Source: Rubrivivax sp. (GTDB lineage Bacteria; Pseudomonadota; Gammaproteobacteria; Burkholderiales; Burkholderiaceae_C). Taken from it: 64,000 bases of DNA. Each line of letters begins with the position of its first letter. The first letter of the stretch is position 1. Below, in pieces: positions 1 to 64,000 of the stretch. The position numbers were made by a program, and so were the translations under genes. The stretch spans positions 1 through 64,000 of the forward strand of contig JALHPF010000027.1 of assembly GCA_022842595.1 (NCBI GenBank), given 5' to 3'. The notes beneath the pieces are model-generated. The model had not been told where the DNA came from. It worked only from the letters and a program-made list of their open reading frames with translations, and made no database searches.

Positions 1-143
1 GGGGCCGCGGGACCGAGCACCGCAGGGAAGTCGGAGCGAAGCGGAGACCGCCGAGGATAAGCGCCACAGCCAGCCCCAGCCCGCCTTTGCAGAGGGACCA
101 AGCCGGCAAGAAATGAACGGCCGCTCTGGGCCGCAAGCCGACA
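1..143 (+). repeat. Dispersed repeat copy 1, cut by window edge
   Basis: This G+C-rich non-coding block lies directly before dppD. Positions 61-91 recur at 17484-17514 (same strand, 30 of 31 bases by eye) and at 17205-17235 (opposite strand, 30 of 31). Positions 1-16 recur inverted at 17349-17364, and 49-115 match most of 17182-17248 inverted. Positions 116-137 recur at 17689-17710. These matches define a multi-part repeat family that sits immediately 5' of genes. The left end of this copy is outside the window. Confidence 0.8.
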
Positions 144-170
144 CTGCGCAGATTGCATGAGAACACCTCG

Positions 171-1151
171 ATGAGCACTCCCATCCTCGAAGTCCGGAAC
201 CTGCGGGTCGAGTTCCCCACGCGCCGCGGCACGCTGCTGGCGCTGGACGACATTTCCTTCGACATCGGTCCGGGGGAAATCCTGGGCGTGGTGGGCGAAT
301 CCGGTGCCGGCAAGTCGCTGACCGGTGCGGCCATCATCGGCCTGCTGGAGCCGCCTGGCCGTATCGCCGGCGGGCAGGTGCTGCTGGAAGGCCAGCGCAT
401 CGACAACCTGCCCTACGAGCAGATGCGCGCCATCCGTGGCCGGCGCATCGGTGCCATCTTCCAGGACCCGCTGACCAGCCTGAACCCGCTGTACACGATC
501 GGCCGGCAACTCACCGAAACCATCTTGACGCACTTGCCCGTCAGCGCCGAGGAAGCTCGGCAGCGCGCCATCAAGCTGCTGCAGGACACCGGCATCCCGG
601 CGGCAGAGCAGCGCATCGACCAGTATCCGCACCAGTTCAGCGGCGGCATGCGCCAGCGCGTGGTCATTGCGCTCGCACTGGCAGCCGAACCGAAGCTGAT
701 CGTGGCCGACGAGCCCACCACCGCCCTGGACGTATCGATCCAGGCGCAGATCATTTCGCTGCTGAAACGGCTGTGCAAGGAACACGGCGCTTCGGTCATG
801 CTGGTCACCCACGACATGGGCGTGATCGCCGAGACCTGTGACCGCGTCGCCGTGCTCTATGCCGGGCGCGTGGCCGAGATCGGCCCGGTGGGGGATGTCA
901 TCCACCGCCCCAGCCACCCGTATACCCAGGGCCTCATGGGCTCGATCCCGTCGATGGACGATGACCGTGAACGCCTGCTGCAGATCGATGGTGCCATGCC
1001 ACGCCTGAACGCCATCCCGCGCGGCTGCGCCTTCAACCCGCGCTGCCCGCAGGTCTTCGACAAGTGCCGGCAGGACCGACCCGAACTCTTCGATGCCGGC
1101 GCAACGAAGGCCGCGTGCTGGCTGGTCGCGGAAAAGAGGGTCGCGGCATGA
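171..1151 (+). CDS. dppD: Peptide ABC transporter ATP-binding protein, DppD/OppD type
   Basis: Cytoplasmic ATPase that drives uptake of di- or oligopeptides, or of related nickel or opine substrates, paired with the next gene. At 326 residues the length is normal. Walker A GESGAGKS is at residues 42-49, the Q-loop Gln at 98, signature FSGGM at 156-160 and Walker B LIVADE at 176-181. The C-terminal Cys-containing oligopeptide-transporter domain ([10 protein letters not shown]) is present. I chose the ATG at 171 because homologues begin near ILEVRNL; a TTG at 153 would add six residues. The stop overlaps the start of dppF as ATGA. Substrate-binding and permease genes are not in the window, so the substrate is unknown. 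Confidence 0.9.
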
Positions 1152-2140
1152 CGGCCCTGGTGGAAGTGCGTGACCTGGCCAAGGTCTTCGATGTCTCGGC
1201 ACCCTGGCTCAACCGCGTCGTCGAACGCAAGCCGCGGCAGTTCGTGCACGCGGTGGATGGCGTCAGCTTCAGCATCGAACGCGGCAAGACACTGGCACTG
1301 GTGGGCGAATCGGGCTGCGGCAAGAGCACGGTGGCGCGGCTGCTGGTGGGCCTTTACCAGCCCACGCGCGGTGACGTGCGCTTCGACGGCCAGCCTACCG
1401 ACGCAGCGCAGAACGCAGGCGGCCTGCGCACGCTGCGCAAGCGCATGCAGATGATCTTCCAGGACCCGTACGCCAGCCTGAACCCACGCTGGAAGGTGCT
1501 GGACATCGTCGCCGAACCGCTGCGCGAGCACGGCCTGGCCAAGGAAGGCGACGGCCTGCGTGAACAGGTGGGTGCGCTGCTGCTGCAGGTGGGCCTGGCC
1601 GCGGCTGACGTCGACAAGTTCCCGCATCAGTTCAGCGGCGGCCAGCGCCAGCGCATCAGCATCGCGCGCGCACTGGCCACGCAGCCTGAATTCCTGGTCT
1701 GCGACGAGCCCACCTCGGCGCTCGACGTGTCGGTGCAGGCCCAGGTGCTGAACATCATGAAGGACCTGCAGCGCTCGCAGGGCCTGACCTACCTGTTCAT
1801 CAGCCACAACCTGGCCGTGGTGCGGCATGTGGCCGACCAGGTGGGCGTGATGTACCTGGGCCGCCTGGTGGAAGTGGCCGACAAGGCCGAGCTCTTCAGC
1901 CACCCGCGCCATCCCTATACGCGCATGCTGCTGGACGCCATTCCCGACATCCACATGAGCGGCCGTTCGCGCACGCCGGTGCAGGGCGAGGTACCGAACC
2001 CGCTGAACCCGCCCACCGGCTGCGCCTTCCACCCGCGCTGCCCGCATGCCAATGCGCGCTGCAGTGCCGAACGGCCGGTGCTGACGCTGTTCAAGGGCGT
2101 GCAGGTGGCCTGCCACGCCGTCGAGGAAGGCCGGATCTAG
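1148..2140 (+). CDS. dppF: Peptide ABC transporter ATP-binding protein, DppF/OppF type
   Basis: Second ATPase of the same peptide importer, 330 residues. Walker A GESGCGKS is at 53-60, the Q-loop lies in [12 protein letters not shown], signature FSGGQR is at 162-167 and Walker B FLVCDE at 182-187. The C-terminal oligopeptide motif [10 protein letters not shown] is visible. The ATG at 1148 overlaps the dppD stop, which implies translational coupling; the reading frame is open further upstream, but only this start begins at the usual family N-terminus. The stop overlaps the lysA stop from the other strand by four bases. Confidence 0.9.
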
Positions 2141-3429
2141 GCCCTGCCGAGCAGGCGTTCGCCAGCGAACAGGCTGGCGACCGTCTCGCGTTCACGGATC
2201 AACTGCGGCCGGCCCTGCACCAGCATCACTTCGGCCGCACGAGGCCGCGTGTTGTAGTTGCTGGACATCGTCATGCCGTAGGCACCGGCAGAGAGGATGG
2301 CCAGCACATCGCCCGGCTGCACGGCCAGCGCGCGGTCGCGGCCCAGCCAGTCGCCGCTTTCGCACACCGGGCCCACCACGTCCCAGGTCGACGGCGGCGA
2401 AGCGCGCAGGGTGCAGGGTTCGATCTGCATCCAGGCTTCATACATTGCCGGGCGCACGAGGTCGTTCATGGCAGCGTCGACGATGCAGAAATTCTTGCCG
2501 CCGCTGCCGTCGTCGGCCCCGGGCTTGAGCACCAGCACCTCGGTCAGCAGCACACCGGCGTTGCCCACCAGGCTGCGGCCGGGCTCGAACAGCAGCTCGC
2601 GGTGGCCATGGCCGCGCGCGTCCAGGCGCTGCAGCAGTTGCGCCACCAGCTCGTCGGCCGCGGGCGGCGCTTCGTCGCTGTAGGTGATGCCCAGGCCACC
2701 GCCCACGTCGACATGGTGGATGGGCACACCGGCGGCCTCGACCTGTTCAACCAGATCCAGCAGCCGGTCCAGCGCGTCCAGGTAGGGCGCGATCTGGGTG
2801 ATCTGTGAACCGATGTGGCAGTCGATGCCCACCACCCGCAGGCCGGGCAGGCTGGCAGCGTGGCGGTAAGCCGCCACGGCCTGGGCATGGGCGATGCCGA
2901 ACTTGTTGCCCTTCAGCCCGGTGCTGATGTACGGGTGGGTGCCGGCGTCGACGTCGGGGTTCACGCGCAGGCTCACCGGGGCCGGGCGGTCCAGCGCCAG
3001 CGCCACGGCGTTCAGCGTGTCCAGTTCGGCGGTGCTCTCGACGTTGAAGCAGCGCACGCCCGCCAGCAAGGCCTGGCGCATTTCGGCGGCGGTCTTGCCG
3101 ACACCGGAAAACACCACGCGCGAGGCGTCACCCCCGGCAGCCAGCACGCGTGCGAGTTCGCCGCCACTGACGATGTCGAAACCACAGCCGGCACTGGCGA
3201 AGCTCTGCAGCACGGCCAGACTGGAATTGGCCTTCATCGCGTAGCACACCAGGTGCCGGCGGCCTTGCAGGGCCCACTGGTAGGCGGCCAGAGCCTCCAG
3301 CATGGCGGCCTGCGAGTAGACGAACAGCGGCGTGCCGAATTCGCGCGCCAGCGCGGCCAGTGCCCGGCCGTCGAGTTGCAGTTCCGCCCCGGCTCGAGCC
3401 AGATGGGGTGCGCCAGGCAGCGCGCTCAT
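2137..3429 (-). CDS. lysA: Diaminopimelate decarboxylase
   Basis: PLP enzyme of the last step of lysine synthesis, meso-diaminopimelate to L-lysine plus CO2. At 430 residues it has the fold-III alanine-racemase-like barrel. The PLP lysine is K66 in CYAMKANSS, the glycine-rich phosphate loop is in [21 protein letters not shown] follows, and the substrate motif CESGDW is near the C terminus. The start at 3429 overlaps the lptM stop as ATGA, so the two genes are translationally coupled. This lptM-lysA-cyaY arrangement is common in proteobacteria. Confidence 0.95.
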
Positions 3430-3602
3430 CGCGCTGCCGCCGACGCCGAAGCTGCCGGCGCAGCGGGTGCAGGCAAGGTCAGCGGCCCTTTCTGGCCGCA
3501 GCCTGCCAGCATCAGGCACAGGCCCGCCAGCCCTGCTGCCAGGATGGTGGCCGCAGCATGTGCGGGCCTCGCCGCTACACTCGATTTCGACACTTTCGAC
3601 AT
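3426..3602 (-). CDS. lptM: Small LptM/YifL-like lipoprotein
   Basis: A 58-residue protein with a hydrophobic signal and lipobox LAGC followed by GQKGPLTLP, the hallmark of the LptM (YifL) family. LptM in E. coli helps the LPS translocon LptD/E mature in the outer membrane. The tail is a short Ala/Pro/Ser stretch. The ATG at 3602 is the only start giving a normal signal peptide; the longer open frame upstream is antisense to cyaY. It precedes lysA with an ATGA overlap, as expected for this family. Confidence 0.85.
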   Translation of the reverse strand: MSKVSKSSVAARPAHAAATILAAGLAGLCLMLAGCGQKGPLTLPAPAAPAASASAAAR

Positions 3603-3662
3603 GGCAGGGATTCTATGAGCACGCCTTCGCACCACCCCGCCCCACCCGGCATATCCAGCCTG

Positions 3663-3992
3663 ATGAGCGATGCCGACTACCAGCGCGAAACCCAGGCCCT
3701 GCTGTCGCACATCGAAGCCGTGGCCGACCGCTGGCTGCAGGACGACGTCGTCGACATCGACACCCACCGCACCGGCGGCCTGCTGGAGCTGAGCTTTCCG
3801 AATGGCAGCAAGCTCATCATCAACACCCAGCCACCGCTGCAGGAAGTGTGGCTGGCCGCGCGCGGCGGCGGCTTTCACTACAAGTGGCGGGAAGGCGCCT
3901 GGCGCGACACGCGCGACGGCAGCGAATTCGTGGCCGCGCTCTCGCAGCATGCCAGCGTCCAGGCCGGCAAGGCGCTGGACTTCAGCCGCTGA
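3663..3992 (+). CDS. cyaY: Frataxin homologue, iron-sulfur assembly protein CyaY
   Basis: Frataxin-fold protein that binds iron and tunes the cysteine desulfurase during Fe-S cluster assembly in the cytoplasm. Residues align along the whole family: an acidic first helix, then LELSFPNGSKLIINTQPPLQ, EVWLAARGGGFHY and WRDTRDGSEF. The start at 3663 (MSDADYQ) matches where E. coli CyaY begins, giving 109 residues. An upstream in-frame ATG at 3615 has a better Shine-Dalgarno (AGGGA) but would leave only 12 bases to the divergent lptM start, so the true start is uncertain. Confidence 0.9.
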   Translation: MSDADYQRETQALLSHIEAVADRWLQDDVVDIDTHRTGGLLELSFPNGSKLIINTQPPLQEVWLAARGGGFHYKWREGAWRDTRDGSEFVAALSQHASVQAGKALDFSR

Positions 3993-3995
3993 ACA

Positions 3996-6461
3996 CTAGC
4001 GGCGGAAGAGGTCCAGGATGCTGCTGCGCTCTTCCTCGCTGGGCGCCTGCGGCACCACGTCTTCGAGTCCGACGCTGCGCACGCCTTCGCCGCGGCTGAA
4101 TTCCTCGAAGGTCCAGTAACCGCCCACCTGCACCACACCCGGCGGCGGCGCGAGTTCTTCGACCGGCACGCCCTTCAGCGCGTGCTGCATCAGTTCGATC
4201 CACACCGGCAGCGCCAGCCCGCCGCCAGTCTCGCGGTCGCCGAGCTTCTTCGGGTTGTCGTAGCCGATCCAGACGACGGCCACCAAACTCGGCTGGTAGC
4301 CGGCGAACCAGGCGTCCATCGAATCGTTGGTCGTGCCGGTTTTGCCGTAAAGGTCGGAGCGTTTCAGCGTGCCTTGGGCACGGGCCGCCGTGCCCGAGCG
4401 GGCCACTTCCTGCAGCAAGGTGCTCATGACGAAGGCGTTGCGGGCGCTCAGCGTGCGCTGGCTTTCGTCGGGCCGTGCCGGCTTGGATTCGAGCAAGACC
4501 CGGCCCTTGGCGTCGGTGATGCGCGTGATGAGCTGGGGCGTGATGTGAAAGCCGCCGTTGGCGAACACGGCGTAGGCACTGGCCATCTGCATCGGCGTGA
4601 CCGAACCTGCGCCGAGCGCAGTAGTCAGGTAGGCCGGGTGCTTGCTGCGTTCGAAACCGAAATTCTGCAGCCAGTCCTGTGCGAATTCGACGCCAGTGGC
4701 CCGCATCACCCGGATCGAGACCATGTTCTTCGACTTCGCCAGAGCCGTCTGCAGCGGCATCGGGCCGTCGAACTTGCCGTCGTAGTTCTTCGGCTCCCAG
4801 GGCTGGCTGCCGGTGACGCCGGCGCTGAAGAACAGCGGCGCGTCATTGACGATGGTGCCGGGCGTGAAGCCGCGTTCGAGGGCTGCCGAGTAGATGAACG
4901 GCTTGAAGCTCGACCCCGGCTGGCGCCAGGCCTGGGTGACATGGTTGAACTTGTTCTTGCCGAAGTCGAAGCCGCCGACCATGGCACGCACGCTGCCGTC
5001 GCGCGGGTCCAGCGCCACCAGCGCACCTTCGACCTCGGGTTGCTGGGTCAGGGCCCAGTCGCCCTTGTTGAAGCGCGGCGTGCGGTACAGCCGCACCACG
5101 GCGCCGCGGCGGATCTGCACCTTCGAGGGTGCATTGCTGGCCAGCCCCGAAGTGACCGGGCGCAAGCCCTCGCCGGTGACGGTGATGCTGTCGCCGGACT
5201 GCAGCATCGCCACCACCTTGCGCGGGCTGGCTTCCAGCACGACGGCAGCGCGCAGATCGTCCTGGTCGGGCCGGTCGGCCAGGGCCTCGGCCACGCGGGC
5301 GTCGAGCAGGGCGGCATTGGCCGGCAGGTCGACATAGGCTTCGGGGCCGCGGTAGATCTGGCGCAGTTCGAAGTCCATCAGGCCACGGCGCAGCGCTCGG
5401 TAGGCCACCATCTGGTCGGCGGCGTTGACGCTCAGGTAGACGTTCAGGCCGCGCGAATAGGCCTCGTCGCCATACTGCGCAAACACCAGCTGCCGCGCCG
5501 TTTCGGCCACGAACTCGGCATGAACGGCCGCCTCGGTCTGGGTTCGGTAGCGCAATTCGGCGGCCAGGGCCTCGTCGTGCTGGGCTTCGGTGATGAAGCC
5601 GGTCTCGAACATGCGGTCGATGATGTAGCGCTGGCGCAGCGTCGCGCGCTTGGGGTTGGCGATCGGGTTGTAGGCAGAAGGCGCCTTGGGCAGGCCGGCC
5701 AGCATGGCGGCTTCGGCCACCGTCACGTCCTTGAGCTTCTTGCCGAAGTAGGTTTCGGCGGCCGCGGCAAAGCCGTTGGCGCGCTGGCCCAGGAAGATCT
5801 GGTTCATGTACAGCTCGAGGATCTGGTCCTTGCCGAGCAGGCTCTCGATCTTCAGCGCCAGCAGGACCTCGTAGATCTTGCGCGTGAAGGTCTTCTCGGT
5901 GGACAGGTAGAAATTGCGCGCCACCTGCATCGTGATGGTCGATGCGCCCTGGCTGCGGGCGTCGCGCAGGTTCTCCAGCGCGGCGCGGGCCACCCCCTTG
6001 TAGTCGACGCCGCCGTGCTGATAGAAGCGCGCGTCTTCCGCCGCCAGCACCGCGTCCTTCATCACCTGCGGGATCTGGGCGATCGGCACGAAGGTGCGGC
6101 GCTCTTCGCCGAATTCGCCCAGTTCCAGGCCGTCGGCCGAAAACACGCGCATCGGCAGCTTTGGGCGGTAGTCGGTCAGGCTGCTGATCTCGGGCAGGTT
6201 CGGGTAAGCCACGGCCAGGGCCAGGGCCACCATGCACAGCAGCCCCAGCAGCCCGGCCAGCGCCAGCCCGAAGACCCAGCCCAGGCCGCGCAAGCCCGCC
6301 CGCAGCCAGCCCGGCAAGGCGGCCGGGCGATCAACGGGTGCAGAAGGTGTGTTCAATGGTTTCAGGGCGGCAGACTGTCTGCATTCTGGCCGAAAGCCGT
6401 GGGCCCCGGCGGCCGCGACCCGGACCCGTGGCGGCCCTGGGGCAAACGCGAACTTGTCCAC
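3996..6461 (-). CDS. mrcA: Penicillin-binding protein 1A
   Basis: Bifunctional class A PBP that polymerises and cross-links peptidoglycan in the periplasm. In order: a signal-anchor helix (about 60-85), GT51 glycosyltransferase with catalytic Glu142 in AEDARFYQHGG and GASTITMQVARN, an OB-like insertion, and a transpeptidase with S517-SFK, S577-KN and K707-TGT. The GTG start at 6461 gives 821 residues. The first 50 residues look non-conserved, so a later TTG near 6356 is possible. It is divergent from pilM, as in many beta- and gammaproteobacteria. Confidence 0.93.
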   Translation of the reverse strand: MDKFAFAPGPPRVRVAAAGAHGFRPECRQSAALKPLNTPSAPVDRPAALPGWLRAGLRGLGWVFGLALAGLLGLLCMVALALAVAYPNLPEISSLTDYRPKLPMRVFSADGLELGEFGEERRTFVPIAQIPQVMKDAVLAAEDARFYQHGGVDYKGVARAALENLRDARSQGASTITMQVARNFYLSTEKTFTRKIYEVLLALKIESLLGKDQILELYMNQIFLGQRANGFAAAAETYFGKKLKDVTVAEAAMLAGLPKAPSAYNPIANPKRATLRQRYIIDRMFETGFITEAQHDEALAAELRYRTQTEAAVHAEFVAETARQLVFAQYGDEAYSRGLNVYLSVNAADQMVAYRALRRGLMDFELRQIYRGPEAYVDLPANAALLDARVAEALADRPDQDDLRAAVVLEASPRKVVAMLQSGDSITVTGEGLRPVTSGLASNAPSKVQIRRGAVVRLYRTPRFNKGDWALTQQPEVEGALVALDPRDGSVRAMVGGFDFGKNKFNHVTQAWRQPGSSFKPFIYSAALERGFTPGTIVNDAPLFFSAGVTGSQPWEPKNYDGKFDGPMPLQTALAKSKNMVSIRVMRATGVEFAQDWLQNFGFERSKHPAYLTTALGAGSVTPMQMASAYAVFANGGFHITPQLITRITDAKGRVLLESKPARPDESQRTLSARNAFVMSTLLQEVARSGTAARAQGTLKRSDLYGKTGTTNDSMDAWFAGYQPSLVAVVWIGYDNPKKLGDRETGGGLALPVWIELMQHALKGVPVEELAPPPGVVQVGGYWTFEEFSRGEGVRSVGLEDVVPQAPSEEERSSILDLFRR

Positions 6462-6710
6462 GTTCTCGTCGATGGGTTAAGCGTGAACGGCGGTTTCCGC
6501 GCTCAAAGTAATGGCAGCGTGCCCGCATTGCAGCTAAAAGCCGGGCTGCAGTGGTGTCGCCGCCAGGCATCGAATGGACACGAGATGAGGGTGCTTCCAC
6601 CCCGTTATTCGGCTGTCCACAAGGGCTTTACTGCTAGCATTCAAGTGACTTCTTAACAAGCCCGCAAGCGGGTAGTCAACGTCATCTCATTCGGCCGGGG
6701 AGCATTCGAT

Positions 6711-7790
6711 TTGAGTTTTCTGGACGCACTGCTGGGCCGCAAGCACCCGCCGATGATCGGCCTGGACATCAGTTCGTCCAGCGTCAAGCTGGTCGAACTG
6801 GGGCAGACATCCTCGGGCGAATTCGTGCTCGAGCGTTTTGCTTCCGAACCCTTCGAGAAGGGCTGGATCACCGACGGCCAGATCGAGAAATTCGACGAGG
6901 TGGCCGACGCCGTCAAGCGGGTGGTCAGCAAGAGCGGCACCCGCAGCAAGCAAGTCGTGATGGCCATGCCGCAGTCGGCCGTCATCACCAAGAAGATCAT
7001 GCTGCCGGCCGGCCTACGCGAAGAGGAAATGGAACTGCAGGTCGAATCCGAGGCCAACCAGTACATCCCGTTTTCGCTGGACGAGGTCAGCCTGGATTTC
7101 TGCGTGATGGGCCCCAGCCCGACTTCGGCCGGCGACGTCGAGGTGCTGATCGCCGCCAGCCGCAAGGACCGCGTGCAGGACCGCCAGGGCCTGGCCGAAG
7201 CCGCCGGGCTGAAGCCGGTGGTGCTGGACATCGAATCGCATGCTTCGCGGCTGGCCATCAGCCGCATCGTCCAGGGCCTGCCCAACGAAGGGCGTGATGC
7301 CCTGGTGGCACTGTTCGAGATCGGCGCCGACACCACGAGCCTGAAGGTGCTGCGCGACGACGAGATGCTCTACGACCGTGACCAGGCCTTCGGTGGCAGC
7401 CAGCTCACCCAGCTGATCTCGCGCCAGTACGGCTTCAGCTTCGAAGAAGCCGAGACCAAGAAGCTCAGCGGCGACCTGCCGGAAGACTACGACACCGCCA
7501 TCCTCGCGCCTTTCGTCGACAGCCTCAGCCAGGAAATCGGCCGTGCGCTGCAGTATTTCTTCACCAGCACGCCGCACCACAAGGTGCATTACGTGATGCT
7601 GGCTGGCGGCACCGCCACCCTGCCCGGCCTGAAAGACCGCGTCACCGACCTGACCGGCTTCGCGTCGAACATCGTCAACCCCTTCGAGCACATGCAGTTG
7701 GGTTCAGCGGTACGCGAAAGCCGCGTGCGCCGCGAGGCACCGTCCTACCTGACGGCCTGCGGCCTGGCGATGCGGAGGTTCCTGCAGTGA
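6711..7790 (+). CDS. pilM: Type IV pilus inner-membrane platform protein PilM
   Basis: Actin-like cytoplasmic ATP-binding protein that binds the N-terminal INLLP peptide of PilN in the pilus alignment complex. It has 359 residues with the FtsA-like nucleotide fold: GLDISSSSVKLVEL near residue 17 and the phosphate-2 motif LAGGTATLPGL near the C terminus. The start is TTG, preceded by GGGGAG about ten bases upstream. It is the first gene of pilMNOPQ and its stop overlaps the GTG of pilN. Confidence 0.95.
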   Translation: MSFLDALLGRKHPPMIGLDISSSSVKLVELGQTSSGEFVLERFASEPFEKGWITDGQIEKFDEVADAVKRVVSKSGTRSKQVVMAMPQSAVITKKIMLPAGLREEEMELQVESEANQYIPFSLDEVSLDFCVMGPSPTSAGDVEVLIAASRKDRVQDRQGLAEAAGLKPVVLDIESHASRLAISRIVQGLPNEGRDALVALFEIGADTTSLKVLRDDEMLYDRDQAFGGSQLTQLISRQYGFSFEEAETKKLSGDLPEDYDTAILAPFVDSLSQEIGRALQYFFTSTPHHKVHYVMLAGGTATLPGLKDRVTDLTGFASNIVNPFEHMQLGSAVRESRVRREAPSYLTACGLAMRRFLQ

Positions 7791-8416
7791 TCCTCATCAA
7801 CCTACTGCCGCACCGCGAAGCCAAGCGGCTGGCGCGCAAGCGGTCGTTCTTCGCCGCGATGGCCGCGTTTGCGCTTGCCGGCGTGGCGGTCGGCCTGGTC
7901 TGGTATTCGGTGCTCCAGCAGATGACCACCGCGCAGCAGGCCCGCAACGAGTTCCTGAAGTCCGAAATCGCCCGGCTCGATTCGCAGATCAAGGACATCG
8001 CCACGCTGCGCCAGGAGATCGAAGCCCTGAAAGCCCGCCAACGCGCTGTCGAAGACCTTCAGACCGACCGCAATACGCCGATCCATCTGCTGGACGAACT
8101 CGTCAAGCAGACCCCCGAAGGCGTGTACCTCACCAGCATCAAGCAGACCGGGCAGGTTGTCGCGGTCACCGGCGTGGCGCAGACCAACGAACGGGTCAGC
8201 GAGTTCCTGCGCAATACGCTCTACAACTCGCCCTGGCTGGAAAACCCCGAACTGGTGGAAATCAAGGTCGCCACGCCGACCGCCGCGAACCGCGAGCAGC
8301 GCCGCCTCTTCGACTTCTCGATGCGCCTCAACCTGAAGCGCCCGCAGCCGCCAGCCGCGGCGGAAGCCGCCATCCCGGCCGCATCGGCGCCCGCGGGCAC
8401 CGACAAGAGAACCTGA
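7787..8416 (+). CDS. pilN: Type IV pilus assembly protein PilN
   Basis: Bitopic inner-membrane protein linking PilM to PilO. It carries the conserved INLLPHR peptide at residues 4-10 that docks into PilM, one membrane helix at about 21-43, a periplasmic coiled coil, and a ferredoxin-like domain. The Ala/Pro-rich C-terminal tail (about 187-205) is probably disordered. The GTG start overlaps the pilM stop. Confidence 0.94.
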   Translation: MILINLLPHREAKRLARKRSFFAAMAAFALAGVAVGLVWYSVLQQMTTAQQARNEFLKSEIARLDSQIKDIATLRQEIEALKARQRAVEDLQTDRNTPIHLLDELVKQTPEGVYLTSIKQTGQVVAVTGVAQTNERVSEFLRNTLYNSPWLENPELVEIKVATPTAANREQRRLFDFSMRLNLKRPQPPAAAEAAIPAASAPAGTDKRT

Positions 8417-8417
8417 C

Positions 8418-9119
8418 ATGGCCACCAAGTCGCCCACCACCCAAATCGACGTCGGCGGTCTGTTCGAACGGGCCAGCTCGCAGTTTCGCGGCCTCGACTT
8501 CAAGGAACCCGGCCAATGGCCGCTTCTTCCGAAGCTGGCTGCCTGGATTGCCGTCACCGCGGCCGTGATCGGCCTGGCCTGGTTTGCCCTGTTGTCCACG
8601 AGCACGGAAGAACTCGAAACCGAACGAGCCCGCGAACCGGGCTTGAAGGACCAGTACCGCAACCGCCTGGCCCAGGCCGTCAACCTGACCGAACTGCGCA
8701 AGCAGAAGCAGCAGGTGCAGGAATACGTCACCCAGCTGGAAAAGCAGCTGCCCGGCAAGGCCGACATGGACGCCCTGCTGTCTGACATCAACCAGGCAGG
8801 GCTGGGCCGTGGCCTGCAGTTCGAGCTGTTCCGCCCGGGCCAGGTGCAGGTGAAGGACTACTACGCCGAACTGCCCATCACCCTGCGCGTGAGCGGCAGG
8901 TACCACGACATTGGCGCGTTTGCAGCCGACGTGGCCAACCTGTCACGCATCGTGACCCTGAAGAACCTGTCGATCGGCCCACTGCTGGCCAAGGACACCG
9001 CCACCGGCATGCTGGCCATGGACGCCACCGCGCACACCTACCGCTACCTGGACGCCACCGAAGTGGCCGAACAGCGCCAGGCCAAGGCCAAGACACCCGC
9101 CGGGGGGGCCAAGAAATGA
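8418..9119 (+). CDS. pilO: Type IV pilus assembly protein PilO
   Basis: Partner of PilN in the periplasmic alignment ring, 233 residues. A short cytoplasmic tail is followed by a membrane helix at about 36-56, a coiled coil, and a ferredoxin-like periplasmic domain with YYAELPITLRVSGRYHDIGAF compressed into the family pattern. The ATG starts one base after the pilN stop, and the stop overlaps pilP as ATGA. Confidence 0.94.
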   Translation: MATKSPTTQIDVGGLFERASSQFRGLDFKEPGQWPLLPKLAAWIAVTAAVIGLAWFALLSTSTEELETERAREPGLKDQYRNRLAQAVNLTELRKQKQQVQEYVTQLEKQLPGKADMDALLSDINQAGLGRGLQFELFRPGQVQVKDYYAELPITLRVSGRYHDIGAFAADVANLSRIVTLKNLSIGPLLAKDTATGMLAMDATAHTYRYLDATEVAEQRQAKAKTPAGGAKK

Positions 9120-9646
9120 GCCCGAAACACATCGGCGCCGCGCTGCTGGCCGCCGGCCTGCTGGCAGGCTGCGGCGAAGGCACCGACGAGCTGCAGACCT
9201 GGATGGAGCAGCAGCGCCGTGACGCCAAGCCCAGTGTCACGCCGCTGCAGGCACCGAAGAAGTTCGACCCTCAGCCCTACCAGGCCGCACAGGGCGTCGA
9301 GCCCTTCAGCAACCAGAAGCTCACGGTCGCCATCCGCCAGGAAGCGCGCGCACCGAACTCGCTGCTGTCGGCCCAGCTGAACCGCCGCAAGGAACCGCTG
9401 GAGGCCTATCCGCTGGACAGCATGGGCATGGTCGGCAGCGTTGCCCGCGGCGCCAGCCCGTTCGCCCTGCTGCGGGTCGACAACTTGTTGTACCAGGTGA
9501 AGGTGGGTGACTACCTCGGCCAGAACTACGGCCGCGTCACCGCCATTTCCGAAACCGAAATCAGCCTGCGTGAAATTGTCCAGGACGCCGCCGGCGAATG
9601 GATAGAACGCCCGGCCACCCTGCAACTGCAAGAGCGGGCGCGATGA
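9116..9646 (+). CDS. pilP: Type IV pilus lipoprotein PilP
   Basis: Inner-membrane lipoprotein joining PilNO to the secretin PilQ. The 176-residue protein has a signal peptide ending in lipobox LLAGC (Cys at about 19), a flexible linker, and a C-terminal beta domain that normally contacts PilQ. The start overlaps the pilO stop (ATGA). Confidence 0.93.
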   Translation: MSPKHIGAALLAAGLLAGCGEGTDELQTWMEQQRRDAKPSVTPLQAPKKFDPQPYQAAQGVEPFSNQKLTVAIRQEARAPNSLLSAQLNRRKEPLEAYPLDSMGMVGSVARGASPFALLRVDNLLYQVKVGDYLGQNYGRVTAISETEISLREIVQDAAGEWIERPATLQLQERAR

Positions 9647-9669
9647 TGAATTCTCAGGAGAGCCGCACC

Positions 9670-11886
9670 ATGTCCCACGGGCCCCAATGGCGTGCCGCTA
9701 AGGCCGCAATGGCCACGCTGGCCCTCACCGTCAGCCTGTTGACTGCACCGGGCGTTGCCTGGGCGCAGAACGCCATCCAGTCGATCACCAGCAACCAGCA
9801 GGCGGGTACCGAGGTGGTGCGCATCGAACTCAGCGAAGCGCTGACGGCGGTGCCCAACGGGTTCTCGGTGCAGTCGCCCCCCCGCATCGCCATCGACCTG
9901 CCCGGCGTGGCCAACGCCATGGGCCGCAACAGCATGGAGATCAACCAGGGCAACCTGCGTTCGATCAACATCGCCCAGGCCGGTGAACGCACCCGCCTGG
10001 TGTTGAACCTGAAGCAGGCCTCCAGCTACCGCGCGCAGATCCAGGGCAAGGCCCTGGTGCTGGTGCTCGACGGCGTGGGTGGCGGCAGTGGCGACGCGGT
10101 GGCGGCGGCCCCCAGCGCCACTGGCGGCCCGGCCGCGGCGCCCGCCACCTTCGCGCCGGCGCAGAACACCAACCCGCAAGGCCTGCGCGACATCGACTTC
10201 CGCCGCGGCACCGAAGGCAGCGGCCGCGTCATCGTCAACCTGCCCAGCACCCAGGTGGGCGTGGACATCCGCCAGCAAGGGCAGAGCCTGGTCGTCGAAT
10301 TCCTGCGCAGCACCCTGCCCGACAGCCTGCGCCGCCGTCTCGACGTCACCGACTTCGGCACGCCGGTGCGCAGCATCAACACCTTCCAGGCCGGCGACCG
10401 CGTGCGCATGGTGGTGGAACCCACCGGCGCCTGGGAACACAGCGCCTACCAGAGTGACAACCAGTTCGTGCTGGAAGTGCGCCCGGTCAAGCTCGACCCG
10501 AACAAGCTGACGCAAGGCGTGGGCTTCCAGGGCGAGAAGTTGAGCCTGAACTTCCAGAACATCGAAGTGCGCGCGTTGCTGCAGGTGATTGCCGACTTCA
10601 CCAACTTCAACGTCGTCACCAGCGACACCGTCACCGGCACCGTCACCCTGCGCCTGAAAGACGTGCCCTGGGACCAGGCGCTGGACATCATCCTGCAGGC
10701 CAAGGGCCTGGGCGTGCGCAAGAACGGCAACGTGCTGTGGATCGCGCCGAAGGACGAGCTCGCCGCCAAGGAACAGGTCGACCTTGAAGCGAAGAAGAAG
10801 ATCGAGGAACTCGAGCCGCTGCGCACCCAGAGCTTCCAGCTGAACTACACCAAGTCCGAGGAAGTGGCCAAGGGCCTGACCGGACAGAACCTGAGCCAGG
10901 GCGGTGGCGGCGGTGGCGGCAGTGGCGGCACCAACACGCGCATCCTGTCGCCGCGCGGCAGCGTCATCTTCGAAACCCGCACGAACCAGCTGTTCGTCAG
11001 CGACATCCCGAGCAAGCTCGAGGAGATCCAGTCGCTCATCGGCAAGATCGACATCCCGGTGCGCCAGGTGTTGATCGAAGCCCGCATCGTCGAAGCCGAC
11101 GACAGCTTCGGCCGTGCTCTGGGCGTGAAGCTGGGCGGCACTGACCAACGCGGCACTCGTGGCGGCATTCCTGGCTACAACGTGGGTGGCGGCAACTACG
11201 CGGCCATCGGCGGCAACTACTCCAACATCGGTGTCACCACCGGCCAGACGCCGATCACGCCGACCAGCTACCTGCCCGATTCGCAGTTCGTGAACCTGCC
11301 GGCCAACACCAGCGCCTTCGGCGGTGCTTCGGCGGCCACCTTCGCGCTGAGCCTCTTCGGAGCCGCCTCCAACCGTTTCCTGAACCTGGAACTGTCGGCA
11401 CTGGAAGCCGAAGGCCGCGGCAACGTGGTCAGCAGCCCGCGCATCATCACCGCCGACCAGACCAAGGCACGCATCGAGCAGGGTGAAGAGATTCCGTACC
11501 AGCAGGCCACCAGCAGCGGCGCCACCTCGGTGCAGTTCAAGAAGGCCAGCCTGAGCCTGGAAGTGACACCGCAGATCACGCCCGAAGGCAACGTCATCCT
11601 CGACCTGCTGGTCAACAAGGACAGCCGCGGTGCGCTGACGGCTGCCGGCCCGGCCATCAACACCAAGCAGGTGCAGACCCAGGTGCTGGTGGAAAACGGC
11701 GGCACCGTCGTCATCGGCGGCATCTTCACCCAGGACGAACGCAACGAGATCAACAAGGTGCCGCTGCTCGGCGACATCCCCTACCTGGGCGTGCTGTTCC
11801 AGAACAGGGTGCGCAGCACCAGCAAGACCGAACTGCTGGTGTTCATCACTCCCAAGATCGTGACCGACCGCTCGGCTGCACGCTGA
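9670..11886 (+). CDS. pilQ: Type IV pilus secretin PilQ
   Basis: Outer-membrane secretin through which the pilus emerges. The start at 9670 is preceded by AGGAG with a nine-base spacer and opens a good signal peptide ending in GVAWA; ATG codons at 9643 and 9646 overlapping the pilP stop are alternatives. Domains in order are two AMIN domains (about 35-280), the secretin N0 and N1 domains (LSLNFQNIEVRALLQVIADF), a Gly-rich loop, and the C-terminal secretin barrel with VPLLGDIPYLGVLF. About 738 residues. Confidence 0.95.
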   Translation: MSHGPQWRAAKAAMATLALTVSLLTAPGVAWAQNAIQSITSNQQAGTEVVRIELSEALTAVPNGFSVQSPPRIAIDLPGVANAMGRNSMEINQGNLRSINIAQAGERTRLVLNLKQASSYRAQIQGKALVLVLDGVGGGSGDAVAAAPSATGGPAAAPATFAPAQNTNPQGLRDIDFRRGTEGSGRVIVNLPSTQVGVDIRQQGQSLVVEFLRSTLPDSLRRRLDVTDFGTPVRSINTFQAGDRVRMVVEPTGAWEHSAYQSDNQFVLEVRPVKLDPNKLTQGVGFQGEKLSLNFQNIEVRALLQVIADFTNFNVVTSDTVTGTVTLRLKDVPWDQALDIILQAKGLGVRKNGNVLWIAPKDELAAKEQVDLEAKKKIEELEPLRTQSFQLNYTKSEEVAKGLTGQNLSQGGGGGGGSGGTNTRILSPRGSVIFETRTNQLFVSDIPSKLEEIQSLIGKIDIPVRQVLIEARIVEADDSFGRALGVKLGGTDQRGTRGGIPGYNVGGGNYAAIGGNYSNIGVTTGQTPITPTSYLPDSQFVNLPANTSAFGGASAATFALSLFGAASNRFLNLELSALEAEGRGNVVSSPRIITADQTKARIEQGEEIPYQQATSSGATSVQFKKASLSLEVTPQITPEGNVILDLLVNKDSRGALTAAGPAINTKQVQTQVLVENGGTVVIGGIFTQDERNEINKVPLLGDIPYLGVLFQNRVRSTSKTELLVFITPKIVTDRSAAR

Positions 11887-11968
11887 CCCGCGCGCCGGCC
11901 AAAAGCCTTCCCCACGAAGCCCCACCCGCATTCGCTTCCGCGCGCCGCCAAGACGCAGGACTTCGACC

Positions 11969-14227
11969 ATGACAATTCTGAAACGACTCTTTTCGATCTG
12001 CAGCCTGCTAGTTCTGGCAGCCTGCGGTGGTGGTGGTGGTGATTCCGGGTCACCGCCCTTCGGCGGTGGCACGACACCCATCGGCAACACGCCAACAGCC
12101 AGCGACCTGGTGCTGGTGCTCTCGTCCAACACGATTCCGAACACGGGCACTGGTGCTGTCACGCTCACAGTCACCGCGCTCGACGAACGTCGGGTTGCGC
12201 TGCCGGGCGTGGCTGTAGCACTTTCAGCGAACAGTGACGGCGTCATCACCATCCCAGCTGCTACCGGCACCACCACGACCGACAGCCGAGTGACCAACGC
12301 CCAGGGCCAAATCGTCGCGACGGTGGGCATTGGTTCAAACACGACGAATCGCACGATCACTCTGACCGCTGCGTCAGGCTCACTCACTCGGACCATCTCG
12401 CTCGCGGTTGTCAATGCACCGAGCGGTACTGTGGCAACGTCCATTGAGCTCATTGCCGAAAGCACCAGCGTGACTACGGCGGGCGACGGCGTGGTGATCC
12501 GCGCTTTCGTCAAGGATGCCAACAACAACGCACTGACCGCTGCACCGCTGATTTTCGCCACGTCAACTGGGACGCTGAGCGCTATCAGCAGCGTGACAAA
12601 CGCCGCAGGAACCGGCAGCGCTACCCTGTCCGCAGGCTCGGACAAGTCGAATCGCAACGCGGTTGTCACAGTCAGATCTGGCACGGTGGTGAATACGCTC
12701 ACCTTGCCAATCGATGGGACCACCGTCCGAGTGTCTGGCCCGACCTCGTTGATCCAGAGAACTTCGGGCGCATTCGATGTCGCTGTCAGTGACTCGCGCG
12801 GCAATCCGGTCCCAGGTGTGGTCGTGACCGCGGTGAGTTCGCTGGGAAATCCCACTGTAACGTCGGCTCCGGAACGAAGAACGGATGCCAACGGGCAGGT
12901 GCGATTCAACTACACCGCCACCAACGCGGGTACCGATTCGCTTGAGTTCACGAGCTCGGGCGCGAGAAACCCGTCCACACAACTGGTCGTGAGCAGCCAG
13001 ACCTTTGCGTTCGTTTCTCCGTCAGCTTCTGCCACCGTGAACGTGGGCACGACACAGCCACTGACCGTGGAACTGCAAGGCGTCACTCCCCTGGCGGGCG
13101 TTCGAATTGACTTTGCCGCCACCGGCGGCGTGTTGTCAGGCGGATCGCTTGCCCCTGCTTCCACACAAACCAACGCTGCTGGACAAGCGACTGTCAATTT
13201 TTCATCCACTTCCGCTGGACCGGTCACCGTTCAAGCAACTGTCGTGGGCACCGGCAGCAGCACGACCCTGCCCTTGCGAGTGGTGGCCACCGTACCTAGC
13301 ACCCTTGTTCTGCAGATCAGCGAAACAGCGATCGCGCCGAACACCTCGGCAGCGGGCACCAACGAGACCTTGGTGCTTGCCAAGGTTTCTGACGCGGCTG
13401 GAAATCCGGTGCAGGGCCAGACGGTGAACTTCACCCGGGTCACTGACCCGAGCGGCGGCAACCTGCTGCAGGTCTCGGCGCCTACGGACGACAGTGGTAC
13501 TGCCACGGTGCGCTACCGTTCTGGCTCACAAAGCACCGCCAACAATGGCGTTGTCCTCAGCGCTACGGTGGCGGGGACCACGCCTGCCGTAACTGGCTCC
13601 GCAACCTTGACGGTCAGCCAGAGCGCGCTGTTCATCGCCTTGGGTACCGGCAATGTGATTACGAACCTTGACCCTCAAACCTACAAGAAGGATTGGGTGG
13701 TCTACGTCACTGACTCCAATGGCATTCCCGTGAATGGCGCGACCCTGACGATCAAGGCAATACCCGTCAACTACAGAACGGGCGTGCTCGGATGGAACGG
13801 CGCCTTCTGGGCCTACGCTGCACCCATTTACAGTTGCCGTAGCGAGGACCGTAACCAGAACGGCACCTTGGATAGAACTCCCCGTGACGAAGACGACAAC
13901 GCAGACGGAGTCCTGTGGCCTGGTAACGTGATCTCCGTAACTCCAGGGTCTGTGCAGACCGTGAACGGCCGGGCAACGATCTCGCTCATCTACGCAGAAT
14001 CCTACGCACCCTGGGTCGATCTGTTGCTCACTGCTTCTGCGACTGTGGCAGGCACCGAGTCGAGGACGGACGCTCAGTTCATAGTGAACGGCTTCGCCGA
14101 TGACTTCAACAAGCAAGATGTGCCCCCCGCGGGTGTCGTCAGCCCGTTCGGAGACAGGCCCAAACCTGCGGCCCTAGCAGTACCTGGCGCTTGCTCGCTA
14201 CTCACGGTCGCCCCATTGATACCCTGA
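11969..14227 (+). CDS. Multi-Ig-domain (Big_1-like) surface lipoprotein
   Basis: Secreted lipoprotein of 752 residues: signal peptide with lipobox LAAC (Cys19) and a Gly run, then about five bacterial Ig-like group 1 modules with recurring patterns such as DAAGNPVQGQTVNF and TDANGQVRFNYTA. Near residue 630 an EF-hand-like loop DRNQNGTLD and DEDDNADG suggests Ca2+ binding, next to an isolated Cys. Such proteins act as adhesins or stalk-like surface proteins; the ligand is unknown. AGGA lies about nine bases before the ATG. Its A+T content is visibly higher than its neighbours, and it separates pilQ from aroK. Confidence 0.8.
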   Translation: MTILKRLFSICSLLVLAACGGGGGDSGSPPFGGGTTPIGNTPTASDLVLVLSSNTIPNTGTGAVTLTVTALDERRVALPGVAVALSANSDGVITIPAATGTTTTDSRVTNAQGQIVATVGIGSNTTNRTITLTAASGSLTRTISLAVVNAPSGTVATSIELIAESTSVTTAGDGVVIRAFVKDANNNALTAAPLIFATSTGTLSAISSVTNAAGTGSATLSAGSDKSNRNAVVTVRSGTVVNTLTLPIDGTTVRVSGPTSLIQRTSGAFDVAVSDSRGNPVPGVVVTAVSSLGNPTVTSAPERRTDANGQVRFNYTATNAGTDSLEFTSSGARNPSTQLVVSSQTFAFVSPSASATVNVGTTQPLTVELQGVTPLAGVRIDFAATGGVLSGGSLAPASTQTNAAGQATVNFSSTSAGPVTVQATVVGTGSSTTLPLRVVATVPSTLVLQISETAIAPNTSAAGTNETLVLAKVSDAAGNPVQGQTVNFTRVTDPSGGNLLQVSAPTDDSGTATVRYRSGSQSTANNGVVLSATVAGTTPAVTGSATLTVSQSALFIALGTGNVITNLDPQTYKKDWVVYVTDSNGIPVNGATLTIKAIPVNYRTGVLGWNGAFWAYAAPIYSCRSEDRNQNGTLDRTPRDEDDNADGVLWPGNVISVTPGSVQTVNGRATISLIYAESYAPWVDLLLTASATVAGTESRTDAQFIVNGFADDFNKQDVPPAGVVSPFGDRPKPAALAVPGACSLLTVAPLIP

Positions 14228-14229
14228 GT

Positions 14230-14796
14230 TTGACCACGCTGACCTTATCCCTGGTCGGCATGCCCGGCTGTGGCAAGTCCACCGTCGGGCGTCATCTGGC
14301 CCGCCAGCTGGGTCTGAAGTTCGTCGACAGCGACACCGAGATCGAACACCGGATCGGCATGCCGATCCGCGACTTCTTCGCCCAGCAGGGCGAAGACGCG
14401 TTTCGCGACGTCGAGCAGGAGGTCATCGACGAACTCACGCAGCGGCCGGGCATCGTGCTGGCCACCGGTGGCGGCGCCGTCCTGCGGCCCTCCAACCGCG
14501 ACGCGCTTCATTCGCGCAGCCACGTCTTCTACCTGCGCTCCACCGCGGACGAACTGCATCGCCGCCTGCGCCACGACACCCAGCGGCCCCTGCTGCAGGT
14601 GGCCAACCCGCAGCAGCGACTGCGCGAGCTGTACCGCGAACGCGACCCGCTGTACCGGCGCACGGCCCATTTCGTCGTCGAATCGGCTCGGCCTTCGGTG
14701 CATGCCCTGCTGGGCATGGTGCTGATGCAGCTGGAACTGGCAGGCCTCGTCGACCCTGGCCAGGTGCCCTCGCCCATCGACCACACGGCCGGCTGA
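14230..14796 (+). CDS. aroK: Shikimate kinase
   Basis: Phosphorylates shikimate at O3 in the chorismate pathway. P-loop GMPGCGKST is at about 10-18, the DSDTEIE shikimate-binding strand follows, then the ATGGGAVL glycine-rich motif and the RPLLQ lid. No ATG precedes the P-loop, so I use TTG at 14230, two bases after the upstream stop, giving 188 residues. A TTG at 14191 inside the previous gene is the alternative. aroB follows, as in most proteobacteria. Confidence 0.9.
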
Positions 14797-14857
14797 AGCA
14801 CCCGCTGTCGTTGACGGCGCCCAGGGTTTCGCCAGGCTGCGACTTAAACTCGCAGGC

Positions 14858-15958
14858 ATGACTTCCCCGCTGGAAAACACCGTGCAGGTCGCCGCCGGCG
14901 ACAGCCGCTACGACATCCTCATCCAGCCCGGCTTGCTGGCCACGCCGGCCGCGTGGGCCGGCCTGCCGAAGTCGGCGCAGGCCGTGATCGTCAGCAACCC
15001 CACCATCGCCCCGCTGTACGAAGCCGCCTTGCGCCGGGCGCTGGCGCCGCACCACGCGCAGATCAGCACCGTGCTGCTGCCCGACGGTGAAGTGCACAAG
15101 GACTGGGTCACGCTGAACCTGATCTTCGACCACCTGCTGGCCCATGGCTGCGACCGCAAGACCGTGCTCTACGCCCTGGGCGGTGGCGTCATCGGCGACA
15201 TGACGGGTTTTGCCGCGGCCAGCTTCATGCGTGGCGTGCCTTTCGTGCAGGTGCCCACCACGCTGCTGGCGCAGGTGGACTCCTCGGTGGGCGGCAAGAC
15301 CGCCATCAACCACCCGCGCGGCAAGAACATGATCGGCGCGTTCTACCAGCCCGCCCGTGTGGTCTGCGACCTGGCCACGCTGGCCACCCTGCCGCCGCGT
15401 GAACTGTCGGCTGGCCTGGCCGAAGTGATCAAGTACGGGCCGATCGCGGACATGGCCTTCCTCGACTGGATCGAAGCCCAGTTGCCCGCGCTGATGGCGC
15501 GCGACCCGGCCGCGCTGGCCCATGCGGTGCGGCGCTCGTGCGAGATCAAGGCCCATGTGGTGGGCCAGGACGAACGCGAAAGCGGCCTGCGCGCCATCCT
15601 GAACTTCGGCCACACCTTCGGCCATGCCATCGAGGCAGGCCTGGGTTATGGCCAATGGCTGCACGGGGAAGCCGTGGGCTGCGGCATGGTGATGGCGGCC
15701 AGCCTGTCGGCCGAACTGGGCGGGGTGGACGCGGCCTTCGCCCAGCGCCTGCACCGCATCATTGCCGCCGCCGGCCTGCCCACGCAGGCGCCGCACATGC
15801 CGGCCGAGCAGTGGTTGGCGCTGATGCGGCTGGACAAGAAGGCCAGCGCCGGCGAGATCCGCTTCGTCGTCATCGACCGGCCGGGCAGCGCTGCCGTCCG
15901 CCCGGCCCCCGACGCGCTGGTGGCCCAGGTCATCCAGCGCCACAGCCTGCCGGCGTGA
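14858..15958 (+). CDS. aroB: 3-dehydroquinate synthase
   Basis: NAD- and metal-dependent enzyme converting DAHP to 3-dehydroquinate, the second step of the shikimate pathway. It has 366 residues with [13 protein letters not shown] for NAD binding, [19 protein letters not shown] in the active site, and metal ligands in [16 protein letters not shown] and LHGEAV. The stop overlaps the GTG of dgt. Confidence 0.96.
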
Positions 15959-17127
15959 ACACGCCGGGCCTGCCCGCCTACCCGGCCCCGCTGGCCCCCT
16001 GGGCCTGCGACCCGCGCCACACTCGCGGCCGGCGCGTGCCCGAAGCGCCCGCCCCGCCGCGCAACGAGCACCAGCGCGACCGTGACCGCATCGTGCACAG
16101 CACGGCGTTCCGGCGGCTCGTCTACAAGACGCAGGTGTTCATCAACCACGAAGGCGACCTGTTCCGCACAAGGCTGACGCATTCGCTGGAAGTGGCGCAG
16201 CTGGGTCGCTCGGCAGCGCGTGCGCTGCAGCTCAACGAAGACCTGGTCGAGGCCATCGCACTCGCGCACGACCTCGGCCACACACCTTTCGGCCACGCCG
16301 GCCAGGACGCGCTGCACGACTGCATGCGCGAACATGGCGGCTTCGAGCACAACCTGCAGTCGCTGCGGGTGGTCGACGCGCTGGAAGCCCGCTACCCGGG
16401 CTTCGACGGGCTGAACCTCAGCTTCGAAACCCGCGAAGGCATCCTGAAGCACTGCTCGGCGCGCAATGCGGCGCGCCTGGTGCAGGCCGAACCCCAGGGC
16501 CCGGGCCGGCGCTTCGTCGAGGGCACCCAGCCCAGCCTGGAAGCGCAGCTGGTCAACCTGGCCGACGCCATGGCCTACAACGCGCACGACATCGACGACG
16601 GCGTGCGCTCAGGGCTGATCACGCTGGCCCAGCTGGCCGATGTGCCACTGTTTGCCCACTGGAAGCAGCAGGTGCTGGCCGACCACCCGCAGCTGGCCAG
16701 CCAGCCCGGCCGGCGGTTGCTGTTCGAGACTTTGCGCCGCATGCTGTCGGCACAGATGGCCGACCTGATCGCCGCCACCAGCGAAGCGGTGCGCAGCCAT
16801 GCCCCCGCCGACGCCGACGCGGTACGCCGGCTGCCGCCGCTGGCGCGCTTCAGCGCCGGGCTGCAAGCCCAGATCACGGAACTGCAACGCTTCCTCTTCA
16901 GCGCCCTCTACCGCCACCCGCAGGTGATGCACACCACCGCGCAGGCGCGCACGGCCTTGGTCGAACTCTTCGCCGCCTACCGCGCCGACCCCGGTGCCAT
17001 GCCGGCCGACTTCGCCACGGCATCCGACGGCGCCCGCGCGGTGGCCGACTACATCGCCGGCATGACCGACCGCTACGCCCTGCGCGAACATTTCCGGCTG
17101 ACGGGGCGCCGGGTGTTTGCGGACTGA
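15955..17127 (+). CDS. dgt: dGTPase-like HD-domain dNTP triphosphohydrolase
   Basis: HD-superfamily phosphohydrolase that splits dNTPs into nucleoside and triphosphate. It has 390 residues from a GTG overlapping the aroB stop. Metal ligands are seen as H76 in [10 protein letters not shown] and H105-D106 in [11 protein letters not shown], with a further Asp in [24 protein letters not shown] is the usual N-terminal family motif. The gene order aroB-dgt-gltB is common in Burkholderiales; here repeats and a transposase homologue lie between dgt and gltB. Confidence 0.9.
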
Positions 17128-17181
17128 GATGGGGGTTGCCTCGAAGCTTCGACTTTCTCCTGTCGGCCCGTTGCGGTCGTT

Positions 17182-17364
17182 CGTTTCTTGCCTGCTTGGT
17201 CCCCTGCAAAGGCGGGCTGGGGCTGGCTGCGGCGCTTATCCTCGGCGGCCTTCGCTGCGCTCAGGCTGCCCTGCGGCCCAGGCCAGTGGCCTGGGCCTTC
17301 GCCAGGCACAAACAGTCCACTGGACTGTTTGTGTCCGGGCTCAGTGCATCGGTCCCGCGGCCCC
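17182..17364 (-). repeat. Dispersed repeat copy 2, inverted and interrupted
   Basis: The reverse complement of this region matches window positions 1-115. Bases 17205-17235 match 61-91 at 30 of 31 positions, and 17349-17364 match 1-16 exactly. Between the two parts, this copy carries extra sequence that includes the 27-base palindrome at 17307-17333. Confidence 0.75.
17307..17333. repeat. 27-base perfect palindrome
   Basis: Arms of 13 bases (17307-17319 and 17321-17333) are perfectly complementary around one central C. It sits inside copy 2 of the dispersed repeat and is absent from copy 1. In RNA it could form a hairpin only with loss of central pairs; as DNA it could extrude a cruciform or bind a dimeric protein. 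Confidence 0.85.
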
Positions 17365-17483
17365 ATCGCGGAACTCGCTTCATTCGCTGCGCTCATTGCG
17401 CTCAATCACCCGCGATGAGTCAGAGGTTGAACCGCGCTGCGCGCGGGGGCCGCGGGCCCTGTGCTCCTCGGCGCCTCCCATGC

Positions 17484-17514
17484 GCGCCACAGCCAGCCCC
17501 AGCCCACCTTTGCA
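17484..17514 (+). repeat. Dispersed repeat core, copy 3
   Basis: Thirty-one bases matching 61-91 with one difference, in the same orientation as copy 1 and opposite to copy 2. Part of the repeat island before the transposase homologue. Confidence 0.75.
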
Positions 17515-17558
17515 AACACCGTGTCCGGGTCTCCACCGTGGCGCGCCGACACGTGGGC

Positions 17559-17668
17559 GGGCTGCGGGCGTTGGGTGGCCCTGGAGCGAAGTAAAGGAGG
17601 AGACGCCGGCCCGCCAGGGCCGGCGGCGGGGGACATGAGCGCAAGGGGCCACCCAACGTCCGTAGCCC
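17559..17668. repeat. Long nested inverted repeat (REP/BIME-like)
   Basis: Outer arms 17559-17581 and 17646-17668 pair at 21 of 23 positions, with the 13 innermost pairs perfect. Inside the loop a second hairpin has perfect 8-base arms at 17605-17612 and 17617-17624 around a 4-base loop. Nested imperfect hairpins beside a RAYT gene are the usual form of REP/BIME units. Confidence 0.75.
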
Positions 17669-17688
17669 TGGGACCCAGTCGAATCGCC

Positions 17689-17710
17689 AACGACCGCTCT
17701 GGGCCGCAAG
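17689..17710 (+). repeat. Dispersed repeat right segment
   Basis: Matches 116-137 at 21 of 22 positions in the same orientation. In both places it lies about 35-50 bases before a start codon. Confidence 0.7.
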
Positions 17711-17761
17711 CAGTCGATCCCCTTTCTCATGCCCCACGCATAGCGCGTCGCTGACTGCCCC

Positions 17762-18451
17762 ATGGCTCGCCTGCCCCGCCTCGTCATCCCCGGCCTCGCC
17801 CACGTGGTCGTGCAGCGTGGCCATGGCGACCGGCCGGTGTTTACCGACGACACCGATCGGGCGAACTATCTCGGCGCACTGCGCGAATCAGCCCCCGCCA
17901 GTGGCGTGCAGTTGCTGGCCTGGGCGCTGCTGGACGACCAGGTGCTGCTGCTGGCGCAGCCGGACGCCGCCACGGGCATCAGCCGCCTGCTGCAGGCCGT
18001 CGGGCGGCGCTACGTGAGCGCCTACAACCGCCGCCATGGCCGCGCCGGCACACTCTGGGACGGGCGCTTCCGCTGCGCCCCGGTGGAGCCGGGGGCCACC
18101 CTGCTGGACCTGCTGGTGTGGATAGACGGGATCACGCCCGAAACTCGACACACCAGCGCCAGCGTGCGGCTGGCCGGACGGCCCGACGCCCTGCTGGCCC
18201 ACCCGGCGGGGTTCTGGGGTCTGGGCAACACCCCCTTCGAGCGCGAAGCCGCCTATCGCCGGCGGCTGGCCGATGGCGTTTCAGCAGCCCAGGCCCATCG
18301 CTGGCAGCAAGCAGCCCTGGGTGGCTGGGCCATCGGATCGACGGCGTTCACCGGCGAACTGGCCCTGCGAGCGCAACGCCCGGTGCGCCCGCGGCCGCCA
18401 GGTCGTCCGAAGAAGGACAAGAGCCCGGGTAATGGCACACCATGTGCTTGA
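17762..18451 (+). CDS. RAYT/IS200-like transposase homologue lacking HUH histidines
   Basis: A 229-residue protein with the overall pattern of Y1-type REP-associated tyrosine transposases: MARLPRLVIPG start, HVVVQRG strand, then GRRYVSAYNRRHGRAGTLWDGR compressed near residues 81-102, which keeps candidate catalytic tyrosines Y84 and Y88. The HUH motif normally reads NHVHLL; here the aligned segment is DQVLLL (59-64), so both metal-binding histidines are replaced (Q60, L62). That predicts loss of nicking or a changed chemistry. The C terminus is basic. It lies between repeats and gltB with no partner gene. Confidence 0.8.
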   Translation: MARLPRLVIPGLAHVVVQRGHGDRPVFTDDTDRANYLGALRESAPASGVQLLAWALLDDQVLLLAQPDAATGISRLLQAVGRRYVSAYNRRHGRAGTLWDGRFRCAPVEPGATLLDLLVWIDGITPETRHTSASVRLAGRPDALLAHPAGFWGLGNTPFEREAAYRRRLADGVSAAQAHRWQQAALGGWAIGSTAFTGELALRAQRPVRPRPPGRPKKDKSPGNGTPCA

Positions 18452-18487
18452 GCGGCCATCGCTGTCCACGCGACCGTTTCCATAAAG

Positions 18488-18553
18488 ATTGTCCCCATAT
18501 TCAGGACGTCACTGGCTGCTGTTTCTCTTTAAGTGTCTGACCCCGATTGATTT
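18488..18553. repeat. Possible mobile-element right-end sequence
   Basis: Downstream of the transposase homologue are two A+T-richer tracts, ATTGTCCCCATATT at 18488-18501 and TGTCTGACCCCGATTGAT at 18534-18551. Both resemble the TGTCCCC/GGGGTCAGAC-type sequences often found flanking RAYT-like genes. I recognise the pattern but cannot find the matching left copy in this window. Confidence 0.35.
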
Positions 18554-18644
18554 CCTTGCCGCTCTTGCTGCACTGCGGTAAGTTCCGCCGTCGGCCGAAA
18601 TGCGCACCCCGCCCCAAGGCCCCAGCCCTGCCCCGGAGAAGACC

Positions 18645-23399
<4,755 letters not shown>

Positions 23400-23431
23400 G
23401 CCCAACCCCCTTTCAGCAGAGCAACAGCATC

Positions 23432-24919
<1,488 letters not shown>

Positions 24920-24925
24920 ACCGCC

Positions 24926-24939
24926 GCCGGCTAGCCGGC
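24926..24939. terminator. Palindrome at convergent stop codons
   Basis: A perfect 14-base palindrome, GCCGGCTAGCCGGC, lies between gltD and the convergent sulfotransferase gene and contains the latter's TAG stop at its centre. It could act as a bidirectional 3' end, but there is no U tract, so the role is uncertain. Confidence 0.35.
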
Positions 24940-26574
24940 CTGCGCGCGTTCGCGGGCCAATGCCTGGGCGAGCGCATGCCGCAGTGGGTCCAGCAGCTCG
25001 CCGAACGCCGCCGCGGGTGTTGACGCCTGCCGCGCCGGCTGCCGCACCTGCAGCGCACTCGGCGTGCGGATGGCGCGCTGCGCCTTGTGGAACTCCAGGC
25101 AGGCCGGCTCGAAGGCCAGCCCGCAGAAGGCCAGTAGTTCGCGGATCTGCGCTTGCGGCTCGGCGATCAGCGCCTCGTAGCGCTGCACGCGCACGAACTC
25201 CGGGTGTTGCCGCGCATGAAGGTCGCCCAGGCCTTCGCAGGCCGCCCAGTACTGCGCCAGGCTGTCGAAGTCGTAGCTGAAATTGGCCAGGCTCGGCGCA
25301 AAGAACTGCTTGTAGCAGGACCAGCCGGTCTCCAGCGGGTCGCGCCGGCAGTCGACGATGCGGGCCTGCGGCAGCATGGCGCGCACGGCAGCCACCCACT
25401 GCCAGTTGTCGGGCAGCTTGTCGGTGGCCACCTGCTTGTGCTGGCGCCAGCGCGCGGTGGCCCGCAGGTAGTCCTGGCCCAGCCGGGTCCAGTCGTCGCT
25501 GCTGGCCTGGGGCGCCCAGTCGACGAAAGCCCGCCCGCGACGGCGCGATTCGGCCTCGATCACCTGGTGCAGCGTGGGCAGCTCGCTGGCGCCTTCCACC
25601 TGCGAATGGCTGGCCAACACCTGTTCGATCAGCGTGCTGCCGGAGCGTGGCATGCCGGTCAGGAAGATGACCTCGGCCCCTTGCGGCTGCGCCTGCGCCG
25701 GCAGGCCCGCCAATGCCAGCCGGCGCAGGCCCGCCACGTGGCGGTCGAAGGCGGCGGCGTCCCAGGGCTGGCTGGCGCGCACGCTGGCGTTGGCGCGCTG
25801 CAGCGCGGCCAGAGCGCCGGCCACGTCGCCGGCGTCTTCCAGCACCTTGCCCAGCGCAAAGTCCAGCAGTTGCCGGTCGGCCGCGGGCAACTGCTTGTTG
25901 ACAGCGGTTTGCTGCAGTTGCAGCCGTTCAGCGGAAGTCAGCGGTACGGTCTTCAGGTCGGCCAGTGAAAACCAGGCCTTGGCGACTTCGCTGCCGCGGC
26001 CAATGAGCGTGCGGCAATCGGCCGCCGCAGCTTCGCTGTGGCCCAGCGCCTTGTGGCAGCGCACACGTTCCAGCAGGCCCAGTGGCGAATTCGGCTCCAG
26101 CTTCAGCAGGGCGTCGGTGGCCGCCAGGGCTTCGTCGAACAGGCCCAGGGCGTCGCATTCGATGGCCAGCTTGAGCCAGTGCGCAGCGGTGCTGGCGCAG
26201 CGCGCGGCCTCGTGCATGCTGTGCCGGGCCGCTGCGCCGTCCTCGGCACCGCCCTGGGCCACGCCCAGCATGCACCAGGTCGTGAAGTCGCCGGGCCGCC
26301 GGGCCGCCACCTGCGCCAGCGCCGCAGCAGCCGGCTGCCACTGCGCTGATTCGAAATGGCGCACACCCTGCCAGAACAGCACTTCCGGGTGGTCGGGGGC
26401 CTCGCGCGCCAACTGCAGCAGCCATTGCGCCGACATCAGCTTGTCGCCGGCGGTGTGCAGGCGCACCACCGCGCGCATCGTCTCGGCCTGGCTGGGGGTG
26501 AGCCCGCGCAGCCTTTCGCGCAGGGCGGCAGCCTGGGCCTTGTCGGCCGTGCCGGGTTGTGCGGTTGGTTTCAT
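24931..26574 (-). CDS. TPR-domain sulfotransferase family protein
   Basis: About 547 residues. The N-terminal half holds several TPR-like helical repeats (about 20-260), and the C-terminal half is a PAPS-dependent sulfotransferase fold. The 5'-phosphosulfate loop is LTGMPRSGSTLIEQ and the 3'-phosphate motif is probably IVDCRRDPLETGWSCYKQ. The acceptor is unknown; related proteins sulfate proteins or glycans. I use ATG 26574 because MKPTAQP begins a normal N terminus and 12 more residues upstream have no support. It runs against gltBD and the mla operon, so it looks like an insertion in a conserved gene run. Confidence 0.8.
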   Translation of the reverse strand: MKPTAQPGTADKAQAAALRERLRGLTPSQAETMRAVVRLHTAGDKLMSAQWLLQLAREAPDHPEVLFWQGVRHFESAQWQPAAAALAQVAARRPGDFTTWCMLGVAQGGAEDGAAARHSMHEAARCASTAAHWLKLAIECDALGLFDEALAATDALLKLEPNSPLGLLERVRCHKALGHSEAAAADCRTLIGRGSEVAKAWFSLADLKTVPLTSAERLQLQQTAVNKQLPAADRQLLDFALGKVLEDAGDVAGALAALQRANASVRASQPWDAAAFDRHVAGLRRLALAGLPAQAQPQGAEVIFLTGMPRSGSTLIEQVLASHSQVEGASELPTLHQVIEAESRRRGRAFVDWAPQASSDDWTRLGQDYLRATARWRQHKQVATDKLPDNWQWVAAVRAMLPQARIVDCRRDPLETGWSCYKQFFAPSLANFSYDFDSLAQYWAACEGLGDLHARQHPEFVRVQRYEALIAEPQAQIRELLAFCGLAFEPACLEFHKAQRAIRTPSALQVRQPARQASTPAAAFGELLDPLRHALAQALARERAQAG

Positions 26575-26778
26575 GTCGTGAATTCTGCCGCCCTGCACCG
26601 CCCCGGGCATCTGCAGCCGTGATGCACAGGCAGGTCATGCGACGACCTGCGGTCTGGCGTGGCTGGCATGCGGCTTCGGCACTGGCGGCCAGCGCCCTTG
26701 GCGTGTCACAGTCCGCTGCCGGCCTGCCCCTAGGGGTAACCCTGCCGTTTGGCCGGCCCATGAGAGAATCGCGCCGCT

Positions 26779-27594
26779 TTGGACACCACCCCCCCCTTCA
26801 TCGAGATCGACAACGTCAGTTTTGGATACGACCCCAGGCGTCTGATCCTGAAGGATGTTTCACTCAAGTTTCCGCGCGGCAAGGTCACGGCCATCCTGGG
26901 TGGCTCGGGCTGTGGCAAGACGACCTTGCTGCGCCTGATCGGCGGCGTGCATGCCTGCACACGCGGCCGCGTGGTCTTCGACGGCGAAGTCGTCAACACC
27001 CGCGACAAGGCCCAGCTCTTCAGGCTGCGCCGGCGCCTGGGCATGCTGTTCCAGTTCGGCGCGCTGTTCACCGACCTCAGCGTCTTCGACAACGTCGCCT
27101 TCCCGCTGCGCGAGCACACCGCCCTGCCCGAGGCCATGGTGCGCGACATCGTGCTGATGAAGCTCAACGCCGTGGGCCTGCGCGGCGCGGCCGCGCTGCG
27201 CATCAGTGAAGTGTCGGGCGGCATGGCACGACGGATCGCCTTGGCCCGGGCCATCGTGCTCGACCCCGAACTCATCATGTACGACGAGCCATTCGCCGGG
27301 CTGGACCTGATCAGCATGGGCGTGGCCGCCAAGCTCATCCGCACGCTCAACGACGTGACCGGCGCCACCACCCTGCTCGTCAGCCACGACGTGCCCCAGT
27401 GCATGGCGATCAGTGACTACGTCGTCCTGCTGGCCACGCAGGGCCGGATCGTCGCCCAGGGCACGCCGGCCGAACTGATGGCCAGCACCGACCCCGAGAC
27501 CCGCCAGTTCGTGCGCGGGGAACCCGACGGCCCGGTCAAGTTCCACTACCCGGCGCCCGAGATCGCGGCCGATTTCGGTCTGGGGGCACGATGA
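26779..27594 (+). CDS. mlaF: Phospholipid transport ATPase MlaF
   Basis: ABC ATPase of the Mla system that moves phospholipids between the outer and inner membranes. It has 271 residues from a TTG start. Walker A GGSGCGKTT, signature VSGGMARR and Walker B MYDEPFAGLD are present, and the Q-loop sits in MLFQFGALF, a hallmark of the MCE-transporter ATPases. The first gene of mlaFEDACB; its stop overlaps the mlaE ATG. Confidence 0.94.
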   Translation: MDTTPPFIEIDNVSFGYDPRRLILKDVSLKFPRGKVTAILGGSGCGKTTLLRLIGGVHACTRGRVVFDGEVVNTRDKAQLFRLRRRLGMLFQFGALFTDLSVFDNVAFPLREHTALPEAMVRDIVLMKLNAVGLRGAAALRISEVSGGMARRIALARAIVLDPELIMYDEPFAGLDLISMGVAAKLIRTLNDVTGATTLLVSHDVPQCMAISDYVVLLATQGRIVAQGTPAELMASTDPETRQFVRGEPDGPVKFHYPAPEIAADFGLGAR

Positions 27595-28370
27595 ACCTCC
27601 TCGTCAGCCTCGGCGCCTGGACGCTCGAACAGATGCGCGGCTGGGGTCACGCCGCGCTGTTCTTCCTGGACATGCTGCGCGCCGTTCCGGCTTCGCTGCG
27701 CCGCTTCGGCCTGGTGGTGGCGCAGATCTACGCCATCGGCAACCGCTCGCTCATCATCATCCTGGCGTCGGGGCTGGCGGTGGGCTTCGTGCTGGCGCTG
27801 CAGATGTATTACGCGCTGGTCACCTACGGCGCGGCCGAGAGCCTGGGGCTGATCGTCAACCTGTCGCTGGTTCGTGAACTCGGCCCCGTGGTCGCAGCCT
27901 TGCTGTTTGCCGGGCGTGCCGGCACCTCGCTCACCGCCGAGATCGGCCTGATGAAAGCCGGCGAACAGATTGCCGCGATGGAGTTGATGGCCATCGACCC
28001 GAAGGCGCGTGTGCTGGCGCCGCGGCTGATCGGCGGCATCGTCTCGATGCCGCTGCTGGCGGCCCTGTTCTCGGCCATCGGCATCCTGGGGGCCTGGGTG
28101 GTGGCGGTGAAGCTCATCGGCGTGGACGCCGGCAACTTCTGGTCCATCATGCAGACGCAGGTGGACTGGTGGCGCGACGTCGGCAACGGCCTCGTCAAGG
28201 CCTGCGTCTTCGGCGTCATCTGTACCGTGGTCGCGCTGTACCAGGGCTACGAGACCGAAGCCACGCCGGAAGGCGTGGCCTACGCGACCACGCGCACGGT
28301 CGTGATCTCCTCGCTGTGGATCCTGGCGATGGACTTCGTGCTGACCGCCCTGATGTTCTCGACACCTTGA
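27591..28370 (+). CDS. mlaE: Phospholipid transport permease MlaE
   Basis: Integral inner-membrane permease of the MCE/Mla family, 259 residues with about five membrane helices. Family motifs include GLAVGFVLALQ, the EIGLMKAGEQIAAMELMAID stretch and GGIVSMPLL. It starts on an ATGA overlap with mlaF. Confidence 0.95.
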   Translation: MNLLVSLGAWTLEQMRGWGHAALFFLDMLRAVPASLRRFGLVVAQIYAIGNRSLIIILASGLAVGFVLALQMYYALVTYGAAESLGLIVNLSLVRELGPVVAALLFAGRAGTSLTAEIGLMKAGEQIAAMELMAIDPKARVLAPRLIGGIVSMPLLAALFSAIGILGAWVVAVKLIGVDAGNFWSIMQTQVDWWRDVGNGLVKACVFGVICTVVALYQGYETEATPEGVAYATTRTVVISSLWILAMDFVLTALMFSTP

Positions 28371-28411
28371 TCGAGACCAGGGCCCTGAAAGAAAAAGCAA
28401 CATGGTGAATC

Positions 28412-28933
28412 ATGGGTAAAAGATATCTGGAAGCCCTGGTCGGCCTGTTCGTGCTGCTGGGCATCGGTGCGCTGGTGTTCCTGGCACTGCAGGCGGCCAA
28501 CCTGGGCAGCCTGGGCAGCGGCGCCACCTACACGGTGCAGGCTCGCTTCGACAACATCGGCGGTCTGAAGCCGCGCGCCGCGGTGCGTGCCGCCGGCGTC
28601 ACGGTGGGCCGCGTCAAGAACATCACGCTCGACGGCAAGACCTTCCAGGGCCTGGTGACGATGGACATCGAGAAGGACTACCTCTTCCCGAAAGACACCG
28701 CTGCGAAGATCCTCACGTCCGGGCTGCTGGGCGACCAGTACGTCGGCCTGGAACCCGGTGGCGACGACAGCAATCTGGCCAACGGCGACACCGTGGCGCA
28801 GACGCAGTCGGCCGTGGTGCTTGAAAACCTGATCGGCCAGTTCCTGACCGGCAAGGCCGACGAGGCCGGTGCCGCTGCGGGCGCCGCGCCGGCCAGCCCT
28901 GCGCCGGCGGCCGCTCCGGGAGCCAAGCCATGA
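28412..28933 (+). CDS. mlaD: MCE-domain periplasmic protein MlaD
   Basis: Inner-membrane-anchored MCE protein that forms the hexameric lipid channel on MlaE. An N-terminal anchor helix (residues 7-27) is followed by one MCE domain (ARFDNIGGLKPRAAVRAAGV, with LLGDQYVGLEPG). The Ala/Pro-rich tail (about 155-173) is short. The stop overlaps mlaA by four bases. Confidence 0.94.
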   Translation: MGKRYLEALVGLFVLLGIGALVFLALQAANLGSLGSGATYTVQARFDNIGGLKPRAAVRAAGVTVGRVKNITLDGKTFQGLVTMDIEKDYLFPKDTAAKILTSGLLGDQYVGLEPGGDDSNLANGDTVAQTQSAVVLENLIGQFLTGKADEAGAAAGAAPASPAPAAAPGAKP

Positions 28934-29817
28934 CGATGAGCGTCCTGTCATTGCGTTCGCTGGGCCTGTTGGCCGCGGTCGTGGTGCTGACGGGCTGCGC
29001 CAGCGTGCCGCCGGCCCCTGCCGGCTCGCCTGCTGCCGCCGCCGCGCCTGCTGACCCCTGGGAAGCCTGGAACCGCAAGGTCTATTCGTTCAACGACGCC
29101 ATCGACAACGCCGTCGTCAAGCCGGTGGCCACGGCCTACCGCGATGTCGTGCCACGGCTGGTGCGCACGGGGGTTTCGAACTTCCTGGGCAACATCGGCG
29201 ACGTCTGGTCGGCGGCCAACCATGTGCTGCAGGGCAAGGTGGCCAACGGCCTGGAGATGGGCTTCCGGGTGATGACGAACACCCTCATGGGCCTGGGTGG
29301 CGTGCTCGACCCGGCCACCGAATTCGGCATGCAGCGCCGCAGCGAAGACTTCGGCCAGACGCTGGGTGTCTGGGGCTTCGGCAACGGCCCGTATGTGATG
29401 CTGCCGCTGCTCGGCCCGTCAACGGTGCGCGACTCCTTCGGTCTGCTCGCCGACCGCCAGTTTTCGGCCGCCCGCCTGCCCACCACCGACGCCGGCAGCT
29501 ATGCCGTCACCGCCGTCGAGGTGGTGAACCTGCGCGCCAGCCTGCTCGACGCCAGCAAGCTGCTGGATCAGGTGGCGCTGGACCGCTACAGCTTCCTGCG
29601 CGACGCCTACCTGCAACGCCGGCGCGACGCCATCTACGACGGCGCGCCGCCGTTCGAAGACGAATTCGCCGACGAGCCGGCGACTGCGCCCGCGCCCGCG
29701 CCCGCGCCCGCGCCGGCGGGCAAGACGGAACCTGCGGGCAAACCTGGCCTCCAAGCACCGGCAGCGGCGGCTTCAGCCGCGGCTGCGCAGAAGGCCGTTC
29801 CGGCACCGAAGAAATAG
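28930..29817 (+). CDS. mlaA: Outer-membrane lipoprotein MlaA (VacJ)
   Basis: Outer-membrane ring protein that removes phospholipids from the outer leaflet and hands them to MlaC. It has 295 residues, lipobox LTGC, then the VacJ core: DPWEAWNRKVYSFND, FLGNIGDVWSAANHVLQGK, and RRSEDFGQTLGVWG. The Ala/Pro/Lys-rich C terminus (about 250-295) is low complexity and contains a short in-frame hexanucleotide repeat. Unlike in E. coli, mlaA is inside the mla operon, as usual in Burkholderiales. Confidence 0.94.
   Translation: MTMSVLSLRSLGLLAAVVVLTGCASVPPAPAGSPAAAAAPADPWEAWNRKVYSFNDAIDNAVVKPVATAYRDVVPRLVRTGVSNFLGNIGDVWSAANHVLQGKVANGLEMGFRVMTNTLMGLGGVLDPATEFGMQRRSEDFGQTLGVWGFGNGPYVMLPLLGPSTVRDSFGLLADRQFSAARLPTTDAGSYAVTAVEVVNLRASLLDASKLLDQVALDRYSFLRDAYLQRRRDAIYDGAPPFEDEFADEPATAPAPAPAPAPAGKTEPAGKPGLQAPAAAASAAAAQKAVPAPKK
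29686..29715 (+). repeat. GCGCCC tandem repeat inside mlaA
   Basis: About five copies of GCGCCC code for alternating Ala-Pro. Length change would stay in frame and alter only the linker of MlaA. Confidence 0.6.
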
Positions 29818-29856
29818 TTCCGACGAAGTCGGACAAAAGCCAAAGAGAAGGACCTC

Positions 29857-30468
29857 ATGTTCAAGACCCTGCTGACCGCTTCCACCTTGTTTGCCGCCGC
29901 GGCCGTCGCGCCGGTGGCGGCCCAGACCACGCCCGACGCCCTGGTGCGCCAGATCTCCGTCGAGGTCATCGAGGCGGCGAAGAAGGATCCGGCCATCCAG
30001 GCGGGCGACCTGAACCGCATCATCACCCTGGTCGACACCAAGGTGCTGCCCAGCGTGAACTTCGAGGTCATGACGCGCTCGGCCGTGGGCCCGCAATGGC
30101 GCCAGGCCACCCCTGAGCAGCGCAGCAAGTTGCAGGCCGAATTCAAGACGCTGCTGGTGCGCGTCTACGCCGGCGCGCTGACGCAGGTGAAGGACCAGAG
30201 CGTCGAAGTCACGAAGACGCTGCCGGTGTCCGGCAGCAGCCAGGTCGTGGTGCAGACCGAAGTGCGCGGTTCTGGCGAGCCGATCAAGCTGGACTACCGC
30301 ATGGACAAGCCGGCCGACGTGCCGGCCTGGAAGATCATCGACGTCAACGTCGCCGGCATCTGGCTGGTGCAGAGCTACCGCTCGCAGTTCGCGACCGAAC
30401 TCACCAAGGGCGGCATCGACGGCCTGATCGCCGCGCTCGTCGAACGCAACAAGCCCGGCAAAGGCTGA
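29857..30468 (+). CDS. mlaC: Periplasmic phospholipid carrier MlaC
   Basis: Soluble shuttle that carries a phospholipid between MlaA and MlaFEDB. It has 203 residues with a signal peptide ending in PVAAQ and the Ttg2D/MlaC fold, including PSVNFEVMTRSAVGPQWRQA and a conserved YRVDV-like strand near IIDVNVAGIWLVQSYR. GAAGGA lies just before the start. Confidence 0.93.
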   Translation: MFKTLLTASTLFAAAAVAPVAAQTTPDALVRQISVEVIEAAKKDPAIQAGDLNRIITLVDTKVLPSVNFEVMTRSAVGPQWRQATPEQRSKLQAEFKTLLVRVYAGALTQVKDQSVEVTKTLPVSGSSQVVVQTEVRGSGEPIKLDYRMDKPADVPAWKIIDVNVAGIWLVQSYRSQFATELTKGGIDGLIAALVERNKPGKG

Positions 30469-30475
30469 AGTCGCG

Positions 30476-30781
30476 ATGCAGCTGCCCGCAAGTGCCACGC
30501 TGGCCGATGCGCCGGCCCTGCTGGACCAATTGCAGCAGGCCCTGACAAGCGACGGACCCTTGCAGGTCGACGCCGGGGCGCTGCAGAACTTCGACACCTC
30601 GGCCATCGCCCTGCTGATGCAGGCCAGGCGTCAGGCCCAGGCCGCCGGGCGCACGTTCAGCGTCGTGCGCGCACCGGCCAAGCTGGCCGAACTGGCCCGG
30701 CTCTACGGCGTCGAGGAACTGCTGTCGCTGGCGCCGCCATCGCCTTCGGAAGCCGCCGCGCCGTCCGGCGTGGCCGCATAA
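30476..30781 (+). CDS. mlaB: STAS-domain protein MlaB
   Basis: Cytoplasmic STAS subunit that stabilises MlaF, 101 residues. The STAS core runs from about 1 to 85, with FDTSAIALLMQARRQAQAAG around the conserved Asp/Ser-Thr loop. It starts 7 bases after mlaC. Its 3' end overlaps the convergent hexR gene by 79 bases, so the last ~25 residues are antisense to the HexR tail. Confidence 0.9.
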   Translation: MQLPASATLADAPALLDQLQQALTSDGPLQVDAGALQNFDTSAIALLMQARRQAQAAGRTFSVVRAPAKLAELARLYGVEELLSLAPPSPSEAAAPSGVAA

Positions 30782-31644
30782 CGCCGCAGCCGCAGGTTCT
30801 TCTTCATCTCCTGCAGCAACGGGCGCAGCTGGGCACTGCCCAGGCGCAGCGCCACGCCGGTGGTCAGGATGTCGATGATCAGCAGGTGCAGCAGCCGCGA
30901 CACCATCGGGCTGTAGCGGTCGGCGTCTTCAGGGTGGTCGGCGGCCAGCAGCACATGGTGCGGGCTGCCCAGGGCTTCGCGCGCCAGCGGCGAACCGCTG
31001 GCGGTGATGAAGATGACGGTGGCGCCCTTCTTGCGCGCGATCTCGGCCACGTCCAGCAGATCGCGGCTTCGGCCGCTGTTGCTGATGATCACGGCGCAGT
31101 CGCCGGGCTTGAGCATGGTGGCGCTCATCACCTGCATGTGGCCGTCGCTGACGGCGGTGGCGGTCACGCCCAGGCGGAAGAACTTGTGCTGCGCGTCCTG
31201 CGCCACGATGCCGCTGTTGCCGACACCATAGAACTCGATGCGGCGGCCCTGGGCCTGGCCGCGGCCGGCCTCGGCCAATGCGGCGATGGCACGTTCGAAG
31301 GACTGGCCGGCGGCGGCATTGCGGTAGCGCAGCATCGCCGCCACGGCGTTGTCGATGACCTTCACGACGATGTCGCCGGCCTTGTCGTCGTCGTTCACGG
31401 CGCGGTGCACGAAGGGAACGCCCTCGTTGACGCTGCCGGCCAGCTTCAGCTTGAAGTCGGCCAGACCGTCGTAGCCCACGCTGCGGCAGAAGCGCACCAC
31501 CGTGGGCTTGCTCACGCTGGAACGCGCCGCGAGTTCACCCACCGGCAGCGTCGCGAAACTGCGCGGGTCTGCCAGCAGCAGATGGGCCACCCGCTGTTCG
31601 GCAGGTGGCAGGGCGGGAATGGCCGCACGGATACGTTCGAGCAT
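30703..31644 (-). CDS. hexR: HexR-like MurR/RpiR family regulator
   Basis: Transcription regulator of central carbon metabolism; HexR in other proteobacteria represses zwf, edd and related genes and releases DNA on binding KDPG. It has 313 residues with an N-terminal winged helix-turn-helix (VGELAARSSVSKPTVVRFCR) and a C-terminal SIS sugar-phosphate domain (FYGVGNSGIVAQDAQHKFF). ATG 31644 is chosen; the open frame upstream is non-conserved. Assignment is supported by zwf next upstream and by a matching operator at 33284-33300. The C terminus is extended by about 25 low-complexity residues. Confidence 0.88.
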   Translation of the reverse strand: MLERIRAAIPALPPAEQRVAHLLLADPRSFATLPVGELAARSSVSKPTVVRFCRSVGYDGLADFKLKLAGSVNEGVPFVHRAVNDDDKAGDIVVKVIDNAVAAMLRYRNAAAGQSFERAIAALAEAGRGQAQGRRIEFYGVGNSGIVAQDAQHKFFRLGVTATAVSDGHMQVMSATMLKPGDCAVIISNSGRSRDLLDVAEIARKKGATVIFITASGSPLAREALGSPHHVLLAADHPEDADRYSPMVSRLLHLLIIDILTTGVALRLGSAQLRPLLQEMKKNLRLRRYAATPDGAAASEGDGGASDSSSSTP

Positions 31645-31807
31645 GGTCAGTCGATCTGCAATGCGCCAATGCGGAATGCGATGTTCGGCGGCAAGGGCAC
31701 TGGACCGGCCGCCCGCGCCCGGTTGCCGCTGGGTGCGAAGCGAGCGATGCGACCGGCATGGACAAGCCGGCGTTCCGAGGCCAGGGCCGCCTGCCGCAAG
31801 CGAAGCT

Positions 31808-33265
31808 TCACTGCTCCTCTGCCCAGGCGAAGCCGTCGCGCGCCACCAGCGCGCTCGCGGCCGGCGGGCCCCAGCTGCCGGCGGCATAGGGGCGGGGGCC
31901 CACGGTGTCCTGCGTCCAGGCGTCCAGCACCGGCTCCACCCAGCGCCAGGCCTGCTCCTGTTCGTCGCTGCGCACGAACAGGTTCAGCCGGCCGGCAATG
32001 GCGTCGAGCAGCAGGCGCTCGTAGGCGCCGACACGTTCGCTCGGGAAGGCCTTGTCGAAGTCCAGGTCCAGGCTCACTGGCGACAGCGTCTCGTTGTTGC
32101 CGCCACCCGTGGCAGCCAGCAGATGCAGTTCCAGGCCGTCTTCGGGCTGCAGCTTGATGACCAGCTTGTTCGCTTGCCGGGTGCCCGGGAAGATGGGGTG
32201 CGGCACCTCGCGGAAGTTGACGACGATCTGCGCGTCGCGCGCTGCCAGCCGCTTGCCGGTGCGCAGGTAGAAGGGCACGCCGGCCCAGCGCCAGTTCTGG
32301 ACTTCGGTGCGCAGCGCCACGAAGGTCTCGCAGCGGCTGCCGGCGGGCACCTTCACCTCGTCCAGGTAGCCGGGCACCGCCTGGCCGTCGACCGTGCCGG
32401 CGCGGTATTGGCCGCGCACGACATCGCGCGCCACGGTCTCGGGCGAAAACGGCTTCAAGCTCCTGAGCACCTTCAGCTTCTCGTCGCGGATGGCGTCGGC
32501 GTCGCTGGTCGAAGGCGGCTCCATCGCGATCATCGTCAGCAGCTGCAGCGCGTGGTTCTGCACCATGTCGCGCAGCGCGCCGGTGGTGTCGTAGTAGTCG
32601 CCGCGTGTGCCCACGCCCAGGCCCTCGGCCAGCGTGATCTGGATGTTGGCGATGCTCTCGCGCCGCCAGAGCGGTTCGAACAGCGCATTGCCGAAACGCA
32701 GCGCCATCAGGTTCTGCACGGCCGGCTTGCCCAGGTAATGGTCGATGCGGAAGGCCTGCTGTTCCTGGAACACCGACCTGACGACGCGGTTGATCTCCTG
32801 CGCGCTCTTCAGGTCGTGGCCCAGCGGCTTTTCCAGCACCACGCGCACCCGCGGGCCGTTCAGGCCGGCGGCGCCGAGCTGCTCGCAGATCACCGGGAAC
32901 AGGTAGGGGCTGGTGGCGAGATACAGCACGGCGGTGTCGGCCGGGCCGCCGGGGCGCTCTTCCTCGATCCAGCGGCGCAGGCCGGCGTAGTGCTCGGGCT
33001 GCGACAGGTCCATGCGGCGGTAGTGCAGCAGTGCGGCGAAGCGGGCGAATTCCTCGTCGCTGGGGCGCTTGCTTTCCTCGACCTCGGCGAAGCGGTCCTT
33101 GATGAAGGCGCGGTACTCGTCGTCGCTGCGCTCGTCGCGCGCCACCGCCAGGATCCGGCCATCTTGCGGCAGCTTGCCATGCCGGTGGGCCTGGAACAGC
33201 GCCGGCATCAGCTTGCGCCAGGTCAGGTCGCCGGTTCCACCAAAGAGCACGAGATCGAAGGACAT
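31808..33265 (-). CDS. zwf: Glucose-6-phosphate 1-dehydrogenase
   Basis: Oxidises glucose-6-phosphate to 6-phosphogluconolactone, making NADPH for the oxidative pentose and Entner-Doudoroff routes. 485 residues. The NADP fingerprint GGTGDLTWRKL is at 9-19, the active site RIDHYLGKPAVQNL and the EKPLGHDL motif are present. The start at 33265 fits the family; 12 more residues upstream are possible. hexR follows 163 bases downstream. Confidence 0.95.
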   Translation of the reverse strand: MSFDLVLFGGTGDLTWRKLMPALFQAHRHGKLPQDGRILAVARDERSDDEYRAFIKDRFAEVEESKRPSDEEFARFAALLHYRRMDLSQPEHYAGLRRWIEEERPGGPADTAVLYLATSPYLFPVICEQLGAAGLNGPRVRVVLEKPLGHDLKSAQEINRVVRSVFQEQQAFRIDHYLGKPAVQNLMALRFGNALFEPLWRRESIANIQITLAEGLGVGTRGDYYDTTGALRDMVQNHALQLLTMIAMEPPSTSDADAIRDEKLKVLRSLKPFSPETVARDVVRGQYRAGTVDGQAVPGYLDEVKVPAGSRCETFVALRTEVQNWRWAGVPFYLRTGKRLAARDAQIVVNFREVPHPIFPGTRQANKLVIKLQPEDGLELHLLAATGGGNNETLSPVSLDLDFDKAFPSERVGAYERLLLDAIAGRLNLFVRSDEQEQAWRWVEPVLDAWTQDTVGPRPYAAGSWGPPAASALVARDGFAWAEEQ

Positions 33266-33283
33266 CCTGAAACCCACGCGGGG

Positions 33284-33300
33284 ATGTAATTAAGTTACAT
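33284..33300. promoter_or_regulatory. HexR operator before zwf
   Basis: ATGTAATTAAGTTACAT is a 17-base near-palindrome ending 19 bases before the zwf start codon. It matches the known HexR consensus, TGTA-N7-TACA with an A/T-rich centre. It lies in a short A/T-rich pocket of a G+C-rich genome, next to a gene known to be HexR-controlled elsewhere. Repression of zwf by the adjacent hexR product is the likely role (inferred). Confidence 0.85.
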
Positions 33301-33426
33301 CCGAATGATGCCCAGGTTTCAGGGCTCGGTCAACGGCAGCGCCAGCACGGGTGACGGTCGTCACAAAGCCCCTGAAAGAAGCACGTTAGCGTGCATGGCC
33401 TCGAACCCCTCGAAGTGCGACTGAAC

Positions 33427-35925
33427 ATGAACAAGTCGAGTACGCCCGCACGACGGCTTGTTCGCCGGCTGGCGGTCCTGGTGCTGGCGGGGGCCATCGC
33501 CAGTTGCGGCGGTGACGGCAACGAAGGCGCCAACCCAGCGCCCCCAGTTGTGGCCGATCTGCCGGCAGCGGTGTCGATCACGGGCCCCGCCCAGGCCGAA
33601 ACCGGTGCCCCTGTGCGCTGGCAGTCGAGCCTGGGAACCGTTCAACCCGGCTGGACGGTCCAGTGGAATTTCGGCGACGACACCGTCAGCACGGAGGCCG
33701 AGCCCAGCCACGCCTTCCGCCACGCGGGCGACTACACGGTGCGCTTCACCGTCAGCCGAAGCGGCAGCGACAGCCGCACCGCCAGCGCCAGCGTGCAGGT
33801 TCGCGCCACGGCTCTGACCGCAGGTCTGAACTGCAGCGGGCCAGGATCCTCCGCCTGGTGCTGGCAACGACCGCAGCCCTTCGCCATCGACCTGAGCGCT
33901 GCCGCGCTCATCGACCGCCAGACAACGGTGGCCGTCGGCCCGGGCAACGCCATCGTGGCCACGCGCAATGGCGGCAACGACTGGTCGCTGCTGACGGCAC
34001 CCGCTGCGCCACCGCTGCCACCCAACACCACCGCCGCCGCGGCCAACCGGCTGGACATCGTGCGTTTCGCCGACACCCAGGTGGGCGTCGCCACGGCCAG
34101 CTATCCGGGCCGCGTGTTGCGCACGGTGGACGGCGGCGCCACCTGGTCGGCCACCGCCGAGGTACCGATGTTCTGGATCCGCGCCGTCTGGATGCTGGAT
34201 CGCCAGACCATCGTGCTCACCGGCTTCCGCGCCTACGACCGTTTCGGCTACGGCCTGCGCTTCGCCGACCTGAGCCTGGTCAGCAGCGATGGTGGCCAGA
34301 CCTGGCGCGAGGCGGCTCTACTGGTCACCAACGTCACGACCGACCGTACCCTGTGGACGGTGGAGGCATTCCCGGGCTATGGCGCCGATCGCATCAGCGT
34401 CTCGAGGGACCTGGGCCTGACCGCGGTCGACGCAAGCCCCTGCTGCCTGTCATCGCCCCTGTTTGAGCTGCGCGCAGGCCTGCCCGAAGACAGCGACCAG
34501 CTGCTGTGGAGCCAGGCGCAGCAGAGCTCGCTCGCAGTGCCCGTGCAGCAGCGCCTGCACCGCAGCACCGATGCGGGCCGCAGCTGGAGCACGGTCAATG
34601 TGCAACCCCCGGGCGGCGACCTGAGCCTGCGGCTGGAGGCAGCGGGCCATGTGTCCGCCAGCGAAGTCTGGGCCACATTCCAACAAACGACGTTCAACGC
34701 CCAGGGAGAGAGAAGGACTCTGTGGCAGCGCGCGAGCAGCCGCGACGGTGGCGCCACCTGGTCGGCCGTTGGCGCGTCGATCGAAGGGAACAGCCGGCTG
34801 TTCCGCATGGACAGCCGTGGCTGGGCGCTGGCGGGCGACTCGGCCGAGTTGCGCTGGTTCGAGGATGGCGACAGCAACCTGAAGACCTTGCGGCTGCCGG
34901 AAAGCGCCCAGGAACTTCGAGTGCTGCGGCGCCGCGACGGCGTGCTGCTGGCCGGTTTCGGCGACCCCCACCGCTGGGCGCTGTCCAGCGACCAGGGCGC
35001 CACCTGGAAGTCCTTGCCAGGCAGCCAACCCGGCCCGGCACCGGGAGCGATCAGCGGCCTGTGGTTCTTCGACACCCAGCGTGGCCTGGCCAGCAGCAGC
35101 GACGGCGGCTTCCTGGCCACGGACAACGGCGGTCGCACCTGGACCGCCCAGGCCAGCGGCCCGGACCGTACCTGGGCGAACCTGCACTTCACCAGCGACG
35201 GCACCGGCTGGGCGCTGGCCGCCGACGGCCTGCGGCGTTCCATCGACCGTGGGCTGAACTGGTCCACGATCAGCCTGCCGGGCGCGACGCCCCGGGTTCT
35301 GCACGCCGTCGATGCGCGGCAGGCCTGGGTGCTGGTGTCGGTGTGCACGGACGCCAACAACCCGGCCAGCTGCAGCACGCAGTGGCAGGCCACCCGCGAC
35401 GGTGGCGTGAACTGGGTCCGCGTGCCCGTGCCCGACGGCGTCGTGAGGCTGCACTTCACCAGTTCCACCGACGGCATTGCCTTCGCTGGCAGCCGGGTCC
35501 ATGTCACCAGCGACGGCGGCCAGACATGGACCGAGTCGGCGTTCGCCGCGCCTACCCTGGCACTGAAGCAGATCCGCTTCGTGGATACCCGCCGTGGCTG
35601 GATGCTGTTCTCGGGCGTGGTGGGGCCGCGGGGCGGTAACGCGTCGGGGCTGCTGCTCACTCGCGACGGCGGGCGCAGTTGGTCCGCTTCGGCCCTGCCC
35701 GGCGCGCTGGTGCTGGAGGACATGGCCTTTGCCGACCCGATGAACGGCTGGATCGTGGGCGGGAACGGCACGATCCTGGCGACCCGCGACGGTGGCGAAC
35801 ACTGGGAGCTGCAGAAGTCCGGCACCCCGCGCGGGCTGAGGGTGGTGGCGGCCTTCGATGCCTTCACGGCCTGGGTCGGCGGCGAGCGCGGCAGCTTGCT
35901 GGCCACCGGAGCCGGCGGCCGCTAG
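33427..35925 (+). CDS. PKD-domain and Asp-box repeat lipoprotein
   Basis: Secreted lipoprotein of 832 residues. Signal peptide with lipobox IASC, then a PKD domain (WNFGDDTVSTEAEPSHAFRH, HAGDYTVRF). About ten Asp-box/YCF48-like blades follow, each with a DGGxxW-type turn (for example VDGGATW, SSDGGQTW, TRDGGRSW, TRDGGEHW), which predicts a beta-propeller. Two Cys pairs (LNCS...AWCW and SVCT...ASCS) may form disulfides. Family members include photosystem assembly factors and sialidase-like proteins, but no catalytic residues are recognised, so the function is unknown. ATG 33427 is chosen for a normal signal peptide. Confidence 0.8.
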   Translation: MNKSSTPARRLVRRLAVLVLAGAIASCGGDGNEGANPAPPVVADLPAAVSITGPAQAETGAPVRWQSSLGTVQPGWTVQWNFGDDTVSTEAEPSHAFRHAGDYTVRFTVSRSGSDSRTASASVQVRATALTAGLNCSGPGSSAWCWQRPQPFAIDLSAAALIDRQTTVAVGPGNAIVATRNGGNDWSLLTAPAAPPLPPNTTAAAANRLDIVRFADTQVGVATASYPGRVLRTVDGGATWSATAEVPMFWIRAVWMLDRQTIVLTGFRAYDRFGYGLRFADLSLVSSDGGQTWREAALLVTNVTTDRTLWTVEAFPGYGADRISVSRDLGLTAVDASPCCLSSPLFELRAGLPEDSDQLLWSQAQQSSLAVPVQQRLHRSTDAGRSWSTVNVQPPGGDLSLRLEAAGHVSASEVWATFQQTTFNAQGERRTLWQRASSRDGGATWSAVGASIEGNSRLFRMDSRGWALAGDSAELRWFEDGDSNLKTLRLPESAQELRVLRRRDGVLLAGFGDPHRWALSSDQGATWKSLPGSQPGPAPGAISGLWFFDTQRGLASSSDGGFLATDNGGRTWTAQASGPDRTWANLHFTSDGTGWALAADGLRRSIDRGLNWSTISLPGATPRVLHAVDARQAWVLVSVCTDANNPASCSTQWQATRDGGVNWVRVPVPDGVVRLHFTSSTDGIAFAGSRVHVTSDGGQTWTESAFAAPTLALKQIRFVDTRRGWMLFSGVVGPRGGNASGLLLTRDGGRSWSASALPGALVLEDMAFADPMNGWIVGGNGTILATRDGGEHWELQKSGTPRGLRVVAAFDAFTAWVGGERGSLLATGAGGR

Positions 35926-35957
35926 TTGCTTCCTGTCGGCAGCGCGGCCAGGGCGGT

Positions 35958-37136
35958 TCAGTTCCGCAGCGCCTGTTCCAGGTCGTTGATCAGGTCCTCG
36001 CAGTGCTCGATGCCCACCGACAGCCGCAGCAGGTCGGGCGGCGCCGGCGTGCCGGCGCCTTCGACGCTGGCGCGGTGTTCGATCAGGCTTTCGGTTCCGC
36101 CCAGCGAGGTGGCGCGCTTCCACAGCTTCGTGCGCGCGGCCACGGCAATCGCATGGGCTTCGCCATGGCGCGCGCGGATCGACAGCATGCCGCCGAAGCC
36201 GCCGTGCATCTGCGCCTTGGCCACCTCGTGCCCCTGGCAGCCCGGCAGGCCGGGGTACAGCACCTCGGCGACCTGCGCATGGCCGTTGAAATGCTCGGCG
36301 ATGCGCTGCGCCGACGCGCAGGCTGCGCGCACGCGCAGGTGCAGCGTGCGCATGCCGCGCAGCAGCAGGAAGGCCTCGAAGCTTCCGAGCGTGCCGCCGA
36401 TCTGCGCACGCACCTTGCGCACCCGTTGCCAGTGGTCCTGGCTGTCGGTCGACACCCGCGCCACCAGGGCGCCGGCAATCAGGTCGGAATGGCCGTTCAG
36501 GTACTTGGTGGCGGCGTGCATCACGATGTCGGCGCCCAGCAGCAGCGGCCGCGTGAGCATCGGCGTCGGCACGGTCGAGTCCACCGCCAGCAGGGCGCCA
36601 GCGACATGCGCCAGGCGCGCGGTTTCGGCGATGTCGGTCACGGTCCACAGCGGGTTGGCCGGCGTTTCGATCCACACCAGCTTGGTCTGCCCCGGGCGCA
36701 GTGCGGCCTGCACCGCGGCCGGGCTGGTCATGTCGATGAGCTCGACCTGCAGGCCCCAGCCGGTGGCAAACGTCATCAGCCAGTTGCGCAGCGACCAGTA
36801 CATCACCTGCGGCGCCAGCACATGGTCACCCGGCTGCAGCGCCTGGAATACCGCCGTGGCCGCGGCCATGCCGCTGGCGAACAGCAGCGCCTCGTCGCCC
36901 TCTTCCAGCCGGCACAGCACGGCCTCGGCCTGGTCGAAGGCGGGGTTGTCGGCGCGGGCATAGACGCGGCCGCTGCGGTACTGGTTGTCGGGGTCGCGCA
37001 GGTAGGTGCTGCTGACGTGGATGGGCGGGATGACGGCGCGCGTGGCTTCGTCGATCCAGCCCAGGGCCTGGGCGGCGATGCTGTCGGGGTGTTGCTGGTC
37101 GTGTGACTTGGCGTTCATGAACTCACTGCTGCTCAT
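35958..37136 (-). CDS. Cys/Met metabolism PLP enzyme, cystathionine gamma-synthase-like
   Basis: 392 residues of the trans-sulfuration PLP family. SGMAAAT binds the PLP phosphate, VDSTVPTP holds the Asp that contacts the ring, and the Schiff-base lysine is in HAATKYLNGHSDLIAG. Related enzymes are cystathionine gamma-synthase, cystathionine lyases and methionine gamma-lyase; sequence alone does not settle which. Start 37136 overlaps the upstream beta-helix stop as ATGA; a second ATG is at 37118. It is the last gene of a four-gene operon that begins with gspA. Confidence 0.8.
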   Translation of the reverse strand: MSSSEFMNAKSHDQQHPDSIAAQALGWIDEATRAVIPPIHVSSTYLRDPDNQYRSGRVYARADNPAFDQAEAVLCRLEEGDEALLFASGMAAATAVFQALQPGDHVLAPQVMYWSLRNWLMTFATGWGLQVELIDMTSPAAVQAALRPGQTKLVWIETPANPLWTVTDIAETARLAHVAGALLAVDSTVPTPMLTRPLLLGADIVMHAATKYLNGHSDLIAGALVARVSTDSQDHWQRVRKVRAQIGGTLGSFEAFLLLRGMRTLHLRVRAACASAQRIAEHFNGHAQVAEVLYPGLPGCQGHEVAKAQMHGGFGGMLSIRARHGEAHAIAVAARTKLWKRATSLGGTESLIEHRASVEGAGTPAPPDLLRLSVGIEHCEDLINDLEQALRN

Positions 37137-38302
37137 TTTTGAAAGGCGCCCGGCGACCAGCTGCGGCGGTCGGGGCTGAGAGGCCGGCTGCCCATGGGCC
37201 AGCTGAATTCGGCCTTGGGGGACAGGTCGACGCCGCGCACCGCACGCGGGTCGATGCCGCTGCCGCGCCAGATCGAGTCGGCCGGCAGCTCGAAAGCATA
37301 GGTTTCGGCGTCGGCCAGCATGCCGGCCGTGGCCGGGCGGTTGCCGTCGAAAAGACCCGCCGCGCCCAGCCAGAACAGGCCGGGGCCGACGAGCAGGTTG
37401 TTCACCGCCAGCACGTCGGTGCCCGCCGGCAGCTTGTCGCTCCAGACCCGCAGGAACCAGGCCGGCGTGCGCATGCCGTTGATCAGCGTGTTGTGCGCCA
37501 GGTACAGCGCGTTGCGGTCCCAGGCCGAGCCTTCGCTGCCGTAGGCCACCAGCACGCGGTTCTGGGTGCGCGGGCTCTGGCCGATGACGTTGCCGATGAC
37601 GGTGGCCAGCCCACCCGCCGGCAGGTCGATCTCGTAGGACGAACCACCGGTGCTGCCGTCGTGAAGGAAGCTGTAGCCGATGAAGCTTTCGCGCGCCCGC
37701 GACTTGATCATGTGGCCTTCGAAGCCTTGCTGGAAGCGGCTGCCCGTGACGTCCAGCCGCGCGATGCGGCCCACGTTCAGCAGGTGCGGCAGCCCGCCTT
37801 CGACGCGCGGCGCCAGTCCGAACTGGGTGTTTTCGATGCTCAACCGGGCCTTGTCGTCGTTGATGGCCAGGATGCCGTGTTCGTTGTCGAAGAAGCTGCA
37901 GTCGCGCACGCTCAGAACGCCACCTTCCTGGCGCAGGCCGGCGCCCGAGCCGTCCTGTGCCCGGGCGCCGCGGAATTCGATGTTCTGCACCAGCACCTCG
38001 CCGCCGCGCACCGTCCACAGCGCGCGCTGCGCCAGCGGCTGGCTGCCGCCGTGCATCACCGGGCGCTTGCCGACGCCACGCAGCACCAGCTTGCGCTGTT
38101 CGATGAGCAAGGGCTGGTCGCGGTAGTCGCCCGACAGCACTTCGATGGTGTCGCCGTCGCGCGCCATGGCCACGGCCCGGGCCAGCGACAGCGGCACGCC
38201 ATCGGGCCCGGCGATCAGGGTTTCGGCCTGCGCCGCCAGGCCAGCAAGGGCCAGCGCCCAGGCCAGCAGCGCACGCACCAGGGGGAAGATTGCGGCGACC
38301 AT
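37133..38302 (-). CDS. Secreted right-handed beta-helix protein
   Basis: 389 residues with a signal peptide ending in GLAAQA, followed by parallel beta-helix repeats (for example VLVQNIEFRGARAQ, LSVRDCSFFDNEHGI, LYLAHNTLING). NosD/PbH1-type folds bind or cleave carbohydrates; no catalytic set is recognised here. Its ATG directly follows the gspB stop with no gap, and its stop overlaps the PLP-enzyme gene, so all are translationally coupled. It may be a cargo of a type II secretion route. Confidence 0.72.
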   Translation of the reverse strand: MVAAIFPLVRALLAWALALAGLAAQAETLIAGPDGVPLSLARAVAMARDGDTIEVLSGDYRDQPLLIEQRKLVLRGVGKRPVMHGGSQPLAQRALWTVRGGEVLVQNIEFRGARAQDGSGAGLRQEGGVLSVRDCSFFDNEHGILAINDDKARLSIENTQFGLAPRVEGGLPHLLNVGRIARLDVTGSRFQQGFEGHMIKSRARESFIGYSFLHDGSTGGSSYEIDLPAGGLATVIGNVIGQSPRTQNRVLVAYGSEGSAWDRNALYLAHNTLINGMRTPAWFLRVWSDKLPAGTDVLAVNNLLVGPGLFWLGAAGLFDGNRPATAGMLADAETYAFELPADSIWRGSGIDPRAVRGVDLSPKAEFSWPMGSRPLSPDRRSWSPGAFQK

Positions 38303-39052
38303 CTAGAGCGGTACCTCCACGCGCATCTCGCGCCAGCGCAGCACCGCCGACTTCGGGCCGATGCGCTCGACCGTGACGCCAGCAGCCGCGCCTTCACCTT
38401 CGCGCACGACCTGGCCGTTGATGATGACGAAGCGGCTGGGCGGGTCGGCCGAATACACCGAGCCGCCCACCGTCATGGCCGGCATCTCGCGGCGCAGGTC
38501 GGGCGACAGCTGGGCCAGCGGGATCGCTCTTGGCGGTGACGGCGCTGACGCCGCTACGGGCGCGGCCGGCACGGTCGGCATGCTCGCCTCGACAGGCAGG
38601 GCTGGCGGTGCTTGCAGCGCCGCGGGCGGCCTGGCTTCGGCCGGGGCAGGCGCGGGCAGCGGCGTGGCCGCCGCGAGATCGCGCCGCGCAGGGGCCGCGG
38701 CCAGCGGGCTCGTTGCCACTGGTGGCGCGGCGGCAGGTACCGGCACCGGAACAGGCGCAGCAGCCACAGGCACCGGCACTTGAACCGGCACCGGCACCGG
38801 CGTCACCTGCACCTGCACCACCGGGGGCGGCGCCGGGGCAGGCGCCGGCCGGCCGAATGTCCACCAGGCCAGCGCGGCCAGCAGCCCCAGCGCGAGCCCG
38901 AGTGCCAGCCACAGCGCCTGGGGCCGCGCGGGCGCAGCTTCGGGTTCGGGCGCCGACGCGCCAAGCGGCCGCGCATGCAGGCCGGGAACGGCGCCCTTCT
39001 CGCGTTCACGCTCAGCGTCGGCGCGGCGCAGGGCATCGAGGATGTAGGACAT
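38303..39052 (-). CDS. gspB: Type II secretion protein GspB
   Basis: 249-residue bitopic inner-membrane protein. It begins MSYILDALRRADAERER, the hallmark of GspB/ExeB/PulB; a membrane helix is at about 44-64. A Pro/Val/Ala-rich TonB-like linker follows, and a C-terminal GspB domain (VGGSVYSADPPSRFVIINGQ) reaches the periplasm. GspAB helps insert the secretin through peptidoglycan in Aeromonas and Vibrio. Four bases after gspA; no gspC-N genes are in the window. Confidence 0.88.
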   Translation of the reverse strand: MSYILDALRRADAEREREKGAVPGLHARPLGASAPEPEAAPARPQALWLALGLALGLLAALAWWTFGRPAPAPAPPPVVQVQVTPVPVPVQVPVPVAAAPVPVPVPAAAPPVATSPLAAAPARRDLAAATPLPAPAPAEARPPAALQAPPALPVEASMPTVPAAPVAASAPSPPRAIPLAQLSPDLRREMPAMTVGGSVYSADPPSRFVIINGQVVREGEGAAAGVTVERIGPKSAVLRWREMRVEVPL

Positions 39053-39056
39053 GGCG

Positions 39057-40778
39057 TCAGCGATCCTGCAACAGGCCAGGTTCGTCGGCACGACCCAGCA
39101 GCATCAGCGTCAATGGCCCGGCCAGGCCATCGGCCTGCAGGCCGTTGGCCACCTGGAAGGTTCGCACCTGCTCGCGCAACGGGCCGGCGGATGGGTTCAC
39201 CCCGGCCGCGGCCAGACGCTGCTGCAGCCAGGCCTGGGTGGCCGGGGCGTCGGTGGCATCCGGGCCAGGGCGCCAGCCCGGTGGCGGGCGCCAGAAGGTG
39301 GCAAATTCACCGCGCCACACCCGCGCCAGTTCCGCCAAGGGCAGGCGCCAGCGCTTGTCGCCGGCGGCCAGCGTGGCGCCATTGGCGCCGAAGCCCAGCA
39401 GCTTCACGTACACCGGCGCGGCAGCGTCGTCGCGCAGCACCAGCAAGGCTGGGCGCGCCATCTGGCGCAGCACGCCCAGGCCGCTGCCTGCGCGGTAGCA
39501 CACCAGACCGGCGGCCAGCGCCTGCTCGCAGGGTTCGCCGGCGGCCAGGCTGGTCTTCCAGTGCAGCGCCAGATCACGCCAGGCCGTGGCTTCGTCGCGC
39601 CAGGCGGCGGCCAGCACGGCGCCAGGGTCGGCAATCGTCAGCTCGGCGCCCAGCCCATCGCCGCCAGCAGGGGGGCCTGCAGTGGCCGACGCTGCGGCAG
39701 CCACGGCCGCCGATGCCGAAGCCATCGTTCCCTGCCCGACCGATGCCGAACGCGCCACGGCCGCGGCCGATGGCGGCACGGCGCCGGCCAGGGCCGGCGC
39801 CCTGGCCTCACGGACCGGGCCGGCCAGCCCGAGTTCGCTGCGCCAGACCCAGGCCGCCGCCACGGCCAGCGTGGCGACGCCCGCGGCCACGCCGAAGGCC
39901 CGCCCGCGGGCCCGCATCCCGGGCGCCAAGGCGGCTGCCGTGCCCGGGAGTGGCGGGCCGAACACTTCCCGTGCAGCCTTCTCGACCATGTCGGCGCTGA
40001 CCCGGTGCTGGCCATGGGCATAGGCGCCCAGCAGGGCGCGGTCGCACAGCAGGTTGATGCGCCGCGGCACGCCGCCCGTCAGCGCGTGGATGCGCGCCAC
40101 GCCGCGGCTGTCGAAGGGTTCACGCCCGCCTGCCGGCCCGGCCACTGCCAGCCGGTGCTGGATGTACTGGCCGGTTTCGGCCGCCGACAGCGCCGGCAGG
40201 TGGTAGCGCGCGATCACCCGCTGCGCCATCTGTTCCAGTTCCGGCCGGGCCAGCATGTCGCGCAGTTCCGGCTGGCCGATGAGCACGATCTGCAGCAGCT
40301 TGCGTTCCGCGGTTTCCAGGTTCGTCAGCAGTCGCAGCTGCTCCAGCACGTCGGCAGCCAGGCTCTGGGCCTCGTCGATGATCAGCACGGTGTGGCGGCC
40401 GGCGGCATGGGCCGACAGCAGGAAGCCGTTCAGCGCGTCGACATAGGCCTTGACCGACGGCGCCTGGCCCGCAGCAGCGGCAGGCGCGACGACGCCGAAT
40501 TCCTCGCAGATCGTCTGCAGCAGTTCGACGACGGTGAGCTTGGGGTTGAAGATGTACGCCACGGCGCAATGCGCAGGCACCTGGTCGAGGAAGGCGCGGC
40601 AGACGGTCGTCTTGCCGGCACCGATTTCCCCCGTCAGCAAGACGAAGCCGCCACCGCCCGACACGCCATACAGCAGATGCGCCAGCGCCTCGCGGTGCAT
40701 GTCGCTCATGAACAGGAAACGCGGGTCCGGCGCAATGGAGAAGGGCTCCTTGCTCAGCCCGAAGAATGGCGCGTACAT
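39057..40778 (-). CDS. gspA: Type II secretion ATPase GspA (ExeA-like)
   Basis: 573 residues. MYAPFFGLSKEPFSIAPDPR is the ExeA signature. An AAA+ ATPase follows with Walker A GEIGAGKTT (50-58) and Walker B LIIDEAQS, then an Ala-rich membrane segment near 290-310 and a divergent periplasmic domain. The C-terminal peptidoglycan-binding domain is LREQVRTFQVANGLQADGL. It heads the gspA-gspB-beta-helix-PLP enzyme operon. Confidence 0.9.
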   Translation of the reverse strand: MYAPFFGLSKEPFSIAPDPRFLFMSDMHREALAHLLYGVSGGGGFVLLTGEIGAGKTTVCRAFLDQVPAHCAVAYIFNPKLTVVELLQTICEEFGVVAPAAAAGQAPSVKAYVDALNGFLLSAHAAGRHTVLIIDEAQSLAADVLEQLRLLTNLETAERKLLQIVLIGQPELRDMLARPELEQMAQRVIARYHLPALSAAETGQYIQHRLAVAGPAGGREPFDSRGVARIHALTGGVPRRINLLCDRALLGAYAHGQHRVSADMVEKAAREVFGPPLPGTAAALAPGMRARGRAFGVAAGVATLAVAAAWVWRSELGLAGPVREARAPALAGAVPPSAAAVARSASVGQGTMASASAAVAAAASATAGPPAGGDGLGAELTIADPGAVLAAAWRDEATAWRDLALHWKTSLAAGEPCEQALAAGLVCYRAGSGLGVLRQMARPALLVLRDDAAAPVYVKLLGFGANGATLAAGDKRWRLPLAELARVWRGEFATFWRPPPGWRPGPDATDAPATQAWLQQRLAAAGVNPSAGPLREQVRTFQVANGLQADGLAGPLTLMLLGRADEPGLLQDR

Positions 40779-40986
40779 GTGGCGAGGATACCGAGCCGCG
40801 GCACCCGCCCGTGGTCGGCCGGCAAAGAACAGTGCCGTTTTCCACCTGCACTGCCCGGCATCGAACCCTCAAGGCTCGGGCAAGATGGCCGAAAACCCGA
40901 CAGTAGGCCGACTACGGCCTGCGCCGGCAGGCGGTTCCAAGCCTTCGGCGCCAAACCCCAACCCTCGACTCCATCAAGACCCGACC

Positions 40987-41478
40987 ATGAAGACTCTTGC
41001 CCACACCCTCGTCGCCACCCTGCTGTTCAGCGCCGCTGCGGTCGCCCACGCCAACGACCCCAAGGCGACGATCTCCGACCTGGACGCCCGCCTGGCCAAG
41101 ATCGGCGCGCCGAAGCTCGAAGGCACCGACGTCGTCGGTGGCAAGACCGTGCCCGCCATCTTTTTCGGTGAGCGCAAGATCAACAACAACTACGACGTCG
41201 TCGACGCCATCCGCAAAGCCCACCAGGCCACGGCCACGGTGTTCGTGAAGGACGGGGAAGAGTTCGTGCGTGTCAGCACCAACGTGCTCACGCCCGAAGG
41301 CAAGCGCGGCGTCGGCACGCAGCTGGCGCGCAATGCCGCCTACGCCGCCGTCAGCAAGGGCCAGCAGTTCTGCGGCCCGATCGACGTGCTGGGCACCGCC
41401 TTCGACGCTTGCTACAACCCGATCAAGGACGGCAGCGGCCAGATCATCGGCGTCAGCTACATCGGTCACAAGAAATAA
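40987..41478 (+). CDS. Secreted Cache-like sensory domain protein
   Basis: 163 residues: a signal peptide ending in VAHA, then a single extracytoplasmic Cache-type domain ([75 protein letters not shown]). No membrane anchor or output domain follows. The chemoreceptor gene starts 35 bases downstream. It probably binds a small ligand in the periplasm and may signal through that receptor (inferred). Confidence 0.75.
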
Positions 41479-41513
41479 GTCTTGCCCGCCTTGCAGTTGA
41501 CACAGGATCCCCG

Positions 41514-43127
41514 ATGAACAGTACACCCCCCACCGAGGGCGTTGCGAAGGCGCGCCGCCGGCCTTCGCTGACGCAAGGGCTGAGCGGCATGACTGTTTCG
41601 CGCCAGCTGCAGATGGCCTTCGGCACCGTGCTGGTGCTGATGGCCGTGCTGGGCGCCCTGGCCGTGCTCGGCCTGCAGCGTGTCGACCACCAGGCTGCGG
41701 CCCTGGCCGGCAAGTGGCTGACAGGCGTGCAGCACCTGGCAACGATGCGCGTGAGCCTGATCGACGCCCGCAGCTGGGAAAGCAAGCATGGCCGTTCCGA
41801 AGACCGCAGCTACCACGCCGAATACGAAGAAAAGCTCACCGAAAACCTGAAGGTGATGCGCACCGAGCTGGGCGCCTACGAAGCCAAGATAGAAAGCACG
41901 GAAGAGCGTGAACTCTTCGGCGTGCTGCAAAAGGCCCAGGGCGACTACGTGAAGGCACAGGCGCAGGTGGTGGCCCTGGGTCGCGACAAGAAGCAGATGG
42001 ACGCCGCCGAGGTCAGCGACGGCATGGCCAGCATGGCCTTCGACGAAGCGACCACGGCGCTGGACAAGCTCAGCACCTACAACTTCGAGCGGGCACAGCA
42101 GGCGGCAGCCACGTCCCACGGCACCTACCAGCAGGCCCGCGTGGCGGTGCTGGTGCTGGTGAGCCTGGGGCTCGTGGCCGGGCTCGGCCTGGCCGTCACG
42201 ATCACGCGCAGCCTGCTGCGCCAGCTGGGCGGCGAACCCGCCGCCGCAGTGAACGTGGCCCGCGCCGTGGCTGCAGGCGACCTGAGCACGGTCATCCACC
42301 TGCAGGCCGGCGACAGCAGCAGCCTGATGGCGCAGCTGCAGGCCATGCAGCAGAGCCTGGCCAACACCGTGAGCCAGGTGCGCAGCGGCTCTGAACAGGT
42401 GGCCACTGCCAGCAGCGAGATCGCGCAGGGCAACCAGGACCTGTCGGGCCGCACCGAACAGCAGGCGGCTTCGCTGCAGCAGACCGCCGCGACGATGGAC
42501 GAGCTGGGCAGCACCGTGCGCAACAACGCCGACAACGCCCGCCAGGCCAACCAGCTGGCGCTCAGCGCGTCGGGTGTTGCCGTCAAGGGCGGCGAAGTCG
42601 TGAGCCAGGTGGTGGCAACGATGAAGGGCATCAACGACAGCAGCAAGCGCATTGCCGACATCATCGGCACGATCGACGGCATCGCCTTCCAGACCAACAT
42701 CCTGGCGCTGAACGCGGCGGTGGAAGCCGCGCGAGCCGGCGAACAAGGCCGCGGCTTCGCGGTCGTGGCTGCCGAGGTGCGCAGCCTGGCCCAGCGCAGT
42801 GCCGAAGCGGCCCGCGAGATCAAGACCCTGATCTCGGCCAGCGTCGAGCGGGTGGACCAAGGCACCGTGCTCGTCGACCAGGCTGGCACGACGATGGCCG
42901 AGATCGTGGCGGCCATCCGCCGCGTGACCGACATCGTGGGCGAGATCAGCAGCGCCAGTGTCGAGCAGAGCCACGGCGTCAACCAGGTGGGCCAGGCCGT
43001 CACGCAGATGGACCAGGCCACCCAGCAGAACGCTGCACTGGTGGAAGAAAGCGCTGCGGCTGCCGAGAGCCTGCGTCAGCAGGCCCAACAGCTGGTGCAG
43101 GCGGTGGCGGTGTTCAGGCTGGCCTGA
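41514..43127 (+). CDS. Methyl-accepting chemotaxis protein
   Basis: 537-residue chemoreceptor. A first membrane helix at about 34-55, a helical periplasmic domain of about 140 residues, a second helix near 205-228, HAMP ([20 protein letters not shown]), and a long cytoplasmic coiled coil. The signalling tip [20 protein letters not shown] binds CheW/CheA. There is no C-terminal CheR-binding pentapeptide. The previous gene encodes a lone secreted Cache protein. Confidence 0.92.
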
Positions 43128-43136
43128 ACACCCCCG

Positions 43137-43778
43137 TCAACCCATCTTGCCGCGCACCAGGCCGAACACCCGTTCGGCCAGCGGCAGCGCTTCGGCCTGC
43201 AAGGCCTCGACCTCGGCGAGCCTGGAATCCGCGAAAGCGCGGTCCTTGATCGTCGGGGCGTTGATGTAGACGTTCAATGCGGCGCTGCGCAGCGCCGCTG
43301 CGGCGGCCAGCACACCGACACCGGCGTCGGAAATCACGTTCAGGTTGCCATGCTGCGCCACACGGTCGCACAGGCGCACGACGTCGGCGCATGCGCGCGC
43401 GCAGGCCAGGGGTGCGTCGGTGGCGGCCTGCAGACCCGCCTGGATGGCGGCACTGCGCAGGGCCTTGTCGGCATCGTTCGCTTTCGGCAGGCGGTAGGCT
43501 GCCATCAGCGTGTCGAAGGCGGCCACGTCTTCGGCCACCATGGCGACGAGCCGCTCGCGCAGCGCGTCGGCCTCGATCAGCGCGTGTTGCATCTCGGCCT
43601 GCACCGCCACGTAGTCGGCCTTGCCCACCGTCAGCCGGCACACCATGGCAGCCAGTGCGGCGCCCATCGCACCCATCACCGCCGCGGCGCTGCCGCCGCC
43701 GGGCGTGGCATCGGCGCTGGCCAGGCGCTGCAGGAAAGTGTCGACGCTGTCCTGCGCGATCTGCTCTGCTGGTGTCAT
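43137..43778 (-). CDS. fchA: Methenyltetrahydrofolate cyclohydrolase
   Basis: Interconverts methenyl-H4F and 10-formyl-H4F in C1 metabolism. 213 residues with the FTCD/Fch cyclodeaminase-like fold: ATPGGGSAAAVMGAMGAALAAM, then VAEDVAAFDTLMAAYRLPK, and NLNVISDAGVGVLAA. It is the last gene of glyA-sga-hprA-mtdA-fchA, 11 bases after mtdA, and is the methylotroph-type enzyme distinct from FolD. Confidence 0.9.
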   Translation of the reverse strand: MTPAEQIAQDSVDTFLQRLASADATPGGGSAAAVMGAMGAALAAMVCRLTVGKADYVAVQAEMQHALIEADALRERLVAMVAEDVAAFDTLMAAYRLPKANDADKALRSAAIQAGLQAATDAPLACARACADVVRLCDRVAQHGNLNVISDAGVGVLAAAAALRSAALNVYINAPTIKDRAFADSRLAEVEALQAEALPLAERVFGLVRGKMG

Positions 43779-43789
43779 TTCAGGCGCCC

Positions 43790-44650
43790 TCAGCCGACCA
43801 TCGCCTTGGCGATGGCATGGATCTCGTCGCAGTCCAGCACCAGGTCGTTCTGCTCGAACATGCGGGCGATGCAGGCGCGGTGCAGCGCGATCTTCAGCGC
43901 GCCGAAGCCGATGGCGCCGAACACGGTCTTGCCATGGCGCTGCGCGCCCTTGTCCATCATGTCGATGCCGGCAATGCCCAGGGGTGGCGTGGCATTGGCG
44001 TCGGCCAGCAATTCGAGGCTGGGGTTGTCGGCCCAGGCGCCTTCGTCCAGCAGTGCGGCACCGGCAGCACCGGCGGCCAGCACCACATGCGCGCCCTCCA
44101 GCGCGCGGGCACGGCCGCTGTTGTCGACGGCTTCGATGGCTTCGATCTCGACGCCGAAGCGAGTCTGGATCGCTGCCCGGCTGGCCTGGGCACGCTCCAG
44201 GCTGCGCGAGGTGATGGCCACCCGGCAGCCTTCACGCGCCAGCATCACGGCGGCCCGCTGCCCGACCGGCCCGGTGCCGGCCAGCACGACGGCCCGCTTG
44301 CCCTGCAACGGCCGGCCGTGGCCGAGCCAGGCCACCGCAGCGGCGGCGGTGGTGTTGCTGCCGTTGCTGTCGAGCATCACCGACACCCGGAAGCCCGAGA
44401 AGAACTTCTTGCGCACGGCCTTGAGCACGGCTTCGCCATCGGCCATGTTCGAGCCGCCGACGAACAGCGCGGTGTGCTTCTTGTCCTTCGGCGCACGCGT
44501 GAAGATGGCGCCGTCGACCAGCGGGCCGACGTTGGCCGGCGTGATGCCGCCATAGGCCGTGATGTGGTCGGCGCCACCGTCGTAGCCGACGACGTTGTCG
44601 AAGACCGCCGGCAGCGCGTCGGTGTCCAGTTGGTAGAGCAGCTTCTTCAT
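43790..44650 (-). CDS. mtdA: NADP-dependent methylene-H4F/H4MPT dehydrogenase MtdA
   Basis: Oxidises or reduces methylene- and methenyl-tetrahydrofolate with NADP, the C1 branch point before the serine cycle. 286 residues, close to the 288 of Methylobacterium MtdA. It begins MKKLLYQLDTDALPAVFDNV, and the NADP motif is AGTGPVGQRAAVML. Part of the serine-cycle operon, between hprA (26-base gap) and fchA. Confidence 0.93.
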   Translation of the reverse strand: MKKLLYQLDTDALPAVFDNVVGYDGGADHITAYGGITPANVGPLVDGAIFTRAPKDKKHTALFVGGSNMADGEAVLKAVRKKFFSGFRVSVMLDSNGSNTTAAAAVAWLGHGRPLQGKRAVVLAGTGPVGQRAAVMLAREGCRVAITSRSLERAQASRAAIQTRFGVEIEAIEAVDNSGRARALEGAHVVLAAGAAGAALLDEGAWADNPSLELLADANATPPLGIAGIDMMDKGAQRHGKTVFGAIGFGALKIALHRACIARMFEQNDLVLDCDEIHAIAKAMVG

Positions 44651-44676
44651 GGGATGCCTGGGAAACTGATTGGGGA

Positions 44677-45630
44677 TCAGGTGACGAGGTGCTGCGGCCG
44701 GCCTTCGGCCCAGCGGTCGATGTTGTCGATGAGCTGGTCGGCCAGGAACTGCATGGCGTTGTCCGAAGCCCAGGCCACGTGCGGCGTCAGGATGAAGTTC
44801 GGCCGCCGCACGTCCAGCAACGGGTGGCCGTTGCGCGGCGGTTCGCTCGTGAGCACGTCGAAGCCGGCACCGGCGATCAGGCCTTCGTCCAGCGCCTGGA
44901 TCAAGGCCGCTTCGTCGACCAGCCCGCCGCGCGAGGTGTTGATGAGCAGCGCGCTGCGCTTCATGCGGCGCAGCTGTTCCAGGCCGATGAGGTTCTTCGT
45001 GTCGGGCGTCAGCGGGCAGTGCAGTGAAAGCACGTCGGACTGCGCCAGCACCTCGTCGAGCGGCGTGAAGTCGACACCCGGCATTTTCGGCGGCGCATGG
45101 TCGGCAAACAGCACCTTCATGCCGAAGCCGCGAGCAATCGCTGCCGTGCCCTGGCCGATGGCGCCTTCGCCGACGATGCCCAGCGTCGCCCCGTGCAGGT
45201 CGCCGATGGGGTGGGTGAAGAAGCAGAACTGGTCGGACTTCTGCCATACGCCGGCCTCGACATCGGCGCGATAGGCCAGCAGATTGCGGCGCAGCGCCAG
45301 GATCAGCGCAAAGGCGTGCTCGGGCACCGTGTGCACGGCGTAGTTGCGGATGTTGGCCACGGCAATGCCGGCTTCGCGGCAATAGGGCACGTCGATGACG
45401 TCGTAGCCGGTGGCGGCCACGGCAATCATCCTCAGCCCCGGCAGCTGCTTCAGTGTTTCGGCGCGCAGCGGCACCTTGTTGGTGATGGCCACGGTGGCGC
45501 CTGCCAGGCGCGCGACGATCTCGTCGACGCTGGTCTTGGCGTGTTCCACATAACTTTCGGACTGGGCCGGCGGGCGGACATTCGCCTTCAGCGAAGCCCG
45601 GTCGAGAAACACCACACGATGTGCCGCCAT
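44677..45630 (-). CDS. hprA: Hydroxypyruvate reductase (glycerate dehydrogenase)
   Basis: Reduces hydroxypyruvate to D-glycerate in the serine cycle. 317-residue D-2-hydroxyacid dehydrogenase with GIVGEGAIGQGTAAIA for NAD(P), catalytic Arg in NTSRGGLVDE, Glu in LTSEPP and His in LTPHVAWAS. ATG 45630 is chosen; longer open frame upstream is antisense sequence of sga. One base separates it from the sga stop. Confidence 0.93.
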   Translation of the reverse strand: MAAHRVVFLDRASLKANVRPPAQSESYVEHAKTSVDEIVARLAGATVAITNKVPLRAETLKQLPGLRMIAVAATGYDVIDVPYCREAGIAVANIRNYAVHTVPEHAFALILALRRNLLAYRADVEAGVWQKSDQFCFFTHPIGDLHGATLGIVGEGAIGQGTAAIARGFGMKVLFADHAPPKMPGVDFTPLDEVLAQSDVLSLHCPLTPDTKNLIGLEQLRRMKRSALLINTSRGGLVDEAALIQALDEGLIAGAGFDVLTSEPPRNGHPLLDVRRPNFILTPHVAWASDNAMQFLADQLIDNIDRWAEGRPQHLVT

Positions 45631-45631
45631 C

Positions 45632-46834
45632 TCACATGCCCCCGGTGGTGCCGCTGGCCTGGGCTTCGTGTTCGCGCCAGTAGCGCTGCGCCGCAGCCAC
45701 GCCCGAACCCGGCTGGATGGGCAGGCCACAGTCGAGCATGGCGAGTTCGGCGCCACCGATCGCCGACATCACCATCAGTTCGTTGCAGTCGCCCAGGTGG
45801 CCGATGCGGAAGACCTTGCCCGCCACCTTCGACAGGCCGGCGCCCAGCGACAGGTTGTAGCGGCGGAACGCGCGGTCGATGACCTTGGCGGCGTCGAAGC
45901 CCTCGGGCACGACGATGGCCGAGACGGTGTCGGAATACCACTCCGGCTTCTTCGCGCAGACCTGAAGGCCCCAGCCGTCATGCACGGCCGCACGCACGCC
46001 AGCTGCCAGATAGCTGTGGCGCTTGAAGATGTTCTCCAGGCCTTCTTCCTCGATGGCCTGCAGCGATTCCTTCAGGCCGTACAGCATCGGCAGCGCCGGT
46101 GTGTACGGGAAGTAGCCGTTCTTGTTCTGGTTCAGCATGTCGATGTAGTCGAAATAGCAACGCGGCTGCTTGGCCGTGGTGCGGCGCGCTTCCAGGGCCT
46201 TTTCGCTGACACAGGTGACACCCAGACCGGCCGGCAGCATCAGTCCCTTCTGCGAGCCACTAACGCAGACGTCGACCTGCCACTCGTCCATGCGGAAATC
46301 GATCGAGCCCAGCGAGCTGACCGCGTCCACGAACAGCAGGGCCGGGTGCTTGACGGCGTCCATCGCGCGGCGGATGCCGGCGATGTCGCTGGTCACGCCC
46401 GTGGCCGTTTCGTTGTGCGTGGCAAGCACGGCCTTGATCTTGCGGCCGGTGTCGGCCTCCAGCGCGTGCTTGTAGCGGTCGATGGGCGCACCTTCGCCCC
46501 ATTCACATTCCAGCACCTCGACCTCGAAGCCCAGGCGTTCGGCCATGTCCACCCACAGGTGCGAGAACTGGCCGAAGCGGGCGATGAGCACGCGGTCGCC
46601 CGGGCTCAGGCAGTTCATCATGGCCGCTTCCCAGCAACCGGTGCCCGACGACGGGAACAGGAAAGGCGTGGCTGCCGTCGTCTTGAAGACCTTCTTGAGT
46701 CCGGACAGGCACTCCAGCGTGAGCTTCGGGAACTTGGGGCTGCGATGGTCTTCCATCGGCACGACCATGGCGCGCAGAACGCGGTCAGGCACGTTGGTGG
46801 GACCGGGGACGAACAAACCGTTGCGACCAGCCAT
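45632..46834 (-). CDS. sgaA: Serine-glyoxylate aminotransferase
   Basis: PLP class V aminotransferase that turns serine plus glyoxylate into hydroxypyruvate and glycine. 400 residues. FVPGPTNVPDRVLRAM is the family N terminus, and the PLP lysine is in SGSQKGLMLPAGLG. It lies 36 bases downstream of glyA and is coupled to hprA. Confidence 0.95.
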   Translation of the reverse strand: MAGRNGLFVPGPTNVPDRVLRAMVVPMEDHRSPKFPKLTLECLSGLKKVFKTTAATPFLFPSSGTGCWEAAMMNCLSPGDRVLIARFGQFSHLWVDMAERLGFEVEVLECEWGEGAPIDRYKHALEADTGRKIKAVLATHNETATGVTSDIAGIRRAMDAVKHPALLFVDAVSSLGSIDFRMDEWQVDVCVSGSQKGLMLPAGLGVTCVSEKALEARRTTAKQPRCYFDYIDMLNQNKNGYFPYTPALPMLYGLKESLQAIEEEGLENIFKRHSYLAAGVRAAVHDGWGLQVCAKKPEWYSDTVSAIVVPEGFDAAKVIDRAFRRYNLSLGAGLSKVAGKVFRIGHLGDCNELMVMSAIGGAELAMLDCGLPIQPGSGVAAAQRYWREHEAQASGTTGGM

Positions 46835-46870
46835 GGTGTGGCTCCTTGAAGAATGGGGTGATGAAGTGAT

Positions 46871-48118
46871 TCAGCCGTAGACCGGGAAGCGGCCGCAGAG
46901 TGCACTGATCTCGCCGGCAACGCGCGCGATGACGGCGGCGTCGTCGCCGGCGTCCAGCACGTCGGCGATGCGGTGGGCCACGAAGCTGGCCTCGGCGTCA
47001 CCGAAGCCGCGGGTGGTGAGCGCCGGCGTGCCGATGCGGATGCCGCTGGTGACAAACGGCTTCTCGGGGTCGTTCGGGATGGCGTTCTTGTTCACCGTCA
47101 TGTGCGCCCGCCCGAGCAGCGCCTCGGCGGCCTTGCCGGTGATCTTTTTGGCGCGCAGATCGACCAGGAAGACATGGCTGTCGGTACCGCCGGAAACGAT
47201 GCGCAGGCCGCGTTCCGTCAGCGTGGCGGCCATGGCCTTGGCATTGCGCCGCACCTGCTGCTGGTAGGTCTTGAATTCCGGGCGCAGCGCTTCCTTGAAG
47301 GCCATCGCCTTGGCGGCGATGACATGCATCAGCGGGCCGCCCTGGATGCCGGGGAAGATCATCGAATTCAGCGGCTTCTCGAATTCGCTGCTGCTCAGGA
47401 TGATGCCGCCGCGCGGGCCGCGCAGCGTCTTGTGCGTGGTGCTGGTGACGAAGTGCGCGTGCGGCACCGGGCTGGGGTATTCGCCCGCGGCCACCAGGCC
47501 GGCGTAGTGCGCCATGTCGACCAGCAGGTAGGCACCCACGGCATCAGAAATGCGGCGGAACCGCGCCCAGTCGATCTGCAGCGAATAGGCCGAGGCCCCG
47601 GCCACGATCATCTTCGGCTTGTGTTCGTGCGCCAGGCGCTCGACCTCGTCGTAGTCCAGCGTCTCGTCGTCGGGCCGCAGGCCGTAGGCCACGCCCTTGT
47701 AGAGCTTGCCGCTGAAGTTGACGCTGGCGCCATGCGTCAGGTGGCCGCCATGGGCCAGCGACATGCCCAGGATGGTGTCGCCCGGCTGCAGCATGGCCAT
47801 GTAGACGGCGGCATTGGCCTGCGAGCCCGAATGCGGCTGCACGTTGGCGTACTCGCAGCCGAACAGCTGCTTCACGCGGTCGATGGCGAGCTGCTCGGCC
47901 ACGTCCACGTGTTCGCAGCCGCCGTAGTAGCGCTTGCCGGGGTAACCCTCGGCGTACTTGTTCGTCAGCACCGAGCCCTGGGCCTGCAGCACCGCGGCGC
48001 TGACGTAGTTCTCGCTGGCGATGAGCTCGACATGGTCTTCCTGGCGCCGGTGCTCGGCCTGCATCGCGGCCCACAGTTCCGGGTCGGCGTCGGCAATCAG
48101 GTATTTATTGTCGAACAT
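46871..48118 (-). CDS. glyA: Serine hydroxymethyltransferase
   Basis: Joins methylene-H4F to glycine to form serine, the C1 entry reaction of the serine cycle. 415 residues with [25 protein letters not shown], the PLP lysine in [14 protein letters not shown], and a C-terminal folate region. Start 48118 has GGAGA six bases before it. First gene of the five-gene serine-cycle operon; a second, housekeeping glyA may exist elsewhere. Confidence 0.96.
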
Positions 48119-48390
48119 GGGGAATCTCCGATTTGAATATCTCGAACGGGGAATGGCTGCGCCCGGGCTCATCAAGAAACCTCGGGCCGGATACTCTGAC
48201 TCCGGAATATCGACCTGCCATTCGGCCGATGGTGGGTTCAGCCGCCGGCGATGAACATTCAGAAATTCTTGGGTTCGACGTAAGAAAGTCTGAACGATGG
48301 GTTCGAACGCCGTCGCCGCAGCCGCTGGCGCCACGCACCCAGCATCGAGCCTGGCGCTTCCGCCTAGGTGGACGACGCTGTTAGTGCTAT

Positions 48391-48405
48391 ATTCACGCTG
48401 CGAAT
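48391..48405. promoter_or_regulatory. Candidate LysR-type operator (T-N11-A dyad)
   Basis: ATTCACGCTGCGAAT has perfect ATTC/GAAT arms and the T-N11-A form used by LysR regulators such as CbbR and QscR, known controllers of C1 and CO2 pathways. It lies between glyA and ftfL. Role inferred from form and position. Confidence 0.45.
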
Positions 48406-48465
48406 GCTGCGATTACACAATCCATTGATGACCTGAAGTCAAAACTGAATTGTTTTTTCGCTCCA

Positions 48466-48475
48466 GGGTTAACCC
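48466..48475. promoter_or_regulatory. 10-base palindrome GGGTTAACCC
   Basis: Perfect palindrome whose centre is exactly 50 bases from that of the longer palindrome at 48512-48529, and which shares its AACCC/GGGTT halves. Possibly a second site for the same protein. Confidence 0.4.
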
Positions 48476-48511
48476 GCGCAAAAGGATGCTTTTCCATGGA
48501 TTCGTGTCTGA

Positions 48512-48529
48512 GTTCAACCCGGGTTGAAC
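48512..48529. promoter_or_regulatory. 18-base perfect palindrome upstream of ftfL
   Basis: GTTCAACCCGGGTTGAAC is perfectly self-complementary and ends 94 bases before the ftfL ATG. It fits a dimeric repressor or activator site. No known operator was matched with certainty. Confidence 0.6.
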
Positions 48530-48623
48530 CTCCACCCGATAATGACTAAATAGACCCCGGCCGAAACCGGTGGTTAAATCATTCGCCGACTACCGTACAA
48601 CCCGCCGCCACAGGAACCCCGCC

Positions 48624-50303
48624 ATGCCCACCGACATCGACATCGCCCAAGCCGCCCGGATGGAGCGTGTGACCACCATCGCCCGCGACCGGCTGGGCAT
48701 CGCCGACGAACACCTGGAGCCCTATGGCCACTACAAGGCCAAGATTTCGCTGGAGTACATCGACAGCCTGAAAGACCGGCCGAACGGCAAGCTGATCCTC
48801 GTCACCGCCATCAGCCCCACACCGGCCGGCGAAGGCAAGACCACCACCACGGTGGGCCTGGGCGACGCACTCAACCGCATCGGCAAGAAGACCATGGTCT
48901 GCCTGCGCGAACCCTCGCTGGGCCCGGTGTTCGGCATGAAGGGCGGCGCCGCCGGCGGCGGCTACGCCCAGGTGGTGCCGATGGAGGACATCAACCTGCA
49001 CTTCACCGGCGACTTCAGCGCGATCGCGCTGGCCAACAACCTGCTGGCGGCGATGCTCGACAACCACATCCACCACGGCAACGAACTCTGCATCGACGTG
49101 CGCCGCATCAGCTGGAAGCGCGTCGTCGACATGAACGACCGCGCGCTGCGCGAGATCGTCAATTCGCTCGGCGGGCCGGGCAACGGGTATCCGCGCCAGG
49201 ACGGTTTCGACATCGTCGTGGCCAGCGAGGTGATGGCCATCCTGTGCCTGGCCACCTCGATGAAGGACCTGAAGACACGGCTCGGGAACATCGTGGTGGC
49301 CCACACCGCGCAGCAGAAGCCCGTGACCGCGCGCGACCTGAAGGCCCATGGCGCGATGGCCGTGCTGCTGAAGGACGCGCTCAAGCCCAACCTGGTGCAG
49401 ACGCTGGAGAACAACCCGGCCATCCTGCACGGCGGGCCGTTTGCCAACATCGCGCACGGCTGCAACAGCGTCATCGCCACCCAGGCCAGCCTGAAACTGG
49501 CCGATTACGTCGTCACCGAGGCCGGCTTCGGCGCCGACCTGGGGGCCGAGAAGTTCATCGACATCAAGTGCCGCAAGAGCGGGCTGCGCCCCGACGCGGT
49601 GGTCATCGTCGCCACCATCCGCGCGCTGAAGTTCCATGGCGGCGTCGACGTCAAGGCGCTGAACACCGAGAACCTGGAAGCCCTGGAAAAGGGTCTGGCC
49701 AACCTCGAGCGTCATGTCTCGAACGTGCGCAACCACTACGGCCTGCCCTGCGTCGTCTCGATCAACAACTTCACGTTCGACACCCCGGCCGAACTGGAAC
49801 TGCTGAAGAGCAAGATGGCCGGGCTGAAGACGCCGGTGATCGTCGCCCGCCACTGGGCCGAGGGCGGCAAGGGCGCCGAGGAGGTGGCGCGCGCGGTGGT
49901 CGAGATCGCCGAGAACGGGCAAGCCAGCGGCTTCAAGTTCGTCTACGAGGAAAACGAGACGCTGATGGCCAAGGTCACCGCCATCGCCACGAAGATCTAC
50001 GGCGCCGCCGACGTCACGGCCGACGCCAAGGTGCGCGCGCAGATCCAGAAGCTGCAGGACGACGGCTACGGCCACTACCCGGTGTGCGTGGCCAAGACGC
50101 AGTACAGCTTCTCCACCGACGCCAGCCTGCGCGGCGCGCCCAGCGGCCACAGCCTGAACATCCGCGAGGTACGGCTGGCGGCAGGCGCCGAATTCGTCGT
50201 GATGGTCTGCGGCGACATCATGACCATGCCCGGCCTGCCCAAGGTGCCATCGGCCGAGAAGATCGACCTGGGCGACGACGGGCGCGTGGTCGGCTTGTTC
50301 TAG
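48624..50303 (+). CDS. ftfL: Formate-tetrahydrofolate ligase
   Basis: ATP-dependent ligase making 10-formyl-H4F from formate, the entry of formate carbon to the serine cycle. 559 residues, as in Methylobacterium. P-loop [32 protein letters not shown], and HNHIHHGN-like [10 protein letters not shown] are family marks. ATG 48624 has AGGAA eight bases before it; an upstream start at 48570 would lack a ribosome-binding site. Divergent from the glyA operon. Confidence 0.95.
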
Positions 50304-50316
50304 TCGCCAGGCGCGG

Positions 50317-50339
50317 CCGGCGCCCGGGCGGCGCCGGCG
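50317..50339 (+). terminator. G+C hairpin after ftfL
   Basis: Perfect 9-base arms (50317-50325, 50331-50339) around a 5-base loop, 14 bases after the ftfL stop. No run of T follows, so it may be a weak terminator or an RNA 3' stabiliser before yebC. Confidence 0.5.
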
Positions 50340-50378
50340 GCTAAAATCGCGCCTCGACAGCGAGGAGCACAGTACCCC

Positions 50379-51104
50379 ATGGCCGGACATTCCAAATGGG
50401 CCAACATCCAGCACCGCAAGGGCCGGCAGGACGAAAAGCGCGGCAAGGCCTGGACCCGGGTGATCCGCGAGATCATGGTCGCGGCCCGGCTGGGCGGCGG
50501 TGACGCGTCTGCGAACCCCCGCCTGCGGCTGGCCATCGAGAAGGCCAAGGCCGTCAACCTGCCGGTCGACACCGTCAAGCGCAACATCGACAAGGCCACC
50601 GGCAATCTCGAAGGCGTCAGCTACGAAGAGATCCGCTACGAAGGCTATGGCATCGGCGGCGCGGCGATCATCGTCGACTGCATGACCGACAACCGCGTGC
50701 GCACCGTGGCCGAGGTTCGCCACGCCTTCAGCAAGTACGGCGGCAACATGGGCACCGAAGGCAGCGTGGCCTTCCAGTTCAAGCACTGCGGGCAGTTCGT
50801 CTTCGAACCCGGCACGCCCGAGGACAAGCTGATGGAAGTGGCACTGGACGCCGGTGCCGAAGATGTCGTCACCGGCGACGACGGCAGCATCGAGGTGCTG
50901 TGCGCCGTGCCCGACTTCGAGGCCGTGAAGACCGCGCTGGAAAGCGCCGGCTTCAAGCCTGCGGTGGCCGAAGTGACGATGCGGCCCGAGAACACCATCG
51001 AGCTCGCCGGCGAGGACGCCGCGCGCATGCAGAAGCTGCTGGACGTCATCGAAGACCTCGACGACACCCAGGATGTCTTCCACAACGCCCTGATCGCCGA
51101 GTGA
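50379..51104 (+). CDS. yebC: YebC/PmpR-family protein (TACO1-like)
   Basis: 241-residue member of the family that begins [23 protein letters not shown] in pattern. Some members regulate transcription; others, like TACO1 and YebC2, help translation of proline-rich stretches. GAGGAG lies about 12 bases before the ATG. purD follows. Confidence 0.94.
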
Positions 51105-51111
51105 AGCGCCC

Positions 51112-52407
51112 TTGAAAGTTCTCGTGATTGGCAGCGGCGGCCGCGAACATGCGCTGGCCTGGAAGCTGGCGCAGTGCGACCGTGTGCAGCGTGTCTTCGT
51201 AGCCCCGGGCAATGGCGGCACCGCCAGCGACGCCAGCCTGGTGACAGTGGCACTGCACACCCCCGAAGCCCTGGCCGACTTCGCACAGGCCGAGAAGGTC
51301 GCGCTCACCGTGGTCGGCCCCGAAGCGCCGCTGGCTGCGGGCGTGGTCGACCTGTTCCGCAGCCGCGGGCTGCGCATCTTCGGCCCGACCAAGGCCGCGG
51401 CCGAGCTCGAAAGCTCCAAGGCCTATGCCAAGGCCTTCATGCAGCGCCACGGCATCCCCACCGCACGTTCGGCCACCTTCACCGACGCCACCGCGGCCCA
51501 CGCCTACCTCGACGAGCAGGGCGCGCCCATCGTCGTCAAGGCCGACGGCCTGGCGGCCGGCAAGGGCGTGGTGGTGGCAATGACGCTCGAGGAAGCCCAC
51601 GCCGCGGTCAGCGACATGCTGCCGGCCAACACCCTGGGGGAAACCGGACTGGAAATACGGCACAACGAAGGCGGCGCCCGCGTCGTCATCGAGGAATTCA
51701 TGCAGGGCGAGGAAGCCAGCTTCATCGTGCTGTGCGACGGCGCCAACGTGGTGACGCTGGCCACCAGCCAGGACCACAAGCGCATCTTCGAAGGCGACAC
51801 CGGCCCCAACACCGGTGGCATGGGCGCGTATTCGCCAGCACCGGTGGTGACGCCCAACGTGCATGCCAAGGCCATGCACGAAATCATCTGGCCCACCATC
51901 CACGGCATGGCGCGTGAGGGCCGGCCCTTCACCGGATTTCTATACGCCGGGCTGATGATCGACGCCCAGGGCCAGCCGCGCACGGTGGAATTCAACTGCC
52001 GGCTGGGGGACCCCGAAGCCCAGGTCATCCTCATGCGGCTGAAGAGCGACCTGTTCGAACTGCTGCTGCATGCCACCGACGGCACGCTCGACAAGGTGGA
52101 ACTGCAATGGGACCGCCGCACCGCGCTGGGCGTGGTCATGGCCGCGGCCGGTTACCCGGCCGCGCCACGCAAGGGCGACGCCATCACCGCCCTGCCCGCC
52201 GGCCACGCCGACCTGCAGGTCTTCCATGCCGGCACCACGCTGCAGGACGGTCGGCTCGTCACCAGCGGCGGCCGGGTGCTGTGCGTCACCGCGCTGGGTG
52301 AATCGGTGAAGCTGGCCCAGCAGCGGGCTCTGGAAGGTGTGCGCCAGGTCCAGTTCGCCGGCGCGCAATGGCGCAACGACATTGGCCACCGAGCGATAAA
52401 ACACTGA
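51112..52407 (+). CDS. purD: Phosphoribosylamine-glycine ligase
   Basis: ATP-grasp enzyme of purine synthesis, joining glycine to phosphoribosylamine. 431 residues from a TTG start: [17 protein letters not shown] at the N terminus, [14 protein letters not shown] and the [12 protein letters not shown] motif, then [12 protein letters not shown]. Seven bases after yebC and four before hemF. Confidence 0.94.
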
Positions 52408-52411
52408 CACC

Positions 52412-53329
52412 ATGATCGACACCGCCACCGTCCGCGCCTACCTGCTCGGCCTTCAGGGCCGCATCGTCAACACCTTCCAGGCCGAGGACGGCAAGGAATT
52501 CATCAGCGACGGCTGGGTGCGGCCGGCGGGCGGCAAGCTCGAGGGCGACGGGCTGTCGCAGCTGGTCGAGCAGGGCAAGCTGCTGGAACGCGGCGGCTGC
52601 AACTTCAGCCATGTGAAGGGCCAGGCCCTGCCGCCTTCGGCCACCCAGCACCGCGCCGAACTCGCCGGCGCACCCTTCGAGGCCCTGGGCGTGAGCCTGG
52701 TGATGCACCCGCGCAACCCCTACGTGCCCACCGTGCACATGAACGTGCGCATGCTGGCCGTGACACCCAAGGACCAGGCGCCGGTGGTCTGGTTCGGCGG
52801 CGGCATGGACCTCACGCCCTACTACGGATTCGAGGACGACGCCCGCCACTTCCACCGCGTCAACGCCGACGCGCTGGCGCCTTTCGGCGCCGACAAGTAC
52901 CCGCGCTTCAAGCAGTGGTGCGACGAGTACTTCTTCCTGAAGCACCGCAACGAACCGCGCGGCATCGGCGGCGTGTTCTTCGACGACTTCAACGAAGGCA
53001 CCATGGCCGACGGCTTCGCGATGATGCGCGCCGTGGGCGATGCCTTCATCCCCGCCTATCTGCCGATTGCCCAGCGTCGGCGCGAGACGCCCTATGGCGA
53101 GCGCGAGCGCGACTTCCAGGCCTACCGGCGCGGCCGCTACGTCGAATTCAACCTGGTGTGGGACCGCGGCACGCACTTCGGCCTGCATGGCGGCGGCCGC
53201 ACCGAGAGCATCCTGATGAGCATGCCGCCCATCGTCACCTGGCGCTACAGCTGGAAGCCTGACGAAGGCTCGCCCGAGGCCCGGCTCTACAGCGATTTCC
53301 TGCGCCCGCGTGACTGGCTGAATGAGTAG
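52412..53329 (+). CDS. hemF: Oxygen-dependent coproporphyrinogen III oxidase
   Basis: Aerobic decarboxylation of coproporphyrinogen III in haem synthesis. 305 residues with [45 protein letters not shown] and [20 protein letters not shown], each typical. The stop lies 8 bases inside nadD. Confidence 0.96.
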
Positions 53330-53915
53330 CACCCGCCCCCGACGCGTGGGCCTGCTGGGCGGCACTTTCGACCCGGTGCACACGGCCCACGTGGCGCTGG
53401 CGCATGCGGCATTGAGCGGCCTGCAACTCGACGAGGTGCGCTGGATCCCCGCCGGCCGTCCGTGGCAGAAGGGCGAGATCACCGACGCCGTGCACCGCGA
53501 GGCGATGGTGCGCCTGGCCATCGCGGGCGAGCCGCGTTTCACCGTCGACCGCATCGAGATCGAACGCCAGGGCGCCAGCTACACCCTGGACACCGTGCGC
53601 GCCTTGCAGCAGCGTGAACCCGGCACCGAATGGGTGCTGATCATCGGCCAGGACCAGTACGCCGGCCTGCACACCTGGGGCAACTGGCCCGACCTGCTGG
53701 CCCGCGTGACCCTGGCCGTGGCCAACCGCCCGGGCGTGGCCCTGCCGGTGCACGCCGAGGTGCTGGCCCACCCGCACCGCGCCGTGCCGCTGGCGATGCT
53801 GGACATCTCTTCCACCGACATCCGCGCCCGTGTCAGCACGGGGCAGGACATTTCGAAACTGGTGCCGCCGCAGGTGGCACGCTATATTGACCAGCACCAG
53901 CTGTACAAGAGCTGA
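53322..53915 (+). CDS. nadD: Nicotinate-nucleotide adenylyltransferase
   Basis: Adenylates NaMN to deamido-NAD. 197 residues; nucleotidyltransferase motif [12 protein letters not shown] at the N terminus and [10 protein letters not shown] near the end. Overlaps hemF and precedes rsfS, a conserved order. Confidence 0.95.
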
Positions 53916-53930
53916 CTGAATAGGAGCTGA

Positions 53931-54629
53931 ATGGACATCCGTAAACTGCAACGCGCCATCGTCGATGGCCTGGAAGACGTGAAGGCGCAGAACATCGCGG
54001 TCTTCAACACCGAACACCTGTCGTCGATGTTCGAGCGCGTGATCATCGCCTCGGGCAGCAGCAACCGGCAAACCAAGGCGCTGGCTTCCAGCGTGCGCGA
54101 AAGCGTCAAGTCGCGCGGCATGCAGGTGCTGGCCACCGAGGGCGAAGACAACGGCGAATGGATCATCGTCGACTGCGGTGCCGCGGTCGCGCACATCATG
54201 CAGCCAGCCATCCGCGAGTACTACCACCTCGAAGAGATCTGGGGCGGCAAGTCGGTGAAGATCAAGCTCGGCGAAACCAAGACCGGCCTGGTCAAGGCCA
54301 GCGAACCCGAACCCGCGCCCAAGGCCGCGCGCAAGGCCACCCGCCCAGGCGCCGCTGTCAGGCAGGCCGCTGCACCTGCCCCGGCAACGAAGGGCACGGC
54401 CAAGCGGAGTCCGGCCAAGGCAAGCCCGGCCAAGCCGGTCGTGGCCAGGAAGAGCCCGGCGCGCAAGGCGGCCGGTGCTGCCGCGCCGGCCCAGCCACCC
54501 GCGCGCAAGGCGCCGGCTAAGAAGCCTGCCGCCAAGGTGCAGACGATGGTGATCGCCACCAAGAAGCCAGCGCGCAAGGCTGCTCCGGCAAAAAAGCCGG
54601 CGGCCAAGGCCAGCCCTCGCGGCCGCTGA
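53931..54629 (+). CDS. rsfS: Ribosomal silencing factor RsfS with long basic tail
   Basis: Binds L14 and keeps ribosomal subunits apart in starvation. Residues 1-115 are a complete RsfS domain ([40 protein letters not shown] compressed). Residues 120-232 form an extra Lys/Ala/Pro tail with ARKSPARK-, APAKKPAAK-type repeats that look like histone H1 or AlgP. The usual protein ends near 110-130. AGGAG is five bases before the ATG. rlmH follows by 4 bases. Confidence 0.93.
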
Positions 54630-54633
54630 CGGT

Positions 54634-55104
54634 ATGAAGCTGCTGGTGGTGGCAGTGGGCCAGCGCCAGCCGGCCTGGGCCGACACCGCCTGGGACGACT
54701 TCGCGAAACGCTTCCCGCCCGAATTGCGGCTGGAACTGAAGGCCCTGAAGGCCGAACCGCGCAGCACCGGCAAGACCGCTGCGCAGTGCATGGCGGCCGA
54801 GGCCCTGCGCTTCGAGACAGCCCTGCCCAAAGGAACGCGCCGTGTCGTACTGGACGAACACGGCACGCGCCGCACCAGTGCCCAGCTGGCCGAGCGCCTG
54901 CAGTTCTGGCGCGGCGACGGACGCGACGTGGCCCTGCTGGTGGGCGGCCCCGACGGGCTCGACCCTGCCGTGAAGGCCAGCGCCGACGAGAGCTTGCGCC
55001 TGAGCGACCTGACCCTGCCCCACGCGTTCGCCCGCGTGCTGCTGGCCGAAGCGCTCTACCGGGCCCACACGCTGGCCACCGGTCACCCCTACCACCGCGA
55101 ATAG
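54634..55104 (+). CDS. rlmH: 23S rRNA pseudouridine1915 N3-methyltransferase
   Basis: SPOUT methyltransferase acting on the ribosome. 156 residues with [14 protein letters not shown] for SAM binding, [12 protein letters not shown]-type helix and [18 protein letters not shown] at the C terminus, which is diagnostic. Confidence 0.95.
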
Positions 55105-55109
55105 GGCGT

Positions 55110-55529
55110 TCAGGCCGGTTCAGGCTGAATCAGTTCACTCTGCAGCCCCCAGTGCTCGACCACCGCGGTCAGCACGAGCGATTCGCCAGCGTCGATGCGC
55201 CCGTCGGCTTCGACCAGCACCGCGCACAGGCGCAGGACCTGGCGGCGCAGCGTCGTGCTGGTGACGGCGTCGAAGACGGCGGCCATCGTCCAGGGGTCCA
55301 CCTGGCAGGCATGGGCCCAGCGCGGGGCGCGGCTGGCAGCCAGGTCATCGGCGAAGCCACTGACCACCGCGCGCCAGCTCGCAGCGTCCAGCCCCAGCAG
55401 GGTGGCTGCTTCCAGCGTTTGCAGCATGCGCCCCTCGGCGTCGCAGAGCTCACCGTCGGCCAGCAGGGCCAGCGCGAGCACGCGGCCAGCGGCTTCGGGG
55501 CTGTTGTCAGGGTAAACGCGCAAGGCCAT
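55110..55529 (-). CDS. TerB-like small acidic protein
   Basis: 139 residues, all helical in appearance. The two halves each carry an acidic turn, LLADGELCDAEGRML and LVEADGRIDAGESLVL, a pattern seen in TerB/DjlA N-terminal-like domains that bind metals. Assignment is tentative. The ATG overlaps the stop of the upstream HPF-like gene (TGATG), so both are probably one transcript. Confidence 0.55.
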   Translation of the reverse strand: MALRVYPDNSPEAAGRVLALALLADGELCDAEGRMLQTLEAATLLGLDAASWRAVVSGFADDLAASRAPRWAHACQVDPWTMAAVFDAVTSTTLRRQVLRLCAVLVEADGRIDAGESLVLTAVVEHWGLQSELIQPEPA

Positions 55530-55846
55530 CACGCCACCTTCGTCTGCGGCTGGCTGCGGCGCAGCCGCCGTACCACGGCGCGAGCGGCGCGCGCCAGCGC
55601 GCCGTCGAGCGCCGTGCGCCAGTCGCGGGCCACGGTGGTGACGACGAGCACACCACCGTGCCGCGTGCTCAGCTCGACCTGGCAGCGCTTGTCGACCCCG
55701 CCACGGGGACCGTTGTCGTCGGACAGGCAGATGCGCGCCTTGGGCACCAGCCAGGCCAGGCGCCGCATCACGAAGCGGGCACGGTGTACGGCGAGTTCGC
55801 GCAGCGGTGCGCCTTCGGGGTCACGGGCTTCAAACAGCACTTGCAT
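55529..55846 (-). CDS. HPF/RaiA-like ribosome-associated protein
   Basis: 105 residues resembling the S30AE (HPF/YfiA) fold: MQVLFEARDPEGAPLRELA, then WLVPKARICLSDDNGPRGGV and KRCQVEL, with a strongly basic C terminus (ARAARAVVRRLRRSQPQ). Such proteins bind the decoding centre in stationary phase. This one is a single short domain without the long-HPF dimer domain. Coupled to the TerB-like gene; near rsfS, also a ribosome-silencing gene. Confidence 0.65.
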   Translation of the reverse strand: MQVLFEARDPEGAPLRELAVHRARFVMRRLAWLVPKARICLSDDNGPRGGVDKRCQVELSTRHGGVLVVTTVARDWRTALDGALARAARAVVRRLRRSQPQTKVA

Positions 55847-55967
55847 TGCAGGTCTCCAGTGGGGTGGACAAGAACACCCAGCAATCCTGGGTGCAGACGC
55901 CGCGGGTTAAAAGCAGGCATCGGCGGAGCCAGCCTCCGCAAAAACCGGAATGTCCAGCCCGATCTCC

Positions 55968-56885
55968 ATGACGCAGACCTTCAGCTACAAGCACCTTTAC
56001 TACTTCTGGGTGGTGGCCAAGGAGGGCGGCATGGCACGCGCTGCAGCGCGCCTGGGCATGGCCGTGCAGACGGTCAGCGGCCAGGTGGCCGAGCTCGAAC
56101 GCAGCCTCGGCCACAGCCTGCTCAAGCCCGCCGGCCGCGGCCTGGCATTGACCGAGGCCGGCTTGGCCGCCATGCAGCAGGCCGAGGCCATCTTCCAGCT
56201 CGGCCAGGCGCTGCCAGCGCTGGTGCAGGAAGCGGCCGGCCACCAGACGCTGCGCCTGCAGGTGGGGGTGAGCGACGGCGTGCCCAAGCTCGTTGTTCAC
56301 CGCCTGCTGCAGGCGGTGCTGACCGAGCCCCGGCTGCGCCTGCGCTGCCGCGAAAACGACCTGCCCGACCTGCTGGCCGACCTGGCCCTGCATCGACTCG
56401 ACGTGGTGCTGGCCGACCGGCCCGCACCCGCCGACAACCACCTGCGGCTCTTCAGCCACCCGCTGGAGACCAGTCCGCTGGCCTGGTACGGCACGGCGAG
56501 CCTTCGCGCTGCTTCGAACGAAGTGTTCCCGGCCTGCCTCAACGAACTGCCGGTCCTGCTGCCCAGCCTGCAGTCGGCCACGCGCCACCGGCTCGACGCC
56601 TGGCTCGAGGCGCATGCGCTGCGCCCCCGCATCGTCGGCGAATTCGACGACAGCGCCCTGCTGAAGACCTTCGGCGCCGGCGGCATGGGGGTGTTCCCTG
56701 CGCCCGCGCTCGTGCATGCCGAGCTGCTGGCGCGGTACGGCGTGCACCACCTGGGGCCGTGCACCGGCGTCGACGAGCACTACTACGCCATCGCCACCGA
56801 AAAGAGGCTGCACCACCCGCTGGTGCAGCGCCTGCTGCCCGGCGCCGACAATGCCACCCATGCGCACCCGACCCGGAAACGATGA
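55968..56885 (+). CDS. LysR-family regulator, NhaR-like
   Basis: About 305 residues. N-terminal helix-turn-helix with SYKHLYYFWVVAKEGGMARA and AVQTVSGQVAELERSLG, which matches the NhaR branch; C-terminal effector domain. E. coli NhaR responds to sodium; the effector here is unknown. A start at 55950 adds six residues. Overlaps maf by 26 bases and is divergent from the HPF-like gene. Confidence 0.82.
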   Translation: MTQTFSYKHLYYFWVVAKEGGMARAAARLGMAVQTVSGQVAELERSLGHSLLKPAGRGLALTEAGLAAMQQAEAIFQLGQALPALVQEAAGHQTLRLQVGVSDGVPKLVVHRLLQAVLTEPRLRLRCRENDLPDLLADLALHRLDVVLADRPAPADNHLRLFSHPLETSPLAWYGTASLRAASNEVFPACLNELPVLLPSLQSATRHRLDAWLEAHALRPRIVGEFDDSALLKTFGAGGMGVFPAPALVHAELLARYGVHHLGPCTGVDEHYYAIATEKRLHHPLVQRLLPGADNATHAHPTRKR

Positions 56886-57501
56886 CATCGCGCCGCCGCT
56901 GTATCTGGCGTCACAAAGCCCGCGCCGCCGCCAGCTGCTGGACCAGCTGGGCGTGGCCCACCAGCTGCTGCTACCCGCCGCCGACGAAGACGCCGAAGCA
57001 CTGGAAGAAGTGATCGCCGGCGAGCTGCCCGCCGCCTATGTGCAGCGCGTGACCGCGCTCAAGCTGCGTGCCGCGGTGGCGCGGCGGGCCGCACGTGGCC
57101 TGGCGCCCGCGCCGGTGCTCTGCGCCGACACCACCGTGGCTCTGGGCCGGCGCATCCTGGGAAAACCGGCGAACGCAGCAGAGGCACGGGCAACGCTGCA
57201 GGCGCTGTCGGGCCACAGCCACCGCGTGCTGACCGCGGTGGCCGTGCACGACGGCCGCCGCACGCACCAGGCACTGTCCACTTCGCGCGTGCGCTTCGCC
57301 GCCCTGCCGGCTGCCGTCGTCGACGCCTACATCGCCAGCAGCGACTGTTTCGGCAAGGCCGGTGCCTACGCCATCCAGAGCGCGCTGGCCGGCTGGGTGG
57401 CCCGCATCGAAGGCAGCTACAGCGGCATCATGGGCCTGCCCTTGTTCGAGACGGCGCAACTGCTGCAAGCCAGCAGGGTGCGCCTGGCGCTGACGCCCTA
57501 G
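56860..57501 (+). CDS. maf: Maf-family nucleotide pyrophosphatase
   Basis: Maf/YhdE protein that hydrolyses non-canonical or canonical nucleoside triphosphates and is linked to septum control. 213 residues: LASQSPRRRQLLDQLG, CADTTVALG, and AYAIQSALAGWVARIEGSYSG compressed. The start within the lysR end is the only upstream ATG; family homologues begin near LYLASQSP. Followed by rng, as usual. Confidence 0.93.
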   Translation: MRTRPGNDDIAPPLYLASQSPRRRQLLDQLGVAHQLLLPAADEDAEALEEVIAGELPAAYVQRVTALKLRAAVARRAARGLAPAPVLCADTTVALGRRILGKPANAAEARATLQALSGHSHRVLTAVAVHDGRRTHQALSTSRVRFAALPAAVVDAYIASSDCFGKAGAYAIQSALAGWVARIEGSYSGIMGLPLFETAQLLQASRVRLALTP

Positions 57502-57511
57502 ACTCGCTGCC

Positions 57512-58993
57512 ATGGGCGTACAGGACATATTGATCAACTGGGCCCCGCAGGAAACGCGGGTGGCCATCGTCGAGAACGGCGCGGTGCAGGAACTGCACAT
57601 CGAACGCACGCTCGAGCGTGGCCAGGTCGGCAACGTCTATCTCGGCAAGGTGGTGCGCGTGCTGCCCGGCATGCAAAGCGCCTTCGTCGACATCGGCCTG
57701 GAACGCGCCGCCTTCCTGCACGTGGCCGACCTCCTCAGCGCCAGTGGCCCGCATCGCGGCGACACCACGCTGCCGCCGATCGAACGCCAGGTCTTCGAAG
57801 GCCAGACGCTGACGGTGCAGGTCATCAAGGACGCCATCGGCACCAAGGGCGCACGCCTGAGCACACAGGTGAGCATCGCCGGGCGCATGCTCGTTTTCCT
57901 GCCGCACGACAACCACATCGGCATCAGCCAGAAGATCGGCAGCCACGAACTGCGCGAGCAGTTGCGCGCCCGCGTGCTGGCCCTGGCCACGGCCAGCGCC
58001 GAGGACCCGGGCAACACCGGCGGCTTCATCCTGCGCACCAATGCCGAGGAAGCCAGCGACACCGAACTGGGCGACGACATCGCCTACCTGCGCAAGACCT
58101 GGAAGCTGATCCGCGAACGCGCCCACAGCCGCCCGCCCGGCACCCTGCTGCACCAGGACCTGAGCCTGGTCGAACGTGTGCTGCGCGACCTGGTGAACGA
58201 GGCCACGCACAGCATCCGCATCGACAGCCGCATGCAGTACGAGCAGCTGCATGCCTTCGGCGATGTCTACATGCCGCGCGCAGTGGGCAAGCTCGAGTTG
58301 TACAGCGGCGAACGCCCGATCTTCGACCTGTTCGGCATCGAGGAAGAGATCGCCCGGGCGCTGAGCAGGCGTGTCGAGCTGAAGAGCGGTGGCTACCTCA
58401 TCATCGACCAGACCGAAGCGCTGACGACGATCGACGTCAACACCGGCGGCTATGTCGGCGCACGCAACTTCGACGACACCATCTTCAAGACCAACCTCGA
58501 AGCCGCCGGCGCACTGTCGCGCCAGCTGCGGCTGCGCAACCTGGGCGGCATCGTCATCGCCGACTTCATCGACATGACGCGCGAAGACCACCAGCAGGCG
58601 GTGCTGGCCGAACTGCGCAAGCAGCTGGCACGTGACCGCACGCGCACCACCGTCAGCGGCTTCACCCAGCTGGGCCTGGTGGAAATGACGCGCAAGCGCA
58701 CGCGCGAAAGCCTGGCCCACATGCTGTGCCAGCCCTGCCCCACCTGCGATGGCCGCGGCCAGGTGAAGACCGCGCGCAGCGTCTGCTACGACATCCTGCG
58801 CGAGATCCTGCGCGAGGCACGGCAGTTCGCGCCGAAGGAATTCCGCGTCGTCGCCAACGCCAGCGTGGTGGAAATGCTGCTCGACGAGGAAAGCGTGCAC
58901 CTAGCGGGGCTGAGCGAATTCATCGGCAAGCCGATCAGCCTGAGTGCAGAGCCTTCGATGAACCCGGAGCAGTACGACATCGTGCTGCTGTAG
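57512..58993 (+). CDS. rng: Ribonuclease G
   Basis: Endoribonuclease for 16S rRNA 5' maturation and mRNA decay. 493 residues with an S1 domain (GNVYLGKVVRVLPGMQSAFV), DNase-I-like catalytic core (TIDVNTGGYVG, GGIVIADFIDM) and the Zn-link motif CPTCDGRG. It lacks the long RNase E scaffold tail. Confidence 0.96.
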   Translation: MGVQDILINWAPQETRVAIVENGAVQELHIERTLERGQVGNVYLGKVVRVLPGMQSAFVDIGLERAAFLHVADLLSASGPHRGDTTLPPIERQVFEGQTLTVQVIKDAIGTKGARLSTQVSIAGRMLVFLPHDNHIGISQKIGSHELREQLRARVLALATASAEDPGNTGGFILRTNAEEASDTELGDDIAYLRKTWKLIRERAHSRPPGTLLHQDLSLVERVLRDLVNEATHSIRIDSRMQYEQLHAFGDVYMPRAVGKLELYSGERPIFDLFGIEEEIARALSRRVELKSGGYLIIDQTEALTTIDVNTGGYVGARNFDDTIFKTNLEAAGALSRQLRLRNLGGIVIADFIDMTREDHQQAVLAELRKQLARDRTRTTVSGFTQLGLVEMTRKRTRESLAHMLCQPCPTCDGRGQVKTARSVCYDILREILREARQFAPKEFRVVANASVVEMLLDEESVHLAGLSEFIGKPISLSAEPSMNPEQYDIVLL

Positions 58994-59208
58994 CCACCCA
59001 GCCTGCCTGACTGGCTTGGGCAAGCGGCAACCAGCCAACAACGAACAGTGACCGGCAAGCACCTGCGACGATCAGTCCCGGTGATGCCCTCATTCACGGA
59101 ACGAGCGCCACAGGTTCCGACGACATGAAAGAATTGCCGTCGTTGTTCGCGACCGCCTGGAGGGCCGCCGCCTTACCATCTTGACATCTGCCAGTGCAGG
59201 GGCACGCG

Positions 59209-60147
59209 ATGAGCACACCGCTGAAGAACGCGACACTGCGCCAGCTGGCCACCTTTCACGCGCTGGCCCGGCTGGGCAGCATCTCGCAGACGGCCGAAGA
59301 GATGCACCTGACCCAGCCAGCGGTGTCGCTGCAGCTGAGCATCCTGGAAGACGCGGCCGGCACACCCCTGCTCAGGCGCAGCTCGCGGGGCGTGAAGCTC
59401 ACCGAGGCCGGTGAACTGCTGGCCAGCTATGCCGACCGCATGCTGGCGCTTTGGCGCGAAGCCGGAGAGGCCATGGCAGCCCACCGCGGCCTGGTGGCCG
59501 GCACCTTGCGTGTCGGTGCTGTCACCACGGCCGAGTACCTGCTGCCGCACATGTTGCTGGCCTTCGTGCAGCGGCATCCGAAAGTGCAGGTGAAGCTGCG
59601 GGTGGGCAACCGAGCCGAAGTCAGCTCGGCGCTGGCGGTGCAGGAGGTCGACCTCGCCGTGATGGGCCGCGCACCCGCCGAACTGCGCGCGCAGGACGTG
59701 GCCTTCGCGCGGCATCCGATGGCATTCGTTGCCGCACCGGCGCACCCTGTGATGCAACTGGCCGCGCCCGGCCTGGCCGACCTGAACGACGGCAAGCTGC
59801 TGGTCCGCGAGCGCGGCTCGGGCACGCGCCAGACGGTCGAGCAGCTGTTCAACCAGGCCGGCGTGGACCTGCGCATCGGCGCCGAACTGTCCAGCAACGA
59901 GGCGATCAAGCAGATGTGCGTGGCCGGCTTCGGCGTGGGCTTCCTGTCCTTGCATGCCTGCGTGCTGGAACTGCAGGGCGGACTGCTGCAACTGGTGCCG
60001 CTGCCGGGCCAGCCGGTCGAGCGTGAATGGCATGTCATCTCGCTGGCCGGCCGCAGCCTGCCTGCTGCCGCCGCCGCTTTCGAGGCCTTCCTGCGCGAGC
60101 ACGGCCAGTCGCTGATCGACGAGCGCAGCTACCGGCCTGGCCGGTAG
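59209..60147 (+). CDS. LysR-family regulator, CbbR/QscR-like candidate
   Basis: 312 residues. Helix-turn-helix LRQLATFHALARLGSISQTA and LTQPAVSLQLSILEDAAG, then RGVKLTEAGELLASYADRM and a type-2 periplasmic-binding-like effector domain (RVGAVTTAEYLLPHMLLAF). The pattern is that of CbbR/CysB-type activators of autotrophic or C1 genes. AGGGG is six bases before the ATG. It converges on mcl, so it may be the serine-cycle regulator, but this is inferred from position. Confidence 0.85.
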   Translation: MSTPLKNATLRQLATFHALARLGSISQTAEEMHLTQPAVSLQLSILEDAAGTPLLRRSSRGVKLTEAGELLASYADRMLALWREAGEAMAAHRGLVAGTLRVGAVTTAEYLLPHMLLAFVQRHPKVQVKLRVGNRAEVSSALAVQEVDLAVMGRAPAELRAQDVAFARHPMAFVAAPAHPVMQLAAPGLADLNDGKLLVRERGSGTRQTVEQLFNQAGVDLRIGAELSSNEAIKQMCVAGFGVGFLSLHACVLELQGGLLQLVPLPGQPVEREWHVISLAGRSLPAAAAAFEAFLREHGQSLIDERSYRPGR

Positions 60148-60175
60148 AACCGGGCTGCCGCGGACGGCTGGCCGC

Positions 60176-61156
60176 TCAGCCGGCAGCAGCGGTGACCGCG
60201 TCGGCCTTGGCCAGCAGTGCCTCGGCCATGCGGATGCTGGCGATGTCGATCAGCCGCCCATCCAGGGACACCGCGCCCTTGCCCTGCTGCGCCGCGTCGG
60301 CCATGGCTTCCTTGATGCGCCGGGCGCGGCCCACCTCGGCCTCGGTGGGGGTGTAGACCTCGTTGGCCAGCGCCACCTGCGAAGGGTGGATGGCCCATTT
60401 GCCCTCGTAGCCCAGCACCGCCGCGCGCCGCGCCGCGGCACGGAAGCCGTCGGGGTCCGAGAAGTCGCCGAACGGGCCGTCGATCGGTCGCAGGCCGTAG
60501 GCACGGCAAGCCACCAGCATGCGCGTCTGCGCGGCATGCCACGGGTCGGTCCAGTGGGTTTCGCGGCGTCCCTGTTCGTCCGGGTCCGTCAGGACCACGG
60601 ATTCTCGGTTCACACCGCCGATGACGGTGGTGCGGGCGCGGGTGGACGCAGCGTAGTCGGCCACGCCGAAGCTCATGGCCTCCAGCCGCTTCGAGCTCTG
60701 TGCGATGGCCTCGACATTGGCCATGCCCAGGGCGGTCTCGATCAGCACCTCGAAGCCGATGCGCTTGCGGCGGCCCTGCGCCTGCTCGATCTGGGTGACC
60801 AGCATATCCAGCGCGTAAACGTCCGCGGGAACGCCGACCTTGGGAATGAGGACCATGTCCAGACGCGGGCAGGACTCGACGATGTCGATCACGTCCCGGT
60901 ACATGTAGTGCGTGTCCAGGCCGTTGATGCGGATCATCATCGTCTTCGCACCCCAGTCGATCTCGTTGAGCGCCTGGACGATGTTCTTGCGCGCCTGCGG
61001 CTTGTCGTCGGGCGCCACCGCATCCTCGAGGTCGAGGAAGACGATGTCGGCGGAACTGGCGGCGGCCTTCTCGAACAGCGCGGTGTTCGAGCCTGGCACG
61101 GCCAGTTCCGAACGGTGCAGGCGGGGCGTGGCCTGCTCGACCAGGGTGAAGCTCAT
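60176..61156 (-). CDS. mclA: L-malyl-CoA lyase
   Basis: Cleaves malyl-CoA to acetyl-CoA and glyoxylate, closing the serine cycle. 326 residues, similar to Methylobacterium Mcl (324). CitE-like barrel: RSELAVPGSN, DIVFLDLEDAVAPDDKPQAR, EVLIETALGMANVEAIA, MSFGVADYAAS, and WAIHPSQVALAN. 25 bases after ppc; the order mtk-ppc-mcl matches known serine-cycle clusters. Confidence 0.92.
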   Translation of the reverse strand: MSFTLVEQATPRLHRSELAVPGSNTALFEKAAASSADIVFLDLEDAVAPDDKPQARKNIVQALNEIDWGAKTMMIRINGLDTHYMYRDVIDIVESCPRLDMVLIPKVGVPADVYALDMLVTQIEQAQGRRKRIGFEVLIETALGMANVEAIAQSSKRLEAMSFGVADYAASTRARTTVIGGVNRESVVLTDPDEQGRRETHWTDPWHAAQTRMLVACRAYGLRPIDGPFGDFSDPDGFRAAARRAAVLGYEGKWAIHPSQVALANEVYTPTEAEVGRARRIKEAMADAAQQGKGAVSLDGRLIDIASIRMAEALLAKADAVTAAAG

Positions 61157-61181
61157 GGCGGGTTCCTTCGTTGGTGTGGGT

Positions 61182-63941
61182 TCAGCCGGTGGCGCCCAGG
61201 CCAGCTGCGGCACAGCGGATCGACAGCAGCAGGGCAGTGCGCACTTCCTCGTCGCCACCGGCGCGCAGCCGCGCCAGCAGTTGCACCTGCTCGCGACTGA
61301 CCTGGTTCATCGTCTGCAGGCGCCGGCCCAGGCGGCGGCGATGCTGGGGGAAGCGCTCGGCAAGCTCGCCGCCATCAGTCACTTCCAGCACACGCTGGCA
61401 GGTGCGCACGTATTCCGCACGCACCAGGGCGAAGACCGTGTCGCGCACCGCGGCGTCGGGCACCAGGCCGGCGTACGCGGTAGCGATGTCGATGTCGACC
61501 ATCAGCAGCGTCTTTTCGACTTCATCGATCACGGTACGGAACAAGCGGCATTCCTCGAACATGCGCTGCAGCAGTGCCAGGCCACGCGCCTTGCGCACTT
61601 CGACGAAAGCCTCCAGCGCACTGCCCAGGCCGTACCAGCCCGGCAGCATGTGGCGGTTCTGCGTCCAGGCGAAGACCCAGGGAATGGCACGCAGGTCGGC
61701 CAGGCTGCCCGGTCCGCTGCTGCGCCGCGCCGGTCGCGAGCCCATGTTCAACAGCGAGATCTCTTCCAGCGGCGAGGCGCCACGCAGGTAGGGCAGCAGC
61801 TGCGGCAGCTCCATCAGCTGCCGATAGCTGGCCCAGGCGGCGCCCGACAGCGCCTCCATGGCCTCGTCGAACTCGTGCCGGGGCACCAGGGCGTCCTCGC
61901 GCTCGGACATCAGCAGATGCTGCAGGACCGAGGCCGACAGCAGCTCGGCCTGGTAGTGCGCCGTGCCGCGGTGGGCGTACTTGGCCGACACGACTTCGCC
62001 CTGCTCGGTGACGCGCAGCCCGCCGCGCACCGAACCCGCCGGCAGCGCCGCGATGGCGCGGCCCGTGGGCGCGCCGCCGCGGCTGACCGAGCCGCCACGG
62101 CCGTGGAAGAAGGCGATGCGCACGCCCAGCGTCGGGCCCAGCCGCGTCATCTGCGCCTGGGCCTTGTAGAGCTCCCAGTTCGCGCTCAGGTAGCCGCCGT
62201 CCTTGTTCGAGTCGGAATAGCCGATCATCACTTCCTGCACCATGCCCTGGGCGCGCAGCGAGCGCTGCACCAACGGGACGGCCAGCAGGTCCTTTAGCAG
62301 CCCGCAGGCGCGGCGCAGATCGGGAATGGTCTCCAGCAGCGGCACGACCTGCAGCGTGCAGCGCTCGACCCCGACCGCATCGTGGAACAGGCCCGTGTGC
62401 TTGGCGAGCAGGTACACGCCCAGCACGTCGGCGGCCCGGTGCGTCATCGACAGGATCAGGGTGCCGACGGCCTCGCGTTCGCCGAGCCGGCGGAATTCGG
62501 CGATGGTGCGGAAGGTGGCCAGCGTCTCGCGCGCCTCGGGTGACAGGGTCGTGTCCTGACCGTCATCGGCCCCGGCCCAGACGCTGCCCGCGTTACGCGG
62601 CGCGGCCAGCTCGGTCAGCAGCCAGTCCTGCCAGGCCGGGCTGTCCGAGGCCGGGGGCTCGCTGCCCGGGTGGGTGAGCCGCCAAAACTCGGCCAGCGTG
62701 GCGGTGATGCGTTCCGAGTTCTCGCGCACGTCCAGCCGCGCGGTGGCGAACCGGAAGCAGCGCACCTCGTGCAGCAGCGGACTGATGAAGCGCTGCGCCA
62801 GCGGGCCCGCACCGCCTTCGACCAGCGCGCCATGCAAGGTCTGCAGATCGTCGATCAACGCATCGGCGCCCGCGTAGCCGGTTTCGCCAACCGCCCGCTG
62901 CGCCTGCGCCTCGTCAATGCAGGCCTGCACGCGATGCTGCATGCAACCCAGGAACTGGCGGAACAGTTCGCCCGGGTTGCGCGACGCGACCGCCTCGCCA
63001 TGGCCGCAAACGGCCAGGGCGTCGTCCAGCGCCTGGCGGAACGCCGCGCTGGGGGGCAGCGCGCGCTCGCTGACGCTGAACTGGCGCGCCAGATCACGCA
63101 GCCGCGAGTGGTAACGGTTCAGCGCGGCCAGGCGCAGCCGCCAGAGAGTGTCGCGCGTGACCGCGCCGGTGACGAACGGATTGCCGTCGCGGTCGCCACC
63201 TATCCACGAGCCGAAGCCGAACACCACCGGCAGCTGCAGCGCGTGGCCCGGGAACTGCCGCGCATAGGCCGCCTCGATGCGGCCATACAGCGCCGGCACG
63301 ACGTCGAACAGGTTTTCCTCGAAGAAGTACAGACCCCAGTCGACTTCCTGCTGCACCGTCGGCCGGTCGAGCTTGAGGTCCCCGGTGAGCAGCAGCACCT
63401 CGATCTCGTCGCGCACTGCACACTGCAGGTCCTGGCGTTCACGCTCGGTCCAGCGCGGCGACTCCAGCTCGTACAGGCGCAGGTAGATGCGGCGCAGCCG
63501 CTCCAGCACCGTCACACGGCGGGCCTCGGTGGGGTGGGCGGTGATGACCGGCCGCACGCGCAGGCTGCACAGCGCCTCGCGCACGGCCTCGGCCGACAGG
63601 TTCTGCTCGGCCGCCAGCCGAAACACATGTTCGAACGTGCCGGCCACGGCGGACCGGCCGCGCTGGCGCTCGACTTCGCGCCGGCGCCGCATGTCGCGGT
63701 TCTGCTCGGCGACGGCCAGCAGCTGGAACCAGATCGACTGCGCCTGCAGCGTGCGCGCCAGCAGCCGGTTGCTCAACGGCGATGCGGGTGCTTCGCCGCG
63801 CAGCAGCTGCGCGACCTCGGGTTCATGTCGGTCCAGCACCTCCAGCAGGGCCGAGCGCAGCAGCTCGGCGCGGCCCAGGCCGTCGGCGGGCTCCAGGTTC
63901 GCGGCCGACTCGTCGGCGTCCTGCAGGTCTGTGCCTCGCAT
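61182..63941 (-). CDS. ppc: Phosphoenolpyruvate carboxylase
   Basis: Fixes bicarbonate on PEP to form oxaloacetate, the CO2-fixing step of the serine cycle. 919 residues with VITAHPTEARRVTVLERLRR, FGSWIGGDRDGNPFVT, MIGYSDSNKDGGYLSANWEL, and FFHGRGGSVSRGGAP. Between the putative mtkB tail and mcl, so it is likely the methylotrophic rather than a general enzyme. Confidence 0.96.
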   Translation of the reverse strand: MRGTDLQDADESAANLEPADGLGRAELLRSALLEVLDRHEPEVAQLLRGEAPASPLSNRLLARTLQAQSIWFQLLAVAEQNRDMRRRREVERQRGRSAVAGTFEHVFRLAAEQNLSAEAVREALCSLRVRPVITAHPTEARRVTVLERLRRIYLRLYELESPRWTERERQDLQCAVRDEIEVLLLTGDLKLDRPTVQQEVDWGLYFFEENLFDVVPALYGRIEAAYARQFPGHALQLPVVFGFGSWIGGDRDGNPFVTGAVTRDTLWRLRLAALNRYHSRLRDLARQFSVSERALPPSAAFRQALDDALAVCGHGEAVASRNPGELFRQFLGCMQHRVQACIDEAQAQRAVGETGYAGADALIDDLQTLHGALVEGGAGPLAQRFISPLLHEVRCFRFATARLDVRENSERITATLAEFWRLTHPGSEPPASDSPAWQDWLLTELAAPRNAGSVWAGADDGQDTTLSPEARETLATFRTIAEFRRLGEREAVGTLILSMTHRAADVLGVYLLAKHTGLFHDAVGVERCTLQVVPLLETIPDLRRACGLLKDLLAVPLVQRSLRAQGMVQEVMIGYSDSNKDGGYLSANWELYKAQAQMTRLGPTLGVRIAFFHGRGGSVSRGGAPTGRAIAALPAGSVRGGLRVTEQGEVVSAKYAHRGTAHYQAELLSASVLQHLLMSEREDALVPRHEFDEAMEALSGAAWASYRQLMELPQLLPYLRGASPLEEISLLNMGSRPARRSSGPGSLADLRAIPWVFAWTQNRHMLPGWYGLGSALEAFVEVRKARGLALLQRMFEECRLFRTVIDEVEKTLLMVDIDIATAYAGLVPDAAVRDTVFALVRAEYVRTCQRVLEVTDGGELAERFPQHRRRLGRRLQTMNQVSREQVQLLARLRAGGDEEVRTALLLSIRCAAAGLGATG

Positions 63942-63958
63942 GCTGTTGCCCCTGCCTG

Positions 63959-64000
63959 TCAGCGCGTGGCAGCCAGCGCCCGGGCCACGGTGCTGCCCAG
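63959..64000 (-). CDS. C-terminal fragment, probably malate thiokinase MtkB
   Basis: Fourteen codons reading LGSTVARALAATR and stop run off the window edge, ending 17 bases before ppc. In known serine-cycle clusters mtkA-mtkB precede ppc and mcl, so this is probably the end of mtkB (malate-CoA ligase alpha subunit). The fragment is too short to prove it. Confidence 0.4.
   Translation of the reverse strand: MGSTVARALAATR

What the first reader, a model, noticed from the sequence alone, without database searches (positions are those of the whole stretch)
17762..18451. RAYT-like transposase homologue without HUH histidines
The protein aligns in order with REP-associated Y1 transposases, including the R-Y-x4-N and GTLW region, but the segment that should read NHVHLL reads DQVLLL. 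Both metal-binding histidines are gone while the frame is intact and the rest is well kept. This suggests a domesticated or non-nicking member, perhaps a repeat-binding protein, rather than simple decay.
Basis: partly seen in the sequence, partly recalled or inferred. Interest (0 to 1): 0.72.

Follow-up and report, generated by a model that had tools for sequence, protein, structure and literature searches.

The report
Dead transposase kept beside glutamate-synthase gene
A former DNA-cutting "jumping gene" enzyme sits next to the glutamate synthase gene in most sampled members of a large bacterial family, has lost its cutting chemistry many times (here entirely) while the gene and the element's old end sequence stayed, and may now work as a DNA-binding switch for that gene.

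The parts
17762..18451 (+). Gene X: Y1/RAYT-fold protein of 229 aa, all four catalytic residues lost
17939..17947 (+). Former HUH motif: residues 60-62 read Q-V-L instead of H-x-H
18119..18136 (+). Former Y-x3-N-P motif: W120 in place of the nucleophilic Tyr, no Asn at the aligned place
18215..18244 (+). C-terminal motif W-x-L-G-N-T-P-F-x-R (residues 152-161); its conserved columns are kept in 96-100% of HxH- and 92-100% of HxH+ homologues
18386..18415 (+). Basic tail RPRPPGRPKK (residues 209-218); G-R-P at 97-100%
18490..18496 (+). Site A, TGTCCCC
18536..18544 (+). Site B, TCTGACCCC, the same letters as the right end of 9 of 25 order-level relatives
18556..18584 (+). Promoter-like TTGCCG-17-TAAGTT before gltB; position conserved in the family, but not passed by the strict scan
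18600..23399 (+). gltB, glutamate synthase large chain (the likely regulated gene)
   Evidence: name from sequence recall; neighbours by tblastn
15959..17127 (+). dgt (dGTP triphosphohydrolase-like); start approximate, stop 17127
   Evidence: name from sequence recall
17157..17706 (.).

Best explanation
Gene X descends from a terminal-repeat-flanked Y1 transposase (TIRYT, TnpAY1 subclass 2.1 type) that came to lie between dgt and gltB and was kept as a host gene. In the window it can hardly cut DNA: both metal-binding histidines, the nucleophilic tyrosine and the third metal ligand are gone. Proposed mechanism: X still recognises its old end sequence through retained residues and its C-terminal domain, binds sites A and B just upstream of the gltB promoter, and so adjusts glutamate synthase transcription. 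Shown by computation: homology and fold, position, active-site loss, selection, conservation of the sites, match of site B to ends of mobile relatives. Inferred: an old insertion and vertical descent, that X binds these sites, and that binding regulates gltB.
For: 190 of 200 family genomes and 58 of 60 congeners have a match, own genome included. 263 of 280 distinct homologues fetched have gltB next on the same strand (median gap 118 bases, largest 1031). 132 of the 263 lack HxH; none of the 132 keeps the Asn ligand and 23 keep the Tyr. A quick gltB tree (255 rows) needs at least 30 changes; in 12 supported independent pairs the third ligand goes with HxH in 11.6, p 0.0005. All 263 ORFs are 200 aa or more and end in a stop. 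dN/dS against the nearest congener is 0.168 (NG86) or 0.066 (YN00). R3, R6, Q78, R82, G96, W99, R102 and the conserved columns of WxLGNTPFxR are kept in 96-100% of HxH- forms. 24 of 25 order-level relatives (20 genomes) without gltB in reach keep H, H, Y and N, against 106 of 263 at gltB, p 2e-8. The A-B pair (3 or fewer mismatches) is in 113 of 132 HxH- and 109 of 131 HxH+ gaps, against 14 of 1315 Markov controls. End-like motifs stand on both sides of 13 of those 25 relatives (shuffles 0.06%), and the right one contains site B exactly in 9. The exact pair occurs once in the window's genome, before gltB. In three family genomes where X was not found and the DNA before gltB is readable, the pair is absent.
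Against: There are no binding or expression data. HxH- forms evolve faster (median dN/dS 0.238, n=35, against 0.141, n=27, p 0.002), so constraint is partly relaxed. Three of six family homologues without gltB in reach (L079, L095, L181) are also dead, so loss of catalysis is not confined to the gltB site. A and B could be bound by another factor or be promoter elements. 41 of 263 gaps lack the pair at 3 or fewer mismatches; 29 of these still hold B with at most one mismatch. 8 of 25 unlinked relatives show no right-end motif. Two of 24 gltB loci from genomes without a linked X show the pair by the same rule in 500 bases (L333 with 3, L335 with 2 mismatches). L312 has the pair but no X in its genome's match list, its contig ending just upstream. 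In the genus scan 8 of 36 exact hits lie away from X (my count). A solved relative binds folded single strands, not double-stranded operators (PMC8266576, passages). The strict promoter scan finds none before gltB in the window.
Confidence: 0.52

Rival explanations
1. Sites A and B are promoter elements or sites of another regulator of gltB; X is a domesticated protein that does something else (for example binds single-stranded DNA or hairpins) and stays beside gltB only by descent.
For: The promoter-like core before gltB persists, by eye, in one genome without X, A and B (L310), so gltB does not need X everywhere. In the window's genus X lies -8 to 77 bp behind dgt in 43 of 44 loci measured, as if in an operon with it. 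NtrC control of gltBD is reported for some betaproteobacteria (PMC5343134, passages).
Against: Site B is also the right end of 9 of 25 of X's unlinked relatives, and A and B are missing before gltB in three family genomes where X was not found.
Confidence: 0.25
2. X is a dominant-negative guard: it binds the ends of related mobile elements and blocks their transposition; the gltB site is merely the relic of its own insertion.
For: HxH- forms keep the scaffold; related elements with such ends have near-identical copies in another family of the order; weaker second homologues occur in some congeners (foot, not examined).
Against: The window's genome has no other Y1_Tnp match (genome about 95% complete) and its exact A-B pair occurs once, so there is little to guard against; site B would not need conservation at gltB.
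Confidence: 0.12
3. Slow decay: the gene is useless and drifts.
For: Higher dN/dS in HxH- forms; no match in 10 of 200 family genomes.
Against: 0 of 263 gltB-linked ORFs is under 200 aa; dN/dS well under 1 in HxH- pairs; C-terminal motif columns 96-100% conserved in HxH- forms.
Confidence: 0.05
4. X still cuts DNA with a rebuilt active site.
For: 23 of 132 HxH- linked forms keep Tyr and 31 keep the second His.
Against: The window has none of the four residues. The first His is replaced by E, Q, R, A, S, V or G in different homologues. Columns that rise in HxH- forms (such as D29, H92, A184) were not tested as ligands.
Confidence: 0.03

Closest known systems
TnpAY1 subclass 2.1 (Bertels group 1, TIRYT), PMC6006769 and PMC3733652
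   Same: Median length 238 aa, Y-x3-N-P class, extra C-terminal domain, no REP found by those authors, prevalent in beta-, delta- and epsilonproteobacteria; terminal repeats with GGGGWSAS
   Different: Listed with HUH and Tyr motifs; sequences without them were taken as probably non-functional and left out (722 of 924 kept). Here 132 of 263 gltB-linked loci sampled lack HxH, yet stay open and selected
E. coli TnpAREP (4er8)
   Different: TnpAREP cuts REP hairpins (PMC8266576, passages); the window protein lacks H, H, Y and N
TldR, nuclease-dead TnpB repressors (PMC13418256, passages; Wiegand 2024 not held)
   Same: Repeated inactivation of a protein of IS200/IS605-type elements, stable link to a host gene, transcriptional role (shown for TldR, proposed for X)
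   Different: TldR is RNA-guided and derives from TnpB; X has the Y1 transposase fold and would read its own fossil end

Membership tests
Y1 / RAYT fold | HUH-fold core as in TnpAREP | tested here: met
Active Y1 transposase (TnpAY1) | HUH histidines | tested here: not met
   Q60, L62
Active Y1 transposase (TnpAY1) | Nucleophilic Tyr in Y-x3-N-P | tested here: not met
   W120, no Asn
NCBIfam REP_Tyr_transpos NF047646 | Score over the curated cut-off | tested here: not met
   20.8 bits against 80; 127 of 137 members of A1 match at E 0.01 or better
Pfam Y1_Tnp PF01797 | Score over the gathering cut-off | tested here: not met
   16.8 bits against 23; 93 of 137 members match at E 0.01 or better
REP-associated transposase (RAYT sensu stricto) | Flanked by REP palindromes with GTAG | not tested
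   No targeted search for GTAG repeats was made
TIRYT | Inverted terminal repeats with GGGGWSAS on both sides | tested here: inconclusive
   Right-type site present in the window (GGGGTCAGA on the other strand, 18536); no left motif in the 110 bases before X. Both sides found in 13 of 25 unlinked relatives
TldR-like domesticated dead regulator | Transcriptional effect on the linked gene | not testable with these tools
   Needs expression data

The most novel reading that the evidence does not exclude
Much of a bacterial family uses a Y1 transposase as the dedicated regulator of glutamate synthase, with the transposon's own end frozen before the gltB promoter as operator; once the protein acts as a switch, its cutting chemistry is dispensable and has been lost many times in parallel. 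This would be the TnpA counterpart of the TnpB-derived TldR repressors.
Probability: 0.42. Interest if true: 0.88.

Novelty: new variant of a known kind. Interest (0 to 1): 0.78.

Why it matters
A published classification of this superfamily took proteins without HUH and Tyr as probably non-functional and left them out (PMC6006769, section 6). Here such proteins form a conserved, selected, position-fixed group. Because intact and dead homologues sit at the same locus with the same candidate sites, the role of catalysis can be separated from that of binding by comparing living species. If the regulator model holds, it shows how a transposon end becomes an operator and ties a domesticated transposase to central nitrogen metabolism.

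Tried and rejected
Rejected or not upheld: (1) The hairpins at 17307-17333 and 17559-17668 as X's target: they lie in a dispersed repeat (143 BLAST matches, itself included; 30 others of 150 bases or more), and 43 other congeneric loci have a dgt-X gap of -8 to 77 bp. (2) R-Y-x4-N as the nucleophile. (3) Plain decay. (4) Loss of the left end as a consequence of catalytic death: raw counts look strong (59 of 131 HxH+ and 7 of 132 HxH- loci keep it, p 1e-14), but independent pairs on the tree do not support it (3.1 against 1.5 of 12). (5) Hairpin arms around site B lost in HxH- forms: raw means 4.9 against 3.5 of 7 pairs (p 8e-10), not supported on the tree (3.5 against 0.8, or 1.6 against 1.8, of 12, by cut-off); a lead only. 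(6) Rfam: no match in 16500-19000. (7) The strict sigma-70 scan found nothing in 18400-18700. (8) The change count depends on the tree: 14 on X's own tree (196 rows), 30 on the gltB tree (255 rows); both are quick trees.

Literature: listings showed no title or abstract start on a transposase linked to gltB or on a catalytically dead RAYT; they cover only the held open-access library. Bertels 2017 was not held. Seen: PMC6006769 abstract, sections 6, 11, 15 (part 1) and 31, and passages; PMC3733652, PMC2817692, PMC8266576, PMC13418256 and PMC5343134 passages only.

Sampling and dropped rows: of the 190 family genomes with a match, the 145 that score best against the window's own dead protein were fetched, so the dead share is not a population estimate. 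By source, HxH- among gltB-linked loci: 52 of 140, 46 of 49 further congeners, 28 of 61 named loci, 6 of 13 order loci. The named loci are the best 80 of a capped scan. Two of the 58 congeners (G231, G255) have only weak matches, and the weaker second matches were not examined. Identical proteins were counted once (297 loci to 280). 13 distinct homologues had no gltB in reach and 4 were cut by contig ends. 8 linked loci had too little gltB for the tree. Pairs with NG86 dS outside 0.1-1.0 were left out of the medians; YN00 failed for many pairs. A1 holds the window and 136 of the 138 homologues listed. Order loci are the top rows except G265 and two already held; the 25 unlinked ones come from 20 genomes, four from G324, and 'without gltB' means none in the fetched 2-3 kb, less at contig ends. 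The genome search reported one stop inside some matches (for example G081, G044); my ORF ends there, still over 200 aa. gltB upstream DNA was readable in 4 of 10 family genomes without X and 23 of 24 order genomes; 5 of those 23 have some other match to A1.

Full report

The active site is wholly gone. In this class the nucleophile and third metal ligand form Y-x3-N-P (PMC6006769, PMC2817692). The profile alignment with 4er8 puts Y115 and N119 on the columns of residues 120 and 124. In the window the Tyr is Trp and no Asn aligns.

It is a position-fixed gene. Of 200 genomes drawn from the family 190 have a match, and of 60 congeners 58, own genome included; in roughly 150 of the 190 it is the only match (my count of the table). 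I fetched 297 loci: the 145 best of those 190 genomes, 52 further congeneric loci, 80 named loci (among them Rubrivivax, Ideonella, Roseateles, Variovorax, Polaromonas, Janthinobacterium) and 20 from the order. They give 280 distinct proteins. 263 have gltB next downstream on the same strand, 13 have none in reach, 4 are cut by contig ends. gltB-linked forms also occur in other families of the order (13 of 20 loci by the table; 2 of 20). In the window's genus 50 of 55 loci lack HxH.

Catalysis was lost many times, largely as a unit. Among the 263 linked proteins, 131 keep HxH and 132 do not. Of the 131, 116 have Asn and 15 His at the third ligand, and 113 have Tyr. Of the 132, none has Asn, 3 have His, 23 have Tyr and 31 keep the second His. 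On a quick tree of the neighbouring gltB (255 rows) the HxH state changes at least 30 times; on X's own quick tree (196 rows, catalytic columns left out) at least 14 times. In 12 supported independent pairs the third ligand goes with HxH in 11.6 (p 0.0005); the Tyr follows in 5.4 and does not differ in 6.5, so Tyr is less tightly coupled. The sample was ranked by similarity to the window's dead protein, so the share of dead forms is not a population estimate: it is 52 of 140 among the linked loci of the family draw and 46 of 49 among further congeners.

The dead forms are not wrecks. None of the 263 ORFs is under 200 aa or lacks a stop. Window against its nearest congener L131: dN 0.123, dS 0.737, ratio 0.168 by NG86, 0.066 by YN00. 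HxH- pairs have median 0.238 (n=35) and intact pairs 0.141 (n=27), p 0.002: purifying selection in both, weaker in the former. Columns that fall by over 40 points in HxH- forms include H15, N22, R23, Q24, N59, H60, H62, Y120, N124, P125 and R127 (numbers of L012). Kept are R3, R6, Q78, R82, G96, W99, G101, R102, the C-terminal W-x-L-G-N-T-P-F-x-R and G-R-P.

Unlinked relatives give a contrast, with exceptions. Of 27 order loci examined, 25 (20 genomes) have no gltB in the fetched stretch; 24 of these keep H, H, Y and N (L284 does not). The two at gltB (L349, L353) are dead. All four residues are present in 24 of 25 unlinked against 106 of 263 linked, p 2e-8. Left out of that test are six family loci without gltB in reach, of which three are dead (L079, L095, L181). 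One genome carries four copies that are 97-100% identical over about 790 bp or more, so that element moves or moved lately. End-like motifs stand on both sides in 13 of the 25 (14 of all 27; shuffles 0.06%), such as AATGGGGTCAGAC on the left and GTCTGACCCCATT on the right. The right one holds TCTGACCCC exactly in 9 of 25, and in 8 of 25 the stop codon TGA lies within it; 8 of 25 show no right motif. This fits the TIRYT end consensus GGGGWSAS (PMC3733652, passages).

The same sequence sits before gltB. Site A (TGTCCCC) and site B (TCTGACCCC) lie 46-48 bp apart in 150 of the 152 gaps in which a regular expression finds both. With 3 mismatches or fewer the pair is in 113 of 132 HxH- and 109 of 131 HxH+ gaps, and in 14 of 1315 Markov-made gaps. 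Of the 41 gaps without it, 29 still hold B with at most one mismatch. Site B alone with at most one mismatch is in 112 of 132 and 122 of 131, against 40 of 1315. The middle of the A-B spacer carries almost no information, and B is more conserved than the promoter-like hexamers behind it. These hexamers score 8 or more of 12 in 98 of 261 gaps against 15 of 261 with the part behind B resampled. In the window A is 18490-18496, B is 18536-18544, then TTGCCG-17-TAAGTT at 18556-18584; the strict scan did not pass it. The exact pair occurs once in the window's genome. Over 60 congeners there were 36 hits in 33 genomes, 28 right behind X by coordinates and 8 elsewhere, with 2 hits of the reversed control pattern.

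Controls without X. Ten family genomes had no match to X; gltB was found in 7 and its upstream DNA was readable in 4. L310, L313 and L315 lack the pair. L312 has it, but its contig ends 242 bases before the anchor, so X may be missing only from the assembly. Of 24 gltB loci from 23 order genomes (18 without any match to A1, 5 with some other match), 22 lack the pair at 3 or fewer mismatches in 500 bases and two show it (L333, L335); 10 have a dgt match in the fetched stretch. That hints that dgt and gltB were neighbours before the element came between them; the exact order was not checked in each.

Reading. The simplest account is a TIRYT-type element that inserted between dgt and gltB, left its right end before the gltB promoter and stayed because its protein acts there. 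Binding without cutting would explain why the catalytic residues go and the rest stays. That X binds A and B, and that this controls gltB, is inference. The main rivals are another factor at A/B, and a guard against related elements. A similar path is documented for TnpB: nuclease-dead TldR repressors (PMC13418256, passages).

Limits. All evidence is comparative. Loss counts depend on quick trees. Two further leads (left end kept mainly in HxH+ loci; hairpin arms around B weaker in HxH- loci) are strong as raw counts but fail on independent pairs. Whether X would read single- or double-stranded DNA is open: relatives bind folded single strands (PMC8266576, passages). The C-terminal domain alone could not be folded and searched.

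Noticed in passing
window 17157-17706: Dispersed repeat, 97% identical to a copy elsewhere and with 30 further matches of 150 bases or more in this genome, several at contig ends; it separates dgt from X only here among 44 congeneric loci measured.
   Followed up: partly
genome G000 (window's own): No Y1_Tnp match at E 0.1 other than X itself in a genome rich in dispersed repeats.
   Followed up: no
L022, L026, L033, L061, L065, L112: Homologues that keep HxH and the Asn ligand but have lost the nucleophilic Tyr (C, S, H or A in its place): a possible intermediate step of inactivation.
   Followed up: partly
L017, L018, L022, L029, L040, L071, L252: A set of HxH+ loci that keeps a site B (exact or near) but lacks site A before gltB.
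   Followed up: no
L342, L343, L360: Unlinked relatives with repeated copies of the end motif on one side, which may be how the A-B tandem arose.
   Followed up: no
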